This document shows, piece by piece, positions 1 through 64,000 of a DNA stretch of 64,000 nucleotides. Origin of the DNA: an uncultured Mailhella sp. (lineage in GTDB: Bacteria > Desulfobacterota > Desulfovibrionia > Desulfovibrionales > Desulfovibrionaceae); NCBI RefSeq assembly GCF_963931295.1, contig NZ_OZ007001.1, forward strand, positions 1,987,137 to 2,051,136, given 5' to 3'. Below the pieces are notes generated by a model that did not search any database, was not told where the DNA came from, and saw nothing but the letters and a program-made list of their open reading frames with translations. The position numbers and the translations under genes are program-made. Numbering within the stretch: the first letter of the stretch is position 1; every line of letters starts with the position of its first letter.

Positions 1-18
1 GCAGACCTGTGATCCGGG

Positions 19-582
19 TTAGACGATGGGTACGCGATGGATGGCTTCAAAGATGTTTTCGTGCTGGATGCTGATGGTAAGTCCCACGCTGCGGGCCTTG
101 GCCTGAAGCATCTGACGGAAGGCGTTGCGGTTGATGGAAAGCGGCAGGGCCACTTCAAACATCAGCACGCATTCGTTGCTGTCCTCATCCATGCGGATGG
201 CCTTCAGATTTTCAATGTTTACCTTCTGCTCGGCAAAGATGCCGGAGATCATGGCGATGATTTCCGGCCGGTCGGAACCGTTGACGGTCACGACGAAGGG
301 TTCGGTTTCCTCGCCGCTGGAGAAGGTGTCGGTCTCGAAGGTGCGGGCGGCCACGGTCAGATCCATGTGACGGGCTTCGAGGCTGAGGCTGACCACGCGC
401 TGAATGTCTTCCTCGCTGACGTCTTCCGGTGCGGAGACGATGAAGATGGAGGCGAACTGACCTTTCAGGATGGTCTGACTCAGTTCTTCGATGTTGCACT
501 TTTCCTTGGACAGAGCGTTGGATATGGCATAGACCACGCCGGGGCAGTCGCGTCCGATGACAGAGATGACAATATGGTTCAC
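19..582 (-). CDS. Tandem ACT-domain protein (GcvR-like)
   Basis: This 187-residue protein holds two ACT modules and nothing else, at about residues 3-75 and 92-165. The first opens with GRDCPGVVYAIS and the second with GSDRPEIIAMISG, the usual ACT start of a beta strand followed by a glycine-containing turn where small ligands bind. Tandem ACT proteins of this size, such as GcvR, sense amino acids and act through protein contacts; no DNA-binding or catalytic domain is present, so a regulatory role is inferred. The start codon is GTG, with GAGG about five bases upstream. A gap of about 700 bases separates it from the next gene upstream. Confidence 0.8.
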   Translation of the reverse strand: MNHIVISVIGRDCPGVVYAISNALSKEKCNIEELSQTILKGQFASIFIVSAPEDVSEEDIQRVVSLSLEARHMDLTVAARTFETDTFSSGEETEPFVVTVNGSDRPEIIAMISGIFAEQKVNIENLKAIRMDEDSNECVLMFEVALPLSINRNAFRQMLQAKARSVGLTISIQHENIFEAIHRVPIV

Positions 583-1295
583 AGTCGCCTCGATGCAAAG
601 AGGGTTGACGCACGGAGCGGAAAACGGTGCGAGAAGCGTACTCGCGGGAAATGTGGAAAGAATAGACGGGAACGCCGAGAAGCGTCAAGCGAAGTTTGCG
701 TTTCGGCTTTTTTTCAAAGATGTCACAACCGCGCCTGCGGCGGGAGTGGCGGGGCGTTCTGCCTCGTTCGGACGAAAGGGCGCGCTGCGTCCGTCGGCAG
801 TCGGCGGAGGGCTGCGGAGTTTTCGCCTGCGCTGCGCGGACACCGCGCTTTGGAGGTGGCCGGGGGCGCGAGCTCAGCGTTGTGGAAGGCCGCCGGGGCG
901 CGAGGGGAGAGTGGCCTGGGGATCGATGCGGAAGACGGATGCCGGGCGGAAGGCGTCGGGCGTTTTGCTCAGGCTGCGGGCGGCTCGTGTGGGGCGCAAA
1001 GTTCCGGGCCGACTGCGACAAGGATTAGTCTGGGAAAACCACTTTCCGAAAAGGCAGGGCTTGCGGGCTCTGCCTTTTTATTTCACGCGATTTTGCGCGC
1101 GGAAAAGTTTGCAGGGCTGTCATTTGAAAGACGCGAAGCAAAGGCGCACGGTTCGGGCGGAGACGAGTCTGCAAGGGCCGCAAACGTGAAGAGCGCGGCC
1201 TCTGTCCAGTCGTCAGAGGCTCGACCGTTGCAGGCGCGGACAAAACGCGTTTCGGCGAAATGCGAAGGCAGGGCCGCCGTCGCCCGGTTATCAGC
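583..1295. other. GC-rich gap of about 710 bp, one hairpin
   Basis: The stretch between the ACT gene and the nuclease gene holds open frames on both strands, but they have low-complexity Arg/Ala/Pro-rich translations, no good ribosome binding sites and no recognisable domain. The only structure I can support is the terminator-like hairpin at 1048-1080. The rest may be a leader and promoter region for the ACT gene. Confidence 0.5.
1048..1080. terminator. Bidirectional terminator-like hairpin
   Basis: A nine-base arm AAAAGGCAG at 1049-1057 pairs with CTGCCTTTT at 1070-1078 around a short G/C-rich loop, followed by a T run on the plus strand and a shorter one on the minus strand. It lies about 215 bases past the nuclease stop codon and could end the long minus-strand operon. 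Confidence 0.6.
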
Positions 1296-1988
1296 TTACT
1301 TTTTCTTCTTTTTCTGCTCTCGACGCCACTGCCATGGCGGCGTGGGATCGCTGTCCTGCCAGAGGCCGAGGCGTTCCTTGCGGGCCATGGCCTCTTCGAG
1401 CTTCCAGGTTTTGCAGATGTCGCTCGTGCAGAAGTAGTCGTACACCCATGCCATGCCCGCCTGCACCTGCCGCTGATTGACGGACAGCTCGTCGATGCCG
1501 TTTTTGTCTGCGAGATAGACCAGGGAAACGGTTCGCTTGTAGTTGTCCAGATACATGGTTTTCAGGCGCAGGGGGCGATTCTGAATGAGGGAGAGCAGGT
1601 GGGCCTTCGACTGCTTGCCGTAGGGCTGACGGCTTTCCGGCGCGTCGATGCCGTAGAGGCGCACACGGATGGTGCGTCCGTTGCCGTCCTTGAGCACGAA
1701 GCTGTCGCCGTCGGAGGCGCGCACGAGGCGGTATTCCCGCTCGTCGGCCACGGGCGCGGACTTTCCTGCTGAGGATGCCCGGATGTTCTTGATGCTGTTG
1801 AAGATGGCCCTTTGCGCGTCGGCCACCTGTTTTTCCGCTCTGGCGGGCGTAGTCGGCGCGTTCGGCGACCATTCGGCGTTGCTCACATAGGCCGCAACCA
1901 TGAGCAGCACGCACAAAATGGCGGCTTCCAGTCCGTAACGGCCGGAACTCTTTCGTCTGCGGGGGAAGAAGGATCTACGTTTTTTCAT
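1296..1988 (-). CDS. Membrane-anchored thermonuclease-family protein (SNase-like)
   Basis: This 230-residue protein has a basic N-terminus, one hydrophobic segment at about residues 20-36 and a staphylococcal-nuclease fold from about residue 85. The DGDS turn, RLYGIDAPE (with the family's catalytic Arg and Glu) and DNYKRTVSLVY (with the second catalytic Arg) are all present, so calcium-dependent cleavage of DNA or RNA outside the membrane is expected. The tail is a run of lysines. Its start overlaps the end of dxs by 14 bases, so it is the last gene of the xseA-to-dxs operon. Its link to the isoprenoid genes is probably only positional. Confidence 0.85.
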   Translation of the reverse strand: MKKRRSFFPRRRKSSGRYGLEAAILCVLLMVAAYVSNAEWSPNAPTTPARAEKQVADAQRAIFNSIKNIRASSAGKSAPVADEREYRLVRASDGDSFVLKDGNGRTIRVRLYGIDAPESRQPYGKQSKAHLLSLIQNRPLRLKTMYLDNYKRTVSLVYLADKNGIDELSVNQRQVQAGMAWVYDYFCTSDICKTWKLEEAMARKERLGLWQDSDPTPPWQWRREQKKKKK

Positions 1989-3927
1989 GGGCGGATGCGG
2001 GCGACGGCAAAAGCTCTTTCAATGCCGAGGCTATGCCGGAAACGTTGATTCCCACATCGGCGCGCAGTCGGCGTACCGGGCCGTGGGGAATGAAGCGGTC
2101 GGGAAGGCCGAGCCGACGTATTTTCAGACGACCGAGGCAGTCGTTGTCGGCAAGCAGTTCCAGCACGGCGGAGGAGAAGCCGCCGATGCGGCTGTTTTCC
2201 TCCACGAGCAGCAGGGCGTCGCTTTCGGCGGCGAGGTCGAGAATCTGCTTTTCCGGCAGCGGTTTGACCCAGCACGCGTCGAATACCGAGGCCAGCAGTC
2301 CGGTTTTCTGCGCCACAAGCAGGGCCGCCTCCATGCAGGGCACGGCGCGCTGTCCGGTCACGAGCACGGTCACGCGCGTGTTGCCGCGCAGCAGAAGCTG
2401 TCCTTTGCCGGGAGCGGGATAGCCGACGTTTTTTACTATGGCGTCGGCAAATTTCATGTTCGAGGCGTCGAGCTTTCGCCCGGAGCCGCGCGGATAGCGC
2501 AGCGCCACGGGCTGATCCATGCCTGTGGCCATGGTAAGGGCCGCGCTCAGGGCCGCTTCGTCGCGGGGCGCGCCGAGGGTGAGGTTCGGCACTACGCGCA
2601 GCCACGAGAGATCGAAGGCTCCGTGATGGGTGGGGCCGTCTTCGCCCACGAGGCCAGCGCGGTCGAGGCAGAAGGTGACGGGCAGATTTTGCAGGCACAC
2701 GTCGTGAATGATCTGATCGTAGGCGCGCTGCATGAACGTGGAATAGATGGCCACCACCGGATGGTAGCCCCGGGACGCAAGGCCGGCGGCAAAGGTGACG
2801 GCGTGTTCCTCGCAGATGCCCACGTCGGCGAAGCGTTCGGGGAAGCGGAGGTGAAATTCCTGAAGACCGGTGCCGTCGGGCATGGCCGCAGTGATGGCGA
2901 AGAGTCGCGGATTTTTTTCCGCGAGCGTGCAGAGGGTGCTGCCGAACGCCTGGCTGAATCCCGGGCCGGAAGGCTTCCAGCCGTTCGGCTGGGGAGGCAC
3001 GCTGATTTCGTCGGCCACGGAGGCGGAAATGCCGTGAAAATGCGAAGGATCGTTTTCCGCGGGGCCGTAGCCCTTGCCCTTGCGCGTGCGGATGTGCAGA
3101 AGCACGGGCATGTCGAGCTGCTTGGCGGCTTCGAGATGGCGTTCCAGCTGGGCGATGTCGTGACCGTTGATGGGGCCTATGTAGTTGAACTGAAAGGCCT
3201 CGAAGAGCATGCCCGGCGTGAAGAACGACTTGAAGCTGACCTCGCCCTTGCGGATGATGTCCACGATGGAGTCGCCCTTGGGCAGGCGGGAGAGCACTTT
3301 GGCCACGTGCTGCTTGATGTGCATGACCGTGCTGTGGGAGAGGTTGCGGCTGAGAAAGCGGGAAAGCGCGCCCGTGTTCTCGGAAATGGACATCTTGTTG
3401 TCGTTGAGAATGACGATGAGGCGATGGCCCATGCCTCCGGCCTGATTCAGGGCTTCAAGGGCCATGCCGCCGGAGAGCGCGCCGTCGCCGATGACGGCGA
3501 CCACGTGTTCCTTGCCGCCGCGCAGATCGCGCGCCGCGGCCATGCCGAGGGCCGCGGAAATGGACGTGGAGGCGTGGCCCACGCCGAAGTAGTCGTAGGG
3601 GCTTTCCGAACGGTTGGGAAAGCCGGAAAGGCCGCCGTAGCGGCGCAGAGTGTCGAAGCGGTCGGCGCGGCCGGTGAGAATTTTCCAGGGGTAGCTCTGA
3701 TGGCCGACGTCCCACACGATGGGATCGCGGGCGGCATCAAAGCAGGAGAGCAGGGCAATGGTGAGTTCCACCACTCCCAGCGAGGGAGCCAGATGACCGC
3801 CGTTGTTCGTGACCACGCGGATGATGGTGTCCCGCAGTTCCTGCGCCAGTTCCTGCTTTTGGGAAAGGGAAAGCCCGGGAATGTCTTCGGGCAGATGCAG
3901 GCTGGAGAGCAGAGACGTGTCGGTCAT
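1975..3927 (-). CDS. dxs: 1-deoxy-D-xylulose-5-phosphate synthase
   Basis: The 650-residue product makes 1-deoxy-D-xylulose 5-phosphate from pyruvate and glyceraldehyde 3-phosphate, using thiamine diphosphate, in the first step of the MEP isoprenoid pathway. The N-terminal half has the cofactor motif GDGALSGGMALEAL ending in NDNKMSIS. The middle carries the transketolase pyrimidine-binding part (ICEEHAVTFAAGLA) and the end a transketolase C domain. The length is normal for the family. An AAGGA site precedes the ATG. The gene sits 17 bases after ispA, an order common in proteobacteria, and it overlaps the nuclease gene downstream. Confidence 0.97.
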   Translation of the reverse strand: MTDTSLLSSLHLPEDIPGLSLSQKQELAQELRDTIIRVVTNNGGHLAPSLGVVELTIALLSCFDAARDPIVWDVGHQSYPWKILTGRADRFDTLRRYGGLSGFPNRSESPYDYFGVGHASTSISAALGMAAARDLRGGKEHVVAVIGDGALSGGMALEALNQAGGMGHRLIVILNDNKMSISENTGALSRFLSRNLSHSTVMHIKQHVAKVLSRLPKGDSIVDIIRKGEVSFKSFFTPGMLFEAFQFNYIGPINGHDIAQLERHLEAAKQLDMPVLLHIRTRKGKGYGPAENDPSHFHGISASVADEISVPPQPNGWKPSGPGFSQAFGSTLCTLAEKNPRLFAITAAMPDGTGLQEFHLRFPERFADVGICEEHAVTFAAGLASRGYHPVVAIYSTFMQRAYDQIIHDVCLQNLPVTFCLDRAGLVGEDGPTHHGAFDLSWLRVVPNLTLGAPRDEAALSAALTMATGMDQPVALRYPRGSGRKLDASNMKFADAIVKNVGYPAPGKGQLLLRGNTRVTVLVTGQRAVPCMEAALLVAQKTGLLASVFDACWVKPLPEKQILDLAAESDALLLVEENSRIGGFSSAVLELLADNDCLGRLKIRRLGLPDRFIPHGPVRRLRADVGINVSGIASALKELLPSPASAHEKT

Positions 3928-3944
3928 GGGAATCCTTGAGGCGG

Positions 3945-4826
3945 CTAGTGCGTGCGGTTGACAAGTTTGCGTGCGGTTTCGCGGAGAAAGTCGGCGTCGG
4001 GGCCGGAGAACAGCTCGCCCAGCGCCTTTTCGGCGGCCTCGCAGTGAACGCGGGCCAGGCGGCGGGCCTCTTCCAGACCGACGAGGGACGGCCAGGTGGC
4101 TTTGTCGCTTTCCGCATCGTGACGCACTTCTTTTCCTACCGTGGCCTCATCGCCGACGACGTCAAGTATATCATCGGTAATCTGAAACGCAATGCCCAAT
4201 TCACTGCCGTAACAGCGCGCCGCATGTCGCTGTTCGGGCGAGGCCTGGGCAAGAACCGCGCCGCATTCACAGGCGTTCAGCAACAGAGCTCCTGTTTTCT
4301 TTTCGTTGAGAATGCGCAGTTCTTCCAGAGAAAGTTTTTTTCCTTCGCCTTCCAGATCGAGCATCTGACCGCCCGCCATGCCTGCGGCTCCGGCTGCGTC
4401 GGCGGTGAGGCGCAGGGCTTCGAGCAGCACGTCGGCGGGCGCGTGGGCGCGCGCCATGTGGCTGAAGGCGTTGGTGAGCAGGGCGTCGCCCGCGAGAATG
4501 GCCGTGGCTTCGTCGAAGGCCTTGTGGCAGGTGGGATGCCCACGGCGCAGATCGTCGTCGTCCATGGCGGGCAGATCGTCGTGAATGAGCGAGTAGGTGT
4601 GAATCATTTCGAGTCCTGCGGCAAAGGGCAGCAGGGCCTCGGTGATGTCTTCGGCCCTGTCCTTGGCACAGGCGCGGGCCACGGCCAGGCAGAGCATGGG
4701 ACGCAGTCTCTTGCCTCCGGCAAGCAGGCTGTAGCGCATGGCGTCGGAAAGCCGGGAAGGTATTTCCTTGTCGAGAAAAGAGGCGGAGAGATACTGTTCC
4801 ACTCTGCCGCGAAGATCTGCGGGCAT
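3945..4826 (-). CDS. ispA: Short-chain polyprenyl diphosphate synthase (farnesyl type)
   Basis: This 293-residue trans-prenyltransferase condenses isopentenyl diphosphate with allylic diphosphates. Both aspartate-rich motifs are visible: LIHDDLPAMDDDDLRRG and ITDDILDVVGD. The first is nearly identical to the motif in enterobacterial IspA, which supports farnesyl or geranylgeranyl diphosphate as product. The site AAGGGGG lies just before the ATG. The gene stands between xseB and dxs in one transcription unit, the classic xseB-ispA-dxs arrangement, so its product is supplied alongside the first enzyme of the same pathway. Confidence 0.95.
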   Translation of the reverse strand: MPADLRGRVEQYLSASFLDKEIPSRLSDAMRYSLLAGGKRLRPMLCLAVARACAKDRAEDITEALLPFAAGLEMIHTYSLIHDDLPAMDDDDLRRGHPTCHKAFDEATAILAGDALLTNAFSHMARAHAPADVLLEALRLTADAAGAAGMAGGQMLDLEGEGKKLSLEELRILNEKKTGALLLNACECGAVLAQASPEQRHAARCYGSELGIAFQITDDILDVVGDEATVGKEVRHDAESDKATWPSLVGLEEARRLARVHCEAAEKALGELFSGPDADFLRETARKLVNRTH

Positions 4827-4883
4827 ATGTCCCCCTTGTGATGGGCCGCCCCGGGAAGGGGCCGCCGGATTGCGCGGTACGGG

Positions 4884-5117
4884 TTATTCGTCGTCTTCCT
4901 GACTGCCGGCGTCGAAGGGCTCGGCGCCCGCTTCGGTGCAGAGGCGTATGTCGTGCCGGGCTTTTTCGAGCTGTTCGCGGCAGGCGGCGGCATGGGCGAG
5001 TCCTTCCTTGTACAGGGCCACGCTCTCCTCCAGCGGACTGTTGCCCGCTTCCAGCGTGGTCACAATGGCCTGAAGACGCGCCAGACGTTCTTCAAAGGTG
5101 GGTTCTTTTTTCTTCAT
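4884..5117 (-). CDS. xseB: Exodeoxyribonuclease VII small subunit
   Basis: The 77-residue protein fits XseB: TFEERLARLQAIVTTLEAG followed by SPLEESVALYKEGLAHAAAC, two amphipathic helices that pair with the XseA coiled-coil stalk. Exonuclease VII degrades single-stranded DNA from both ends. The start codon overlaps the stop of the M23 peptidase gene by four bases (ATGA), so the two are translationally coupled, while the large subunit is one gene further upstream. Confidence 0.93.
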   Translation of the reverse strand: MKKKEPTFEERLARLQAIVTTLEAGNSPLEESVALYKEGLAHAAACREQLEKARHDIRLCTEAGAEPFDAGSQEDDE

Positions 5118-6016
5118 CGGGAACTCCGGTTCTTGGCCTTTGGGGCGGAATCGAAAATGCTGCGTGTGGGGCCGCCGACGAGCGAGGGCGGATCCTGAAA
5201 CAGCGGCATGGCGTCCACGGCCACGCCCTGCACCAGAAAACCGAGATGCAGATGCGGCCCGGTCACGCGGCCCGTGGAGCCGGAACGTCCTATGACCTGC
5301 CCTCTTCTTACGCTTTGTCCGGGCGAAACGTCAAAGGCGGAAAGGTGGGCGTAGGTGCTTATCACGCCCTGACCGTGATCTATGTACACGGTGTTTCCGC
5401 CGAAATACTGCGGTTCGGCGAGCAGCACGGTGCCGTCGGCCACGGCGAGCACGCTTGCGCCTTCCGGGCTGCGCATGTCCGTGCCCTTGTGCGGGGCGCG
5501 GGGCTTGCCGTTGAACACGCGGCGGCCGCCGAAGGGACTGGTCACGCCGCCGGGCACCGGTTTTTTCAGGGGCAGCGTCCAGGCTTTTTCCGTGCGCGAG
5601 GCAAGCGCCTTGCGGCTGCTCGCCGCGTCGCGGGCAATCTGTTCCTGCACCTCGCGGGGCGGCTCGACGTATTTGGGAGCCACCTTCAGAATGCTTTTCG
5701 GCCACGGCACGGAGGCGGCCGTTACGGAAAAGTCGCGCTTTTCGCCGTTCACGCGCAGGGAAACGGTATGGCGGCCTTTGGCGTCCATGGGCATGGCGAG
5801 AAGAAGTTCCGCCTTCCAGAGCTCGCCCTCCCGGGCGGCGGGCACGCGGAACTGTTCGCCGCGCCAGGAAAACACGGCTTCAAAGGGAGCGGCGTCGGCA
5901 ATGGAAACCGGAAAGGCGTGCCCCTGACTGACCTTTGCAGGCACGGAAAATTCCGCGGCCTGCGCGAATCCGGCAAGGGAAAGAAGCATCGCGGCAAGAA
6001 GAACAAGGCGTTTCAT
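5114..6016 (-). CDS. Secreted M23 (LytM-type) metallopeptidase
   Basis: The protein starts best at the ATG at 6016, which gives a clean signal peptide (MKRLVLLAAMLLSLAGFAQA) and about 300 residues. A GTG at 6049 would add eleven residues with no signal-like character. The C-terminal third is a LytM domain: HKGTDM supplies the first zinc ligands, HLH near residue 270 the last, with HGQGVISTYAHL between them. Such enzymes cut or sense peptidoglycan cross-links. The N-terminal half looks like a beta-rich adaptor region. The gene lies between xseA and xseB, which is unusual. Confidence 0.9.
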   Translation of the reverse strand: MKRLVLLAAMLLSLAGFAQAAEFSVPAKVSQGHAFPVSIADAAPFEAVFSWRGEQFRVPAAREGELWKAELLLAMPMDAKGRHTVSLRVNGEKRDFSVTAASVPWPKSILKVAPKYVEPPREVQEQIARDAASSRKALASRTEKAWTLPLKKPVPGGVTSPFGGRRVFNGKPRAPHKGTDMRSPEGASVLAVADGTVLLAEPQYFGGNTVYIDHGQGVISTYAHLSAFDVSPGQSVRRGQVIGRSGSTGRVTGPHLHLGFLVQGVAVDAMPLFQDPPSLVGGPTRSIFDSAPKAKNRSSR

Positions 6017-6045
6017 GAGCGAGTCTCTGACGAAGGTTGCGGAGG

Positions 6046-7515
6046 TCACGACCGGGAGCTTTTGTCCGGCGGCTCGGGCGTGACGGCGGTGACGGAGCCG
6101 ACGACCTGGCCGTCGGCAAGCGTGACGGAAAACATGCGGCCGGGCGCGGTGTCCGACACGGAACGGAGGATGCGGCCTTCTTCGTCGAAGGCCACGGCGT
6201 AGCCCCGGCGCAGCGGCTCGAAGGGATCAAGCGCCTGCAAGCGAAGCTCCAGACGGGTGAGGCTGCGCTCTTCGGCAAGGCCGATCATGCGGCCGAGGGG
6301 AAGAAGCGCGGCCTGCGCGCGTTCCGCCTGTGCCTGCGCGCGCTGAAGGCGCGCTTCTCCGGCCCCGCGCAGGCGGAGGGACAGGCGTTCGAGCTCCGCT
6401 TCCCGCGCGTCCAGGCGTCCGCTCTGATCGCGCAGGCCTGATAAGAGCGTTTCCAGCGTGCGGGCGCGCTTTTCCAGCAGAGCGTTCAGAGCCGCTTTCA
6501 TGCGCCTTGTCGCGTCGTCGAGCCGTTCCGCCTGCGCGCGCATGCGCTCCCGGGGCGAGAGCAGATCAAGCGCCCGGGCCGCGTGCCGCAGGCGCAGGGA
6601 AAGTTCGTTCAGTCGGCGGTCGAGGGCGTTTTGCAGGGCCGTTTCCAGGCCGTCCACATGCTGGGCCAGCACATGCCTCTCCTGCCAGAGAATCTGTGCC
6701 GTGTGGCTGGGCGTAGCCGCGGCGTAGTCGGCCGTGAAGTCGGTGATGCTGTGATCGATTTCATGCCCGATGCCCGTGAGCACGGGAATGGGACAGCGGT
6801 ACACGGCGCGGGCCACGCGCTCGTCGTTGAAGGCCCACAGATCCTGCACCGATCCGCCGCCGCGGATGAGCACCGCCACTTCGGCCCAGCCTTCGCGCCC
6901 CACCTCTTCGAGCGCTTCCACGATGCGCGGCGGAGCGTCTTCGCCCTGCACGGGCACGGGATGAATGCGGATTTCCGCGCCGAGCCCGCGCGTTGAGCTG
7001 ATGCGGATGAAGTCGCGGATGGCGGCCCCGCTCGGCGCGGTGATCACGGCCACGCGGCGGGGTTCGCGGGGCAGGGGGCGCTTTCTTGCCGCGTCGAACA
7101 GGCCTTCGGCGGCCAGCCTGCGCTTGAGCGCCTCAAATTCCTGATGCCACAGGCCGAGCCCGGCGGCCTGCGCCAGATCGACGATCATCTGATACTGACC
7201 GCGCGCGCCGTACACGGTGAGACGACCGGCGCACACGAGGGTCTGTCCGTTCTCCATGGTGCGGGCGAGACTGGGGCGCGGTCCGTCTTCCCACACCTCG
7301 CCGGTGAGCGGATCAAAGGCTTCGTCCTTCTGCTGCCTTTTGAACCATACGCAGTTTAAAAGCGCGTCGTCTTCCTTCAGGGAAAAATAGACGTGCCCCG
7401 ACGAGGGGCGGGAAAGGTTGGTCACTTCTCCCTGAACCCACACGTACGGGAAGCGGCTTTCCACGGTCTGACGCAGTCGTTCCGTGACCTGCCGCACGCT
7501 GAGAATGGCGTCCAT
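6046..7515 (-). CDS. xseA: Exodeoxyribonuclease VII large subunit
   Basis: The ATG at 7515 is chosen because GGAGG stands eight bases upstream and homology begins there (MDAILSVRQVTERLRQTVE); a longer open frame to 7716 only adds Arg/Ala-rich sequence. The 489-residue product has an N-terminal OB fold (WVQGEVTNLSRPSSGHVYF), a catalytic region with SGAAIRDF and GIGHEIDHSITDFTAD, and a long Arg/Glu/Ala-rich coiled-coil stalk that binds XseB. It is the first gene of the operon that continues through the M23 peptidase, xseB, ispA, dxs and the nuclease. Confidence 0.95.
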   Translation of the reverse strand: MDAILSVRQVTERLRQTVESRFPYVWVQGEVTNLSRPSSGHVYFSLKEDDALLNCVWFKRQQKDEAFDPLTGEVWEDGPRPSLARTMENGQTLVCAGRLTVYGARGQYQMIVDLAQAAGLGLWHQEFEALKRRLAAEGLFDAARKRPLPREPRRVAVITAPSGAAIRDFIRISSTRGLGAEIRIHPVPVQGEDAPPRIVEALEEVGREGWAEVAVLIRGGGSVQDLWAFNDERVARAVYRCPIPVLTGIGHEIDHSITDFTADYAAATPSHTAQILWQERHVLAQHVDGLETALQNALDRRLNELSLRLRHAARALDLLSPRERMRAQAERLDDATRRMKAALNALLEKRARTLETLLSGLRDQSGRLDAREAELERLSLRLRGAGEARLQRAQAQAERAQAALLPLGRMIGLAEERSLTRLELRLQALDPFEPLRRGYAVAFDEEGRILRSVSDTAPGRMFSVTLADGQVVGSVTAVTPEPPDKSSRS

Positions 7516-7847
7516 GTCGATAGCCTCCGGGAGCGGACAATAGGTGCCGTCGTGATTTGTGACCGGAAAAGAGCGCTTCTGCCGCAAACGCGCCTGAACG
7601 GCGCGGAACGCTTGCCGAAACTCCCTCGCCTTTCTGCGCGCCGCTCTTCGCGCCACTCCTGCGCATAAGCGGGCGAGGCAGGCAAAAGTGCGCGCCCCCT
7701 CGCAAAGCGGCCGCACGTCTCCTTTTCATCCTGCGTCCGGCGCGGCGAACGCGTAAGAGGTTCGGCGTCCGGCCCGGCGTCCGATGCGCCGTCAGGCCCG
7801 GCGCAGAGCGTCAGCGCGTCTTCCGTTTTTGCGCGCTCTGTGCGGAG
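7516..7847. other. Non-coding gap upstream of xseA
   Basis: These 330 bases must carry the xseA promoter on the minus strand, but I see no clear -35/-10 pair. Open frames here are Arg-rich extensions of xseA or shadows on the other strand without their own ribosome binding sites. Confidence 0.45.
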
Positions 7848-7882
7848 AAAAAGGCCGCCCGGAACCGAAGATCCGGGCGGCT
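7848..7882 (-). terminator. Rho-independent terminator after proS
   Basis: GCCGCCCGGA at 7853-7862 pairs with TCCGGGCGGC at 7872-7881, a perfect ten-base stem with a nine-base loop. The A run just before it on the plus strand gives a five-base U tract on the minus-strand transcript. It starts about 10 bases after the proS stop codon. Confidence 0.85.
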
Positions 7883-7889
7883 CGCGTCG

Positions 7890-9629
7890 TCAGCGCTTCC
7901 AGCTGTCCAGCACGGACTGCCGCCATGCGGGGAAAGCCTGCTCGAAGCTGTCGGCGGGAAGGGTGGACTTTTCGCCGGTGCGGCGGTTCTTCACTTCCAC
8001 CACGCCCTGCGCAAGGCCCTTGCCGCCCACGGTGATCTGCATGGGAATGCCGATGAGGTCGGCGTCCTTGAACTTCACGCCCGGGCGTTCTTCGCGGTCG
8101 TCGTACAGGGTTTCCATGCCGAGAGAGGTGAGATACGCGTCGATGGCGTCGCACTTGGCGGCCACGTCGGCGTTCTTGGGATCAAGGCACACGATGTGCG
8201 CGTCGAAGGGCGCAAGCTGCGGCGGGAACATGATGCCGTGCTCGTCGAAGTTCTGTTCGATGCAGGCGGCCACCACGCGGGACACGCCGATGCCGTAGCA
8301 GCCCATGATCATGAGTCTTTCCTTGCCGTTTTCGTCAAGGAACACGGCGTGCAGCGCTTCGCTGTACTTGGTGCCGAGCTTGAAGATGTGGCCCACTTCG
8401 ATGCCGCGCTTGATTTCCAGCGGACGGCCGCAGCAGGGGCAGGGATCGCCGGCCACGGCGTTGCGCAGATCCGCCCATTCGATGGGCAGGGTCACGTCGC
8501 GCACGAGGCTCAGGTGACGCACGTGCGCGTCGGCCTTGTTGGCTCCGGCAATCCAGTCGTTGGAAGCCATGAGTTCCTTGTCGGCGTAGATCTTGTCCAC
8601 GCCCCTGAGTCCGGCGGGGCCGGCAAAGCCCACGGGAGCGCCGGTCATGGCCTGCACCTGTTCGGGCGTGGCGAACTGAATGTCGTCGGCGTCGATGAGG
8701 TGGGCGAGCTTGATTTCGTTGAGTTCGCGGTCGCCGCGCAGCAGCACGGCCACGGGCTTGCCGTCGGCCATGAAGAGCAGCGTCTTGACGAGCTTGTCGG
8801 CGGAAACGCCGAGGAAGGCGCACACTTCCTCAATGGTGTGCTGGCCGGGCGTGGCCACTTCTTCCATGGCGGGGCAGGGCGTTTCATCCTGCGTGAAGGT
8901 CGTGCTGATGGAAGCGCGCTCCACGTTGGCGGCCCAGGTGCAGTCCGGCCAGTTGGTGCAGGCGGCAATGGCGTCTTCGCCGGTTTCGGCGAGCACCATG
9001 AATTCATGGGAGAAATTGCCGCCGATGGCTCCGGAGTCGGCTTCCACGGGGCGGAAGTCGAGGCCCATGCTGCTGAAGATCTTGTGATAGGCGTCCTTCA
9101 TGGAAGCGTAGCTTCTGTTCGCGCCTTCGTCGTCCACGTCGAAGGAGTAGCCGTCCTTCATGAGAAATTCGCGGCCGCGCATGAGGCCGAAGCGGGGACG
9201 CACTTCGTCGCGGAACTTGGTCTGAATCTGATACAGGTTCAGGGGCAGCTGACGATAGGACTTCACTTCGCCGCGCAGAAGATCGGTCATGACCTCTTCA
9301 TGGGTGGGGCCGAGGCAGTAGTCGCGGTCATGCCTGTCCTGGAAGCGCAGCAGTTCCTTGCCGTACTTCTTCCAGCGGCCGGATTCCTGCCACAGTTCGG
9401 CGGGCTGCACCATGGGAAGCAGCACTTCAATGGCTCCGGCGGCGTTCATTTCGCGGCGCACGATGTCCTTGGCCTTTTCCAGCGTGCGGAGGCCGAGAGG
9501 CAGCCAGGTGTAGATGCCGCTCGTGAGCTTGCGAATCATGCCCGCGCGTACCAGCAGCTTGTGGCTGATGACTTCGGCGTCGGCGGGGGCTTCCTTCAGG
9601 GTGGGGATGTAGTAACGGCTCCAGCGCAT
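7890..9629 (-). CDS. proS: Prolyl-tRNA synthetase
   Basis: Homology starts at [13 protein letters not shown], so the ATG at 9629 is taken instead of the in-frame codon 60 bases further upstream. The 579-residue class II enzyme charges tRNA-Pro. Motif 2 ([17 protein letters not shown]) and motif 3 ([13 protein letters not shown]) are present. The central part, with its own conserved block, is the editing insertion found in the bacterial type of ProRS, and the C-terminal anticodon-binding domain closes the protein. The gene is 10 bases after ispG and ends in a strong terminator. Confidence 0.97.
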
Positions 9630-9639
9630 AGAGGATCCT

Positions 9640-10728
9640 TCAGTTGCTTTGGGTAAGAAGTTTGTCGAGTTCTTCAAGAAAAGCCGCAAGCAGAGCGTCC
9701 TGACCGTTCACGGAACGCAGCACCTTTCCCTTGCGGAATATGACGCCCTTGTCGCGCCCGCCCGCCAGACCGATGTCGGCTTCGCGGGCTTCTCCCGGGC
9801 CGTTGACCACGCATCCCATGACCGCGATCTTGAGACGGCTCGCGGCCGCCGCGGGATGGGACTGCACGTATTCCTCCACCTTTTCGGCCATGCCGATGAG
9901 GTCGATTTCCGTGCGGCCGCAGGTGGGGCAGGAAACGATTTCCGGGCCGCGGCTGCGAAGGCCCACGGCGCGCAGAATTTCCCAGGCCACGGCCACTTCC
10001 CGAACCGGATCGGCCGTGAGGGAGACGCGTATGGTATCGCCGATGCCCTCAAAAAGCAAAAGGCCGAGACCCACCGCGGATTTTACGGTTCCGCGCATGG
10101 GCGTGCCCGCCTCGGTCACGCCGAGATGCAGCGGATAATCCGCCCGTTCGGCCATGAGACGGTAGGCGGCAATGGTGTCCGTCACCGAGGAGGACTTGAG
10201 CGAAACCTTGATGTCGTAGAAGCCGCGCTTCTCCAGCATGCGCACGTGGGAGAGCGCGCTTTCCACCAGCGCCTCGGGCGTGGGGCCGCCGAAGCGCTCC
10301 AGCAGATCCTTCTCCACGGAGCCGCTGTTCACGCCCACGCGGATCACCGCGCCGTTGGCCCTGGCTGCCGCGGCCAGATTGTCCACCGGGCCTTCGCCGC
10401 CGATGTTGCCGGGATTGATGCGCAGCCCTTTGAGGCCTGCGTCGAGCGCGGCGAGGGCGAGGCGGTAGTCGAAGTGAATGTCGGCCACAAGGGGCACGGG
10501 AGAGCGGTCGGCAATGGTTTTCAGGGCGGAGGCGGCCTTTTCGTCGGGCACGGCGAGGCGCACTACTTCGCAGCCTGCGTCGCAGAGTTTTTGTATCTGT
10601 TCCAGCGTGGCGGTGGCGTCGCGCGTGTCGGTGTTGGTCATGCTCTGCACCACGACGGGCGCGCCGCCGCCGATGAGCACGTTGCCGAGCCGAAGCTGCC
10701 GGGTGTGATTTCTGTGGGGAGCGTTCAT
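9640..10728 (-). CDS. ispG: 4-hydroxy-3-methylbut-2-en-1-yl diphosphate synthase
   Basis: IspG catalyses the penultimate MEP step, converting methylerythritol cyclodiphosphate to HMBDP with a [4Fe-4S] cluster. The 362-residue protein starts at the ATG at 10728, preceded by AAGGAG six bases upstream. Its cluster ligands are visible as [11 protein letters not shown] and, about 32 residues later, [10 protein letters not shown]. The TIM-barrel half has [10 protein letters not shown] and IRVGVNSGS. Its start codon overlaps the stop of the upstream transporter gene (ATGA), and proS follows closely. Confidence 0.96.
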
Positions 10729-11645
10729 GCTTTCTCCTTGAAGCTGCGCAGATGGTGTAGCGCGTCCCAGGTGTAGATGACAAGGGCCAGCCAGATGACG
10801 GGGAAGGAGATCATGTCGGAGGGCTTCATGCTTTCTCCGAGCACGGTGATGGCCAGCAGAAAGGAAATGGACGGGCTGACGTACTGCAGAATGCCTATGG
10901 TGGCAAGGGTGACGCGGCGGGCCGCGTAGCCGAACATGAGCAGCGGCAGACCGGTGAAGGCGATGGTGCAGGCGAGCAGAACCGGACGCAGGGGGCCGTA
11001 GCCGACGATGCCGAAGCCCGGTTCCGTGAAGCCGAGCCAGAGCAGCGAGAGGGGCATGAGCATGAGCGCCTGCACGAAGAGGCTGGGCGCGGAAGGCATG
11101 CGCAGGGTTTTCTGCACGTAGCCGTAGAAGGCGAAGGAAAAGGCGAGAGTGAGGCCGATCCACGGAATGTGGCCGTAGGCGAGAACGCTTGCCGATACGC
11201 CCACGACGGCCAGGGCGACGGCGGCTCCCTGCGCGCGCGACAGTGTTTCGCCGAGCAGAAGACGCCCCATGAGCACGTTGAGCAGGGGAGTGATGAAGTA
11301 GCCCAGAGAGGATTCCACGATGCGCCCGGTGGTGACGGCGAGAAGATAGACGCTCCAGTTCAGGCCGAGCAGCGCGGCGGCAAGAAAGAGGGAGAGCAGT
11401 GTGCGTCTGCTTTCAAAGGCGGCGCGCACGGCCGGAAACTGACGGGTGACGGCCAGCACGGCGCCGAGAAAGATCACGGTCCAGATCATGCGGTGGGCCA
11501 TGATGGAAATGGGATTCAGGGCGCCGAGCAGCGGCCAGAACAGCACGGCGAGCCCCCACAGAAGATGGGCGGCAAGACCTGCGCCGGTTCCCGCGCAGGA
11601 GCCGGTGCATTCCCTGGGCATGAAGGAGAGGTGAAGATGCATCAT
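10725..11645 (-). CDS. EamA/RarD-family membrane transporter
   Basis: This is a protein of about 306 residues with ten hydrophobic segments, matching the RarD branch of the drug/metabolite transporter superfamily: LLWGLAVLFWPLL near the start, GLNWSVYLLAV, ESSLGYFITPLLNVLMG and GILQYVSPSISFLLA are typical landmarks. The substrate of RarD proteins is not settled. The start is uncertain, because the two adjacent ATGs at 11645 and 11642 lack a good ribosome binding site and an open frame continues upstream. It is translationally coupled to ispG by a four-base overlap. Confidence 0.85.
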   Translation of the reverse strand: MMHLHLSFMPRECTGSCAGTGAGLAAHLLWGLAVLFWPLLGALNPISIMAHRMIWTVIFLGAVLAVTRQFPAVRAAFESRRTLLSLFLAAALLGLNWSVYLLAVTTGRIVESSLGYFITPLLNVLMGRLLLGETLSRAQGAAVALAVVGVSASVLAYGHIPWIGLTLAFSFAFYGYVQKTLRMPSAPSLFVQALMLMPLSLLWLGFTEPGFGIVGYGPLRPVLLACTIAFTGLPLLMFGYAARRVTLATIGILQYVSPSISFLLAITVLGESMKPSDMISFPVIWLALVIYTWDALHHLRSFKEKA

Positions 11646-12038
11646 GAAAACTGACGGTCGGGCGCTCTGCGGGGCGGATGTTTCAGGCGGGCGTGAAAGG
11701 AGGATGGGCGTTTTCCGGCAAAGGCTTCGGCGCGGCGGAAACGCCCATGAGAGGAGTCTGTTTCTCTCAGACAAGCGCCGTCGGCTCGCGGAATCTCCCG
11801 GCCCGAAACAGACGCCTTCGCGGCGCGGGAGGTGGCTGGGCGGCGAAACGCGCTTTTTTCGGCCTGCGTCTCCTTGCGGCAGCGCAGGGGGCGCCTGGCG
11901 TTCTGGCGGCGCGAGCGTCCGTAACCAGCAAGTCCGCTCTTCCGCGGTGGGGCGGAAGAGCGGACTGCGCGTGAACAAAAAGGCGCTTCGGAACGTTTCG
12001 TCCGCGACGCGGACGGCCCGAAGACGAGGCCGGAAAGA
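11646..12038. other. Non-coding gap with one long hairpin
   Basis: About 390 GC-rich bases separate the RarD-like gene from the SLOG-like gene. The only notable structure is the 15-base inverted repeat at 11931-11966. The promoter of the rarD-ispG-proS operon should lie here, but no clear promoter elements were found. Confidence 0.45.
11931..11966. repeat. Perfect 15-bp inverted repeat
   Basis: AGTCCGCTCTTCCGC at 11931-11945 is followed after six bases by its exact reverse complement at 11952-11966. It lies about 75 bases downstream of the SLOG-like gene. There is no T tract on either side, so it may be a transcript-end stabiliser instead of an intrinsic terminator. Confidence 0.7.
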
Positions 12039-12593
12039 CTAGCGGTTGAAGGAACGGGCGTAGAGCTCCACGATGGCCCGGCGGCCGTTGGCTTCCAGGA
12101 AGCGGGTGCCGGTGGCGGTGAAGCGCGAATGCTTGATGATGGGATCGTCCTTCTTCACCCATTCGTCGTTGATCCAGCGGAACCAGGCGTCCTTCTTCTG
12201 ATCGAAGACGAGCAGGGGCTTGTTGCACAGCTTGGCGAATTCCGCGCCCCAGCCGGTGCCGCCCTTGACGGTCTTGTCTTCCTGAATTTCACCGACGACG
12301 AGCACTTCGCTGCCGCTGCTCACCTGCCAGCAGATGGACTGGAGGACTTTGCGGAACAGCGGAGCGCGGGTGTATTCGCGGCCCATGAGGCGGGAAACAT
12401 AGGTCATGCTGACGTCCTTGAGCGCCAGTTCGTCCTGAGTGAGCACGCGAACGCCGCGCGTGCGCTCTATCTGATGGCCTTCAAAGCTGTAGTTGACCTC
12501 TTCGATGCCCCAGGCTTCGGCCTGAGCTCCAAAGAACTGTTCAGCGCCGGCAGCGCCGCCGCTGAAAAGAACGCACTGTTTCGGATCAAGCAT
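12039..12593 (-). CDS. Orphan SLOG-like nucleotide-binding protein
   Basis: I do not recognise a named family for this 184-residue protein. Two glycine-rich motifs resemble the SLOG/DprA-LOG nucleotide-binding fold: FSGGAAGAEQFFG at residues 9-21 and KGGTGWGAEFA near residue 114. The pattern of strand, glycine loop and helix at the start, then GSEVLVVGEIQ before the second loop, also fits a Rossmann-like fold. The end is Arg-rich with no membrane segment, so a cytoplasmic protein is likely. The ATG at 12593 has GGGAGGA upstream. It stands alone, about 60 bases from the lipoprotein gene. Function unknown; nucleotide sensing or cleavage is only an inference. Confidence 0.7.
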   Translation of the reverse strand: MLDPKQCVLFSGGAAGAEQFFGAQAEAWGIEEVNYSFEGHQIERTRGVRVLTQDELALKDVSMTYVSRLMGREYTRAPLFRKVLQSICWQVSSGSEVLVVGEIQEDKTVKGGTGWGAEFAKLCNKPLLVFDQKKDAWFRWINDEWVKKDDPIIKHSRFTATGTRFLEANGRRAIVELYARSFNR

Positions 12594-12652
12594 CTGGTCC
12601 TCCCAGAGTAGATGGTGTTACGGAAAAGGATAAATATGGATCCTGCGGAGGA

Positions 12653-13141
12653 TCAGTATTCAGGTTCGACGCGACGGGTGCCGTTGGCTCCCACGACGAT
12701 GCGCACGCGTTGGCCGGGAGTGATGTAGGGATCCTTGCCCTGAACGATGACTTCTTCGCTGCCGTTGTCGTAGCGCACGGTGATCTGCAGGCCGGTCTGC
12801 TGCGAGGCGAGATTGCCCGCGCCTGCGCCTGCTGCGCCGCCGAGCAGCGCGCCGCCCACGGTGGCGAGGGTGCGGCCGGAGCCGCTGCCTATGGTGCTGC
12901 CGATGACGCCGCCAGCAATGGCGCCGATGACGCCGCCGACGGTCTGCTTGGAGCTTGCGCCGCTGTTGATGTTGACTTCCCTGACTTCCGTAGCCGTGGC
13001 GCGGTACACGGTAAAGGACTGACGCGCTTCACCGGCGTTGTAGTCGTAACCGCCGAGCTGCGGTCCGCATCCCGGAAGCGCGGGAAGGGCGACCGCCATG
13101 GCTGCGGCCAGAATCAGGGCCGACGACTTACGAAAACGCAT
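12653..13141 (-). CDS. Glycine-zipper 2TM outer-membrane lipoprotein (SlyB-like)
   Basis: Starting at the ATG at 13141 (AGGAGA upstream), the 162-residue protein begins with a signal peptide that ends in a lipobox, LPGC, so the mature protein would be lipidated at Cys 25. The centre is a glycine zipper, GGVIGAIAGGVIGSTIGSG followed by GGALLGGAAGAGAG, which forms two closely packed helices. The C-terminal 50 residues form a small beta domain (QITVRYDNGSEEVIV). Members such as SlyB and OsmB help keep the outer membrane intact. An upstream in-frame extension to 13294 is rejected because it lacks signal-peptide character. Confidence 0.88.
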   Translation of the reverse strand: MRFRKSSALILAAAMAVALPALPGCGPQLGGYDYNAGEARQSFTVYRATATEVREVNINSGASSKQTVGGVIGAIAGGVIGSTIGSGSGRTLATVGGALLGGAAGAGAGNLASQQTGLQITVRYDNGSEEVIVQGKDPYITPGQRVRIVVGANGTRRVEPEY

Positions 13142-13340
13142 AACAGTCTCCTGTAAAGACGAAGTGGAAACAAGAGTGCTTCCATCATAACCAGCTTGCG
13201 GGGAATGTCCAGTTAAGAACGCCTTGCGCTGCTTCTGCACGCGGAAAATCCGGCTGGCCCTGCGCCTGCGGCGGGGCGGTCGTTCGTTCTGCACCTGTTC
13301 TGTGTGCGGACAAAGGCGCGGCGAAGAAGTTGCACGGCAT

Positions 13341-13367
13341 TAAATAAAAGACCCCGGCAAGCCGGGG
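13341..13367 (-). terminator. Rho-independent terminator after the RRM gene
   Basis: CCCCGGC at 13352-13358 pairs with GCCGGGG at 13361-13367 around a two-base loop, and the minus-strand transcript then reads UCUUUUAUUU. It is about 30 bases after the stop codon of the RNA-binding protein gene. Confidence 0.8.
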
Positions 13368-13398
13368 TGGAACAAGGCTGCTTGGACAGCCTCAGCAA

Positions 13399-13662
13399 CT
13401 AGTAGCGGGGACGGGGAGCACGGGGCTTCGCTTCGTTCACGCGCAGGGTGCGTCCGCCGAAGCTGGTGTTGTCCAGAGCTTCAATGGCGGCAGCGGCCGC
13501 GGGATCTTCCATCTCGACAAAACCAAAACCACGGGCACGCCCGGTTTCACGGTCGCTCACCAGCTTTACGGAGAGCACGTTGCCGTAAGGGGCAAAAAGA
13601 TTCTGAACCTGCTCTTCGGTGGCGGACCAGGGAAGATTCCCGACATAAATAGACTTGGCCAT
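13399..13662 (-). CDS. RRM-type RNA-binding protein
   Basis: The 87-residue protein is one RNA recognition motif: RNP2 is IYVGNLPWSA at the start and RNP1 is RGFGFVEM at about residues 44-51. The short tail RAPRPRY is basic. Bacterial single-RRM proteins of this size are mostly found in cyanobacteria and deltaproteobacteria and are often cold or stress induced; their targets are largely unknown. The ATG at 13662 has GAGG upstream. The gene is monocistronic, with a terminator downstream and an AT-rich region of over 250 bases upstream. Confidence 0.9.
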   Translation of the reverse strand: MAKSIYVGNLPWSATEEQVQNLFAPYGNVLSVKLVSDRETGRARGFGFVEMEDPAAAAAIEALDNTSFGGRTLRVNEAKPRAPRPRY

Positions 13663-14393
13663 GAGAAAAACCTCACACAAAAGAAATCTAAAACCCACAC
13701 CCTGCTCCGGCAAACCGATTGCCCAGAGTGTCTCTCCTGTCTATCAGCTATGCCCCAACGGCAAGATCAAGTCAATGCGTCTTTGGTATTTTTTTCTCAT
13801 TTTATCAGCCCGGAAAGTTCTTTTTTTCCCTGTTATTGCAAATAAATATGCCGTGTCGGAAAGAAATCTGGAGAGAATTTCAGATATTTTTTGGGGAGGA
13901 GAAGAAATATGCCTCAGATAGCCGGAATCAGTGCGCCTCAGAGCGCATCCCCTGCGGAAAGGGCGGGCGGGTCGAAATATCGGAAGAAAAATAAATGTTG
14001 AGTGATATGAGTGAATTATACTTGTGCGTCTGAGCTTGTGAATGAAGTCGTGAACGGTGCGTTCCGCGCGGCGGGCGGTTTTGCGGCGCACGGAGCCGCC
14101 AAAAGGGCGGCTGAGCCGTTTTCGGCGCGGGCAGGCGCGGAAAGACGGCCGATTTACGGCAGCGCGAGTCGGACAGGGGAGCGGCGGACGGCGCAGGATT
14201 CATGCAAGAAAGAGGCGGCACGCGGCATCGGCGCTCAGACGGAGGAAGGTTTCGGAGGCGGGCAGTTCTTGGCTGGCTGCACGGCGCTCGGCGCGCAAGC
14301 GGAGAACGGGCAGGGGGGGCTGCCGCCGCGGGCCGTGCGCGCCAAAGGAAGCAGCGGCGCTTCGGCAAAAGGGCGCGCCTCTTCCGGCGAAGG
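13663..14393. other. Gap with AT-rich leader of the RRM gene
   Basis: About 730 bases lie between the RRM gene and mutL. The part at 13740-14000 is strikingly AT-rich with homopolymer T runs, and the part at 14040-14393 is GC-rich like the genes around it. No convincing gene is present. The AT-rich half probably carries the RRM promoter and a long 5' leader. I see no clear mutL terminator. Confidence 0.5.
13748..13775 (-). promoter_or_regulatory. Possible sigma-70 promoter of the RRM gene
   Basis: On the minus strand TTGACT (13775-13770) is followed after 17 bases by CATAGC (13753-13748). The -35 match is good and the -10 match is weak. It would leave a leader of about 80 bases before the RRM start codon. 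Confidence 0.35.
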
Positions 14394-16457
14394 TCAGGAC
14401 TGCCGACGCTTGAACAGCTTTTCGAGATCGGCCTTTTCCAGCGTCACGGCGCAGGGTCTGCCGTGGGGGCAGAAGTCCGGCGATTCCGTGCGCAGCCACT
14501 GCCGGATGAGATGCATGGCGTCGTCGGGCGTGAGATGTTGTCCTGCGCGGATGGCCGTGGCGCAGGCGTGATGAATCCACACGCCCTCCAGATCGTCCAC
14601 GCGTCCGGAGAGCGCCTCGCGCAGAAAGGCCGAGGCTTCGGCGCGATCCATTTCCGGGGGCATGGTCTGCACGAGGCACTGATTGCCCCGGCACGAGGTT
14701 TCAAAGCCGAGCTTGAGCAGGTTGTCCCGAATCTCCAGCAGGCGTTCCGTCTCCGCGGGGTGCAGATCCATCTTGAGAGGCACGAGCAGCGGCTGCGCCA
14801 CGCCGCGCGAGCCGCCGTTGCGGAACTTTTCATAGAAGATGCGTTCGTGCATGGCGTGCTGATCCAGAATCAGCAGCGTGTCGTCGTTCTGGGAAAGCAC
14901 GAGATAGGTGCGGGCCACCTGACCGAGATAGCGGAAGCCGCGCAGGGGCGAGACGTCCGCGCTCTGCTCTGGGCGCGCCTCCGGCAGCGGGAGATCGAGA
15001 GGCTTCGGCGCGGCCTTGATTTCCGGCGCAGTCGCTGTTGCCTCCGCAGGCGTCGCAACGGGCGCGGAGGGCGCAGGCTGCGCTTCGGTCGTCAGGCTTT
15101 CCGAGGACTCGACAAAAGGTTCGGCGTCTTCCGACTCCCGGTTCACGGGAAGGGGCGGCACGGATGCGGAGCGAGGATGCGGCACGGCAAAGCCCGTCTT
15201 TTCGCGGACGACGCTTTTGTTCGATCGCCCGGTGACGAAGTCCCGTTCGGGCATGCTGCGTTCGCGAAGTCCTGCGGGGCCGTCGTCCTGAAAGTCAAAG
15301 GACGCGCGGGGCGGCGTTTTCTGCTTCGGCATCACGCGCACGGCGTCGGCCTCGCCCCAGAAGCCCAGCGGGCGCGCAGGGCGTTCCTTTTCCTGCACGG
15401 CGGGGGCGTCCGCGCGTTCGGCAAAGCGTTCGGAAGCGAGCGGCACGCCCGCAAGCGCGCTGCCCACGGCGCGCAGCACGGCGGCGAACACGGTCTGCTC
15501 GTCGCGGAAGCGGACTTCGTTCTTGGCGGGATGCACGTTGACGTCCACTTCCTCGGGCGGCATGTCGATGAACAGCACGGTCTGCGGATAGTCGCGGCTG
15601 GTGAGACGGCCCTGATAGACCTGACGCACGGCGCGCATGAGCAGCCTGTCGTTGACGGCGCGGCCGTTCACGTAGAAGAGCATGCGGTCGGCGCGCGGCT
15701 GTGAGGAGCGCGGATCGGAGGTGAGACCGTGCAGATGCATGCCCGACGTCGTCACGTCGAAGGGACGCAGGGCGTCCACCACGGCGGGCGGCCACAGCAG
15801 GGCCATGCGCTGGGCGAGCGTCTGCCCCGCCTCGAAGCGGACGAGCTCCCGGGAACCGGCCTTGAGCGTGAAGCCGACGTCCATGCGGGCGAGGGCGAGT
15901 CTGGTGAAGAGTTCCTGCGCTTTTTTCTGCTCTGTGGCGGGCGTTTTCAGAAATTTCAGTCGTGCAGGAATGTTGGAGAACAGCTCGGAAACTTCCACCA
16001 CGGTGCCCTGATTGAGCGCCGCCGGGGCCACGGAGCGGATGGAGCCGTAGAGCACGTCGATGCAGAAGGCCTCGCCGGTGGAGCCGTCGTCCTCCAGTGG
16101 AGCGGAGGTCATGCGGAAGCGCGACACGGACGCAATGCTGGGCAGGGCCTCGCCGCGGAAGCCGTAGGAGCGGATGTTCATGAGATCGGCCACGTCGGCG
16201 ATTTTGCTGGTGGCGTGACGGGTCACGGCGAGCTCCAGCTGATCGCCGCTCACTCCGCGGCCGTTGTCGGTCACGCGGATCATGGTCTGACCGCCGTTTT
16301 CCAGTTCCGCCAGCACGCTGGTGGCTCCGGCGTCGAGGCTGTTTTCCACAAGTTCCTTGACCACGCTGGCCGGACGTTCCACCACTTCGCCGGCGGCGAT
16401 CTGGTTGGAAAGTTCGGGAGGAAGCAGGCGGATGATTTTTTGGGCGTTCGTGTTCAT
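14394..16457 (-). CDS. mutL: DNA mismatch repair protein MutL (endonuclease type)
   Basis: The 687-residue protein has the GHKL ATPase half of MutL: IAAGEVVERPASVVKELVEN, DNGRGVSGDQ, TRHATSKI and YGFRGEALPSIASV. A long proline- and acidic-rich linker from about residue 340 to 490 is followed by the dimerisation domain. That domain carries DQHAMHERIFYE, which matches the DQHA(X)2E(X)4E endonuclease motif missing from E. coli MutL, and ends with CPHGRP. This protein should therefore nick the strand itself, with no need for MutH. AAGGA precedes the ATG. It appears to be transcribed alone. Confidence 0.96.
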   Translation of the reverse strand: MNTNAQKIIRLLPPELSNQIAAGEVVERPASVVKELVENSLDAGATSVLAELENGGQTMIRVTDNGRGVSGDQLELAVTRHATSKIADVADLMNIRSYGFRGEALPSIASVSRFRMTSAPLEDDGSTGEAFCIDVLYGSIRSVAPAALNQGTVVEVSELFSNIPARLKFLKTPATEQKKAQELFTRLALARMDVGFTLKAGSRELVRFEAGQTLAQRMALLWPPAVVDALRPFDVTTSGMHLHGLTSDPRSSQPRADRMLFYVNGRAVNDRLLMRAVRQVYQGRLTSRDYPQTVLFIDMPPEEVDVNVHPAKNEVRFRDEQTVFAAVLRAVGSALAGVPLASERFAERADAPAVQEKERPARPLGFWGEADAVRVMPKQKTPPRASFDFQDDGPAGLRERSMPERDFVTGRSNKSVVREKTGFAVPHPRSASVPPLPVNRESEDAEPFVESSESLTTEAQPAPSAPVATPAEATATAPEIKAAPKPLDLPLPEARPEQSADVSPLRGFRYLGQVARTYLVLSQNDDTLLILDQHAMHERIFYEKFRNGGSRGVAQPLLVPLKMDLHPAETERLLEIRDNLLKLGFETSCRGNQCLVQTMPPEMDRAEASAFLREALSGRVDDLEGVWIHHACATAIRAGQHLTPDDAMHLIRQWLRTESPDFCPHGRPCAVTLEKADLEKLFKRRQS

Positions 16458-17052
16458 GGGAGTCCTTTGCTTGAGTGACGCGCGGCGTTGCGATTGATAT
16501 TTTCGGGCGAAACGTCAGGAAGTCAAGACGGGGAAAGAGAAGCGGCGCGTCGGCGGAAAAGAGGGGCGGCTGTTGCTGATCGTCGGAATCGCCCGGCGGG
16601 CCGGGAGCGTTGCGGGGAGAGTCGGGGTGAAGCTGCGGCAGAGGGGCGCGGGAAAAGGGGAAAGACAGGCGGCGGGCCGTACGCGGCGCGTGAGGCGTGG
16701 GAACGTTCGGCGCGCCGGAGCTGGACAAACGCGGCAGACCGTCACGGCGGGGGAAAAATTGCGTTTTTCAGAGGAAGACGTCAGCGGTAGGAAACGTGCT
16801 TCGGCGTTCGGCAACGCGCGCTGCCCTTTGTGAGCGTGAACCGCCGTTTGTGAGCGCGCCGCCGGGAGGACGCACAGGGGCGCATTTCTGGGATCGCCTC
16901 GTCCTGGGAACATCTCGTCCGGAGCTCCGAGTCTTGGGCGCGCAACACCCTTCGGGCTGCCGGGTCCTGGACTGTTGCCGCGCTCCGTTCGGCGCGCGGT
17001 TCCTTCCCGGGTCGGGCGGGCGCTGATGAGGAAAGTGCGCCTTGCGGCGGGA
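16458..17052. other. GC-rich gap, nothing recognised
   Basis: This stretch of nearly 600 bases between the exonuclease gene and mutL has only Arg-rich open frames without ribosome binding sites. A GAGGAAAG string near 17030 recalls RNase P RNA, but the rest of that signature is missing. No terminator with a T tract was found. Confidence 0.45.
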
Positions 17053-17733
17053 TCAGGCGGATTTTTTGGCCTTGCGCTGACGCGGCGGCTGACTGCCGCC
17101 CTGACGCAGCATGTGGAAATACAGTTCGCGTCCCACCCAGGCGTCGGTGGCGGCGTATTTTATCTGCTGCACGGTGAGTTCGTGGTTTTCCCAGTTGGAG
17201 CACTGGGCGCTTTTGCTGATGCGGAAGCCCAGCAGATTGGCGGCCAGAGTGCGCAGGCCCTGTGCCTGAATGCCGCGCGCGCGGGCCATGGCGGCAAGGT
17301 CCGCCACGCCGTCGGCCGCAAAGGGATGAATGCGGGCAAGGGCCTTCATGTCGTCGTGAATGGCCACGCCGGCCTTCAGCACGCGGGGAGAGGAAAGCAG
17401 TTCGGCTACGTCTTCGGAAAAAGGCGTGTGCGTGAGCTGAATGAGGTACACGGTTTCCGCCGTGGCAAGCTGAATGAGGGCCGGGCGGCAGGTCTTGCCC
17501 TTGGTGAAGGTGGGGCGGGTCTCGGTGTCGAAGCCGAGCACGTTTTCCTGCCACAGATCGTTCAGCGCTGCGGCCAGCGCGTTTTCGTCCTGCACGAGCA
17601 CGACGGGACCTTCCCACGCGCGGAGGGGGAGAAGGTTGATTTCCTCCTTGCTCAGGGACGGCTGAAGAACGACGGGCGAGAGCGACTGTCGATGCGGTGC
17701 GCGGGACGGGGAAGATGCGTTGTTGCCGGACAT
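17053..17733 (-). CDS. 3'-5' exonuclease domain protein (DEDDy, RNase D/WRN-like)
   Basis: The 226-residue protein consists of one DnaQ-like exonuclease domain. ExoI is LGFDTETRP near residue 67, ExoII is VAIHDDMKAL, and ExoIII is YAATDAWVGREL with the tyrosine of the DEDDy class. The HRDC domains of full RNase D are absent and the tail is a basic stretch (RQRKAKKSA). It could trim RNA 3' ends or single-stranded DNA; the family does not settle which. The ATG at 17733 has AAAGG about ten bases upstream. The longer frame to 17781 looks like leader sequence. Confidence 0.88.
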   Translation of the reverse strand: MSGNNASSPSRAPHRQSLSPVVLQPSLSKEEINLLPLRAWEGPVVLVQDENALAAALNDLWQENVLGFDTETRPTFTKGKTCRPALIQLATAETVYLIQLTHTPFSEDVAELLSSPRVLKAGVAIHDDMKALARIHPFAADGVADLAAMARARGIQAQGLRTLAANLLGFRISKSAQCSNWENHELTVQQIKYAATDAWVGRELYFHMLRQGGSQPPRQRKAKKSA

Positions 17734-18235
17734 AAATAATACCTTTCTGGCGAGACTAGCATGGAAAGACAGAGGGGGCAAGCCGTCTGCTGCCGCTCTG
17801 GCGGAGTCCGTGGGGGAACGTATGTTCTGCCGGACAGTTACGGTAAAAATAACGATACGTTATGCAAAAACTCGCCGGCATGCGTTCGTTTTCCCCGGTA
17901 TTGCCGGAGCGCGGAGGCGGCAAGCGTTCCTTCAGGCTCTGTTCGTCGTCTGTTGCCTCTCGGGAGGCTTATGCGTTGCAGAGATTGAAGACAAATATTC
18001 CGCCTCCGGACGCCGATGAGAGTCCGGAGGCGGAAAAACGCGTCGATGACGCCATCTTCAAGAATCGCGCAGGGCGTTGTTGCGGCGATTCTGCCGCGTT
18101 TCAACATTCGACAAGAAAGCCGCTGCGGCAGCATGCCTGTTTTTTCCGGCAACGTCGCGCGACGGCGCAGAAAGCGCTTCCGTTTTCCGCGCGTCGGCAT
18201 TCATGGGAGACCGGGGTGCGCGCTGTTTTGCCGGG
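17734..18235. other. Non-coding gap between mnmE and the exonuclease gene
   Basis: About 500 bases hold no gene I can support. A 14-base hairpin lies at 17998-18035. The rest is moderately GC-rich with a short AT-rich patch near 17840-17870 that could be the promoter of the exonuclease gene. Confidence 0.45.
17998..18035 (-). terminator. Strong hairpin downstream of mnmE
   Basis: TTCCGCCTCCGGAC at 17998-18011 pairs perfectly with GTCCGGAGGCGGAA at 18022-18035 around a ten-base loop. On the minus strand the following bases are TATTTGTC, a poor U tract, so termination is possible but not certain. It is about 200 bases past the mnmE stop codon and would end the ccm-mnmE operon. Confidence 0.55.
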
Positions 18236-19648
18236 TTACTTGCCTATGCAGAAGGAAGAGAAAATGGCGTTCAGCGTGTCTTCCGTACTGTTCAGACCGG
18301 TAATGTCCGCCAGATGCGCGCTGGCAGTTTCCAGATGGATGCTGCAAAGATCCGGCGGCACGGACAGGGCGATGGCCTTTTTCAGCGCTTCGAGCGCTTC
18401 GAGCGCCCGGCGGAGCTGACTTGCCTGACGGAGATTGGGCGCAATGTCGCCTTCTTCCGGCGTTTCGTCCTTGAGGCAGAGGCGTCGGATGGCGGCGGCA
18501 AGTTCGTCCACGCCTTCGCCGCTGCGTGCGCTGACGGGCAGCACGTCTGCGCCGTGGAAGCGGCGCGCGCTCTCCGGCAGCGGGCAGAGATCGGCCTTGT
18601 TCCAGACCACGAGGCAGCGTTCCGGCCCCAGTTCGTCCACGAGCGCGCCTTCGGCACGGAAGGTGTCGTCGAGGTCTCCGGCTTCGCGGGAGAGCGAGCC
18701 GTCGAGCACGAGCAGCACGCAGCGCGCGTTCTTCGCGAGTTCGCGGCCGCGGCGCATGCCTTCAAGTTCGATGCTGTCTTCGCTGTGATCGCGCAGCCCT
18801 GCGGTGTCCACAAGGCGCACGGGCAGTCCCGCCAGCGTGGTCTGTTCTTCAAGATAGTCGCGCGTGGTGCCCGGCTTTTCCGTGACTATGGCGCGCTCGC
18901 GGCCGAGAAAGGCGTTCATGAGGCTCGACTTGCCCGCATTCACCCGGCCGGCCAGAACCACGAGCGCGCCTTCGCGCCAGCAGCGGGCCCTTTCGTATCC
19001 GGCGAGCAGCGCGCGGATGCCCGCGGCCACTTCGTCGGCAATGGCGGTGAACTCCTGCGGCGGCAGGCATTCGCCCTCTTCGTCGGGAAAGTCGATGGCG
19101 AGGCAGACGCGCTGCCGCAGATATTCGAGCCTTTCCCGCAGCGCCTCCACCCGGCGGCCGAGAAGACCGTCCAGCTTGGCCGACGCGAGGTACACCCCTT
19201 CGCGCGAGGGCGCGGCAATGATTTCGGCCACGGCTTCGGCCTGGGAGAGATCCATGCGCCCGTTCAGAAACGCGCGCCGGGTGAACTCGCCGCGTTCGGC
19301 CATGCGCGCGCCGCGCGAGAGCGCGGAGTCGAGCAGCGCGGCCAGCACGGCCGGGCCGCCGTGCCCCTGAATTTCGGCGCAGTCTTCGCCGGTGAAGGAA
19401 TGCGGCCCGGGAAAGAACACCACGAGCGCATCGTCCGCTTCGCGGCCCTCGGCGTCGAGCACGTGACCGTGATGCAGCATGCGCGGAGTGAAGTCCCGGA
19501 AGTTTTTGCCCGCAGGGCGGAACATGGCGCGCAGGATGTCGTGCGACTTCGGGCCGGACAGGCGTATGACGCCGACCCCGCCGGCCCCGGGAGCCGTGGC
19601 CACGGCCGCTATGGTGTCCGCCGCCTCGAAATGTCCGTCGGCGCTCAT
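18236..19648 (-). CDS. mnmE: tRNA modification GTPase MnmE
   Basis: MnmE, working with MnmG, places the carboxymethylaminomethyl group on U34 of tRNAs read at the wobble position. The 470-residue protein has the N-terminal THF-binding domain (DTIAAVATAPGAGGVGVIR), helical domains on each side, and an inserted G domain with GRVNAGKSSL, DTAG and NKAD. It ends with the family's invariant C-terminal CIGK. The ATG overlaps the stop of the TPR gene, so it is the last gene of the ccm operon. Confidence 0.97.
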   Translation of the reverse strand: MSADGHFEAADTIAAVATAPGAGGVGVIRLSGPKSHDILRAMFRPAGKNFRDFTPRMLHHGHVLDAEGREADDALVVFFPGPHSFTGEDCAEIQGHGGPAVLAALLDSALSRGARMAERGEFTRRAFLNGRMDLSQAEAVAEIIAAPSREGVYLASAKLDGLLGRRVEALRERLEYLRQRVCLAIDFPDEEGECLPPQEFTAIADEVAAGIRALLAGYERARCWREGALVVLAGRVNAGKSSLMNAFLGRERAIVTEKPGTTRDYLEEQTTLAGLPVRLVDTAGLRDHSEDSIELEGMRRGRELAKNARCVLLVLDGSLSREAGDLDDTFRAEGALVDELGPERCLVVWNKADLCPLPESARRFHGADVLPVSARSGEGVDELAAAIRRLCLKDETPEEGDIAPNLRQASQLRRALEALEALKKAIALSVPPDLCSIHLETASAHLADITGLNSTEDTLNAIFSSFCIGK

Positions 19649-20223
19649 TTGTCGAGCTCCGCCTTGATCATGGAGGCCAGCGCCGGATCTTCGCAGATCC
19701 GGGCCGCAATTTCATAGTTCTCGCGGGCCTTGCTTTCCTGCTTGAGGTGGTAGCGGTAGATGACGGCGAGACTGTAGCGGGTGGCGGCGTCGTCCTTCAG
19801 GCTGATGGAGCGCTCAAGCTGCCTGGCGGCTTCATCCCATGCGCCTTCGCGGGAGAGAAGCACGCCCATGATGTAGGGCGGTCTCGCGTTCGACGGCGCG
19901 GCGACGAGCGCGCGTTCCGTCATGCTTTTGGCGCCTTCGTTGTCGCCCTGCTCGGCGAAGATGCGGGCGATTTCCAGCAGCGTGTCCACGTCGTTGGGGT
20001 TGTCCTTCATTTTCTGCATGAGGCTCATCACTGCCTGCCCCTGCGGGGAGTCCGCACCCTGTTCCATCATGCTGCGCGGCGCGTCCGCGGCGGCGGAACT
20101 TTGCGCGGCACGCTGACGGATGAGCGGATGATCGCCCATGCGCCAGGCGATGGAGAGCGCGAACATGACCACGATGCCGAGCCCGAGAGCTCCCAGAACG
20201 ATGCGGCGGGAGGAATTAGTCAT
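19645..20223 (-). CDS. TPR protein of the cytochrome c maturation operon (CcmI/NrfG-like)
   Basis: The 192-residue protein has an N-terminal membrane anchor (residues 7-25), a linker rich in Ala, Ser and Gln, and three or more TPR units, among them DTLLEIARIFAEQGDNEGA and PYIMGVLLSREGAWDEAA. In Ccm systems the CcmI/NrfG partner uses TPRs to hold the apocytochrome for heme ligation. Its position directly after ccmD, with an eight-base overlap of reading frames, supports that role. No CcmH-like CxxC thiol-reductase domain is fused to it. The ATG at 20223 is preferred over the upstream in-frame start at 20277. Confidence 0.8.
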   Translation of the reverse strand: MTNSSRRIVLGALGLGIVVMFALSIAWRMGDHPLIRQRAAQSSAAADAPRSMMEQGADSPQGQAVMSLMQKMKDNPNDVDTLLEIARIFAEQGDNEGAKSMTERALVAAPSNARPPYIMGVLLSREGAWDEAARQLERSISLKDDAATRYSLAVIYRYHLKQESKARENYEIAARICEDPALASMIKAELDK

Positions 20224-20350
20224 GGTCGGCCTCCCACTGGGAAAGACGACGTTCAAGCCTCTTCTGTGAGGCGGCAAGGAAGGCCGTGTACAGCCCGAGT
20301 CCTATCCAGAGCGCGGCGTTTGCCGCCATAAGCCAGGAAACCGCAGTCAT
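20216..20350 (-). CDS. ccmD: Heme exporter protein D
   Basis: This 44-residue protein has one transmembrane helix (AANAALWIGLGLYTAFLAA) followed by a basic amphipathic tail (SQKRLERRLSQWEADHD), the form of CcmD. CcmD releases holo-CcmE from the CcmABC complex. It lies between ccmC and the TPR gene, its usual place, and overlaps the TPR gene by eight bases. Confidence 0.85.
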   Translation of the reverse strand: MTAVSWLMAANAALWIGLGLYTAFLAASQKRLERRLSQWEADHD

Positions 20351-20379
20351 GGTATGTCTCCCCGCCTTTCGGCGCAGTA

Positions 20380-21078
20380 TCAGAGTTGTTCGTTTTCGGA
20401 ATCGGCCATCATACGTTCAAACATCAGGGCGTCGAGCCTGCGGCCGAGCGCCATCTGCCGGTAGCGCACCAGCAGCAGGGCGAGCCACAGCACGCCGAAG
20501 CCCGCCACGCATGCGATGACGGCCACGGCCATTTCGGGTTCGAGTCCGCCGCCCTGTGAGGCGAACACCGCAGGATGAATGGATCGCCACAGTCTGGCCG
20601 ACAGAAACACCAGCGGCACGTCGAGAAAACCGGCGATGGCCACCACGGAACACAGCGCCGCGCGGCGGTTTTCCGGCATGGGCATGGAGCGCAGCGCCAT
20701 GCAGCCCGCGTAGATGAACCACAGGATGAGGGCCGTGGTCAGGCGCGGATCCCACGTCCACCACACGCCCCAGGAGTGTCGCCCCCAGATGGAGCCCGTA
20801 ATGAGCGTGAGCGTGCAGAAGAGCATGCCCAGCTCCACGGCGGAGGCGGAAAGCAGATCGTACTTCGGGGCGCGGGTTTTCAGGTACAGCGCGCCCGCGA
20901 CGCAGGCAAGGCCGAAGCTGATGAGCCCCCACCAGGCCAGCGGCAGATGAATGTAGAAGATTTTCTGGGCCATGCCCATGACCTGTTCTTCAGGGGCGTA
21001 CACAAAAATGAGCCACTGACACGCGGCGAGGGCAAGGCCGCCGAGGAGGGCGAGAATGGCGGTGCGGGAATGAAGCAT
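20380..21078 (-). CDS. ccmC: Heme exporter/ligase CcmC
   Basis: The 232-residue integral membrane protein has six hydrophobic segments and the tryptophan-rich WWD signature WGVWWTWDPRLT on the periplasmic side, flanked by two conserved histidines (KIFYIHLPLAWWG and the H of SIHPAVFASQGGG). CcmC loads heme onto CcmE. It starts at the ATG at 21078, which overlaps the ccmB stop by four bases. A much longer open frame through ccmB in another frame is a shadow. Confidence 0.95.
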   Translation of the reverse strand: MLHSRTAILALLGGLALAACQWLIFVYAPEEQVMGMAQKIFYIHLPLAWWGLISFGLACVAGALYLKTRAPKYDLLSASAVELGMLFCTLTLITGSIWGRHSWGVWWTWDPRLTTALILWFIYAGCMALRSMPMPENRRAALCSVVAIAGFLDVPLVFLSARLWRSIHPAVFASQGGGLEPEMAVAVIACVAGFGVLWLALLLVRYRQMALGRRLDALMFERMMADSENEQL

Positions 21079-21758
21079 CAGTCGTCTCCGCTGTAAACGA
21101 AGGGAAAGAGAAGAAGCCCGGCGGCGAGAAACAGTCCGTCGAAGGCGGCGGCAAGACCGATCCAGCGCAGGGCGTCGTCGAGCATGGGGTCGGGGTCGAT
21201 GCCCATGGAAACAAGACGCACGCCGGCAAGCAGCATGGGCACAAGCAGGGGAAAAAGCACGATGGACAGCAGCGACTCTCTTCCGCCGCGCCCCACGGAA
21301 AGCGCGCCGAGCAGGGAGCCGGACGCCGCCATGCCCACGTCGCCGAGGGCGATGCCCATCAGCGCGAAGAGCCAGGCGGAGCCGAGATGCTGACCGAGAA
21401 AGACGAACACCGCGGGCACGAACACGCACTGCGCCACGGCCATGAGCAGCAGCCCGGCAAGCGCCTTGCCGAGCCACACGCCCTGCACGGGCGCGGGGAG
21501 CAGCACGAGGCCGAGTCTGGCCTGAGCGGTTTCCTCCACGGCGTAGAGCATGTTGAAGATGAGCACCTGGCAGAAGGCCGAGGCCAGCCAGAACATGGCG
21601 GCGGCCGCCTGCGGACTGAGTCTGTCCCCGGCGTTCAGCGACAGGCTGAACAGGAACACGAGCAGCAGGCCGAGCAGCAGAGCCTGCATGAGGCCTGCGC
21701 CGCGGGAAAGAACGAGCTTCAGATCCTTGCCGCAGAGGGCGAGAGCGCACTTCAGCAT
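21078..21758 (-). CDS. ccmB: Heme exporter protein CcmB
   Basis: The 226-residue protein is the membrane subunit of the CcmAB ABC transporter, with six predicted helices and the recognisable blocks FWLASAFCQVLIFNMLYAVEE and SLLGALSVGRGGRESLLSI (both split by charged loops). ATP hydrolysis by CcmAB is needed to release heme-loaded CcmE. It overlaps ccmA by seven bases and ccmC by four. Confidence 0.94.
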   Translation of the reverse strand: MLKCALALCGKDLKLVLSRGAGLMQALLLGLLLVFLFSLSLNAGDRLSPQAAAAMFWLASAFCQVLIFNMLYAVEETAQARLGLVLLPAPVQGVWLGKALAGLLLMAVAQCVFVPAVFVFLGQHLGSAWLFALMGIALGDVGMAASGSLLGALSVGRGGRESLLSIVLFPLLVPMLLAGVRLVSMGIDPDPMLDDALRWIGLAAAFDGLFLAAGLLLFPFVYSGDD

Positions 21759-22396
21759 GAGAGTCCTCCCGCTTCTTCTTTGAGAGACCTGTTTTCCAGC
21801 GTGAGTATGCGGTCGGCGTGACGGGCGTCCGAGGCCGTGTCGTGACTTATCCAGAGCACGGCCGCGCCTTCGCTTCTGGCCTTCAGCATGAGTTCCATGA
21901 GCATGCGGCGCGAAGAGACGTCGAGGCCGGTGGCCGGTTCGTCGAGCAGAATGAGCGAGGGTTCGGAGAGCAGCAGACGGGCAAGATTGAGCCGCTGCGC
22001 CATGCCCCGGGAAAAGATTCCCGCCCGCTCATGGGCATGTTTGGCGAGTCCCACGGTTTCCAGCGCCCTGCGGGCGCGCTCCACGGGACGGTCGAGCCCT
22101 GCGGCCCGGGCCCAGAAAAGCAGATTTTCCTCCGCGTCCAGCCCCGGATAAAGGAAGGTGGCGTGCGCCATGTACCCGAGCTTTTCTTCGGGCACGAGGC
22201 GCTTCACGGAACCGGCGTCCGGCTTCGTGAGGCCCGCCATCACGCGCATGAGCGTGGATTTGCCCGCGCCGTTGGCTCCGGCCAGCAGGCTGAGCGTGCC
22301 CGGCATGAGCGCCACATCGACGCGACGGAACAGCAGCCTCGGACCGAAGGCCTTGGCCACGCCGCGAAGTTCCAGAAGAGGGCGAACCTCGTCCAT
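21752..22396 (-). CDS. ccmA: Heme exporter ATP-binding protein CcmA
   Basis: The 214-residue ABC ATPase has Walker A GANGAGKSTLMR, the signature FSRGMAQRLNLARLLL and Walker B LILLDEPATGLD, followed by an H-loop WISHDT. Length and neighbours identify it as CcmA. It begins two bases after the ccmF stop codon. Confidence 0.95.
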   Translation of the reverse strand: MDEVRPLLELRGVAKAFGPRLLFRRVDVALMPGTLSLLAGANGAGKSTLMRVMAGLTKPDAGSVKRLVPEEKLGYMAHATFLYPGLDAEENLLFWARAAGLDRPVERARRALETVGLAKHAHERAGIFSRGMAQRLNLARLLLSEPSLILLDEPATGLDVSSRRMLMELMLKARSEGAAVLWISHDTASDARHADRILTLENRSLKEEAGGLSC

Positions 22397-22397
22397 G

Positions 22398-24314
22398 TCA
22401 GTTGTCCGCGCCTTCCGGCTGATCTGCCGCGTCCTGGGGACGGCGCCTGCGGCGCAGGCCGAGCAGCGGAGCCAGACTCATGAGCGCGCCGCCTATCCAC
22501 AGCCAGTTGACCAGCGGATTGGCGCTCATGCGCAGCACGGCCTTCGTGCCGTTCACGCCGAGCAGGGTGGCGTAGAATTCGCTGCCGAGGGAAGGATGCG
22601 TGGTGGCTTCCGAAAAGGCGTAGCGCGGGAACTTGTCGTACAGGCGGCGCTGCGGCGACACCGTGCCCACCACGCTGCCGTCGCGGGAGAGCTGGAGCTC
22701 GGCTTCGATGAATTCAAAGGTGGCGTCCCGGCCTTCGTAGAGATTGGAGAGCGTCACGGTGTAGGGGCCGACCTGCGCCGCAGCGCCGCGGGCGAGTTCC
22801 AGTTCCACTTCCTGCTTGTAGGGGCCGGAGAAGGAAATGCCGAGGGCCACGAGAGCCACGCTGACGTGGACGAGACAGGCCATGAGCGAAGGCATCCACG
22901 CGCGGGTGGATTTTTCCGCGAGCAGCAGCGCCATGCTGACCAGAAGGGCCACGCTGAGCGAGGCGCTCATGAGCGGCAGCGCCTGCTGCACGCCCGTGCG
23001 CCAGAACACGACGAGCGCGCCGAAGAAGGCGGCGAGCACGATGAGCATCTTGCGCCAGTTGCGCAGACCGCCCTGCCAGCGAAGCCAGGGGCAGGCCACG
23101 AGAATGGCCAGCATCACGGTAAAGAGCGGCAGGCAAACTCGGTTGTAGAAGTGCTGATCCAGACCGACGGGGCGTTCGGTCCAGAGCTTGCTGATGACCG
23201 GCCAGAGCGTGGCGAGCAGAATGATGAGGCCGAGGGCCATGAGCAGCCACACGGTCATGACCACGAAGCCTTCACGGGTTTCGAGGCCGCCGAGCTCGCG
23301 GTTGCTTTCATCTTTGGCGAGCGCGGAGATGAAGGTGATGACCACGAGGAAGGCCAGCACGAAGAAGAGCAGATAGGGGCCCGTGCCGTTGCCGCCGAAG
23401 GCGTGCACGGAATTGACCACGTCGCCGCGCACGAGATAGGTGGCGAAGAAGGCCGAAACCGTGGTGAGGCTCATGAGGAAGATGTTGACGCGATGCAGCT
23501 TGCCGCGTCTTGTTTCCACAATGCCGGTGTGCAGGGCGGCCGTGCCGATGAGCCAGGGCAGAAGCGAGGCGTTTTCCACGGGGTCCCAGGCCCAGTAGCC
23601 GCCCCAGCCGAGTTCCATGTAGGCCCACCAGCCGCCGAGCACGATGCCCGCAGTGAGGAAGAGCCAGCCGGTGAGGGTGAAGGGACGGGCCACGTCGAGC
23701 CAGTGCATGGGATCCTTTTCGGAGCTCATGGCCTGGGCGAGGGCCAGACAGCCGGGAATGACGAAACCGCCGTAGCCGAGGAAGAGCAGCGGAGGATGGA
23801 AGATCATGCCGGGGTTCTGCAGCAGAGGATTGAGGCCCTGACCGTCGGCCGGAGCGGGCACGGTGACGAGGAAGGGATTGCTCCAGGTGGAGAGCAGCAG
23901 GCCGAAGAAGGCCATGATGGCGAGGAAGAACACGAGAAACCAGCTTCGGGTTTCCAGGGAGAGGCTGCGGTAGGTGCGGGTGAAGAGAAAGGCGGTGCCG
24001 CACACGGAAACCATGAGGGCCCAGAACATGAGGGAGCCTTCATGTCCGCCCCAGAAGGCGGTGCAGCGATAGAAGAGCGAGAGGGCCCTGTCGGTGTAGC
24101 TTGCCACGTAGTCCACGGAAAAGTCGCTGACCACGAGGGCGTACATCAGTACGCCGGAGGCGGCGAGCAGACAGAGGGAGCCGAGCCCCTGGGCGTATTC
24201 GAGCCAGCGCAGTTCGGAATGCCTGCCCTGCCAGAGCTGCGCCGTGCCGATGGCCGCGCCCGCCAGAGAACAGAACAGGGTGACGAGAAGACAGATATAG
24301 GCGGCAAGATACAT
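22398..24314 (-). CDS. ccmF: Cytochrome c heme lyase CcmF
   Basis: CcmF takes heme from CcmE and joins it to the CxxCH motif of apocytochromes. The 638-residue protein has about 14-15 transmembrane helices and the periplasmic WWD signature GWGGYWAWDPVENASLLPWL. Family histidines are seen in CTAFWGGHEGSLMFW and in GMIFHPPLLFLGY. The gene follows ccmE across an 85-base space that contains a 16-base hairpin. It should act as heme lyase without CcmH, as no ccmH is found in the window. Confidence 0.96.
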   Translation of the reverse strand: MYLAAYICLLVTLFCSLAGAAIGTAQLWQGRHSELRWLEYAQGLGSLCLLAASGVLMYALVVSDFSVDYVASYTDRALSLFYRCTAFWGGHEGSLMFWALMVSVCGTAFLFTRTYRSLSLETRSWFLVFFLAIMAFFGLLLSTWSNPFLVTVPAPADGQGLNPLLQNPGMIFHPPLLFLGYGGFVIPGCLALAQAMSSEKDPMHWLDVARPFTLTGWLFLTAGIVLGGWWAYMELGWGGYWAWDPVENASLLPWLIGTAALHTGIVETRRGKLHRVNIFLMSLTTVSAFFATYLVRGDVVNSVHAFGGNGTGPYLLFFVLAFLVVITFISALAKDESNRELGGLETREGFVVMTVWLLMALGLIILLATLWPVISKLWTERPVGLDQHFYNRVCLPLFTVMLAILVACPWLRWQGGLRNWRKMLIVLAAFFGALVVFWRTGVQQALPLMSASLSVALLVSMALLLAEKSTRAWMPSLMACLVHVSVALVALGISFSGPYKQEVELELARGAAAQVGPYTVTLSNLYEGRDATFEFIEAELQLSRDGSVVGTVSPQRRLYDKFPRYAFSEATTHPSLGSEFYATLLGVNGTKAVLRMSANPLVNWLWIGGALMSLAPLLGLRRRRRPQDAADQPEGADN

Positions 24315-24362
24315 GAAAACTCCTGAAAGACGGAAGGAAAACGGGCGTGAGGGAGCCGGGAC

Positions 24363-24401
24363 GACAACAAGGGAACGGTTTCAGGCCGTTCCCTTGTTGT
24401 C
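24363..24401 (-). repeat. 16-bp hairpin across the ccmE stop, ahead of ccmF
   Basis: GACAACAAGGGAACGG (24363-24378) pairs exactly with CCGTTCCCTTGTTGTC (24386-24401) around a seven-base loop. It covers the last bases of the ccmE stop codon and has no T tract behind it. It looks like an intercistronic attenuator or a block to 3' decay that sets ccmE apart from ccmF. Confidence 0.7.
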
Positions 24402-24810
24402 AGGCGTGCTCCCGATTGCTTTTTTCATACTTGGAGGGGCACTTGGTCATGAGCGTTTTCGCTGCGAAGTCCCGCCCCTCCATGCGGCCTTCGACGATGA
24501 CTTCCGCGCCTTTTTCAAAGGTGTCCGGCAGCGCGCCGCGATAGTGTACCCGGATGACCTTTTCGGGATGTTCCAGATCGCGCAGCGTAAAGCTCGCGCC
24601 GAGGCCGTTCTGCGCCTTGACGATGTCGTCGGAGGCTACGCCGAACAGTCTGGCGGACTTCAGTTTTTCCGAAGGCATGGCCACGGCCTCGGATACGTTG
24701 AGATGATACATGCTGCCCTCGGACAGGGCAGACCAGAGCATGAACCCCACGCCTCCGGCCAGGAGAACGAAAGCCGTGAGATAGATGCGGAGATTGTTTT
24801 TCGCGGACAT
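24400..24810 (-). CDS. ccmE: Heme chaperone CcmE, cysteine-type (CxxxY)
   Basis: The 136-residue protein has one N-terminal anchor (residues 8-27) and an OB fold with VHYRGALPDTF and VIVEGRMEGRDF. Ordinary CcmE binds heme covalently through His in LAKHDxxY. Here the site reads LMTKCPSKYEK: Cys replaces His and the Tyr remains, giving CxxxY. This variant is known from Desulfovibrio desulfuricans and some archaea, where the Ccm system also lacks CcmG and CcmH. AGGAGG upstream of the ATG is a strong ribosome binding site. It is the first gene of the ccm operon. Confidence 0.93.
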   Translation of the reverse strand: MSAKNNLRIYLTAFVLLAGGVGFMLWSALSEGSMYHLNVSEAVAMPSEKLKSARLFGVASDDIVKAQNGLGASFTLRDLEHPEKVIRVHYRGALPDTFEKGAEVIVEGRMEGRDFAAKTLMTKCPSKYEKSNREHA

Positions 24811-24965
24811 GTTTCACCTCCTGAGGATGCCTCGAGCATCGGTCAGGTTGCTGCCGTTTTCAGTGATTCCGGTCACCGGGGAACGCGGAACAAAGGAATA
24901 TTATTTTCGTTCCGTGAGAACTCTGACAGATTTGATGCACTCTTGCAAGTAGGAATTGTTCCTGT

Positions 24966-26021
24966 TTAGTGTTCATCGACGTGTTTGTTCCGCGCCGAGG
25001 CCGTGGTTTTGGCGCGGCGGCTTCTGGCCACGGCGCGCAGATCGGCGGCCACGTCGCTTTCGTCCACGATTTCGCGGCCGAGCAGCTCTTCCATGACGTC
25101 CTCAAGGGAGATAACGCCCGCGAGTCCGCCGTATTCGTCGAGCACGGCGAAGAGGTGCTGATGCCGTTCCAGAAACTCGGCGAGCACCTTGTCGAGGGTG
25201 AGCGATTCGAGCACGAAGTGTACGGGCTGCATGATTTCGCCGAGCTTCATGCTGCCTTCGTGGGCGTCGCGATGCAGCACTACGTCGCGGCGCAGCACGA
25301 GGCCCACGATGTCTTCGTTGTCTTCGGCGTACACGGGAATGCGGCTGAAATGCCAGAACGAGGGCATGGCGTGGGCTTCGTCCACGGTGCAGTTTTCCGA
25401 AAGGGAAAACACCACGGTGCGCGGGGTCATCACGTCGTGGACGCGCTTCTGATCGAGGGCGAGAATGTTGCGGATGGCCGTTTCCTCATAGCCCTGAATC
25501 ACGCCCGCCTGCCGCGAGATGCGGGCCATGGCGTTGATGTCGTCTTCGGTGGCTTCGGGGCCGGACTTCTTGGGCGTGATGAGCCGGGTGATCTGTCCGG
25601 AAAGCCAGGTGGCCGGGCGCAGAACGACGGTCATGCCGAAAAGGGGAAGCGCCAGCAGGCGTCCGAGCGCGCCGGGATAGGAGACTCCCAGCGTTTTGGG
25701 AATGATTTCGCCGAAGAGCAGCACGAGCACGGTGAAGAGCGCGGCGAAGTAGGGCATGTTTTCCGGCCCGAGGGCCGAGGCGGCCAGCGCGCCCGCGAGC
25801 GACGCGCCCGCGGTGTTGGCGATGGTGTTCAGCGTGAGGATGGCCGAAATGGGCTGATCCACGTTGGAGCGCATGTGATACAGGATCTTGCCGGAGCGTG
25901 AACCTGATTCCTTCATTTTTTCAAGGGTGGTCCACGGAATGGAGTAGAGCATGGCCTCCATGGTGGAACAGAGCGCGGAAATGGACAGGGCGAGAACGAT
26001 GGTGATGATGAGGGCGGTCAT
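24966..26021 (-). CDS. CNNM/HlyC-CorC family membrane protein with CBS pair
   Basis: The 351-residue protein has an N-terminal DUF21 (CNNM) domain with four hydrophobic segments (LSISALCSTMEAMLYSIPW, LNTIANTAGASLAGALAAS), then two CBS domains (HDVMTPRTVVFSL and LFAVLDEYGGLAGVISLEDV). CNNM/CorB-type proteins transport or gate magnesium or other divalent cations, with the CBS pair binding nucleotide. The C-terminal transporter-associated domain seen in longer HlyC/CorC proteins is missing, the tail being a short Arg/Lys-rich stretch. The ATG has no strong ribosome binding site. The ccm operon starts 155 bases downstream. Confidence 0.88.
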   Translation of the reverse strand: MTALIITIVLALSISALCSTMEAMLYSIPWTTLEKMKESGSRSGKILYHMRSNVDQPISAILTLNTIANTAGASLAGALAASALGPENMPYFAALFTVLVLLFGEIIPKTLGVSYPGALGRLLALPLFGMTVVLRPATWLSGQITRLITPKKSGPEATEDDINAMARISRQAGVIQGYEETAIRNILALDQKRVHDVMTPRTVVFSLSENCTVDEAHAMPSFWHFSRIPVYAEDNEDIVGLVLRRDVVLHRDAHEGSMKLGEIMQPVHFVLESLTLDKVLAEFLERHQHLFAVLDEYGGLAGVISLEDVMEELLGREIVDESDVAADLRAVARSRRAKTTASARNKHVDEH

Positions 26022-26202
26022 GGCAGGGCCGGGGTTGAAGGTTAATGCGCGTCATTCTAGCCGAAGAAGGCGGACACGGCAATGGGATTGCCGCGCAGCC
26101 TCGCGAGGCGTCCGCAGATTTTTCCGAAGCGGCGAAAGGCGTGCGCGTTTTTCAGATGAAGCGTCGGAAGAGAAAGCGCGGCAGACCCTCCGGGGAAAGG
26201 CG

Positions 26203-26601
26203 TCAGGGCAGGGGTTCCATGGAGCAGTTGGCGCAAAGGCCCTTGCGTTCGAGGCAGCGGCTGCCCCATTCGTACATGGATTCCAGCACGGGACGTATGC
26301 TCCGCCCGAATTCGGTGAGGGAGTATTCCACGCGCGGCGGAATGACGGGAAAGATTTCCCGGTGCACGAGACCGTCGCCTTCGAGTTCCCTGAGCTGCTG
26401 GGTCAGCATTTTCGGCGTGGCCGCGGGCACGGCGCGGCGCAGCTCGGAAAAGCGCATGGGCCCGGAAGAAATCAGCTTCCAGAGAATGAGAGTTTTGTAC
26501 TTGCCGCCTATCATGCCGAGCGTGGCTTCCACAGGGCAGTGGCGTTCTCCGTCGGCCGTCGGCGCGGGCCGGGCGCAGCAGCAGGTGTTCATTGCCGTCA
26601 T
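26203..26601 (-). CDS. HxlR-family regulator with cysteine-rich ends, probable copper sensor
   Basis: The 132-residue winged-helix protein fits HxlR (CPVEATLGMIGGKYKTLILW, then FSELRRAVPAATPKMLTQQL as the recognition region and VEYSLTEFG in the wing). Beyond the family's usual single CPVE cysteine it has CCC at residues 7-9 and CANC near the C-terminus. GGAGG lies eight bases before the ATG at 26601. It is divergent from a copper chaperone and CopA genes, so metal-responsive control of those genes is a natural inference. HxlR members usually answer to thiol-reactive electrophiles or oxidants, so sensing of copper-thiolate chemistry is plausible. Confidence 0.85.
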   Translation of the reverse strand: MTAMNTCCCARPAPTADGERHCPVEATLGMIGGKYKTLILWKLISSGPMRFSELRRAVPAATPKMLTQQLRELEGDGLVHREIFPVIPPRVEYSLTEFGRSIRPVLESMYEWGSRCLERKGLCANCSMEPLP

Positions 26602-26604
26602 AGC

Positions 26605-26680
26605 GGTATCCTCCAGGATACTATATACCGAAAAAGTACGTTCTTGCTTATAAAATATTCATAGCTATACAAGAAACGTA
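26605..26680. promoter_or_regulatory. Divergent promoter region with two inverted repeats
   Basis: A perfect repeat GTATCCT-CC-AGGATAC lies at 26606-26621, on the ribosome binding site of the HxlR gene. A second, slightly bulged repeat TACGTTCTTG ... CAAGAAACGTA spans 26637-26680. Between the arms, on the plus strand, TTGCTT (26644-26649) and TATACA (26666-26671) with 16 bases between form a good promoter for the copper chaperone gene. The AT-rich core also suits a minus-strand promoter. One repeat would act as autoregulation, the other as operator for the copper genes. Confidence 0.6.
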
Positions 26681-26739
26681 AGTCAAACGAAGCCGCGGCG
26701 ACGCGCTGCGGCGATCCGAAAGGAAAAAGGAGATTCGCC

Positions 26740-26955
26740 ATGAAGAAAGTCATTTGCATTGAAGGCATGCGCTGCGGTCACTGCACCTCCAACGTGGAAA
26801 AGGCTCTGCGCGGCATTTCCGGCGTCAGCGACGTGAAGGTGGAACTTGAAGCCAAGACCGCCACGGTGGAAGCCGCCGATTCCGTGTCCGACGACGCGCT
26901 CAGGAACGCCGTGGACGACCTCGGCTTTGAAGTCAGGCAGATCCGCCAGGCGTAA
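26740..26955 (+). CDS. copZ: Copper chaperone, CopZ-like (HMA domain)
   Basis: The 71-residue protein is a single heavy-metal-associated domain: the metal loop GMRCGHC (GMxCxxC) is at residues 9-15, followed by the ferredoxin-like beta-alpha-beta pattern. Such proteins pass Cu(I) to CopA-type ATPases. AAGGAG stands about seven bases before the ATG. The promoter at 26644-26671 drives it, and copA follows 350 bases downstream. Confidence 0.9.
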   Translation: MKKVICIEGMRCGHCTSNVEKALRGISGVSDVKVELEAKTATVEAADSVSDDALRNAVDDLGFEVRQIRQA

Positions 26956-27306
26956 CGCGGCTCTTCCGGCGGAAGTTATGTTTTGCGCGGCTTTCGGCCT
27001 GAGCCGGAAGAAAACGTCAGCCTGAACGCGCAAGTCATCGTCGGGGCCGGTCGCCCTTTCCCTGCGGCGACCGGCTCCGAAAATCTTCGGCGCGGGAAGC
27101 TGTATCGGCCACCTGCCTCCCTGCGTTTTTGAACGCCCGTTTGAACCTGAACCTGCGGCCTTCGCGCCTCGGCGTCGTTTTTGCCGCGCACGGAAGGCGG
27201 ACGCAGGCACATTTTTTGCGGCGAGTCGGTGCTCTCCGGTCCGCCGAATCGTTTTCGCGCCTTCGGCGCTGCAAAAGCGCAACCGTCATTAAGTGAGAAG
27301 TGCTCC
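26956..27306. other. Gap between copZ and copA with one hairpin
   Basis: This 350-base gap contains no gene. A ten-base stem (GCCGGTCGCC / GGCGACCGGC, 27046-27075) with a ten-base loop sits near its middle, without a T tract. It may weaken transcription into copA, or copA may have its own promoter closer to 27250, which I could not identify. Confidence 0.45.
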
Positions 27307-29598
27307 ATGAACAACAATCCCGAGATACTCAGGTTCCGCATCGACGGCATGGCCTGCGGCGCCTGTTCCGCCCGCTCGCAGAAGGCGCTCTGCAAGATGA
27401 AGGACATAGACAGCGCCACGGTGAGTCTTGCCGACGGCACCGCCCAGGTGCGTCCCGCGGAAGGCGCGCTGGACAACGGTCTGGACGCCTTTATTCAGGA
27501 AGTCACGGACAGGGTGGACAAGCTCGGTTTCAAGGCGTCCTATCTTCCTCCGGACGTGGACGAACACGACTTGTGGGAAAGCGAGCAGGAAAAGACCAGA
27601 GCCGACCTTGCCGTGCGCCGCCGTCATCTCGTCACGGAATTCATTTTTGCCGTGCCGCTCGTGGCGGTGGCCATGGGCAGTCACTGGGGCATGCCGCTGC
27701 CGTCGTGGCTTTCTCCCCACGACAGCCCGCTGATCTTTGCCCTGTTCCAGCTTCTGCTTGCGCTGCCCATCATCTGGTCGGGCCGCGATTTTTACCGTCA
27801 CGGCATTCCGCTGCTTCTGCGCGGCGCGCCCAACATGGATTCCCTCGTGGCCATGGGCACGGGCGCGGCGCTGCTCTACAGCCTGTGGAGTACGCTGGAA
27901 ATCGCCGCGGCCGCCTCGCCCGAGGAGGCGCATCAGGCCGTCATGGGCCTGTACTACGAATCCGCAGGCATGCTCATCGCCCTGATTTCTCTGGGCAAGT
28001 ATCTGGAAGCCGTTTCCCGCACCAGAACTTCGGAGGCCATCCGCGGCCTCATGGAGCTTACGCCCGAACAGGTGGAGCGCATGCTGCCCGACGGCGGCGT
28101 GAAGGAAATTCCCGTGCGGGCGGTCATGCCCGGCGACAGGCTGCTCATCAAGCCCGGCTCGCGCATTCCCGTGGACGGCGTGGTGGCGTCGGGCGCGTCG
28201 TCGCTCGACATGTCGAGCCTGACGGGCGAATCCATGCCCGTGGACGTGGCGGAAGGCGACGAAGTCAACGCCGGCACCCTGAACATCAGCGGAGCTTTCG
28301 TCATGGAGGCCCGCCGCGTGGGGTCGGACACGGCCCTTGCCCGCATCATTCATCTGGTGCGCGAGGCGCAGGGGTCCAAGGCTCCCATTGCGGGACTGGC
28401 CGACCGCATCAGTCTGTATTTCGTGCCCGCGGTCATGGGCGTGGCCACGGCGGCGGCGCTCGCCTGGCTGTTCTTCGGCAATCTGCCCTTCGGCGACGCG
28501 CTGCGCGTGTTCGTGGCCGTGCTTGTGGTGGCCTGCCCCTGCGCGCTCGGTCTTGCCACGCCCATGTCCATTATGGTGGCCACGGGACGAGGCGCGCAGC
28601 TCGGCGTGCTCATGAAGAACGGCACCGCGCTGGAAGCGTCCGGCCATCTCGACACCATCGTGTTCGACAAGACGGGCACGCTGACGGAAGGCAGTCCCCG
28701 CCTGGTCAGCCTGCACGCCGAAGGCATGGACGAAAACGAGGCGCTGGCGCTGGCCGCGGCGCTGGAAGCCGGTTCCGAGCATCCGCTGGCGAGAGCCGTG
28801 CTCGGGGAAGCGGAAAAGCGCGGCCTTTCGACCTCGACCGTGGAGGACTTTTGCGCCGTGGGCGGCGCCGGCGTGACCGGCCGCGTCGAGGGACATGAGC
28901 TTCTGCTCGGCAACGAGCGCCTGCTTGCCGATCACGGCGTGACGCTTTCCTCCGAACAGAAGGCCCTTGTGGTTTCGCTGGCCGACGACGGCCAGACGCC
29001 GCTTCTGCTGGCCCGGGACGGCGCGCTTGTCTCCGTGCTCGGGGTGGCCGATCCGCTGCGCGAGGAAACGCCCGGCGTGATCCGCGATCTGCGCGCCATG
29101 GGCTGCCGCGTCATGATGCTGAGCGGCGACAACGAACGCACAGCGCGGGCCGTGGCTTCGCGGGCGGGCATCGACGACGTGGTGGCGGGCGTGCTGCCCG
29201 ACGGCAAGGAAAAGGTGGTGGCCCGGCTCCAGTCAGAAGGCAGACGCGTGGGCATGGTGGGCGACGGCATCAACGACGCGCCTGCGCTGGCCCGCGCGGA
29301 CGTGGGCATGGCCATGGGCTCGGGCATCGACGTGGCCATGGAGGCCGGAGACGTGGTGCTTCTGCGCGGCCTGCCCGGCGTGAAGACGGCGCTCGGCCTC
29401 GGGCGCGCCACGCTCTCCAACATCCGCCTGAGCCTGTTCTGGGCCTTTGCCTACAACGTGCTGCTCGTGCCGGTGGCGGCGGGCGTGCTGCTCCTGTTCG
29501 GGGGCCCGGCCATGTCGCCCATGCTGGCGGGCGCGGCCATGTCGCTTTCTTCCGTGTCCGTGGTGCTCAACGCCCTGCGTTTGAGAACCTTCCGCTGA
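27307..29598 (+). CDS. copA: Copper-exporting P1B-type ATPase
   Basis: The 763-residue protein is a Cu(I) pump. An N-terminal HMA domain with GMACGACSA is followed by eight membrane helices, the CPC permeation motif (VACPCALGLATP), the phosphorylation site DKTGT, the SEHP nucleotide motif, and GDGINDAPAL. Helices 7 and 8 carry AYNVLLVP and MSLSSVSVVLNALR, the P1B-1 marks for Cu(I). The ATG at 27307 is chosen because homology starts there; the frame continues upstream without domain content. A terminator follows closely. Confidence 0.96.
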   Translation: MNNNPEILRFRIDGMACGACSARSQKALCKMKDIDSATVSLADGTAQVRPAEGALDNGLDAFIQEVTDRVDKLGFKASYLPPDVDEHDLWESEQEKTRADLAVRRRHLVTEFIFAVPLVAVAMGSHWGMPLPSWLSPHDSPLIFALFQLLLALPIIWSGRDFYRHGIPLLLRGAPNMDSLVAMGTGAALLYSLWSTLEIAAAASPEEAHQAVMGLYYESAGMLIALISLGKYLEAVSRTRTSEAIRGLMELTPEQVERMLPDGGVKEIPVRAVMPGDRLLIKPGSRIPVDGVVASGASSLDMSSLTGESMPVDVAEGDEVNAGTLNISGAFVMEARRVGSDTALARIIHLVREAQGSKAPIAGLADRISLYFVPAVMGVATAAALAWLFFGNLPFGDALRVFVAVLVVACPCALGLATPMSIMVATGRGAQLGVLMKNGTALEASGHLDTIVFDKTGTLTEGSPRLVSLHAEGMDENEALALAAALEAGSEHPLARAVLGEAEKRGLSTSTVEDFCAVGGAGVTGRVEGHELLLGNERLLADHGVTLSSEQKALVVSLADDGQTPLLLARDGALVSVLGVADPLREETPGVIRDLRAMGCRVMMLSGDNERTARAVASRAGIDDVVAGVLPDGKEKVVARLQSEGRRVGMVGDGINDAPALARADVGMAMGSGIDVAMEAGDVVLLRGLPGVKTALGLGRATLSNIRLSLFWAFAYNVLLVPVAAGVLLLFGGPAMSPMLAGAAMSLSSVSVVLNALRLRTFR

Positions 29599-29619
29599 TT
29601 GCGGCTGAACGGTAAATGA

Positions 29620-29659
29620 ACGTCCCGGCGGCGCTTGTGCTTCCGGGACGTTTTTTTTC
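29620..29659 (+). terminator. Rho-independent terminator after copA
   Basis: ACGTCCCGG at 29620-29628 pairs with CCGGGACGT at 29643-29651, and eight T residues follow. It lies about 20 bases past the copA stop codon. Confidence 0.9.
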
Positions 29660-29825
29660 GGCTTCTGTCAGTAGCCAAGGTGCCGGGACATGGTGCCGGA
29701 CGGGCTGAACATGACCGGTCATGCTGAGGGCGAATGCCTATGGCAGGGGAGCATAGGCTCTGTCCCGGGCCCGAGGCGGTGCCTGAAGGCCGAAGCGTCA
29801 AAGGCTGCTGGAAAAGCCGGGACCG

Positions 29826-30578
29826 CTATTCGTGCAGGGCAAGGGCGTGCAGTTTTTCAAGATCGAGAATAATAAGTTCTGTTTTTGTAAAACATTGTAA
29901 AATAGATTTTTCCTTGAGCTGTGTTATGATGTTTGACATGGTAACCTTATGCATGTTGAGCAGCAATGCAAGTTCTGTTTGGGTGATATACGGATGGATT
30001 GTTTTCTTTTGATGGATTTTATACATTTCATATATGAATAAGCATACCCTGTTTAACGGTTTTGTATACATGTTTATGCATGACATTTTTGAATAACACA
30101 GGTCTTTTACTGCCTGAGAATAGATAAGATTTTTTATAAGCTGTGGATTGATATTTAGAAGATCTTCAAAGGTAATATTTTGTGGAAAAATGTATAACTC
30201 TGAATCTTCTAGAGCCTTGATTGGCATCGTCTTGAATTGTCCTTCTGTGATAAAGAAGGCGTCATATATGAGTGCTCCCGAGAATATGAAATGAGGTGTA
30301 AATACCTTTCCTTCTTCATTGAGCTGATTGATACATATTTTACCTTTTTTCAGATAGATGATAGGAGCAATGGCATCAACATCAGGATAAATGATATCGC
30401 CTTTTTTGAGCAGCATCATAGATGCAAGATCAAGAATATGTTCCCATATATTGCTTGTATTGCATATGACTCCCGGCATGGAGTGCAGAGGCGGACATGC
30501 AGAAGCGTATTCAGGAAATGTCCGTGCAGTATAGGCTTCTGTTGCAGACGTGTCGAAAAGCAGCTCGGATAAGAACAT
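29826..30578 (-). CDS. Crp/Fnr-family transcription regulator, AT-rich
   Basis: The 250-residue protein has a cNMP-binding-like beta barrel (GDIIYPDVDAIAPIIYLKKG) and a C-terminal winged helix of the Crp type (ITQTELALLLNMHKVTMSNI). No Fnr-type cysteine cluster for [4Fe-4S] is evident at the start; the few Cys are scattered. The effector is unknown. The start is uncertain: the ATG at 30578 has no purine-rich site upstream. Base composition is far more AT-rich than anything around it. It is placed just downstream of the DASS/flavoprotein operon on the same strand and is the likely local regulator. Similarity to HcpR of sulfate reducers is possible. Confidence 0.85.
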   Translation of the reverse strand: MFLSELLFDTSATEAYTARTFPEYASACPPLHSMPGVICNTSNIWEHILDLASMMLLKKGDIIYPDVDAIAPIIYLKKGKICINQLNEEGKVFTPHFIFSGALIYDAFFITEGQFKTMPIKALEDSELYIFPQNITFEDLLNINPQLIKNLIYSQAVKDLCYSKMSCINMYTKPLNRVCLFIYEMYKIHQKKTIHPYITQTELALLLNMHKVTMSNIITQLKEKSILQCFTKTELIILDLEKLHALALHE

Positions 30579-30601
30579 GGGGAGATTCCGTGAGCAGAAA
30601 A

Positions 30602-30641
30602 GTTTGAAACCGACCTTTCCTGAATGAACAGAAAAGGCCGG
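30602..30641 (-). terminator. Terminator-like hairpin after the transporter gene
   Basis: CCGACCTTTCCTG (30610-30622) pairs with CAGAAAAGGCCGG (30629-30641) over 13 positions with two G-U pairs and a six-base loop, and the minus-strand transcript then reads UUUCAAACUUUUC. It lies between the transporter gene and the Crp/Fnr gene, so the regulator may be expressed by partial read-through or from its own promoter. Confidence 0.65.
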
Positions 30642-30665
30642 AAAAATGCTGTATATGTCAGAAAG

Positions 30666-32054
30666 TTACATGAGTCCGAGGGGCCTGGCAATGATCAGCA
30701 TAATGAGAGGCATGATGATGACCCAGGCTATGGAAATGAAAATACCGGGTTTGAACATGTCTCCCATTTTATAGTAGCCGGAGTTGTAGGAAACCAGGGA
30801 AACGGGATCGAGAGGAAGCAGCAGGGCTGCCGATACGCTGAAGGCCATGGGCATGGCCAGAATGGCGGCATTGGCGCCCAGAGATCCGGCAAGCGCCACG
30901 AGCGCGGGAAGCATGACGGCCACAATGGCGGTGTTCACGGGAATGATGAGATGCACAAGCACGGTGAAGGCGGAGATGACGGCAATCATCATCCACAGCG
31001 GCATGTCGGCAATGCCGCCCAGGCAGTTCGCTGCTATCCAGGATGCGGCTCCCTGATCCCAGAGCAGCACGCCGAGAGAATTGGCGGAACCGACGACCAT
31101 AAGAACTTCCCATCCTATTTTATGGCCGTCGCTGGCCCAGTCGATGAGCCCCACGCCGGGAATCAGGAACAGCGTTGCGCCGAGCACGCAGACGACGGGA
31201 AGCGGAATGTTGTGAACTTTGTCCGTCATCCACAGGATCATATTAATGAGGAGAATAAGGAGAAATTTCCATTCCTTGGCCTGAAGTTTGCCAAGCTCCT
31301 CATATTCCTGCTTCATGTCTTCCATGCCTATCAGGCTGTTCATTTCCGGCGGGTATACCTTGATGGTGAAAAACCAGGCGATAGGCGTGAGAATAAGAAC
31401 CATGGGCATGCCAACACAGGCCCATTCCAGAAAGGAAATGTTGACGCCGGCGGTATCCTTGAGCAGGCCTATGGTCATGGCGTTCATGGAAGAGCCAGCG
31501 GGAGTGCCGACGCCGCCGATGAGGCAGGCAAAAGGCAGACCTATCATCATGGCGCGTCCGAAGGAGCTTTTGTGCTGTACGCAGTCGTTGTTCTGGAGAA
31601 TGACGAGCGCAACGGGAAGAAGCATGGCCATGACGGGAATATCGGCGAGAATGGAGGAGAGAAGGCCGCCCGCCATCATGAGATAGAGCAGAAGCTTTTC
31701 CGGTTTTCCATGAGATTTCACGCTTGCCCACAGGACGATGCGGCGACTGAAGCCCGAGTTCTGAAAGGCGATGGACACGACGAACATCGCAAAGACGAAG
31801 AACACCGTGGGCGTTGCAAAATTGGCCATCATCTTCGGCAGGGGAGCAATATGGAAGACGGCCGGAAGCACCGTGAAAAGAATGGCGGCAAAGGCGATGG
31901 GAAGAACGCCCGTTACCCAGAAGAGCACCGCGGCAAGCATGAAAATGATGGCGGAATGACCGTGGGGAGTGAGCCCTTCAGGGGTGGGGAGCAGATACAG
32001 GATGAAGGAGAGAAGAACAATACCGAGGAAGCTGAGAAGTTTTTTCTGCATCAT
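30666..32054 (-). CDS. DASS-family (SLC13-like) anion transporter with unusual motifs
   Basis: The 462-residue protein has about 12 hydrophobic segments and matches divalent-anion:sodium symporters: GGVGTPAGSSMNAM corresponds to the GTPxN hairpin region and PVNTAIVAVMLPAL to the second SNT motif. The first SNT motif (SNTATTAMMLP in dicarboxylate carriers) reads ADIPVMAMLLP here. These motifs form the substrate and sodium sites, so the cargo may not be succinate or malate. AGGAG lies six bases before the ATG. It is the last gene of the operon that encodes the flavoprotein and the iron-sulfur carrier, and it probably brings in their substrate. Confidence 0.88.
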   Translation of the reverse strand: MMQKKLLSFLGIVLLSFILYLLPTPEGLTPHGHSAIIFMLAAVLFWVTGVLPIAFAAILFTVLPAVFHIAPLPKMMANFATPTVFFVFAMFVVSIAFQNSGFSRRIVLWASVKSHGKPEKLLLYLMMAGGLLSSILADIPVMAMLLPVALVILQNNDCVQHKSSFGRAMMIGLPFACLIGGVGTPAGSSMNAMTIGLLKDTAGVNISFLEWACVGMPMVLILTPIAWFFTIKVYPPEMNSLIGMEDMKQEYEELGKLQAKEWKFLLILLINMILWMTDKVHNIPLPVVCVLGATLFLIPGVGLIDWASDGHKIGWEVLMVVGSANSLGVLLWDQGAASWIAANCLGGIADMPLWMMIAVISAFTVLVHLIIPVNTAIVAVMLPALVALAGSLGANAAILAMPMAFSVSAALLLPLDPVSLVSYNSGYYKMGDMFKPGIFISIAWVIIMPLIMLIIARPLGLM

Positions 32055-32106
32055 TGTTCTCCTGGAGAGAAGGGGCGGAGCGAAGCCCCGCCCCTTAACG
32101 CCCCGG

Positions 32107-33825
32107 TTACTTCTTGGGGAAGGTGAAATTATCCATGTAGTAGCGGTAGGGCTGCACGGGATAGTCCTCTACGGGAACACGAACCTTGGAGAATACGGGT
32201 TCCCCGTCCTTGCCGAGGTGGGCGTACAGCCAGGCAAGCCATTCTCCGTTGTTGCGCTCGGGATAGTCTTCGCGGTAGTGACCGGCACGGGATTCCGTGC
32301 GCAGCAGGGATGCGCGGACAAACAGTTCGGAGCGCATGAGCATGGTGGTGGCTTCATAGTATTTGCAGAGATCCCGGGGATCCTTGGCCATCATGCGTCC
32401 GGCGAGGTCCTTGGCGTATTCCACACGCTTGAGGGCGTTTTTGAGGCTGGAGTCGCTTTTGATGAGGCAGACATCGGCGGGATATACGATTTCCTGGGAT
32501 TCGCGGATGATGTCCTTGGTGTCGATGCCCTTGCGTCCGATGGGGGCCATGGCGGCCTTGAGAGCTTCGTCGGCCTGCGTCATGTTCAGCGCGGAAGGCT
32601 TCTTGTCCAGTGCCTTGCGGGCCGCGTTGGCGCCGGCAATGTAACCGGTGACGGCAGTGGTGCAGAGCGCCCAGCCGCCCATGTACACACCGGGGTCGAA
32701 GCCTTTGCAGCGGCAGGCCGCAAACATGCCGGGAATGGTGGTCTCATAGTTGAGATCGGTGACGGGGCCGCCGCTGTGCCACATGATCTGCGGCATCCAG
32801 CGCGTCTTGCCGTCGAAGAACTTCATGCCGTAATCTTGCACAAGACGGTCGTAGTTTATCTTTGCCCATCCGCGAACCGGCTCCATCAGCTTGGCGTTTT
32901 CCTTGGTCATGGGCGTGGTGTCGAAGAAGATGGGAGTCCTGCCCGCTCTGGCTTCAAAGGCCATGCCGCGTGAGTTGTAGGTCGTGTCGGTGTTGGGGCC
33001 CAGCTTCTCGGAGTAGTACTTCTTCATGAAGTCTTCTCCGTCCTTGTTCACCAGGCGGGCGCCCAGCGGCAGCAGGCCGGTCTGTCCTTCCCAGGAAAAG
33101 ACGACGGGCTGTATCCAGATGTTCATGAATTCGTTGTGCGACAGTTCCGCACCCGCCTTGTACGCCAGCCATCCGCCTTCGCCGGTGGAATTGGACATGG
33201 TGATGTATGAGGGGCGCCATCCGCCGCCGCCCGTGGCGAGCACCACGGAGGGCGCTTCAAACACGAATGTTTCGCCACTCTGGGTGTGGAAACCGGCGGC
33301 ACCGGCCACTTCGCCGGAGTCGTCTTTGAAAATGTCGGTGACGGCCACGCGACAGATGCGACGTACGCCGAGGCGATTGGCCTCGCGCACAAGCGCGTCG
33401 CGCATGCTGGGACCACCCGTGCCGTAGGGACGGATGAGCAGCATTTTCATGTGCTTGAGGTTGCGCTGGGGGATGGCGAGCAGCTTGCCGTTTTCATCTC
33501 GGGCGAACTTGACGCCCAGACGTTCGTAGTGCTGGAATCTCTCGTAGGACTGTTCGAGAATGTGTTTGACCAGCGGCTGATCGCAAAGACCGTCGTAGTA
33601 ATAGACGACATCGTCCAGAGCCGCTTCAACGGTGGTGTCCTGCACGCACTGGAAGTCGCCGCCGGAAGCCGTGCCGAGTCCGCCCCAGTCCGCGGGGCCC
33701 TTGTCGACGATAACTACGTTTTCCACATGCTCACGGGCGCTGATGGCCGCCCAGAGACCGGAAAAGCCTCCGCCGATGATGAGAACGTCTGCCTTGATAT
33801 GATGATCTATGTTCGTCTTTTTCAT
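32107..33825 (-). CDS. AprA/FrdA-superfamily flavoprotein, substrate unknown
   Basis: The 572-residue protein begins with a dinucleotide motif, DVLIIGGGFSGLWAA, and VVIVDKG for FAD, has a middle capping region, and ends with a helical domain like that of adenylylsulfate reductase alpha or fumarate reductase (TMLMRSELFVRASLLRTESR, with GHYREDYP after it). No Tat signal is visible, so it is cytoplasmic. In place of the CRGEGG catalytic-arginine segment of Sdh/FrdA it has LLPLGARLVNKDGEDF, and the HxMGG motif is replaced by WHSGGPVTD. I infer an organic anion reductase or dehydrogenase that is not a fumarate reductase. AAGGAG precedes the ATG; the partner carrier ends two bases upstream. Confidence 0.85.
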   Translation of the reverse strand: MKKTNIDHHIKADVLIIGGGFSGLWAAISAREHVENVVIVDKGPADWGGLGTASGGDFQCVQDTTVEAALDDVVYYYDGLCDQPLVKHILEQSYERFQHYERLGVKFARDENGKLLAIPQRNLKHMKMLLIRPYGTGGPSMRDALVREANRLGVRRICRVAVTDIFKDDSGEVAGAAGFHTQSGETFVFEAPSVVLATGGGGWRPSYITMSNSTGEGGWLAYKAGAELSHNEFMNIWIQPVVFSWEGQTGLLPLGARLVNKDGEDFMKKYYSEKLGPNTDTTYNSRGMAFEARAGRTPIFFDTTPMTKENAKLMEPVRGWAKINYDRLVQDYGMKFFDGKTRWMPQIMWHSGGPVTDLNYETTIPGMFAACRCKGFDPGVYMGGWALCTTAVTGYIAGANAARKALDKKPSALNMTQADEALKAAMAPIGRKGIDTKDIIRESQEIVYPADVCLIKSDSSLKNALKRVEYAKDLAGRMMAKDPRDLCKYYEATTMLMRSELFVRASLLRTESRAGHYREDYPERNNGEWLAWLYAHLGKDGEPVFSKVRVPVEDYPVQPYRYYMDNFTFPKK

Positions 33826-33827
33826 CT

Positions 33828-35000
33828 TTATACTCCTTCGCGTTCAAATTCGATGGTACGGGGCAGCCGTTCCTTGAAGGGGTCGATGAGAATGGCACCG
33901 ACAGGACAGGCAATTTCGCAGAAGTAGCAGGTCATGCAGTCGTTTTTATAGGCGGCTTCGGCCTTGGCGCCGCAGGTGACGCAGCGATTGGCTTCGAGAA
34001 TCATGGTCTCATAGTTGAAAATACCGTCTTCGGGGGCTTCGTTGCGGGGGGTAGCCGGCAGGTTGCCGATAGGCAGTTCCTGAGAGTACTGGAACATTTT
34101 TTCCGTCGGCATGACGGCCACGGGTCGCTTTCCGGTCGGGCGGGATTCGAGCATGTCCCAGCCGTCCACAAAGCGGTTGGCGGAGAAGGCGGCTTCGCGC
34201 GCGTCGGCGATTTCATGAGCGGGATCATGGGAGGCTCCGCGCACGGGGCCGGCGGCGAATACGCCGTTGGTTCTGGAGATGAGCGTGGCGGGATCAACAT
34301 CGATTTTTCCGTCGATGATGTCTGCAACGGAAGCAAACTGCTCGGCGGTGTTCCTGCCGGTGGCGATGATCACGGCCTTTGTGTGATTCTTGAGCAGGCC
34401 GCGTACGGTCACGGCTTCGTTGTCGCCTACGGGCGTGCCGGTCTTGAAGGTGATGCCGCAGCGTTCAAACCAGGCGATCTGGGAGTCGATAAGCTCGGCA
34501 TTGAGGCTATTGCGGAACTGTCCGCCCGGCTTTTCATCCTTTTCATAGACGACGACGGAGTATCCGCGCCGACGCATGAAGTAGGCGGCGGCAATACCGG
34601 CTGCCCCGGAACCGATGACGGCGATGGTGCCTGCACGGCTGATGTCGGGCAGTACGGGATCATGGTCGAGAATCCAGCGGCCGAGATAATCTTCGATGGC
34701 CGGAATATTGACGGGGGCGTCGATTTTTTTCCGTGTGCAGGTTTTTTCGCAGAAGTGCGGACACACGCGGCAGGTGAACAGGGGGAAGGGATTATACTGC
34801 AGCAGTTCATCGGCCGCGTCGGCATGGCGCCCCTGCTGAAGCAGATGCATGTAGCTGCGCACATCGACCCCGGCAGGGCAGGCTGCACTGCAGGGGGAGA
34901 TTTTTTCCTGATGGGTATTCAGGCGATACACATCAAAGGAGCAGGTTTTAAAACAGGAACCGCATCCGATGCATTTTTCCTGATCGATGGAGCGTAACAT
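33828..35000 (-). CDS. Iron-sulfur/FAD electron carrier (GltD-like, two ferredoxin parts)
   Basis: The 390-residue protein has, in order: a ferredoxin-type motif CIGCGSCFKTC at residues 10-20; a GltD-like N-terminal cluster region with CSAACPAG and CRVCPHFCEKTC; an FAD-binding motif IGSGAAGIAAAYFMRRRG; and a C-terminal ferredoxin-like part with CVTCGAKAE and CMTCYFCEIACPVGAI. GltD, and the NuoF/SfrB relatives that use NAD(P)H, have a second dinucleotide domain inside the FAD domain. Here that part is too short, about 100 residues, to hold it. It probably moves electrons between a ferredoxin-like donor and the adjacent flavoprotein. AAGGAGG is a strong ribosome binding site. First gene of the operon. 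Confidence 0.85.
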   Translation of the reverse strand: MLRSIDQEKCIGCGSCFKTCSFDVYRLNTHQEKISPCSAACPAGVDVRSYMHLLQQGRHADAADELLQYNPFPLFTCRVCPHFCEKTCTRKKIDAPVNIPAIEDYLGRWILDHDPVLPDISRAGTIAVIGSGAAGIAAAYFMRRRGYSVVVYEKDEKPGGQFRNSLNAELIDSQIAWFERCGITFKTGTPVGDNEAVTVRGLLKNHTKAVIIATGRNTAEQFASVADIIDGKIDVDPATLISRTNGVFAAGPVRGASHDPAHEIADAREAAFSANRFVDGWDMLESRPTGKRPVAVMPTEKMFQYSQELPIGNLPATPRNEAPEDGIFNYETMILEANRCVTCGAKAEAAYKNDCMTCYFCEIACPVGAILIDPFKERLPRTIEFEREGV

Positions 35001-35424
35001 AAGACCTCCTTATAAAGGTGAAGGCAGCCCATAGCGGCTGATGCATTGGGGTTGTGAATAAAGTAACCCAAAGAAAAAAATACCTGGGTAGTCTCAGCTA
35101 ATTTTTTGCTTTATTTTTTCTTTGCTGGTGAAGTTTTTCATTCCGGCGACGTGTTTTGAGAGAATAGTTTTTATAATTATTTGTTTCTATTATAAAAATA
35201 TAAAAATGGAGCAATGAATCCGCATCAAAAGAGTGGCGAAAACAGAGAGAGGGCTGGTTTGAATTGATAAAATTTTCTTTTTTGATGGATGGCTGAAGTG
35301 CCTCGGGAAGAGCTCTCAATATTTTGATGACAAAAAAGATGAGTCAGGAGAAAAATTGTCGGTTGTTTTTGGGAAAAGTCGTTCGGTTTTTAGAGTCTTG
35401 TGAATATTGTTATTAGCATTGACC
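35001..35424. other. AT-rich regulatory gap upstream of the redox operon
   Basis: About 420 bases of very AT-rich DNA separate the redox operon from the lon terminator. A short frame at 35098-35319 has Lys/Asn-rich low-complexity coding and no ribosome binding site. The region should carry the operon promoter and its operator. Confidence 0.55.
35049..35069. promoter_or_regulatory. Imperfect palindrome, possible Crp/Fnr-family operator
   Basis: GGGTT and AACCC flank an 11-base core, and on the plus strand the sequence contains TTGTGA followed after six bases by TAACCC. This is one good half of the TTGTGA-N6-TCACAA site described for HcpR in sulfate reducers. It lies about 50-70 bases before the operon start codon. 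A target of the Crp/Fnr gene at 29826-30578 is an inference. Confidence 0.35.
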
Positions 35425-35462
35425 GAAAAAAGCCCGGTCGGGATGTCAGACCGGGCTTTTTC
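35425..35462. terminator. Bidirectional terminator after lon
   Basis: AGCCCGGTC (35431-35439) pairs with GACCGGGCT (35449-35457); A5 before and T5 after give U tracts in both directions. It is about 30 bases past the lon stop codon on the minus strand. Confidence 0.9.
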
Positions 35463-35492
35463 AGTGATGGTTCCAGAGAATGCGTAAAGGCG

Positions 35493-37928
35493 CTACAGCA
35501 CGGCGCCGCCGAGGTCCCGGCTCAGGCTGCGGGGAGCCCGCAGGGAATGGGTCAGGGCCTGCGAGGCTTCGCCGGAGAAGATTTCCTCCCTGGAGGCCAT
35601 GAGGGCGAGAGGCAGCACTTCGTCGGCGTCGCGCACGAAATGGATGTCGAGCGCCTTGAGGATTTCTTCGGGCACTTCCTTGAGATCCTTTTCGTTGTCC
35701 GCGGGCACGAGCACGGTTTTCATACCGGAGCGGCTGGCGGCGAGCAGCTTCTCGCGCAGGCCGCCGATGGCGAGCACGCGGCCGCGCAGTGTGATTTCGC
35801 CGGTCATGCACACGTCGTCGCGCACGGGAATGCCGAGCAGCGCGGAGGCGATGGCCGTGGCCAGCGTGATGCCCGCCGAGGGGCCGTCCTTGGGCACCGC
35901 GCCTTCGGGCACGTGAACGTGAATGTCCACATCCTTGTAGAAGTCGGGCCGCAGGCCGAGCTGGCTGGAGCGCGACCGGATGTAGGAGAAGGCCGCCTGG
36001 GCCGATTCCTTCATCACGTCGCCGAGCTTGCCCGTGACCTGAATCTTGCCGTTGCCGGGCATGATGACGGTTTCGATGTACAGAATGTCGCCGCCTGCGC
36101 CGGTGTAGGCGAGTCCGGCCACCACGCCGGGCTGCGGATGATTTTCCTTCTCGTCGTAGCGGTACTTCTTCACGCCGAGGAAGTCCTCAAGATCCTTGCT
36201 CTCGATGTTCACGCACAGGGAGGTGTCTCCGGCGTCCACAAGGCGGATGGCCGTCTTGCGGCAGAGCGCGGCCACCTGACGTTCCAGATTGCGCACGCCG
36301 GATTCGCGCGTGTAGGAGCGGATGATCTCAAGCAGCGCCTCGTCGGAGAGATTCATGTTCTCCGGCTTGAGGCCGTGCAGCTTCCACTGCCTGGGCAGCA
36401 GGAACTCCCGAGCGATGTGCATTTTTTCGCCCTCAAGGTAGCTGGAGAGTTCCAGCACTTCCATGCGGTCGAGAAGCGGCGCGGGGATGCTCTGCATGGA
36501 GTTCGCCGTGGTGATGAAGAACACCTGCGAGAGGTCGTAGTCCATGTCGAGATAGTGATCGTTGAACGCGCAGTTCTGTTCGGGGTCCAGCACTTCGAGG
36601 AGCGCGGAAGCCGGATCGCCGCGGAAGTCCACGGTCATCTTGTCGATTTCGTCGAGGCAGAAGAGCGGATTGTTGGACTTGGCCCTTTTCAGCGCCATGA
36701 TGATCTTGCCGGGCAGCGCGCCGATGTAGGTGCGGCGATGACCGCGGATTTCGGCCTCGTCGCGCACGCCGCCCAGGGAGATGCGCACGAACTCGCGGCC
36801 CGTGGCCTCGGCAATGGACTTGGCAAGCGAGGTCTTGCCCACGCCGGGAGGCCCCACGAGGCAGAGAATGGGGCCCTTGAGACCGCCGGAGAGCTTCTGC
36901 ACGGCGAGGTATTCCAGAATGCGGGTCTTGGCCTTTTCCAGACCGTAGTGACCGCCGTCGAGCACGGCGCGGGCCTTGTCGAGATCGATGTCTATCTTCT
37001 TGAGCTCGTTCCAGGGCAGGTCGATGATCCAGTCCACGTAGTTTCTGGCCACCACGTATTCCGAAGAGGCGGGCGGCATCTGACGGAGCTTGCGCACTTC
37101 GCGCAGGGCGCGTTCCCTCGCGTCTTCGGGCATGTTCTTGACCTTGAGCTTTTCCTCAAGTTCGAGAATTTCGGCCTGAATGTCGTCGTGACCGAGCTCC
37201 TTGTTGATGGCCTTGAGCTGCTCGGTGAGATAGTATTCCTTCTGATTCTGCTCCATCTGAGCCTTGACGCGGCTCTTGATGGTCTTGTCTATGCTGGAGG
37301 AAATGAGTTCTCCGCCGAGATATTCATAGACCTGACGCAGGCGCTGCCCCTGATCCAGCATTTCCAGAATGGCCTGCTTGTGCAGGTAGTCCACCTTGAG
37401 GCAGGGAGCCACGGCGTCGGCCAGCGTGCCCGGATCTTCGATGAGCGCAAAGGCCGCGAGCTGCTCGGGCGTGATGCGGCGGTTCTGACGGCAGGCTTCC
37501 GAAAGGGATTCCTGCAGGGCCTCCACCACGGCGGGCAGTTCTTCGTCCTTCGCGAGGGTTTCTTCCACGCGCACGGTGCGCAGGCGCGGGAACGCCCGGT
37601 CGCCGAAGGCTGAGCTCGCGTTCAGCGGCAGCCACGAAGCGCGGTACAGTCCTTCGCACACGAGCTTGATGGTGTTGTCCTGAAGCCGGTCGGCGCGCAG
37701 CACGCGGCTGACCACGCCCATTTGAAACAGGTCTTCAGGGCCGGGCCGCTCGATGGAGGAACTGGTCTGCGCGACCAGAAATATCTGTTTGTCGTATTCG
37801 GTGACGGCGCTGTTGATGGCGCTTACCGACGCCGAACGCCCGACATGGAACGTCATGACGGCGTGAGGGAACATCACCACTTCACGCAAAGTGATGATGG
37901 GCAATTCCAGCGGAGTCTGTTCAGCCAT
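35493..37928 (-). CDS. lon: ATP-dependent protease Lon
   Basis: The 811-residue protein has the LonA order of domains: an N-terminal substrate domain ([18 protein letters not shown]), a coiled-coil segment, an AAA+ module ([15 protein letters not shown] and [10 protein letters not shown]) and a protease domain with the catalytic Ser in [14 protein letters not shown] and Lys in LREKLLAA. It degrades damaged and regulatory proteins. The ATG at 37928 is chosen over the in-frame extension because homology begins with [10 protein letters not shown] and GAGG is close. It lies downstream of clpP-clpX, with a 160-base gap that contains an inverted repeat. Confidence 0.97.
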
Positions 37929-37955
37929 AGGAACCTCGATATTCCCGTGACGGAA

Positions 37956-37991
37956 TTGCGTTCCCGCCCGGAAGTTCGGACAGGAACGCAA
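37956..37991. repeat. 9-bp inverted repeat in the lon leader
   Basis: TTGCGTTCC (37956-37964) and GGAACGCAA (37983-37991) are exact reverse complements separated by 18 bases. It is about 28 bases before the lon start codon. Without a T tract it is a possible operator or leader hairpin instead of a clpX terminator. Confidence 0.55.
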
Positions 37992-38090
37992 AACCTGGGA
38001 CCGGGAGCGATCCCCGGGAAAGTGTTTTTATTCCGTGACGCGTCGGCGGCAGGGCCGGCGCGCTTCGGTTGAAATGCCCCGCAGCGACCG

Positions 38091-39329
38091 TTACCGGTCT
38101 TCGGCGGAGCGCTTCAGCACGGGTTTGTCCGTCCCCTCGATGACGCCGCGGGTGATGACGCATTCGGTGACGTCCTTGAGGGTGGGGAGTTCGTACATGA
38201 TGTCGAGCATCACGTTTTCCAGCACGTTGCGAAGGCCGCGGGCGCCGGTCTTGTTCTGGAGCGCCTTTTCGGCCACGGCGCGCAGGGCCTCGTCTTCAAA
38301 GCGCAGCTTCACGCCGTCGAGCTCGAAGAGCTTCTGGTACTGCTTGACCAGCGCGTTCTTCGGTTCGGTCATGATGCGGAGAAGATCGTTCACGTCGAGC
38401 TCTTCCACGTGGGTGATGACCGGGATTCGGCCGATGAATTCGGGAATGAGCCCGAACTGCACGAGATCGGAGGGCAGCACTCTGTCGAGCAGCTCGCCAA
38501 TGCGGTGTTCGGTCTTCTTTTCGATGTGCGCCCCGAAGCCCATGCTGGTGCCGCGCGAACGCGATTCCACCAGCTTTTCCAGTCCGATGAACGCGCCGCC
38601 CATGATGAACAGGATGTTCGACGTATCCATGCGGATGAACTCCTGCTGCGGGTGCTTGCGCCCGCCCTTGGGCGGAATGTTGGCCACGGTGCCTTCGATG
38701 ATTTTCAAAAGAGCCTGCTGCACGCCTTCGCCCGAAACGTCGCGGGTGATGGACGGGCCGTCGGCCTTGCGGGAAATCTTGTCGATTTCGTCGATATAGA
38801 TAATGCCCTTGCAGGCGGCGTCAAGGTCGTAGTCGGCGTTCTGCAGAAGCTGAACGAGGATGTTTTCCACATCTTCGCCCACGTAGCCGGCTTCGGTGAG
38901 AGTAGTGGCGTCGGCAATGGCGAAGGGAACCTTGAGGATGCGCGCGAGGGTGCGGGCGAGCAGGGTTTTGCCGCTGCCCGAGGGGCCGAGCAGCAGAATG
39001 TTGCTTTTTTCGAGTTCCACGCCTTCGATGGCGCCGGTGTGGAACACGCGCTTGTAGTGGTTGTGGACGGCCACGGAAAGGATTTTCTTCGCGCGTTCCT
39101 GACCGATGACGTAATCGTCGAGACGGGCCTTTATCTGCTGCGGGGTGAGCAGTTCGCCGGGCGCGGGAGCGGAAGCGCCTTCGGCGGCGTCCTGTTCGGC
39201 CATGATCTGCGCGCAGGCGGCCACGCACGAATCACAGATGCACACGTCGCCCTGCACCACGAAGTGGCGCGCCTGAGTGTTGCTCTTGCCGCAGAAGGAG
39301 CAGTGCAGTTCCTTTTCTTCGTCGCTCAT
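38091..39329 (-). CDS. clpX: ClpXP protease ATPase subunit ClpX
   Basis: The 412-residue AAA+ unfoldase begins with the zinc-binding domain ([14 protein letters not shown] and ICDSCV), then Walker [16 protein letters not shown], the pore-loop region [13 protein letters not shown], Walker [11 protein letters not shown] and the IGF-type loop ([13 protein letters not shown], with FG as the tripeptide core) that docks on ClpP. Start at 39329 because the ATG overlaps the clpP stop (ATGA) and homology begins there. Confidence 0.97.
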
Positions 39330-39937
39330 GACTGTTTTCCTGCAAGGGCCGCCACGTCGTGACGGGAGCTGAGGATGCGGTCGATAAGACCGAACTTGAG
39401 GGCCTCTTCGGCGGACATGAAGTTGTCGCGCTCGGTGGCGGCGGCCACGCGGGAGAGGCTGTTGCCGGTGTTCTCGGCCAGGATGCGGTTCAGATTCTTC
39501 TTGAGACGGAGGCCTTCTCGCACATGGATGTCCATGTCGGTGATCTGGCCCTGCACGCCGGCGGAAGGCTGATGGATCATGATGCGGCTGTTGGGCAGGC
39601 TGTAGCGCATGCCCCTGGCGCCGCCGGCCAGCAGGAACGCGCCCATGCTGGCGGCCTGGCCGATGCACATGGTGGCCACGGGCGGAGCGATGAACTGCAT
39701 GGTGTCGTAGATGGCCATGCCCGCCGTGACCGACCCTCCGGGGCTGTTGATGTACAGGCTGATTTCCTTTTCGGGATCCTGCGATTCCAGAAAGAGAAGC
39801 TGGGCGCAGATGAGAGACGCCGTGGCATCGTTGACCTCGTCGCACAAAAGCACGATGCGGTCCTTGAGCAGACGGGAGTAGATGTCGTAGGAACGTTCTC
39901 CGCGTCCGGTGGATTCGATAACAAAGGGTATAGTCAC
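39326..39937 (-). CDS. clpP: ATP-dependent Clp protease proteolytic subunit
   Basis: The 203-residue serine protease has the active-site serine in [11 protein letters not shown] and the histidine in [12 protein letters not shown], with the aspartate in [11 protein letters not shown] near the end as the family expects. It starts with GTG at 39937, preceded by AAGGAG, and its first residues [17 protein letters not shown] fit the family start. It is translationally coupled to clpX and follows tig, the common tig-clpP-clpX-lon order. Confidence 0.97.
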
Positions 39938-39959
39938 GTCTGGACTCCTTAAGAAAGGA

Positions 39960-39986
39960 ATTCCCCAGCCTGGGGGGCCGGGGAAT
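39960..39986 (-). repeat. Hairpin between tig and clpP
   Basis: ATTCCCC (39960-39966) pairs with GGGGAAT (39980-39986), with a further small stem inside the 13-base loop. On the minus strand TCCTTTCTT follows, a weak U tract. It may lower read-through from tig into clpP. Confidence 0.5.
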
Positions 39987-40006
39987 CGTTCCGTGTTCCT
40001 GATTCG

Positions 40007-41320
40007 TTATTCGGCCTTGGCTTCGGCGGGCGACACCTTCTGGGCCTTGTCGAACATGAGGTTCATGGCCTTGGTGTTCACCATGCGGTCCTGAATTTCA
40101 TTGACGGCGCCGTTCTGATACAGGGCTTCACGCAGCTTGTGGAAGTCCTGATTGTACTGGCGGGCCATCTGCATGATCTGCATGTCCACTTCCTGGGCGG
40201 ACACTTCAATCTTTTCGCGGCGGGCGAGAGCGGTGAGGAACACCTGCACGCGGGCGCGTTCTTTGGCCTGCTTGCGGCTGTCTTCGCCCATGTTCTTGAT
40301 GCTTTCGTCGATGGCGGCGTTGTCGAGTCCCTGCTGGCTGAGGTACTCGCGCACTTCGTTTTCATACTCTTCCTGCTGAGCCTTCACCACGGCTTCGGGC
40401 AGGGCGAAGGTCTGGCCTTCGAGCACGCTGCTCATGAGCTTGCGTTCGGCTTCGGCGCGGGAGGAGGTGAGCTTGTTGTGATTGGCCTGGTCGGCAATCA
40501 TCTTCTTCAGGGAGTCGAGATCCGGGAAGCCGATCTTCTTGGCGTAGTCCTCGTCGAGTTCGGGGAGGATTTCACGGCTGATCTTGTTGAGCTTCACGCG
40601 TAGGTTCACGGTCTTGCCGCGCAGGGTTTCGTCGATGTGGTCTTCGGGGCAGACCATGGAGCCGGTGCCTTCCTCGCCCGCGTGCAGACCGCGGATGATC
40701 TTGTCGAGCTCGGAGAGTTCCTTGCCGTCCTGGGGTTCGGAGAGCTGAATGCTGTAGTTCTCCACCTTCATGCCGGGCACGGCCTTGCCGTCCACGTCGC
40801 CGTCCACGTCGATGGTGACGATGTCGCCGTTTTCGGGCAGGCGGGCTTCCTTCACTTCCTCAAGGGTGGCGGTGCTCTTCAGCAGGCGCTTGGTGAAGGC
40901 GGCCACTTCCTCTTCGGTGGCTTCGGAGGAGTCCATTTCCACGGTGAGGGCGGAAAGGTCTTCGGGCAGCTTGACGTCGTCGGGCAGGGTTTCAAAGGTG
41001 AAGGAGAAGGAGAGATCCTGACCGCGGGTGATCTGGCCGCCTTCGTAGTCGAGGCGGGACATGGGCTTGAGGTCTTCTTCCTTCAGAATGTCGGCCACGC
41101 GGCGTTCCACCAGGGTTTCGGTGGCACGGGAAATCACTTCTCCGGCAAAGCGCTTTTCAATGACGGAAGCGGGAGCCTTGCCCTTGCGGAATCCGGGCAG
41201 CGTGACGGAAGCGCCCACTTCGCGGGCGGCGGCGGAAAGCGCGGCGTTGACTTCCTCGGCGGGGACGGTCACGCTGATCTTGCGGGAGACGGGGGAAACG
41301 ACTTCGATGCTGTGAGCCAT
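40007..41320 (-). CDS. tig: Trigger factor
   Basis: The 437-residue ribosome-bound chaperone has the N-terminal ribosome-binding domain with the signature region [19 protein letters not shown], an FKBP-like prolyl isomerase domain ([19 protein letters not shown]) and a long helical C-terminal arm domain. Its ATG at 41320 has AAGGAG upstream; the longer frame runs back through the tRNA gene and is not real. It is transcribed in the same direction as the tRNA-Leu gene and clpP. Confidence 0.96.
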
Positions 41321-41388
41321 ATCGGTAAAACTCCTTATGAATGATCCGCCGAAACTTGCATGCCGGCGGAGGAAATGGCGCAAAAGGC

Positions 41389-41473
41389 TGGTGCGAGAGG
41401 AGAGGCTTGAACTCTCAAGGATTGCTCCGCTGGATCCTAAATCCAGTGCGTATGCCAGTTTCGCCACTCTCGC
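41389..41473 (-). tRNA. tRNA-Leu (anticodon UAG)
   Basis: On the minus strand the acceptor arms GCGAGAG and CTCTCGC enclose a D arm (GCG ... CGC), an anticodon arm CTGGA-TTTAGGA-TCCAG with TAG at the anticodon position, a long variable arm as in class II tRNAs, and a T arm GAGAG-TTCAAGC-CTCTC. A discriminator A is followed by an encoded CCA end. All 85 bases fit a leucine tRNA. It lies 68 bases before the tig start codon. Confidence 0.95.
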
Positions 41474-41864
41474 ACGAAAGAGCCATATACTGCAAGGCGA
41501 TGAATTTAACACAGCTTTGCGCCGTAGGCAAGAGGAAGAGCGCCCGTCCGGGCCCTGCGGCGCGGCGTTTTTGCGCGTCGGAGAGGCGATGGGGGGAGCC
41601 CTTCGGCTCCGTCTTGCGGAGGCTCTTTTCTGAGCAGCGGGAGGAGGTTTCAGCGGGCTCGAAGCGCGGGAGAAGTCGCTGTCGTCCTGCGCCGGAGAGA
41701 GACCGGCGTCAGGGACGCCTCTTTCGCGGCGTGCGGAAGCGCCGCGCCGGGCGAAGTTGCGCGGCGCGGCGGAACGGAGCGAAAGGCCGAAAGGCGGGAT
41801 GTAAGGAGAAGCGGAAAGAATCCTGCGCCTTCGGGAGCGCTCCGGCCTGCCGCGCCGGGACGCC
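41474..41864. other. GC-rich gap next to the tRNA gene
   Basis: About 390 bases between the tRNA gene and the small protein gene at 41904 have no supportable gene; open frames are Arg-rich. No integrase or att-like repeat of the tRNA end was found, so there is no sign that an element inserted at this tRNA. Confidence 0.5.
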
Positions 41865-41900
41865 TGTGAAAGAAAGGCCCCGCGCAGGGCAGGGCCTTTG
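41865..41900 (-). terminator. Terminator after the small conserved protein gene
   Basis: AAAGGCCC (41873-41880) pairs with GGGCCTTT (41892-41899) with an 11-base loop, and the minus-strand transcript continues with UUUCUUUC. It starts five bases past the stop codon. Confidence 0.7.
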
Positions 41901-41903
41901 TCC

Positions 41904-42266
41904 TCATGCGGCGTAAAGCTTGTCCTGCAGCCACTTCTTCATGGGAGGAGAGGGCATGAACACGCCCTTCAGCGTGCCGAATTCCTGACGGAAGTTGTTT
42001 TCGAGCTCCTTGGGAAGAGGGTACACCCAGAGGTCTTCCGTGGCTTCGGAGTTGCGCATGACAAGGCGCAGCGTCGGATGATCGGTCCAGTTGTCGAGCA
42101 CGAAGTAGTGGGCGAAGTCGTCCTTGGAACGCACCGGAGGATGCTCGGCTCTCCAGTCGTTGTTTCCCCATTCGAGGTAGAGGGTGACGGCGTCGGCGGG
42201 GTCAAGATTCCATTCTATGGGGAGGCTGCTGAAGGCCTTGAGCTGATCGGGGGTATTGTACTGCAT
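41904..42266 (-). CDS. Conserved hypothetical protein, Desulfovibrio-type
   Basis: This 120-residue acidic, soluble protein has no signal peptide, membrane segment or metal motif. The block LYLEWGNNDWRAEHPPVRS followed by DNWTDHPTLRLVMRNSE is highly ordered and resembles, from memory, a small family found in Desulfovibrio genomes that has no known function. The ATG at 42266 is preferred (AAGGAG six bases upstream) to an in-frame TTG two codons earlier. It is monocistronic, with its own terminator, and is preceded by an AT-rich promoter region. Confidence 0.8.
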   Translation of the reverse strand: MQYNTPDQLKAFSSLPIEWNLDPADAVTLYLEWGNNDWRAEHPPVRSKDDFAHYFVLDNWTDHPTLRLVMRNSEATEDLWVYPLPKELENNFRQEFGTLKGVFMPSPPMKKWLQDKLYAA

Positions 42267-42548
42267 GGTCAACTCCTTACGGGGAGAAAACTCGGATCGG
42301 CGGCGGAATCGCCCATCCGAAGCATTGTTGTTGAAAGCAATATGAACACGATCTCAATCCTTGTCAAGAATAATTCCTAATAAGAAAAGAAATTATTTTT
42401 AACATTCATTTCAATTTATAAAAATAACCATCAGATTCAAAGTATTGAATGAAAATTGAGGGAGAAGTGTCGTGCGGACTTAGCGAGAACTTTGCGCCGC
42501 AGTGACGGGAACTCTCCTGCGCTTTTTGCAAGGGGCCGGCTGCGACGC
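42267..42548. other. AT-rich intergenic region
   Basis: About 280 bases between the small protein gene and the dapA terminator. The part at 42330-42450 is AT-rich (TAATTCCTAATAAGAAAAG and similar) and should hold the promoter of the small protein gene on the minus strand. No gene is seen. Confidence 0.5.
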
Positions 42549-42582
42549 AAAAAAAAACGCCTTCCCCGGAAGAGGAAGGCGC
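42549..42582 (-). terminator. Rho-independent terminator after dapA
   Basis: CGCCTTCC (42558-42565) pairs with GGAAGGCG (42574-42581); nine A residues just before it give a long U tract on the minus strand. It ends the argJ-to-dapA operon. Confidence 0.9.
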
Positions 42583-42609
42583 TTATGCGTTCAGGCCGAA
42601 GCCGAAGGC

Positions 42610-43485
42610 TTAGATTCTGCCGTAGGAGGCGAGCGTTTCGCGCAGAAGCGCGACGGTCTTTTCGCTGGCGCTGCACAGCGGCAGGCGCACGTCGGGCTGC
42701 ATGCGGCCCATGAGGGCGAGCGCCGTCTTGCAGGGAATGGGATTGCTTTCGGCAAACATGGCGCGGTTCATGGGTTCGAGCTTGTAGTGCAGGCGGCGGG
42801 CTTCTTCGTAGTCGCCGCGTTCGCAGGCCGCAGTGAGGGCGGACATCATGTCGGGCAGCACGTTGGCCGTCACGGAAATGACGCCCTTGCCGCCCACGGC
42901 GTAGGTGGGCAGCACGGTGAAGTCGTCGCCGGAGAGCAGGATGTAGTCGGCCGGGCACTGTTCGAGGATGTTGGATATCTGCACCAGGTTGGCGGTGGCT
43001 TCCTTGCAGCCGATGACGTGCTCAAGTTCGCGGGCCATGCGGGCCTGGGTGGCGGGCAGCACGTTGGAGCCGGTGCGGCCGGGCACGTTGTACACGAACA
43101 TGGGCAGGGCGACTTCGTCGTTGATGGCCTTGAAGTGCTGGAAGATGCCCTCCTGCGTGGGCTTGTTGTAGTAGGGGGAGATGAGCAGGGCGGCGTCGGC
43201 GCCGGCCTTTTTGGCGAAGCGGGTGAGGCTGATGGCTTCTACCGTATTATTGGAGCCTGCGCCGGCGATGACCGGCACGCGGCCCTTTACCTGATCCACG
43301 CAGATGCGGATGGCGGATTCATGTTCGGCATGGGTCATGGTGGCGGATTCGCCGGTGGTGCCGCAGGGCACCACGCCGTTCACGCCCTGTTCAATCTGCC
43401 ATTCAATGTGGGCGCGGTAGGCCTCTTCGTCGATGGTGCCATTCTTGAACGGGGTAAGCAGAGCAGTTATCGTACCGTGAAACAT
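42610..43485 (-). CDS. dapA: 4-hydroxy-tetrahydrodipicolinate synthase
   Basis: DapA condenses pyruvate with aspartate semialdehyde in lysine and diaminopimelate synthesis. The 291-residue TIM barrel has GTTGESATM, SPYYNKPTQEG, YNVPGRTG and the Schiff-base lysine in IGCKEATAN. The start ATG has GGAG upstream. It is the last gene of the unit argJ-DUF503-nrnA-dapF-dapA, 64 bases after dapF, so two lysine-pathway steps are transcribed together. Confidence 0.97.
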   Translation of the reverse strand: MFHGTITALLTPFKNGTIDEEAYRAHIEWQIEQGVNGVVPCGTTGESATMTHAEHESAIRICVDQVKGRVPVIAGAGSNNTVEAISLTRFAKKAGADAALLISPYYNKPTQEGIFQHFKAINDEVALPMFVYNVPGRTGSNVLPATQARMARELEHVIGCKEATANLVQISNILEQCPADYILLSGDDFTVLPTYAVGGKGVISVTANVLPDMMSALTAACERGDYEEARRLHYKLEPMNRAMFAESNPIPCKTALALMGRMQPDVRLPLCSASEKTVALLRETLASYGRI

Positions 43486-43549
43486 GTTTTTCTCCGAGCG
43501 GGATAAATTTGGATGAAGAAAGATTTCCAGACGACTGGGCCCCGGACGG

Positions 43550-44386
43550 TCAGAATTTCAACAGGCTGAACATGCTGGGATCAAGGACGCCCGTGAAGAC
43601 GCGGGCCACGGCGCCGGACAGAAAGATCGAATCTCCCGCAAGTTCAATGCCCAAGAGCTCCTTACCTGAAGTAGTGACATTGACGCAGGCGTCCGTCAAC
43701 CCAAGTGCATGAGCGATACAAGTGGAGGCCGCCGCGCCGGTGCCGCAGGCCAGAGTTTCGCCTTCCACGCCGCGTTCGTAGGTGCGCACGTGAATGGCGT
43801 CCCTGCCGGTGACGGTGATGAAGTTCACATTGGTGCCCTTGGGCGCGAAGTGTTCATGATAGCGGAAGATGCGGCCGAGGCGGTCCACATCGATCTTGTC
43901 GCAGTCTTCGCACACGATGACGGCGTGCGGCACACCGGTGTTCACGAAATTGACGTCCCAGGTCTTGCCGTCGGCTTCGAGGGGAGTGTGCAGCACCATG
44001 CCTTCGGGATGGGTGAGTTCCACGCGGGCGCGGCGGTTTTCCACGTCAACCTCGGCGTGGATGAGGCCGGCGTCGGTGCCGAAGCACTGCTTGCGGCCCG
44101 CAAGACCGAGATCCACGGCCAGCCACGAGGCGCAGCGCGAGGCGTTGCCGCACATTTCGGCGCGGGAGCCGTCGGCGTTGTAGAAGTGCCAGATGAAGTC
44201 GCCTTCGCGGTCTGCGGGGGTATTGTCGAGGAAGAGCAGGCCGTCTGCGCCTATGCCCGTCTTGCGGTTGCACAGAATGACGGCCCACGAGGCCATCTGC
44301 GGCACGCTCACGCCCGCTTCTCTGTTGTCGATGAAAATGAAGTCGTTGCCGCAGCCGTGCATTTTATGGAAGCGTATGTCTTTCAT
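43550..44386 (-). CDS. dapF: Diaminopimelate epimerase
   Basis: DapF turns LL- into meso-diaminopimelate for peptidoglycan and lysine. The 278-residue protein has HKMHGCGNDFIFID at the start, the two catalytic cysteines in EMCGNASRC and TLACGTGAAA, and GADGLLFLD. The first loop reads CGNAS where CGNG is most common. The start at 44386 is supported by homology (MKDIRFHKMHG); its ribosome binding site is weak, so coupling to nrnA 44 bases upstream is likely. Confidence 0.95.
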   Translation of the reverse strand: MKDIRFHKMHGCGNDFIFIDNREAGVSVPQMASWAVILCNRKTGIGADGLLFLDNTPADREGDFIWHFYNADGSRAEMCGNASRCASWLAVDLGLAGRKQCFGTDAGLIHAEVDVENRRARVELTHPEGMVLHTPLEADGKTWDVNFVNTGVPHAVIVCEDCDKIDVDRLGRIFRYHEHFAPKGTNVNFITVTGRDAIHVRTYERGVEGETLACGTGAAASTCIAHALGLTDACVNVTTSGKELLGIELAGDSIFLSGAVARVFTGVLDPSMFSLLKF

Positions 44387-44430
44387 GGCAGTTGTCCGGA
44401 AAGGGCCGCGCGTGCGGTCCGGAGAGTTTT

Positions 44431-45432
44431 TTACTGAAGCCGGTTCCACACGAATCGGATATAGGGTTGCATGACGGTGAGCGCCTTTTCCGCCGTGAGC
44501 GGAAGCGTGGCTCCGGCGGCGTTGCGGTGACCGCCGCCGCCGAACTGGGCAGCCACGTCCCGCACGTTGTCCTTGCCCGAGGAGCGGAGGCTGGCCTTTG
44601 ACTCCACCTTGCCGTTCTTTTCCTCTTCGCGCAGCATGAGGGCCACGCGCACGCCGGAGAGGCGGCGCAGCTGCTCCACAATGCCTTCCGAGTCTTCGCG
44701 GCTGGCGTTGCATTCGCGCAGATCCTCAAGCGTGATGAGCGCCGCGGCAAGACGACCGTCTTCGAGAATGCGCGCGTTCTGCATGGCGCGCCCCCACAGG
44801 CGCAGGCGGGCTTCGGTCCAGTTGTTTTCCATGCACTCGCGCAGATGCGAGAGCTTGAGGCCCTGTTCCGCCATTTCGGCCACAAGGCGCAGGGCTCCGG
44901 GCGTGGTGTTGCCGTAGCTGAAGTTGCCGGTGTCGGCGGAAATGGCCACGTACAGCGCTTCGGCGATGGCGCCGTTCAGCGTCACGCGCAGCGCCTTGGC
45001 GATGTAGGCCACCATTTCGCCCGTGGCGGCCATGCCGGGATCCACCCAGTTGGCTTCGGTGCCGAAGCGCGGATTGGCCAGGTGATGGTCGATGTTCACG
45101 GTGGGCACGCGGTCGAGCAGGGGCTGGATGGTCTCGCCGAGTCTGGCCCTGTCGCCGCAGTCGAGGCAGACCACGAGGTCGGGCTCGCAGGGCAGCTTGT
45201 CCAGGCTGGAGAGCACCGGGCCGGGCAGGGTGAGGAACTTCAGGCAGGGAGCCATGCCGTCTTCGTTGAACACGAGAGCTTCCAGACCGATGGCGCGCAG
45301 CGCCCAGGCCATGGCAAGGCTTGAGCCCATGGCGTCGGGGTCGGGATGCGCATGCGCGGCGATGAGCACGCGCTTGTGCTTCCGGAGAGCGGAAAGCACT
45401 TCTTCGGGAACGGGAGTGGTTTCAGTCGTCAT
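44431..45432 (-). CDS. nrnA: DHH-family oligoribonuclease/pAp phosphatase (NrnA-like)
   Basis: The protein of about 333 residues has the DHH motifs AAHAHPDPDAMGSSLA, LDCGD and NIDHH, and a DHHA1 domain ending in FGGGGHRNAAGATL. NrnA proteins degrade nanoRNAs and dephosphorylate 3'-phosphoadenosine 5'-phosphate, a by-product of sulfur metabolism. The start at 45432 is within the end of the DUF503 gene, an overlap of 11 bases; a TTG four codons earlier is possible. Confidence 0.93.
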   Translation of the reverse strand: MTTETTPVPEEVLSALRKHKRVLIAAHAHPDPDAMGSSLAMAWALRAIGLEALVFNEDGMAPCLKFLTLPGPVLSSLDKLPCEPDLVVCLDCGDRARLGETIQPLLDRVPTVNIDHHLANPRFGTEANWVDPGMAATGEMVAYIAKALRVTLNGAIAEALYVAISADTGNFSYGNTTPGALRLVAEMAEQGLKLSHLRECMENNWTEARLRLWGRAMQNARILEDGRLAAALITLEDLRECNASREDSEGIVEQLRRLSGVRVALMLREEEKNGKVESKASLRSSGKDNVRDVAAQFGGGGHRNAAGATLPLTAEKALTVMQPYIRFVWNRLQ

Positions 45433-45712
45433 AGAAAAACTCAAGGTCGCTGTAGACCATTTCTTCTTCGCACACGGCTTCCATCATGAGCAGGCACTTG
45501 TCCATGCGCGACTGCATGTGCCTTTCGCTGTTGCTTACCGATACGACCTGAAGCCGGAGCCTGACCAGCGATTCTTCGGTTCCGGCTTCGGCGACGGCCA
45601 CGTTGAAGGTGTTGCGCACCTTCTGCTTGAGGCTGTTCGCCACACGGCGCTTGCCCTTGAGGGAGTCGTTGCCGTGCAGAGCGTATTCCACGGTGAGAAC
45701 GCCTATGACCAT
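45422..45712 (-). CDS. DUF503 (YlxP-like) protein
   Basis: The 96-residue protein fits DUF503: GVLTVEYALHGNDSLKGKRR at the start, then a ferredoxin-like fold with RNTFNVAVAEAG and LQVVSVSNSERH. DUF503 genes usually stand in the infB-rbfA-truB cluster next to nrnA and are thought to act in ribosome biogenesis. Here it keeps its nrnA neighbour but not rbfA. It overlaps nrnA and is 13 bases after argJ. Confidence 0.88.
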   Translation of the reverse strand: MVIGVLTVEYALHGNDSLKGKRRVANSLKQKVRNTFNVAVAEAGTEESLVRLRLQVVSVSNSERHMQSRMDKCLLMMEAVCEEEMVYSDLEFFYDD

Positions 45713-45725
45713 GCCGTGCGCCTTG

Positions 45726-46934
45726 TCAGGAGCGATAGTCGGAGTTGAGGGAAACGTAGCCGTGGGAAAGGTCGGAGGCGAGCAGACGGGCTTCGCCCTT
45801 ACCGTCGCCGAGCACGATGTCGAGCGGCAGATCAACCTTCTTGAGCGGTTCTTCGAGCAGTGCGTCGAAGTCCAGATCGGTGGGGCGTCCGTTGCGGAAG
45901 AGCTCCACGCCGCACAGCGTGACGCGCAGCGCCATGGGATCGAAATCCACGCCTGCGCGGCCGGCTGCGGCCACGATGCGGCCCCAGTTGGGATCGCGTC
46001 CGAACATGGCCGTCTTCACGAGCTGGGAATGACCCACGGTGCGGGCCACCTTTTCGGCGTCCGCGTCGCAGGCGGCGCCGGTCACATGAATGTGCATGAC
46101 CTTGGTGGCTCCTTCGCCGTCCTTCACGAGCATGTAGGCAAGTTCGCCGAGCACTTCGGTGAGGGCGCTTTCCAGAAGCGGCAGTTCTTCTTCGGTCACG
46201 GTCACGCCGGAAGCGCCGTTGGCCAGGCCGTAGAGAGAATCGTTGGTGGAGGTGTCGCCGTCGACGCTCACGCGGTTGAAGGTGGCGTCCGCGGCGCGGC
46301 GGAACATGGCGCGCCAGACGGCGGGATCCACGGAAGCGTCGCACATCACGAGGGAGAGCATGGTGGCCATGTTCGGGCAGATCATGCCCGCGCCCTTGGC
46401 CACGCCGGCGAGACGCACCGTGCCGCCGGAAAGGGAAAGCTCGCGTCCGGACATCTTGGGATAGGCGTCGGTGGTCATCATGGCGCGGGCGAGGCCCTCG
46501 ATGTCCACCTTGCCGAGCGAGGCCACGAGGGCGGGAACGGCGGCGGCCCATTTGTCCATGAGCATCTGTGCGCCGATCACGCCGGTGGAGGCGGGAAGCA
46601 GCTCGTCGGCGGAAACGTTTTCGCCCGCTTCGCGCAGGGCGGCGCTCACCATGGCGAGGGTGCGCAGGCAGTTTTCCCGCCCCTGTTCGCCGGTGCAGGC
46701 GTTGGCCTGGCCGGAGTTGAAGAGCACGCCGCGCACGCCCTTTTCATCGGAATGCTTGATGTTTTCCTGAGAAACGAGCACGGGGGCGGCCCGGAAAAGA
46801 TTGGTGGTGAACACGCCTGCGGCGGTGGCGGGCACGTCGCTGAAGGCGAGGGAAAGATCATTGCGGTCGAGATGCTTGCCCCGGAAATCGGCGTTGGCCG
46901 CGGCGAGGCGGAAGCCCTGAGGTATCTGGATCAT
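45726..46934 (-). CDS. argJ: Bifunctional glutamate N-acetyltransferase/amino-acid acetyltransferase
   Basis: ArgJ moves the acetyl group from N-acetylornithine to glutamate in arginine synthesis. The 402-residue precursor has the self-cleavage site KGAGMICPNMATML, where the Thr becomes the N-terminal nucleophile of the beta chain. Other marks are LPASTGVIG and GRDPNWGRI. The start ATG at 46934 has GGAG upstream. It is the first gene of the operon that continues with DUF503, nrnA, dapF and dapA. Confidence 0.96.
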   Translation of the reverse strand: MIQIPQGFRLAAANADFRGKHLDRNDLSLAFSDVPATAAGVFTTNLFRAAPVLVSQENIKHSDEKGVRGVLFNSGQANACTGEQGRENCLRTLAMVSAALREAGENVSADELLPASTGVIGAQMLMDKWAAAVPALVASLGKVDIEGLARAMMTTDAYPKMSGRELSLSGGTVRLAGVAKGAGMICPNMATMLSLVMCDASVDPAVWRAMFRRAADATFNRVSVDGDTSTNDSLYGLANGASGVTVTEEELPLLESALTEVLGELAYMLVKDGEGATKVMHIHVTGAACDADAEKVARTVGHSQLVKTAMFGRDPNWGRIVAAAGRAGVDFDPMALRVTLCGVELFRNGRPTDLDFDALLEEPLKKVDLPLDIVLGDGKGEARLLASDLSHGYVSLNSDYRS

Positions 46935-47168
46935 GGAAAGTTCTCCGTTCCTTTGGAAAATGCCTTTCCAATCTGCCACACTTGCCCGGCAGGCGCAAGC
47001 AGCGCAAGGCCCGGAAGGGAGATTACCAGTGGAAAAGACAGTGAAAATCAGGGGGGGTAAAAAGGAGAAAGAGCCTTCTTGCGCGAGCTTTCCCGCCGTG
47101 CTAATCTCCGCTCGTTCTTTGCGAACGCCCCCAGACCTTCAACCCGGCCTTGCGCCCTTGTGACACCC

Positions 47169-47783
47169 ATGTCTGAAAACTCTGGAAAGAAAGGCAGTTC
47201 CATGTTTCGCGACTACGGCGAAGCGCTGCTGACGGCAGTGGTGCTGGCTCTTGTCATCCGAACCTTTTTTCTTCAGGCGTACACCATTCCTTCCGGTTCC
47301 ATGCTGCAGACCGTGCAGATCGGCGACTACGTTCTGGTCAACAAGTTCGTGTACGGCGTGAAGATTCCCTTTACCGACAAATACCTGTTCCGCGGCGAGG
47401 ATCCGCAGATAGGCGACATCATCGTGTTCAAGTATCCCCGCGATCCCAGCACCGACTACATCAAGCGCGTGGTGGGACTTCCCGGCGACGTCATTGAAAT
47501 GCGCAACAAACAGTTCTACCGCAACGGCGAGCCCGTGAAGGAAGACTACATTCAGCAGCTCTACCCCAACGTGATCGGCAGACTCGACAACATCGGTCCC
47601 GTGACCGTGCCCCCGGATTCCTACTTCGTCATGGGCGACAACCGCGACAATTCCGAGGATTCCCGCGCCTGGGGCTGCGTGCCGCGCTCCTACATTCACG
47701 GCAAGGCCTGGCGCATTTACTGGTCGTGGGACGGCGACACCCATACGCCGCGCCTTGGCCGTCTCGGCCATCTTGTCGAATAG
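47169..47783 (+). CDS. lepB: Signal peptidase I
   Basis: The protein of about 204 residues has one N-terminal membrane helix (ALLTAVVLALVIRTFFLQAY), the catalytic serine in IPSGSMLQT and the lysine in STDYIKRVVGLPGDV, and box E GDNRDNSEDSRAWG. It cleaves signal peptides of exported proteins. The start is uncertain: 47169 has no good ribosome binding site, while the ATG at 47202 has AAAGG seven bases upstream and would shorten the protein by 11 residues. Transcribed on its own, divergent from argJ. Confidence 0.95.
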   Translation: MSENSGKKGSSMFRDYGEALLTAVVLALVIRTFFLQAYTIPSGSMLQTVQIGDYVLVNKFVYGVKIPFTDKYLFRGEDPQIGDIIVFKYPRDPSTDYIKRVVGLPGDVIEMRNKQFYRNGEPVKEDYIQQLYPNVIGRLDNIGPVTVPPDSYFVMGDNRDNSEDSRAWGCVPRSYIHGKAWRIYWSWDGDTHTPRLGRLGHLVE

Positions 47784-47812
47784 CGGTCCGAACCATTTCT
47801 CCTTCGGGGCGA

Positions 47813-47856
47813 CTCTCCCGGAACGCGCCGCTTCGGGAGAGCCGTTGTTTTTTCTG
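47813..47856 (+). terminator. Probable terminator after lepB
   Basis: CTCTCCCG (47813-47820) pairs with CGGGAGAG (47834-47841) with a 13-base loop, and six T residues follow after a short gap. It lies 30 bases past the lepB stop codon. Confidence 0.6.
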
Positions 47857-47957
47857 AACAGGGCCCTGCGCCCCTGAACGCTCCGGCGCGTCGGCCGCGC
47901 AGGCTGCCGCGTGCCCGTTGCCGGTCGTACAATGTCAACCTTCGGAAGGATGCTTTC

Positions 47958-48563
47958 GTGCAGCGAATTCCCGAACCTCTGAAAAATCTCGTGGACCAGC
48001 TCGCCCGCCTGCCCGGGCTCGGGCCCAAGTCTGCCATGCGCGCCGCCATGACTCTGCTCAAGTGGCCCGAAGCCGAAGTGCGCCGACTGGGCAAAAGCGT
48101 GTACGAGCTGCGCGACACGCTTCATCTGTGCAGCCGCTGCGGCGGCCTTTCCGATTCCGATCCGTGCCCCATCTGCGCCGATCCCGAGCGCGACGAAACC
48201 CAGCTCTGCCTTGTGGCCGAGTGGGACAGCATGCTCACCATGGAAGAGGGCAATTTCTACAAGGGCTATTACATGATTCTCGGCGGCCTTCTTGCGCCGC
48301 TCGATCACAGCCCCGCGGAGACACTGGAAATGGATCGTCTGCGCGCCCGCCTTGCCGAAGGCCGGGTGAAGGAGCTCATCCTCGCCCTCGGAGCCACGGC
48401 CGAAGCCGAAGCCACGGCCACCTTCGTGAAGGAACAGGTGAGCGCGCGCTTTCCCGAAGTGCGCGTCACGCGGCTTGCCCAGGGCATTCCGCTGGGCGCC
48501 GAAGTCAAATACATGGACAGGGAAACGCTGCGCCAGTCGCTGCGCTACCGTCAGGCTCTGTAG
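47958..48563 (+). CDS. recR: Recombination protein RecR
   Basis: The 201-residue protein has an N-terminal helix-hairpin-helix (ARLPGLGPKSAMRAA), a C4 zinc finger (CSRCGGLSDSDPCPIC), a Toprim domain (LVAEWDSMLTMEEG, where AEWD replaces the more common VEDP, and YYMILGGLLAPLD) and a C-terminal Walker-like segment ending IPLGAEVKYMDRETL. RecR works with RecO in the RecF pathway of gap repair. It starts with GTG, preceded by GGAAGGA. Confidence 0.93.
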   Translation: MQRIPEPLKNLVDQLARLPGLGPKSAMRAAMTLLKWPEAEVRRLGKSVYELRDTLHLCSRCGGLSDSDPCPICADPERDETQLCLVAEWDSMLTMEEGNFYKGYYMILGGLLAPLDHSPAETLEMDRLRARLAEGRVKELILALGATAEAEATATFVKEQVSARFPEVRVTRLAQGIPLGAEVKYMDRETLRQSLRYRQAL

Positions 48564-48631
48564 CGGCCGCACGCCGCGCGTTTGCCGGGCGCTTCCCGGC
48601 CTCACCCGAATGTCAACGTCATGGAGATAGC

Positions 48632-48838
48632 ATGGCCTTTTATTTTGCTCCCCGCGAGGCGAGAACCACGCTGACCTGCCCCGACTGCGGAAAGCCGCTG
48701 GACATCCGCCGCACCTGTCATGAGGCGTACATGCAGTGTTCCGCCTGCCGACGCACCTTTCCGCTCAAGCAGTTCATCAGTCAGATGGACGAAGTGATGG
48801 AAGAATTCCTCGAACGGCTGTACGCCGACCGCGTGTAG
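48632..48838 (+). CDS. Small dual-CXXC zinc-ribbon protein
   Basis: The 68-residue protein has two knuckles, CPDCGK at residues 16-21 and CSACRR at 36-41, each with CxxC spacing as in zinc ribbons, then a short acidic helix MDEVMEEFLERLY. Its function is unknown. The size and location between recR and a large membrane enzyme suggest a metal-binding accessory or regulatory protein. GGAGATAGC precedes the ATG. It is too small for firm family assignment. Confidence 0.75.
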   Translation: MAFYFAPREARTTLTCPDCGKPLDIRRTCHEAYMQCSACRRTFPLKQFISQMDEVMEEFLERLYADRV

Positions 48839-48888
48839 CCTCTCTGCGGGAGACGCCCCTCCGGCGGCCTTCCGCCCAAGGAGCAACT

Positions 48889-50991
48889 ATGAGCTCTCGC
48901 CGTTCTTCATTTGCGGCCTTCCAGCCGCTTGTGGACATCGCGCTGTTCGTTTTTGTCAACACGGCGCTGTTCTTTGCCGCCCGACTGGCGCTTCTCTACT
49001 TTCTTCTGCCCGACATCACCGAACGCGGGCACATTCTCCACGCCCTTTACATAGGCCTCAAGTTCGACGCGCGCATGGCGGTGTTCATGGCGCTGCCTCT
49101 GGCCTTCTGTCTGCTCTGGCCGCGCCTTGAACGCGCCGTCTCGCGCGAGGGCGCGTCGTTTGCGCGGAAGGCGCTCTGCCTCGTCACCGGCCTGATGGCC
49201 GCCGGAGCCATGCTCGTCTATGTGTTCGACTTCGGCTTCTTCTTCTATCTGCATCAGCACATCGACATGGGCGCGAAGGTCTTTCTGGAAGACCCCTCGG
49301 AATCCGTGCGCATGGTGTGGCAGAGCTATCCCGTGCCGCTCATCGTTGCGGCCTTCGCCGTGGCGGAAGCGCTTTACGTGTGGCTGTTTGCGCGTTTTCT
49401 GCGCTCCCACGCGGCGTTCCCCATCCGTCCGAAAATGGGCGGGGAAGGCTGCACCCGCAAGTGGCGCGCCTTCATCACCACGGCCTCGCTGGTCATGCTC
49501 TTCATCGTGGGCTACGGACAGATCAGCTCCAACTTCTTCCCCCTGCGCTGGAGCAACGCCTATTTCAGTTCGGACAAGAACATCGCCATTCTGGCCGTGA
49601 ACCCCATCCAGAACCTTTACGACACCCGCAACTACGGCAAGGCGCTTCCGCCGAACATCGAGGCCACCCGCGAGGCCTGGCCCCGCATGGCCGCGTACCT
49701 GCGCGTTCCCGAAGGCGCGGAGCCGCTCACCTACGTGCGGCATTTCCCCGGCAGGGCCATGGAAAAGCGCCCGAACATCGTGATTCTCATCATGGAATCC
49801 CTGTGCTGGGAGCGCACGTCCCTCGCGCCTTCCATGCCCGCTTCCCTCGGCCCGGATATTGATCCCACGCCGTTTCTCAGGGAACTGGCCCCGAAGAGCC
49901 TCTATTACCCCAATTTCTATTCGCCCACCCGCACCACGGCCCGCGCCGTGTTCACCACCATCAGCGGCGTGCCGGACGTGAACCATTCCGGCGGCACCAC
50001 GTCGCGCAATCCCAAGCTGGTGGATCAGTCTTCGGTGTTCAATGAATTCGCGGGCTACGAGAAGTATTACATGATAGGCGGAAACGCCAACTGGGCCAAC
50101 ATCCGCGGCATGCTTCAGCACAACGTGGAAGACCTGCACCTTCTGGAGGAATCGGCCTGGGAAGCCCCCAACACCGACGTGTGGGGCGTGTCCGACATCG
50201 CCATGTTCCGCGAAGCCGTGGACGTGCTCTCCGGCAGCGACAAGCCCTTCATTTCCGTGATTCAGTCGGCCTCGTTTCACCGGCCCTACACCATTCCCGA
50301 CGACAACGAAGGCTACGTGTCTCCGCCCGATCCCTCGCCCGAGGCTCTGGCCTGGTACGGCTACGAAAGCGCCGAGGAATTCCGTTCCCTGCATCTTTCC
50401 GATCACGCCCTGCGCCGCTTCTTCGACAAGGCCTCGAAGCAGCCGTGGTTCAACGACACCGTGTTCGTCATCATGGGCGATCACGGCCTGAACAACAATT
50501 CCACCAACATCACTCCCGCCGTGCGCGCGTGCAACCTTCAGGCGTGGCACATTCCGCTGCTCATCTACGCGCCGGGCGGTCAGGTGAAGCCGGGCGTGAA
50601 TCCGGCTCCGCACATTCAGCCGGACGTTCTGCCTTCCATGGCGGCGCTGGCTGGTCTGGACTTCTACACCAACACGCTGGGCCGCAATCTTTTCGACCCC
50701 GCCAACGACGCCGACGCCGTGGCCTTCATCAGCGACACCGACAGCGTTCACTACCTGCTGGAAGACGGCTACGTGTACGCCGTACGTCCGAAGGGCGACG
50801 CCCTGTACCGTCTGGACGAGCGCACGCCCGACAACAACGCCCGCGATCTGCGGGCCGAGGAGCCGGAAAGGGCGGCCTCCATGCGGCAGAAGCTCATGGA
50901 TTTCTACTACACGTCGCAGTACCTCCTGCACAACAACGGCAAGGATCGCATTGCGGCCGCGCGCGCCGCGGCAAAGGACGCGGGAAAATAA
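48889..50991 (+). CDS. LTA-synthase-like membrane sulfatase-family protein
   Basis: The 700-residue protein has five membrane helices in the first 250 residues and then a large alkaline phosphatase-like domain facing the periplasm. The metal site has ILIMESL and MGDHGLNNNS, and the nucleophile is in YSPTRTTARAVFTTISG. Such enzymes in Gram-negative bacteria (OpgB/MdoB, EptA, LTA-synthase-like) transfer phosphoglycerol or phosphoethanolamine to periplasmic glycans or lipid A. The substrate here is not clear from sequence. AAGGAG precedes the ATG. The rnhA gene begins three bases after it, so both are in one operon. Confidence 0.88.
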   Translation: MSSRRSSFAAFQPLVDIALFVFVNTALFFAARLALLYFLLPDITERGHILHALYIGLKFDARMAVFMALPLAFCLLWPRLERAVSREGASFARKALCLVTGLMAAGAMLVYVFDFGFFFYLHQHIDMGAKVFLEDPSESVRMVWQSYPVPLIVAAFAVAEALYVWLFARFLRSHAAFPIRPKMGGEGCTRKWRAFITTASLVMLFIVGYGQISSNFFPLRWSNAYFSSDKNIAILAVNPIQNLYDTRNYGKALPPNIEATREAWPRMAAYLRVPEGAEPLTYVRHFPGRAMEKRPNIVILIMESLCWERTSLAPSMPASLGPDIDPTPFLRELAPKSLYYPNFYSPTRTTARAVFTTISGVPDVNHSGGTTSRNPKLVDQSSVFNEFAGYEKYYMIGGNANWANIRGMLQHNVEDLHLLEESAWEAPNTDVWGVSDIAMFREAVDVLSGSDKPFISVIQSASFHRPYTIPDDNEGYVSPPDPSPEALAWYGYESAEEFRSLHLSDHALRRFFDKASKQPWFNDTVFVIMGDHGLNNNSTNITPAVRACNLQAWHIPLLIYAPGGQVKPGVNPAPHIQPDVLPSMAALAGLDFYTNTLGRNLFDPANDADAVAFISDTDSVHYLLEDGYVYAVRPKGDALYRLDERTPDNNARDLRAEEPERAASMRQKLMDFYYTSQYLLHNNGKDRIAAARAAAKDAGK

Positions 50992-50994
50992 GCC

Positions 50995-51471
50995 ATGAAG
51001 ACCGTGACCATTCACACCGACGGCTCCTGCCTCGGCAATCCCGGCCCGGGCGGCTGGGCCGCCGTGCTGACGTGCGAGGGCTCGAAGGGCCCGGCCAGAC
51101 GCGAAATGAGCGGCGGCTTTGCCCGCACCACGAACAACCGCATGGAGATCCTGGCCGTGCTGGAGGCGCTCGGCGCGCTTCGCGAGCCCTGCGTGGTCGA
51201 GCTCTACACCGATTCGCAGTACGTGGCCAAGGCCATCAAGGACCGCTGGCTGGCGGGCTGGCTGCGCAACAACTGGCTGACTTCGGCCAAGAAGCCGGTG
51301 AAGAACCAGGATTTGTGGAAGCGCATGCCCGAGCTCCTTTCCCGGCACGAGGTGCGTTTTCACTGGCTCAAGGGCCATGCTGGACACGCGGAAAACGAGC
51401 GCTGCGACGAACTGGCCCGGACGGAGGCTTCCCGGAAGGATCTGCCCGAGGACGTGGGCTTTTCCGACTAG
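50995..51471 (+). CDS. rnhA: Ribonuclease HI
   Basis: The 158-residue enzyme cleaves RNA in RNA-DNA hybrids. The catalytic residues are visible: Asp in [15 protein letters not shown], Glu in [13 protein letters not shown], Asp in [12 protein letters not shown] and Asp in [12 protein letters not shown]. The length is typical. It lies three bases after the sulfatase-like gene. Confidence 0.96.
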
Positions 51472-51797
51472 CGTTTGACCTGCGGAAGCGGTGAGCGCCG
51501 CTTTCGTTGCGGGCGACCGCCTTTGATGACGGTCATGCGACCCACAGATGCGCGGGGAGCACGTCGGAAGGCACTGGCGCCGCACTCTGGAACGTCGTTT
51601 ATGCATGCTTGTCGCGGCGGACGCAGAAAAAACGTTCGCCGCGGCTTTTTTGCGCCCGCCGCCTTCGGAGCGGAAGCGGCCGCGGGCTGTTTCGCCAGGG
51701 TTTCTGCGCGTGCTTTCCTCCAAAAGAAATGTGGAAAAAAAGAGGGTTGCGCTCTCGTCTTGTCCTGCCGGGCATCCTGTGTTAGACTTGTGCCGTT
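51472..51797. other. Gap between rnhA and prmC, nothing firm
   Basis: These 325 bases have a weak six-base stem (AAGCGG / CCGCTT, 51486-51503) followed by TTCGTTG, which is doubtful as a terminator of rnhA. An AT-rich part near 51720-51790 may hold the prmC promoter. No gene is supported. Confidence 0.45.
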
Positions 51798-52652
51798 ATG
51801 ACCCGACGTGAATGGAAAATACGCGCGACGGCCCGCCTTGCCGGCACGGAAGCTCCGGCAACGGTAGCCGCTCTTCTGCTTTGTCATGTGCTCGGCATAG
51901 ACAAGGTGGCGCTTGTGGCCCATTCCGAAGAAGAGGTGCCGGCCGACGCGGAGCGTCAGCTTGAAGCGCTTCTGGCGCGTCGTCTGGCCGGAGAGCCTGC
52001 GGCTTATCTGATCGGCCGTCGCGAATTTTACGGTCGCGATTTCTTTGTGGACTTAGGCACCCTCATTCCCCGCCCCGAAACGGAGCATCTTGTGGAAGCT
52101 GCGCTGGAGTTTTTCGGCGATCGGCAGGACGTGCGCTTTCTTGACCTCGGCACGGGCAGCGGCTGCATCGCCGTGACGCTGGCGGCGGAGAGGCCGACAT
52201 GGCGCGGCGCGGCCGTGGATATTTCGTCCGCCGCGCTGAAGACGGCCCGAAGAAACGCCGAAGCAAACGGCGCAGCCGACGCCGTCAGCTTCATTGAGGC
52301 CGATTTCACCAGGCCTCTGCCTTTTGCCTGCGGCAGTTTTGATCTTGTCGTCAGCAATCCCCCCTACATCAGTGAAGAAGAATACGCCGGACTCGATCCC
52401 GGCGTCAGGAATTTTGAGCCGCGCTCCGCGCTGGTGCCCGGGCCTTCGGGGCTGGAACATCCCCGCGCGGTGGAAGCGGCGGCCCGCGCCCTGCTGAAGG
52501 AAGGCGGCCTGCTGCTCATGGAGCATGGATGCCTTCAGGGCGATGCGTGCCGGGCGTTGTGTCCGGACGCGTACTGGAAGGATATGCGCACGGGACGCGA
52601 CCTCGCCGGAAAGGACAGATTCCTTTTCGCGGTGAGGCGTTCGTACGCGTAA
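51798..52652 (+). CDS. prmC: Peptide chain release factor N5-glutamine methyltransferase
   Basis: The 284-residue protein has a helical N-terminal domain and a class I methyltransferase fold with LDLGTGSGCIAVTLA for SAM binding and the signature VSNPPYISEEEY that contacts the glutamine of the GGQ motif in RF1 and RF2. The ATG at 51798 has a weak ribosome binding site. It is followed by lpxC after 60 bases. Confidence 0.94.
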   Translation: MTRREWKIRATARLAGTEAPATVAALLLCHVLGIDKVALVAHSEEEVPADAERQLEALLARRLAGEPAAYLIGRREFYGRDFFVDLGTLIPRPETEHLVEAALEFFGDRQDVRFLDLGTGSGCIAVTLAAERPTWRGAAVDISSAALKTARRNAEANGAADAVSFIEADFTRPLPFACGSFDLVVSNPPYISEEEYAGLDPGVRNFEPRSALVPGPSGLEHPRAVEAAARALLKEGGLLLMEHGCLQGDACRALCPDAYWKDMRTGRDLAGKDRFLFAVRRSYA

Positions 52653-52713
52653 ACCCCCGGTTGCCCGGGGAAAGCCGCGGCGGAATGTTCCGCCGGGCGT
52701 TCAGGAGATCGTC

Positions 52714-53565
52714 ATGCCCCAGACCACTCTTGGCGGCACTGTCACCTGCAGGGGGATTTCCCTGCATTCCGGCCATGAAGTCAGCGTGGAGTTCCGTCCT
52801 GCTGCGGAAAATTCGGGTATTGTTTTTCATATTCATTCCGACGACGGCGTGCATCTGCTTTCTCCCCGTCCGGAAGCCGTGAGCACCACGGAACTGGCCA
52901 CCACCATCAGCGACGGCAAGGTCAGCGTGTCCACCATCGAGCACGTGCTCGCCGCCCTGAACGGTCTTGCCGTGGACAACGTGGAAGTTCACGTCTTCGG
53001 CGGCGAAGCCCCCATTCTCGACGGTTCGGCGATGGTGGTGGTGGATTCTCTGCTCAGCGTCGGCCTTCGTTCTCAGAACGCGCCCCGTCGCGTGGCGCGC
53101 GTGACGCGCGAGTTTTCGCTGGAAAAGGACGGAAAGTCCATTGTTGTGCGCCCCTTCGACGGCTTTTACGTGGACTACACCATCCGTTTCCCGCATCCGG
53201 TCATCGGGGAGGAACACTTTGCGCTGAACGTCACGCCGGAATCCTTTGAAAAGGAAGTGGCGTCCGCCCGCACCTTCGGCTTCCTCAAGGAAGTGGAATA
53301 CCTGCACAGCCGCGGTCTTGCGCGCGGCGGCTCGCTGCAGAACGTGGTCGTGGTGGGCGATGAAGGCGTCATCAACAAGGAAGGGCTGCGTTTCCCCGAC
53401 GAATTCGTGCGTCACAAGATGCTGGATTTCATCGGCGACATGGCCATGCTCGGTACGCCGCTGCAGGGAGCCTTTACGGTGTCCTGCTCCGGGCACGGGC
53501 ACAACAACGCCTTTCTGCGGGAGCTCGTGCGCGGCGAGGGCCTGCTGGAATACGTGAATCTTTAG
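52714..53565 (+). CDS. lpxC: UDP-3-O-acyl-N-acetylglucosamine deacetylase
   Basis: LpxC carries out the first committed step of lipid A synthesis. The 283-residue protein has the zinc ligands in VSTIEHVLAALNG (His) and FVRHKMLDFIGD (His and Asp), the general acid-base Glu in GGEAPILDGSAM and the His in SGHGHNN near the end. AGGAG lies just before the ATG. A strong hairpin at 53571-53601 and a terminator at 53681-53716 follow. Confidence 0.96.
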   Translation: MPQTTLGGTVTCRGISLHSGHEVSVEFRPAAENSGIVFHIHSDDGVHLLSPRPEAVSTTELATTISDGKVSVSTIEHVLAALNGLAVDNVEVHVFGGEAPILDGSAMVVVDSLLSVGLRSQNAPRRVARVTREFSLEKDGKSIVVRPFDGFYVDYTIRFPHPVIGEEHFALNVTPESFEKEVASARTFGFLKEVEYLHSRGLARGGSLQNVVVVGDEGVINKEGLRFPDEFVRHKMLDFIGDMAMLGTPLQGAFTVSCSGHGHNNAFLRELVRGEGLLEYVNL

Positions 53566-53570
53566 CCTGA

Positions 53571-53601
53571 CGCCGGAAGACGCGTCGCGCGTTTTCCGGC
53601 G
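53571..53601 (+). repeat. 14-bp hairpin just after lpxC
   Basis: CGCCGGAAGACGCG (53571-53584) pairs with CGCGTTTTCCGGCG (53588-53601) over 14 positions with one G-T, around a three-base loop. No T tract follows, so a role in mRNA 3'-end protection, upstream of the terminator at 53681, is more likely than termination. Confidence 0.6.
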
Positions 53602-53680
53602 GCCTGAACAGGCGCGGGCTGCCGGAAGATTCGTCGGACGCCGCGTCGGAGAATCGGCGTTTTCTCCGCCGGACGAGTAA

Positions 53681-53716
53681 AAAGAAGGGGGAGCGATGAG
53701 AGTCGCTCCCCCTTTT
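53681..53716. terminator. Bidirectional terminator after lpxC
   Basis: AAGGGGGAGCGA (53685-53696) pairs with TCGCTCCCCCTT (53703-53714), with A's before and T's after. It separates lpxC on the plus strand from the ferritin gene on the minus strand. The remaining bases of the 366-base gap hold no gene that I can support. Confidence 0.85.
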
Positions 53717-53931
53717 GCGCACTTGCGGGATGTCTGAGAAAAAGCGTCCGAAACGGAAGGTGCGGCGCAGCGCCTTCAGAATCCGCAGCGTTGCGGCCCG
53801 TTCGGCCGGCTCGGTTTTGTCGGGTGGCGCGTCGGCGGTCGGCCCAAAAAACGCCTCGCGGGACGCGGAGCTCCCACGCTATGCCCCCGCCGACAGGGGA
53901 AATGCGGAGCGTCCTGCCCGCGCGCCGAATC

Positions 53932-54417
53932 CTAAGCCCGGCCCTTGAGTTCCGCGTTCAGCAGATACAGACTCCGGGCGTCGTCGCCGAAAAGGTCGAA
54001 CTTGGCGATGAGATCGCCGGTCTGTTTTTCTTCCTCGCCCTGTTCGGCAATGAACCATTCCAGAAACTGACAGGTGCGGAAATCGTCGGCGTCGCGCGCT
54101 TCGCGGTAAAGATCGTGAATGAGCGACGTGATGTACTGCTCGTGCCTGAGCGTGGCTTCCAGAGGCTCGCGGTTGTTCTGAAAGTCCGTGACCGGCCCGG
54201 CGATGGCGGCAAATTCCACGTCCACCCTGTTGTCCTGAAGATAGTTCAGAATTTTGATGGCATGCCCCTGTTCTTCCTGCGACTGCCGGGCGAACCAGTG
54301 ACTGAAGCCGTCCAGACTCCGGCCCTGATAGAATCCGGCAATGGCCAGATAAAAATAGGCGGAGTAGAGTTCCTTGTTGATCTGATCCTTCAGCAGCGCT
54401 TCCACCTGTGCGTCCAT
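53932..54417 (-). CDS. Non-heme ferritin
   Basis: The 161-residue four-helix protein is a ferritin. The ferroxidase ligands are visible: Glu in QINKELYSAYFYLA, Glu and His in SQEEQGHAIKIL, and Glu in LEWFIAEQGEEEKQ. There is no methionine heme ligand in the bacterioferritin position. It stores iron and removes Fe(II). The ATG at 54417 has AAGGAG upstream. A 7-bp inverted repeat ATGACAA ... TTGTCAT (54463-54498) lies in its upstream region. Confidence 0.93.
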   Translation of the reverse strand: MDAQVEALLKDQINKELYSAYFYLAIAGFYQGRSLDGFSHWFARQSQEEQGHAIKILNYLQDNRVDVEFAAIAGPVTDFQNNREPLEATLRHEQYITSLIHDLYREARDADDFRTCQFLEWFIAEQGEEEKQTGDLIAKFDLFGDDARSLYLLNAELKGRA

Positions 54418-54462
54418 GACGGTTCTCCTTGGTTGAAAGGCGGCGCGGACCTGCACCGTCTT

Positions 54463-54498
54463 ATGACAAAGCGTAGTGTCTTTTCAGGGAGTTGTCAT
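54463..54498. promoter_or_regulatory. Inverted repeat upstream of the ferritin gene
   Basis: ATGACAA (54463-54469) and TTGTCAT (54492-54498) are exact reverse complements 22 bases apart, close to three helical turns between centres. It may be a control site for the ferritin gene. The sequence does not fit a Fur box. Confidence 0.3.
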
Positions 54499-54567
54499 GA
54501 CTGAGAGCAAAAAACTCATGTCGCGGCGTCGTAGCGTGCAGGTGGAGTGAGGCGCGCCGAGGGCGGA

Positions 54568-55398
54568 TTATGCGTTCGGCCGCAGAGGTCCGTAATACCA
54601 CGAGGCCGTGGCTCCGCCGTCCGCCAGAAAATCCGCGCCCGTGATGAAGGAACCCCGGTCGCTCAAAAGCAGTTCCGCCAGATTGGCTATTTCATCCGGC
54701 GTGCCGGGGCGTCCGGCCGGACAGCGGGCAAACATGTCCTTGTAGAAGGCTCCGCGCGGCCCGTTGAATTCGTCTATGGCAAGCGGCGTGACTATGATGC
54801 CGGGAGAGATGGAGTTGATGCGTGCTCCGCGTCTGCCCCAGGCGACGGCTTCCGCCATGACCCGCTTCACATTGCAGCGCTTGGCGAGCTGATAGGCGTG
54901 CAGAGTGTCGCGGATGTTTTCGGGACGCAGCACGTCAAGTTCGAGCAGTTTGTCCGCAGGCGTGAGGGCCAGCGCTTCATCGACGTCTGCGCCGAGCGCG
55001 GGCAGCCGATGCCCGGACTGGCTGGATATGGTGACGCCTGCGCCGCCAGGAGCAATGATTTTGCCCGTCTCTTCGAGCAGCATGGCCGTGCCGTACAGAT
55101 CCACGGCGAGGATGGTTTCCACGGAAGCCTGACTCGGCGACACGCCGGCCGCGTTCACAAGCATGGTCACCGGGCCGAGTCGCTGCGCCTTGTCGAGCAG
55201 CGCGAGCACGGAGTCGCGGGAGGAGAGATCCGCCTCTTCCGCCGTGGCGTTGAAGCCTGCGTTCCGCATGACGCAGGCGGCCTCTTCGGCGTACTCCCGT
55301 TTTTTGTCGGCAATGATGATGCTTTTGCCGCTGCCTGTGCGTCTGGCTATGGCCAGACCTATCTGACCTGCTCCGAAGAGTATCATGACGTTGTTCAT
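54568..55398 (-). CDS. Short-chain dehydrogenase with atypical nucleotide motif
   Basis: The 276-residue SDR has NAAG, a catalytic YQLAK (YxxxK) and a C-terminal DGGATASWY block, and a serine about 50 residues before the Tyr in ITISSQSGHR-type context (VTISSQSG). The usual TGxxxGxG nucleotide loop is replaced with LFGAGQIGLA. The reaction and substrate are unknown. AAGGAG precedes the ATG at 55398; the frame upstream of it is not coding. It stands alone, divergent from the MFS-ade unit. Confidence 0.88.
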   Translation of the reverse strand: MNNVMILFGAGQIGLAIARRTGSGKSIIIADKKREYAEEAACVMRNAGFNATAEEADLSSRDSVLALLDKAQRLGPVTMLVNAAGVSPSQASVETILAVDLYGTAMLLEETGKIIAPGGAGVTISSQSGHRLPALGADVDEALALTPADKLLELDVLRPENIRDTLHAYQLAKRCNVKRVMAEAVAWGRRGARINSISPGIIVTPLAIDEFNGPRGAFYKDMFARCPAGRPGTPDEIANLAELLLSDRGSFITGADFLADGGATASWYYGPLRPNA

Positions 55399-55691
55399 GG
55401 AAAACTCCTTGTGATATTGAGTGTTCCTACGGTATAGGCGCGCGGAGGCGAGAGGTATAGATTCGATATTGCCGTATTCTTGCCGGATTCTCTCTTTGCC
55501 GCGCTTCCGCATGCAGAAGCCCCTTGCGTTGTCGCCCTTTGACGCGTCGGCCGATAAGGCATACACCTGAACTTTATTTTCCTCGGAACGGGGTTCGCTG
55601 AACGTTTTCGCGTTGCGGATTCCGGCGAACTTCCGTCGCGAGACGGAAAGACGCGGCCGAACAACGCCTCAATCAAGGGCAGGTGCGATAT
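55399..55691. promoter_or_regulatory. Divergent promoter region with a repeated GGTATAG
   Basis: This region between the SDR gene and the MFS gene contains GGTATAG at 55431-55437 and again at 55454-55460, 23 bases apart (about two turns), so both copies face the same side of the helix. It would suit two half-sites of one activator or repressor. No strong -35/-10 pair could be fixed. Confidence 0.35.
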
Positions 55692-56870
55692 ATGGCGCTT
55701 TTTACAGGACTTCCCGCATCCAAAAAACACGTGCTTCTTTTCATGGCCATGCTCAACTTCGGCTCCACCGTGGCCATGCAGGGCTGGACCATGCTGTACA
55801 ACAACTTCGTGGTCAACTACGCCGGTCTCACGCCCGCGCAGAGCGGTCTTGTGCAGGGTTTGCGGGAACTGCCCGGCCTTCTGGGCGTCACGCTCATCTT
55901 TTTTCTGTTCTTCATCAAGGAACACCGTCTGGCGGCCCTTTCCGTCATGGCTGCGGGCCTCGGCACCATGCTCACCGGATTTTTCCCGTCCTTCGTGCCC
56001 ATCATCTTCACCAGCATGCTCATGTCCTTCGGCTTCCACTACTTTGAAGCCCTGAACAATTCCCTGGCCATTCAGCACTTCGATCTTAAGCAGACGCCCA
56101 TCGTCATGGGACGGCTGCGCGGCCTGGTGGCGGGCGGCAGTCTCATGATTTCCGTGTTCGTGTTTCTCTTTTCCGAAAAGCTGAGCTTTGTCTGGCTGTT
56201 CTTTGTGCCCGGAGCCGTGGGCCTCGTGCTCGGATTTTTCGGCCTCGTGCATCCGCTCACGGGCAGCCGTCCGCCGAAGCAGCGCAAGAGAATGCTGCCC
56301 CAGAAGCGCTACTGGCTCTTCTACGTGCTCAACCTGCTCATGGGCGGCCGTCGCATCGTGTTTTCCGTGTTCGCCGTGTTCCTCATGGTGGAGCAGTTCG
56401 GCTTTTCCGTGCGCAGCGTGTCGCTCATGTTCATGTTCAACTACGCCGTGAACTGGATGTTCAATCCCATGGTGGGCAAGATCATCAACCGCCTCGGCGA
56501 GCGGCGGCTCATGACCATTGAGTACATTTCGGCCTTCGTCATTTTCCTCGGCTACGCCTACACGAAGAACGAATACCTCATCGTGCTGCTGTACGTGTTC
56601 GACAGCCTCACCTTCAACTTTTCCATTGCGGTGCGCACCTTCTTCCAGAAGATCGCCTTCCCCGAAGATGCAGCGCCCAACATGGCCATAGCCCAGACCA
56701 TCAACCACATTCCCGCCGTGACCATTCCCGCCCTGGGCGGATGGATGTGGACGAGCTGGGGATACCAGTCGGTGTTTCTCTTCGGCGCCGTACTTACGGT
56801 GATGTCCCTGCTGCTCGCGCAGCTTGTGGACAGGGAAATCCGCATGAAAAACACCCAGAGCAGAGGATAG
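55692..56870 (+). CDS. MFS transporter coupled to adenine deaminase
   Basis: The 392-residue membrane protein has about 12 hydrophobic segments in two sets of six, with a basic loop at the middle (RPPKQRKRMLPQKRYW). It resembles major facilitator carriers but no substrate motif can be named. The ATG at 55692 is chosen; an in-frame GTG three codons earlier is possible. It ends two bases before adenine deaminase, so a purine or purine-derived substrate is inferred. Confidence 0.83.
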   Translation: MALFTGLPASKKHVLLFMAMLNFGSTVAMQGWTMLYNNFVVNYAGLTPAQSGLVQGLRELPGLLGVTLIFFLFFIKEHRLAALSVMAAGLGTMLTGFFPSFVPIIFTSMLMSFGFHYFEALNNSLAIQHFDLKQTPIVMGRLRGLVAGGSLMISVFVFLFSEKLSFVWLFFVPGAVGLVLGFFGLVHPLTGSRPPKQRKRMLPQKRYWLFYVLNLLMGGRRIVFSVFAVFLMVEQFGFSVRSVSLMFMFNYAVNWMFNPMVGKIINRLGERRLMTIEYISAFVIFLGYAYTKNEYLIVLLYVFDSLTFNFSIAVRTFFQKIAFPEDAAPNMAIAQTINHIPAVTIPALGGWMWTSWGYQSVFLFGAVLTVMSLLLAQLVDREIRMKNTQSRG

Positions 56871-56872
56871 CT

Positions 56873-58600
56873 ATGAACAAGGAATTCTGGTCCATGGCGA
56901 CGGGACGCACGCCCGCCGACTTCCGCATCGACAACGTGCGCATCGTGGACGTGTTCAGCGGAGAAATCCGGGAAGGCTCCGTGAGCGTGGGGCAGGGGCG
57001 CATACTCGGCTTCGGCGCGCTGGAGGCCCGTGAAGTGGTGGACGGCAGGGGAGCCTTCCTCCTGCCCGGATTCATCGACGGTCACGTACACATTGAATCG
57101 TCCATGCTGTGCCCCGCGCGCTTTGCCGAGCTGGTGCTGCCGTTCGGCACCACCACCGTGATGGCCGATCCGCATGAGATAGCCAACGTCAAGGGCATGG
57201 ACGGCATACGCTACATGCTGGAGGCTTCGCGCGATCTGCCGCTCGACGTGCGCGTCATGCTGCCTTCGTGTGTGCCCGCGCTGCCCGTGGAGGATGCCGG
57301 AGCCGTGCTTCGCGCGGGCGACATTGCGCCCCTGCTTGCCGACGACAAGGTGGGCGGCCTTGCCGAAATGATGAACGTGCCCGGCCTTGTGGCCGGCGAC
57401 GACGACGTTTTGGACAAGCTTGAGCGCACGCTGGCCGCGGGCAAGGTGATAGACGGGCATTCGCCCATGGTGTCGAAGGAAACGCTTGACGTGTGCGCGG
57501 CGCTCGGAGTGAGCACCGATCACGAATGCACCACCGTGGAGGAAATGGAGGAACGCATTGCGCGCGGCATGTACGTGCTGCTGCGCGAGGGCTCGGCCTC
57601 GCGTGATCTTCTGCATCTTCTGCCGGGGCTCACGCCTGCCAATCAGCGTCGCTGCCTGTTCTGCACCGACGACAGACAGCCTTCCGACATCATCGAGCGC
57701 GGGCACATCGTCAACAATGTGCGCATGGCGGTGCGTTTCGGGCTGGATCCCGTGAGCGCGGTGCGCATGGCCACGCTGAACGCGGCCGAGTGCTACGGTC
57801 TGCGCGACCGCGGCGGCATTGCTCCGGGGCGTCGCGCGGATCTCGTGCTGGTGGAGGATTTGAAGGATTTTCGCGTGATTTCCTGCTGGGCTGGCGGCGA
57901 GCTTGTGGCGCAAAACGGCAGCATGCTGCGTTCGCTGCCCATGCGCGACCCCGGCGATCTGTGCGCCAGCGTGTCCGTGGCTCCGCTGCCCGAACGCCCG
58001 TTTTCCGTTTACGTGCCGTCGGGTCGGGCGCGTGTCATCGGTCTGCGTCCGCACTCCCTCATTACGGAGTGCCTGCTGCGTTCGGTGGAAACGGGCCCGG
58101 ACGGCGAGGTGGAGCTTGCCCGCAATCCCGGGCTTCTCAAGATAGCCGTGCTGGAGCGTCATCACGCCACGGGCAAGATGGGCGTGGGCCTTCTCGATGG
58201 CCGCTACGGCCTCAGAAACGGCGCAATAGCCACCACCATTGCCCATGATTCGCACAACATCGTGGTGGCCGGCGACAGCGAAGCCGACATGCTGGCTGCC
58301 GTGCGGGAAGTGGAACGCCTGCAGGGCGGCATAGTCATGGTTTCGGAAGGTCGCGTACTGGCGGAACTGCCGCTGCCCGTGGGCGGCCTCATGAGCGAGC
58401 GCCCGGCCGCGGAAGTGTCCGCAAGGCTGAACGAGCTGCTCAAACTGGCGTCGTCCCATTATCACATCTGGGAGGGAGCGGACGCCTTCATGACGCTCAG
58501 CTTCCTGGCGCTGCCGGTCATTCCGAGCATCAAGCTCACGGCCCGCGGCCTGTTCGACGTGGAGAGATTCACGTTTGTGGACGTGGACGCCGCGCGTTAG
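56873..58600 (+). CDS. ade: Adenine deaminase
   Basis: Ade converts adenine to hypoxanthine and ammonia. The 575-residue amidohydrolase has the metal motif GFIDGHVHIESSM, MADPHEIANV, VIDGHSP, STDHECTT, the late metal Asp in CTDDRQPSD and a C-terminal AHDSHNIVVAGDS. AGAGGA precedes the ATG. Together with the MFS gene it forms a purine use unit, and a PfkB kinase gene lies convergent beyond the terminator. Confidence 0.95.
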   Translation: MNKEFWSMATGRTPADFRIDNVRIVDVFSGEIREGSVSVGQGRILGFGALEAREVVDGRGAFLLPGFIDGHVHIESSMLCPARFAELVLPFGTTTVMADPHEIANVKGMDGIRYMLEASRDLPLDVRVMLPSCVPALPVEDAGAVLRAGDIAPLLADDKVGGLAEMMNVPGLVAGDDDVLDKLERTLAAGKVIDGHSPMVSKETLDVCAALGVSTDHECTTVEEMEERIARGMYVLLREGSASRDLLHLLPGLTPANQRRCLFCTDDRQPSDIIERGHIVNNVRMAVRFGLDPVSAVRMATLNAAECYGLRDRGGIAPGRRADLVLVEDLKDFRVISCWAGGELVAQNGSMLRSLPMRDPGDLCASVSVAPLPERPFSVYVPSGRARVIGLRPHSLITECLLRSVETGPDGEVELARNPGLLKIAVLERHHATGKMGVGLLDGRYGLRNGAIATTIAHDSHNIVVAGDSEADMLAAVREVERLQGGIVMVSEGRVLAELPLPVGGLMSERPAAEVSARLNELLKLASSHYHIWEGADAFMTLSFLALPVIPSIKLTARGLFDVERFTFVDVDAAR

Positions 58601-58640
58601 GCAAGGTCATTGTTTTCGCGGGCCAGAGCTCCGCGAAGGG

Positions 58641-58680
58641 AAAAAGCCCGGGGATCCGCAGGGATCGCCGGGCTTTTTGT
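58641..58680. terminator. Bidirectional terminator between ade and the PfkB gene
   Basis: AAAAAGCCCGG (58641-58651) pairs with CCGGGCTTTTT (58668-58678), with a further four-base inner stem. U tracts arise in both directions, which suits two convergent genes. Confidence 0.9.
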
Positions 58681-58802
58681 GTGACTGCGTGATTGCGTGA
58701 TGCGCGCCAGATGAAGCCTCCGGAAGGCGCTTCGTGCGGTGAGCGGCGCTGCCCCGCGCGAGCCCGGCTGCTTCTTGCAGGAAGGCTCTGCCCTGCCGGG
58801 AA

Positions 58803-59747
58803 CTACTTCAGCACGGGCATGGGGCCGAAGCAGGATTCGTAACGGGCCTGAAATTCTTCCGGCGTGAAGGAATGCAGCTGGGTGCCGTACTGTTCCACGC
58901 AGAAGCTGGCCGTCACCGTGCCGAGTCTGGCAGAGAAGGCCATGCCCATGCCGCTGTGCAGGCCCTTGAGCAGACCGGCGCGGTAGGCGTCGCCCGCGCC
59001 CGTGGGATCGGACACGTGCTCGACGGGCACGGCGGGAATCTCGTAGGGGCGGGCGTCCTTGTGAAGGATCACGGAGCCCTTGCCGCCGAAGGTCACGATG
59101 AGAAATTCCACGCGGTCGAGAAGAGCGTCGCGACTGAGGCCCGTCATCTTTTCGATGCGGTCGATTTCATAGTCGTTGCCGATGAGCACATGCGCGCCGG
59201 TGAGGCCGGAGGCGAGCTGATCGCCGCCGAGCACCGTGATCTGCTGGCCGGGATCAAAAATGTAGGGAATGCCGTGTTCTCTGTAGAACGCGGGCAGGTT
59301 CACCATGTCGTCCACGTTGCCGGGAGCCACGAGGCCCCAGTCGCCCTGATGCACGACGGGCGTTTTTGCCGGAAACACGGCGGTCTTCATGGCCGAGGGC
59401 GAAAAGGCGTTGATCTGGTTGCTGCTTCTGTCGGTCATGATGTAGCAGCAGGCGGTGAAGTCGCCGTCGTCGACCTTCACGCCGGCAAGGTCTATGCCCA
59501 TGTCGGCGAGGCGGCGTCCGTAGTCGGCAAAGTCCTTGCCCACGGCACCGTAGATCACGGAACGCTCGTTCAGCAGCGCCAGGGAATAGGCCACGTTGCC
59601 CGCCGTGCCGCCCATTTTTTCCTCAAGGCGGTCGATGGGAAAGGAGACGTTCAGAAAGTGCAGCTTTTCGGGAAGAATATGGTCTTCAAAGTGACCGGGA
59701 AAGGTCATGATGCGGTCAAAGGCGAGGGAACCGGAAACGTGGATCAT
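58803..59747 (-). CDS. PfkB-family kinase, adenosine kinase-like
   Basis: The 314-residue protein has the two PfkB signatures: KMGGTAGNVAYSLALL near residue 44 and the anion hole DPTGAGDAYRAGLLKG near residue 248. DFTACCYIMTD and SPSAMKTA match the lid region of adenosine-kinase-like members better than sugar kinases. Either adenosine or a ribose-type sugar may be the substrate. CGGAG precedes the ATG. The location beside adenine deaminase favours nucleoside salvage. Confidence 0.85.
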   Translation of the reverse strand: MIHVSGSLAFDRIMTFPGHFEDHILPEKLHFLNVSFPIDRLEEKMGGTAGNVAYSLALLNERSVIYGAVGKDFADYGRRLADMGIDLAGVKVDDGDFTACCYIMTDRSSNQINAFSPSAMKTAVFPAKTPVVHQGDWGLVAPGNVDDMVNLPAFYREHGIPYIFDPGQQITVLGGDQLASGLTGAHVLIGNDYEIDRIEKMTGLSRDALLDRVEFLIVTFGGKGSVILHKDARPYEIPAVPVEHVSDPTGAGDAYRAGLLKGLHSGMGMAFSARLGTVTASFCVEQYGTQLHSFTPEEFQARYESCFGPMPVLK

Positions 59748-60032
59748 GCAGGACTCCGTTGGATGGATTCACATGCCGCCGGGCATGGTTGTTTTCTTTT
59801 GGTTTTAACGGCAGTGCGGGGGATTTGACAAGTATGCTCTGCGCAGGGAGCAGGGGGCTTTCTTGCCCGCCGGGCGATATTGTGGCAGAAAGGGGGCATT
59901 GATTCCCGAGTCCGCGCCGCAGGGTGGCGGACGTTTTTCGCGCTGTGGCGCAAAAAGAACGCGCATGCCGCGCCGCATGCCGTCGTCCGCCCCGGGCCGA
60001 CGCCGGGAACAGTTCAGGCGCGGAGGATTTCG

Positions 60033-60707
60033 ATGAAAGCAACGGAAAAGACAAATCGCGCCATGGTCGTGCTGGCACGCCTCAAAAAGCGCTATCCTGA
60101 GCCGGAAACCATGCTCGATCATAAAAATCCCTGGGAGCTGCTCGTGGCCACGGTACTGGCCGCCCAGTGTACCGACGCCCGCGTGAACACCATCACGCCG
60201 GAACTGTTCCGCCGCTGGCCCGATCCTGCGGCGCTGGCGCGCGCCCCGCAGGAAGAGCTCGAAGACGTGATACACGCGGCGGGCTTTTATCACAGCAAGG
60301 CGAAAAATCTCATCGGCGCGGCGAAGCGCGTTGTTGAGGCTTACGGCGGCGAAGTGCCGCACACGCTGGAAGAACTCGTCACCCTGCCCGGCGTGGCGCG
60401 GAAAACCGCCAACGTGGTGCTCTGGGGCGGGTTCGGCATCAACGAGGGGCTTGCCGTGGACACGCACGTCAAGCGCCTGTCCTTCAGACTCGCCCTGACA
60501 AAGAATACCGATCCCGTTCGCATCGAGCAGGATCTGATCAAGATTTTTCCCCGCGAAGAGTGGGGGGACGTGAATCACCGGCTGGTCTGGTTCGGCCGCG
60601 ACGTGTGCGACGCGCGCCGTCCTGCCTGCTCCGAGTGTGAACTTTACGATCTGTGCCCGCGCAAGGGCGTGAAAACGCCGCCCGAACCGCCCGTGCGGAA
60701 AAAATAA
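60033..60707 (+). CDS. nth: Endonuclease III
   Basis: The 224-residue DNA glycosylase/AP lyase removes oxidised pyrimidines. It has the helix-hairpin-helix LPGVARKTANVVL with the catalytic lysine, the catalytic Asp in VDTHVKRLS, and the [4Fe-4S] set C-x6-C-x2-C-x5-C in the tail CDARRPACSECELYDLC. CGGAGG is close upstream of the ATG. Confidence 0.96.
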   Translation: MKATEKTNRAMVVLARLKKRYPEPETMLDHKNPWELLVATVLAAQCTDARVNTITPELFRRWPDPAALARAPQEELEDVIHAAGFYHSKAKNLIGAAKRVVEAYGGEVPHTLEELVTLPGVARKTANVVLWGGFGINEGLAVDTHVKRLSFRLALTKNTDPVRIEQDLIKIFPREEWGDVNHRLVWFGRDVCDARRPACSECELYDLCPRKGVKTPPEPPVRKK

Positions 60708-60776
60708 CCGACATTAACCGCAAATAACGGACGCGGCCTTGCGCCCCGGTTCGTTTATCAAAGAAGGTTGTAGCTC

Positions 60777-61490
60777 ATGAACAAGCGTTATGCCTGCCTG
60801 GCCCTGGCGGCCTGTCTTTCTCTTGCCGCGGGGTGCGCCCCCCAGAACAGCCGCATGGTGGAGGCTCTGGACGGCGGGCAGTTTGTGGCCATGTCCCGGG
60901 CCATGCGTCCGGTGATGCTGAAGAAGAACATTGTCGATGAAAAGGGCGACTGGTATTCGCCCATGTTTTCCACCCGCCCCGCCGACGCGGGAAAGACGCT
61001 GGTGGACAGACTCTCTCCGGCGTTCCGCTTCCCGGGTTCGCATCTGGCCGTGGCGCCCACGTTCCGGGCCATGCTCACGCCCGACGCCAGGGTGAAATAT
61101 CAGGACAACAAGGCCGTCATCGAGCAGGGCATGAACCGCGTGACTCTGGAACTTGTGGCCGTGACCGACTGGAACAACGACGGCGTGGACGACTGGCTGG
61201 TGAACTGCCGCACCGGCTACACCGACACGCCGCAGCGCTTCCGGGAATACTATCTCGTCATCATCAATCTCACGACGCCCGTGCTCAAGCCGTACGTGCT
61301 CATGGTGCTCGATCACGTGTACAGCCGGGTGACCGTGCGCAACGACGCTTCCGGCGGCGAGCTCGTGGAGACCAACGTCATGGAATTTCTCCAGGGACAG
61401 TCCACCATGACGGAAGCGGCGGACAGCCGCACCGTGCATCGCAAGCTGGAGGAAGGCTCTTCGCTCCGGCAGACGTCGCTGAGCCATTGA
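60777..61490 (+). CDS. Lipoprotein with EF-hand-like loop, function unknown
   Basis: The 237-residue protein has a signal peptide ending with the lipobox LAAGC, so it is lipidated at Cys 20. The central part has WNNDGVDDWLV, where D-x-N-x-D-G-x-x-D has the spacing of a calcium loop (DWNNDGVDD). The rest is a mixed alpha/beta domain without a known motif. It precedes the amino-acid ABC permease gene by 16 bases, so it may be part of the same operon. Confidence 0.75.
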   Translation: MNKRYACLALAACLSLAAGCAPQNSRMVEALDGGQFVAMSRAMRPVMLKKNIVDEKGDWYSPMFSTRPADAGKTLVDRLSPAFRFPGSHLAVAPTFRAMLTPDARVKYQDNKAVIEQGMNRVTLELVAVTDWNNDGVDDWLVNCRTGYTDTPQRFREYYLVIINLTTPVLKPYVLMVLDHVYSRVTVRNDASGGELVETNVMEFLQGQSTMTEAADSRTVHRKLEEGSSLRQTSLSH

Positions 61491-61506
61491 CGGAAGCGGA
61501 GGCCGC

Positions 61507-62307
61507 ATGCCCGATTCCTGCGTCGTATTTGCCAGAAAAGCGCGCCTCAGGGCCTTGTGGCGGCCTTTGCTGCTGCTTGCGGTCATGGCGGCCCTGGTCT
61601 GGTGGTTTGTTGACGCCGCCTCTGAACAGTACCGCTGGCAGTGGTATCGGGTGTGGCGCTACGTCGGCGTGTGGGAAGACGGATCGTTCACGCCGGGCGT
61701 GCTCACGCAGGCTCTCGGCGTGACGCTGGAACTGACGCTGGTCAGTCTGGCGCTGGCTCTCCTGTGGGGCGCCGCGCTGGCCGCCATGCGTCTTTCCGCT
61801 TCGCCCGCGGCGCGCACGCTCTCCGGCATGGCGCTGGGAGTTTTGCGCAACACGCCGCTGCTCATGCAGCTTTTCATGGTGTATTTCGTGGCGGCTCCCG
61901 CGCTCGGCATGGGGCCGTTTGCGGCGGCGGTGCTCTCCCTCGGTCTCTTCGAGGGCGCGTACATTGCGGAAATCTTCCGCGCCGGCGTCATGGGCGTGCC
62001 CCGCGGTCAGTGGGAAGCCGCCCTGAGCCTCGGCATGCCCGTGGGCATGGCGGCGCGGCTGGTCGTTATTCCGCAGGCCGTCAGGCAGGGACTGCCCGCG
62101 CTGGCCGGACAACTTGTTTCGCTCATCAAAGATACTTCCCTGGTGAGCGCCATTGCCGTGGCGGATCTGACCATGCGCACCCGCGTGGTCATTACCGACA
62201 CTTTTCTGAGCTTTGAACTCTGGCTGCTTGCTGCGGCCGTCTACCTCGTTCTCACCTCGCTGGTCAGCATTCCTGCCCGGCTTCTGGAACGAAAGGAGCA
62301 CTCATGA
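61507..62307 (+). CDS. Polar amino-acid ABC transporter permease
   Basis: The 266-residue protein is a HisM/GlnP-type permease with an N-terminal extra helix, TLELTLVSLALALLWG and the core LRNTPLLMQLFMVYF; the EAA loop is GQWEAALSLGMPVGMAARLV. It forms a channel with a second permease for glutamate, glutamine or related substrates. GCGGAGG is upstream of the ATG. It overlaps the binding-protein gene by four bases. Confidence 0.9.
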   Translation: MPDSCVVFARKARLRALWRPLLLLAVMAALVWWFVDAASEQYRWQWYRVWRYVGVWEDGSFTPGVLTQALGVTLELTLVSLALALLWGAALAAMRLSASPAARTLSGMALGVLRNTPLLMQLFMVYFVAAPALGMGPFAAAVLSLGLFEGAYIAEIFRAGVMGVPRGQWEAALSLGMPVGMAARLVVIPQAVRQGLPALAGQLVSLIKDTSLVSAIAVADLTMRTRVVITDTFLSFELWLLAAAVYLVLTSLVSIPARLLERKEHS

Positions 62308-63113
62308 AACATCTGTTCACCGCCTTTCTGCTGGCTCTCGGTCTGTCGTTCTGTCTGCCTTCCGCGGGCAGTGCGGCTCCTCGCGATTCCGTCATCGAGA
62401 AGGTCGTGCAGCGCGGCACGCTGCGCGTGGGCTTTTCCTCGTTCGTGCCGTGGGCCATGCAGGACAAGGAAGGCAAGTACATCGGCTTTGAAATCGACGT
62501 GGCCGAGCGTCTGGCGTCCGATCTCGGGGTCAGGTTGCAGCTTGTGCCCACCAGCTGGGACGGCATCATTCCTGCGCTGCTTTCCGGCAAGTTCGACGTC
62601 ATCATCGGCAGCATGAGCATCACGCCGCAGCGTCTTCTGTCCGTGAACTTCTCCATTCCCTACGATCACGCCTACGTGGACCTCACTCTCAACAAGGAAA
62701 AGTCCGGCGACATCAACCGGCTTGAGGATCTGAACCGGGAAGGCGTCGTCATTGCCGTGCGCACCGGCACCACGGCAGCCGCGGCCGCAACGAAGCTGTT
62801 CCCGAAGGCGACGCTGCGCATGTTCAACGACGAGGCTCCGGCGGTGGAGGAAGTACTTTCCGGCCGGGCGCACGCCTTTGTTTCCAGCGCGCCGCTGCCC
62901 GCCATGGAAACGCTGAAGCACGGCGATACGCTGGTGCAGAAGTTTGAAACGGGCCTTGCCATGCAGCCTGTGGCCTTTGCCGTGCCCAAGGGCGATTTCG
63001 ACACCCTCAACGTGTTCGACGGCTGGATCCGTCTTGTGGAAGAGGAAGGCTGGCTGCAGGAACGCCGCGATTACTGGTTCAAGTCCGACGCATGGCAGAG
63101 CAGGCTCAACTGA
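62304..63113 (+). CDS. Amino-acid ABC transporter substrate-binding protein
   Basis: The 269-residue protein has a signal peptide (FTAFLLALGLSFCLPSAGSA) and a type II periplasmic-binding fold of the amino-acid class: GTLRVGFSSFVPW, KYIGFEIDVAERLASDLG, and DVIIGSMSITPQR. GlnH, ArtJ and HisJ are its relatives; the substrate cannot be told from this. It overlaps the permease before it by four bases and the one after it by 22. Confidence 0.92.
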   Translation: MKHLFTAFLLALGLSFCLPSAGSAAPRDSVIEKVVQRGTLRVGFSSFVPWAMQDKEGKYIGFEIDVAERLASDLGVRLQLVPTSWDGIIPALLSGKFDVIIGSMSITPQRLLSVNFSIPYDHAYVDLTLNKEKSGDINRLEDLNREGVVIAVRTGTTAAAAATKLFPKATLRMFNDEAPAVEEVLSGRAHAFVSSAPLPAMETLKHGDTLVQKFETGLAMQPVAFAVPKGDFDTLNVFDGWIRLVEEEGWLQERRDYWFKSDAWQSRLN

Positions 63114-64000
63114 ACCGCATTCCCGGGCATTGCGGGGCCCGCAGCTGGCGCGAACTGAATTCGTGGGACGCCGTGCTTGTGCTTGCTGCCGTTTTTCTGG
63201 CGGCGGCGTTCTGCTGGCGTTCCGCGAGCGTGACGCAGCACGACTGGAACTGGAGCGCGCTGTGGCCGTATCTTGTGTCGCGCGACGCGTCCGGCGCGTG
63301 GCAGGCGGGCATGCTGCTCAAGGGGCTTTTCGGCACGCTCAGGCTGGGGTTCTGGTCGCTGATCGTCGCGCTTGTTTCCGGCGGTCTTGTGGGTGCGCTT
63401 TCCGCGAGGCAGCGGGGCTTTGCGGCCTGGCCCGCCACGCTCTACATCACCGTGCTCCGCAACACGCCGCCGCTGGTGCTGCTGTTTCTGGTGTACTTTT
63501 TTGCCGGCTCCTTTTTCACGGAACCCTTTCTGCGAGTGGAAGACGCCGTGGCCTCGCTGCCCGCATGGGCGCAGCAGACCTGTGCCGCTCTGTTCGCTCC
63601 GGCGGGGCAGATGGACCGCATGGCGGCGGCCGTGCTCACGCTGGGGCTGTATTCGGGCGCGTACGTGGCGGAAATAGTGCGCGGCGCGCTGGAAGCCGTG
63701 GACGAAACGCAGTGGGACGCCTCGGCCTCGCTCGGCATGAACGCGTGGCAGCAGCTGCGCTGGGTTATTGCGCCGCAGGCCTTCCGCATCATGGCTCCGC
63801 CGCTCACGGGACAGTGCATTTCCGTGTTCAAGGAAACGGCGCTGGCCTCGGCTATCTCCCTGCCCGAGCTCACGTTTCAGAGCCTTGAGGTCATGGCCGT
63901 TTCCCGCATGACCTTTGAACTCTGGATCGTCACCGCAGCCCTGTACCTTGGCGTGTCCTGCTTCTGGGCGTGGCTCGGTCGCCGCATGGAGCGGCGGGAA
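63092..64000 (+). CDS. Second amino-acid ABC permease (cut off by the window end)
   Basis: This frame is open from the ATG at 63092, inside the end of the binding-protein gene, to the last base of the window: 303 codons are visible. TLRLGFWSLIVALVSG, VLRNTPPLVLLFLVYF and the EAA loop TQWDASASLGMNAWQQLRWV mark a HisMQ-type permease. The start is uncertain since no clear ribosome binding site precedes it. The ATPase gene is expected just past the window. Confidence 0.88.
   Translation, partial: MAEQAQLNRIPGHCGARSWRELNSWDAVLVLAAVFLAAAFCWRSASVTQHDWNWSALWPYLVSRDASGAWQAGMLLKGLFGTLRLGFWSLIVALVSGGLVGALSARQRGFAAWPATLYITVLRNTPPLVLLFLVYFFAGSFFTEPFLRVEDAVASLPAWAQQTCAALFAPAGQMDRMAAAVLTLGLYSGAYVAEIVRGALEAVDETQWDASASLGMNAWQQLRWVIAPQAFRIMAPPLTGQCISVFKETALASAISLPELTFQSLEVMAVSRMTFELWIVTAALYLGVSCFWAWLGRRMERRE

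Follow-up and report, generated by a model that had tools for sequence, protein, structure and literature searches.

Gene content and setting of the locus

We analyzed a window of 64,000 nucleotides from the 3.17 Mb genome of an uncultured Mailhella species (Desulfovibrionaceae). Its minus strand carries an operon in the order electron-transfer partner, flavoprotein, divalent-anion-type (DASS) importer and Crp/Fnr-type regulator (Table 1). The flavoprotein, the second gene, is a single open reading frame that starts with ATG; the plus strand of the same interval is interrupted by stop codons. An FrdB/SdhB-type partner and a membrane anchor are absent from the operon.

Table 1. Features of the flavoprotein cassette and its surroundings (positions within the window)
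Feature	Position	Strand	Evidence
Flavoprotein, FrdA/AprA superfamily, 572 aa, without any canonical dicarboxylate-site residue	32107..33825	minus	ORF, domain search, alignments
Electron-transfer partner, 390 aa	33828..35000	minus	Pfam/NCBIfam, PDB sequence and fold matches, alignment with paralogue partners, AF2
DASS-type anion importer, SNT/SNT changed to ADI/VNT	30666..32054	minus	TIGR00785, PF00939, VcINDY alignment
Crp/Fnr-type transcriptional regulator, 250 aa, G+C 0.37	29826..30578	minus	HTH_Crp_2, sub-threshold cNMP_binding match
Putative cassette promoter region, upstream of the partner gene	35001..35130	minus	DNA alignment of window, L009 and L012
Limits of accessory insertion, between P-type ATPase gene and lon	29606..35422		blastn of orthologous loci, replacement sequences, G+C

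The operon lies in an accessory insertion with a G+C content of 0.535, compared with 0.623 for the window. The whole insertion is absent from another genome of the same species (G410), where an aldo/keto reductase gene is found instead (L107 4487-5571), and in G396 just 92 bp separate the ATPase gene from lon (L108 11177-11268). The site is a variable spot, holding the cassette, the aldo/keto reductase gene or nearly nothing in three genomes. The four-gene cassette occupies the same site in the window genome and in G409 (locus L009) and a different site in G408 (locus L012). No attachment-site repeats or tRNA genes were found at the insertion edges. The four genes appear to move as a unit, which supports a shared function. 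Of note, the DASS gene, intact in the window and in L012, is split into three reading frames in the otherwise intact cassette of the Mailhella MAG at L009 (9773-11155), which may reflect a pseudogene or an assembly error.

L009 and L012 carry the same regulator gene beside their cassettes. The block AAAAAATTAGC..GACTAC..GGTTACTTTATTCAC, which precedes the partner gene, is conserved in the three genomes despite the two different cassette sites. The regulator encoded in the cassette may bind there, an operator function that we infer. The region includes the Shine-Dalgarno sequence AGGAGGTCTT; a promoter and terminator scan returned no more matches than in shuffled sequences. A half-site within the non-coding block, TTATTCACAA, resembles Crp/Fnr operators.

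Fold and family assignment of the flavoprotein

An earlier note on this DNA, made from the letters alone, had recognized an FAD motif and a C-terminal helical domain of the AprA/FrdA family. Pfam searches confirmed both domains (FAD_binding_2, 1.4e-34; Succ_DH_flav_C, 5.8e-13). Structure prediction gave an AF2 model with a pLDDT of 89.5 and a TM score of 0.84 to E. coli FrdA in Foldseek, with AprA and PAPS reductase among the nearest folds. Pfam, AF2 and Foldseek thus concur that the predicted fold is that of FrdA/SdhA/AprA, and the SDH profile spans the full length of the protein. Inspection of the N termini revealed no signal peptide in either the flavoprotein or its partner, so both are expected to be cytoplasmic.

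The flavoprotein scored far under all curated NCBIfam cut-offs that we compared. The top matches were TfrA (PRK06263; 179 bits, cut-off 718) and PRK08275 (178 bits, cut-off 587); lower scores were obtained with TIGR01812 (151 bits, cut-off 567), the nadB model (133 bits, cut-off 452.75, with the canonical Arg/His set absent), TIGR01176 (111 bits, cut-off 933) and the aprA model TIGR02061 (57.0 bits, cut-off 641.75).

Replacement of the canonical active-site residues

We mapped the flavoprotein pocket by sequence profiles, with the canonical positions given in E. coli FrdA numbering (R248, R287, H355, R390 and H232). To set the columns, we aligned the protein by profile with M. smegmatis SDH2 and compared it by hhalign and MAFFT with SDH2 and the NadB of the same genome. 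NadB served as a control and retained R, R, H, R and H across the five columns, which indicates that the alignment is sound and that the method is able to find these residues. All five differ in the flavoprotein. R248, the Arg of CRGEGG, aligns with L252 (HMM) or a gap (MAFFT), R287 of the 'PRD' motif with T281, H355 with M348 (H350 lies two residues further along), R390 with Y381, and H232 with W237/I238. At the sequence-profile level, no other Arg and His were found in the same positions.

The three motifs quoted in the earlier note are present in the minus-strand frame: LLPLGARLVN at residues 251-260, WHSGGPVTD at 349-357 and CRCKGFDPG at 371-379. The note had taken the CRGEGG and HxMGG residues as the proton-transfer and substrate-binding set. 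Their loss holds; the part that does not is the CRGEGG Arg (R248) as general acid, a role that belongs to R287, which the note does not name and which is lost as well.

To place these changes in the family we used an alignment of 52 rows sharing at least 41% identity, one of which duplicates the window gene. W47, R121, W237, Q248 and Y381 are invariant across the 52 rows. R257 is almost as constant, and H350 is a feature of the window's clade that the paralogues do not conserve. The QTGLLP-type and GVYxGG segments are also conserved over all rows; these motifs are therefore not due to chance. The invariance of W237, Q248, Y381 and R121 in the alignment indicates an active site that is retained but different, and R121, R257 and H350 could sit within the substrate pocket. 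The note had also found CRCKGFDPG odd and asked whether it is invariant. It is so in part: C371 is Cys in 5/5 distinct orthologues and position 374 is K or R in all, while C373 is found in 4/5 and is Thr in the Desulfatiglandales sequence (L011). Paralogues have G-(R/T/L)-(A/S)-(mostly R) over the CRCK positions, with Gly in place of C371 in 46/46 rows and Gly, Ala or Ser at the two Cys positions. The idea of two noteworthy cysteines near the flavin is weakened by this variation, and we rejected a conserved redox dithiol (CxC) as a general feature. On the alignment, the striking family-wide feature is instead found at AAGE/AAGD, whose acidic residue is absent in every row.

Family distribution and genomic context

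Orthologues of the flavoprotein (64-94% identity) form one supported clade and come from two further Mailhella genomes, another genus of Desulfovibrionaceae and one Desulfatiglandales MAG. Paralogues (42-49% identity) occur in several copies per genome, including three more in the window genome. By sequence comparison, the flavoprotein is a member of a multi-copy Desulfovibrionaceae family accompanied by an Fe-S partner and usually by a DASS or TRAP importer. Such an importer adjoins the flavoprotein gene in 19 of the 27 loci with enough flank. The importer type alternates even among orthologues (DASS in Mailhella, TRAP in Desulfatiglandales). Locus L010 has no importer beside its enzyme and partner genes, and the same is true of most members of the clade with a minimal ferredoxin. 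Plasmid records contained no close relatives, only PRK08275-type proteins with ~26% identity. We found no paper on this family or cassette in the open-access literature, although one may still exist.

Some cassettes have further neighbors. A second pair, consisting of a distant flavoprotein (22-26%) and a long partner (34-35%), recurs beside cassettes (L012 11232-16607, L015 10553-13996 and L092-L098) and is frequently accompanied by a LysR regulator or a TRAP/DASS importer. A UGSC-family protein and a further unnamed gene (L011 1452-3134) lie beside the Desulfatiglandales TRAP-partner-flavoprotein cassette.

A genome-wide profile search of the window genome detected DsrA above its cut-off and no AprA, FrdA or SdhA above theirs; the best TIGR01812 match was NadB, encoded next to NadA. 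The genome has ~17 flavoproteins of the AprA/FrdA superfamily without a canonical AprA, FrdA or SdhA among them, and one of these genes (C1:1973057-1974340) contains an in-frame TGA. A considerable share of the redox repertoire of this gut sulfite reducer thus consists of flavoproteins of unassigned substrate. One protein in this AprA-lacking genome, L008 (G000:C1:2810668-2812284), is a close relative of the Methanothermococcus PAPS reductase alpha subunit (phmmer 9e-67). As a stand-in for the missing AprA, the cassette flavoprotein is a weak candidate, given its aprA score far under the cut-off and the much closer relationship of L008 to PAPS reductase.

An electron-transfer partner of variable architecture

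The partner consists of two ferredoxin halves (C10, C13, C16, C20 and C355, C358, C361, C365) around a GltD/NfnA-like module. The module comprises Fer4_20 and an FAD-type Rossmann fold with the FAD GxGxxG motif; alignment with the 546-residue partners of paralogues places the deletion of an NAD(P)H domain here. The best PDB sequence and fold matches were NfnABC, GltD and DPD. The AF2 model is confident in the core (residues 110-280) and not in the remainder.

Where a family locus has enough flank, one of three partner types is almost always encoded upstream of the flavoprotein. One sister clade has a plain two-cluster ferredoxin of ~75 aa. Most other clades have a partner of 540-550 aa, in which the same ferredoxin halves enclose a GltD/NfnA-like module with Fer4_20, FAD and NAD(P)H domains. 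Partners of the third type, of 381-396 aa, have no NAD(P)H domain and occur in two separate places, the window's clade and L094/L046. The domain is present in the partners at L013, L014, L083 and L090 and absent in the window's clade and L094. Short partners are also without the Asp of the FAD 'GD' motif, and their flavin may therefore be vestigial. NAD(P)H probably drives those flavoproteins that are paired with the long partner. Deletion of the NAD(P)H domain may mark a donor switch in which ferredoxin or another protein replaced NAD(P)H. The series would then display evolutionary changes of electron donor through domain insertion and deletion.

An importer without the succinate-site motifs

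The importer matched PF00939 (1.4e-50) and scored 190.8 bits against TIGR00785, just under the cut-off of 198.6, and ~94 bits against VcINDY. In VcINDY, two SNT motifs contact carboxylates. The window importer has ADI in place of the first and VNT in place of the second, and the DASS proteins of the cassettes are without the two motifs. Importer and enzyme thus depart independently from C4-dicarboxylate recognition, which is our best argument for a different substrate. The suggestion in the earlier note that a new substrate is likely gains strength here: five canonical positions are changed and not two, the changes extend across the family, and the importer lacks the SNT motifs.

Proposed function and alternatives

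We propose, with moderate confidence, that the cassette serves the anaerobic use of one imported organic anion other than a C4-dicarboxylate, and that the flavoprotein is a cytoplasmic reductase driven by ferredoxin-type electron transfer. The DASS importer would take up an anion other than succinate or fumarate. The cytoplasmic flavoprotein would transfer hydride between a non-covalently bound FAD and this anion. Electrons would travel via the partner's Fe-S clusters, and the partner's ferredoxin halves may dock on the flavoprotein as AprB does on AprA. The window's clade has lost the NAD(P)H domain, so its donor would most likely be ferredoxin or another Fe-S or flavin protein. We favor the reductive direction, in which the enzyme would act as an electron sink like TfrA or FrdA on another compound. 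The Crp-type regulator would turn the cassette on.

The same genes could work in the opposite direction, as a dehydrogenase that oxidizes the imported anion; the partner would then hand the electrons on to ferredoxin or NAD(P), in support of sulfite reduction. GltD/Nfn-type modules can operate in both directions, and the genome, with DsrA and without a canonical AprA, needs electrons for sulfite respiration. However, partners in the window's clade have no NAD(P)H domain, so that an acceptor role for NAD(P)+ is not obvious there, and the relatives with separate Fe-S partners (FrdA, TfrA and AprA) are reductases in anaerobes. We regard oxidation as unlikely. Still less probable is sulfur chemistry of the AprA/PAPS reductase kind, in which an imported sulfonate or another sulfur compound would be the substrate and might, for instance, release sulfite via an FAD-N5 adduct. 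The nearest folds include AprA and PAPS reductase, the DsrA-encoding organism lacks AprA, sulfonate uptake fits DASS and TRAP importers, and relatives in the organism's clade live on sulfonates (PMC10507020). Against this, the AprA model matches weakly (the best stretch genome-wide reaches 37.1 bits against the cut-off of 641.75), the PAPS-type glycine-rich segment VGGHGQAG is absent from the flavoprotein, and L008 is a far better PAPS-reductase homologue in the same genome.

We also considered an ordinary fumarate/succinate-type enzyme in which the catalytic Arg and His are merely shifted, to R121, R257 and H350. The conservation of these residues (for H350, which lies two residues from the canonical His, within the window's clade) and the full-length SDH alignment fit this explanation. 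However, five positions are altered together, R390 is replaced by an invariant Tyr, H350 is not conserved in paralogues, and the adjoining importer has also lost its carboxylate motifs; we think this explanation very improbable. The flavoprotein should not be named fumarate reductase, since it failed on both the residue set and the curated cut-offs. Annotation pipelines would label such genes fumarate reductase or succinate dehydrogenase, a misleading name on present evidence.

More tentatively than the function of this one cassette, we suggest that the flavoprotein represents a new family of cytoplasmic reductases that has expanded in gut Desulfovibrionaceae. A fumarate-reductase fold would here hold an entirely different active site, with invariant Trp, Gln and Tyr in place of the Arg/His set, and every member would come with a dedicated importer and an electron-input protein that can be exchanged. 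If so, gut bacteria may respire, or dump electrons onto, many diet- or host-derived anions. The packaging of importer, enzyme, partner and regulator opens each substrate to simple induction and growth tests.

Comparison with known systems

The flavoprotein shares with FrdA/SdhA (E. coli FrdA 1kf6, M. smegmatis SDH2 6lum) the full-length predicted fold, the N-terminal FAD Rossmann motif, the ESRxxHxRxD C-terminal helical domain and a separate Fe-S partner. It differs in the absence of the five canonical residues, the covalent-FAD His and the AAGE acidic residue; in addition, its partner is unrelated to FrdB and the operon has no membrane anchor. AprA and the PAPS reductase alpha subunit (1jnr, 8a8o) have the same fold, are likewise cytoplasmic and also pair with a dicluster ferredoxin-like protein; within the flavoprotein's family, the partner of the sister clade is AprB-like. 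In contrast to these enzymes, the flavoprotein appears to lack the AAGD and glycine-rich loop segments, which differ in the alignment with the PAPS reductase alpha subunit, and is encoded in importer operons and not in a sat/qmo context.

The closest named models, TfrA (PRK06263) and PRK08275, are only ~27% identical and have different active-site segments (AAGD, no QTGLLP, no GVYxGG). Nevertheless, the PRK08275 'fumarate reductase/succinate dehydrogenase flavoprotein' of Burkholderiales has an analogous cassette layout (GntR, flavoprotein, ferredoxin, ABC importer). One example, on a Cupriavidus pinatubonensis plasmid (L103 5088-12203), encodes a GntR regulator, the PRK08275 flavoprotein, a ferredoxin, an ABC importer and a HEAT-repeat protein. 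The importer of the window shares family and fold with VcINDY and differs in both SNT motifs. The partner resembles the input module of GltD, NfnA and dihydropyrimidine dehydrogenase in its Fer4_20 and FAD Rossmann fold; unlike in these enzymes, the module splits a small ferredoxin into two halves, has no NAD(P)H domain here and, in the short forms, is without the 'GD' Asp.
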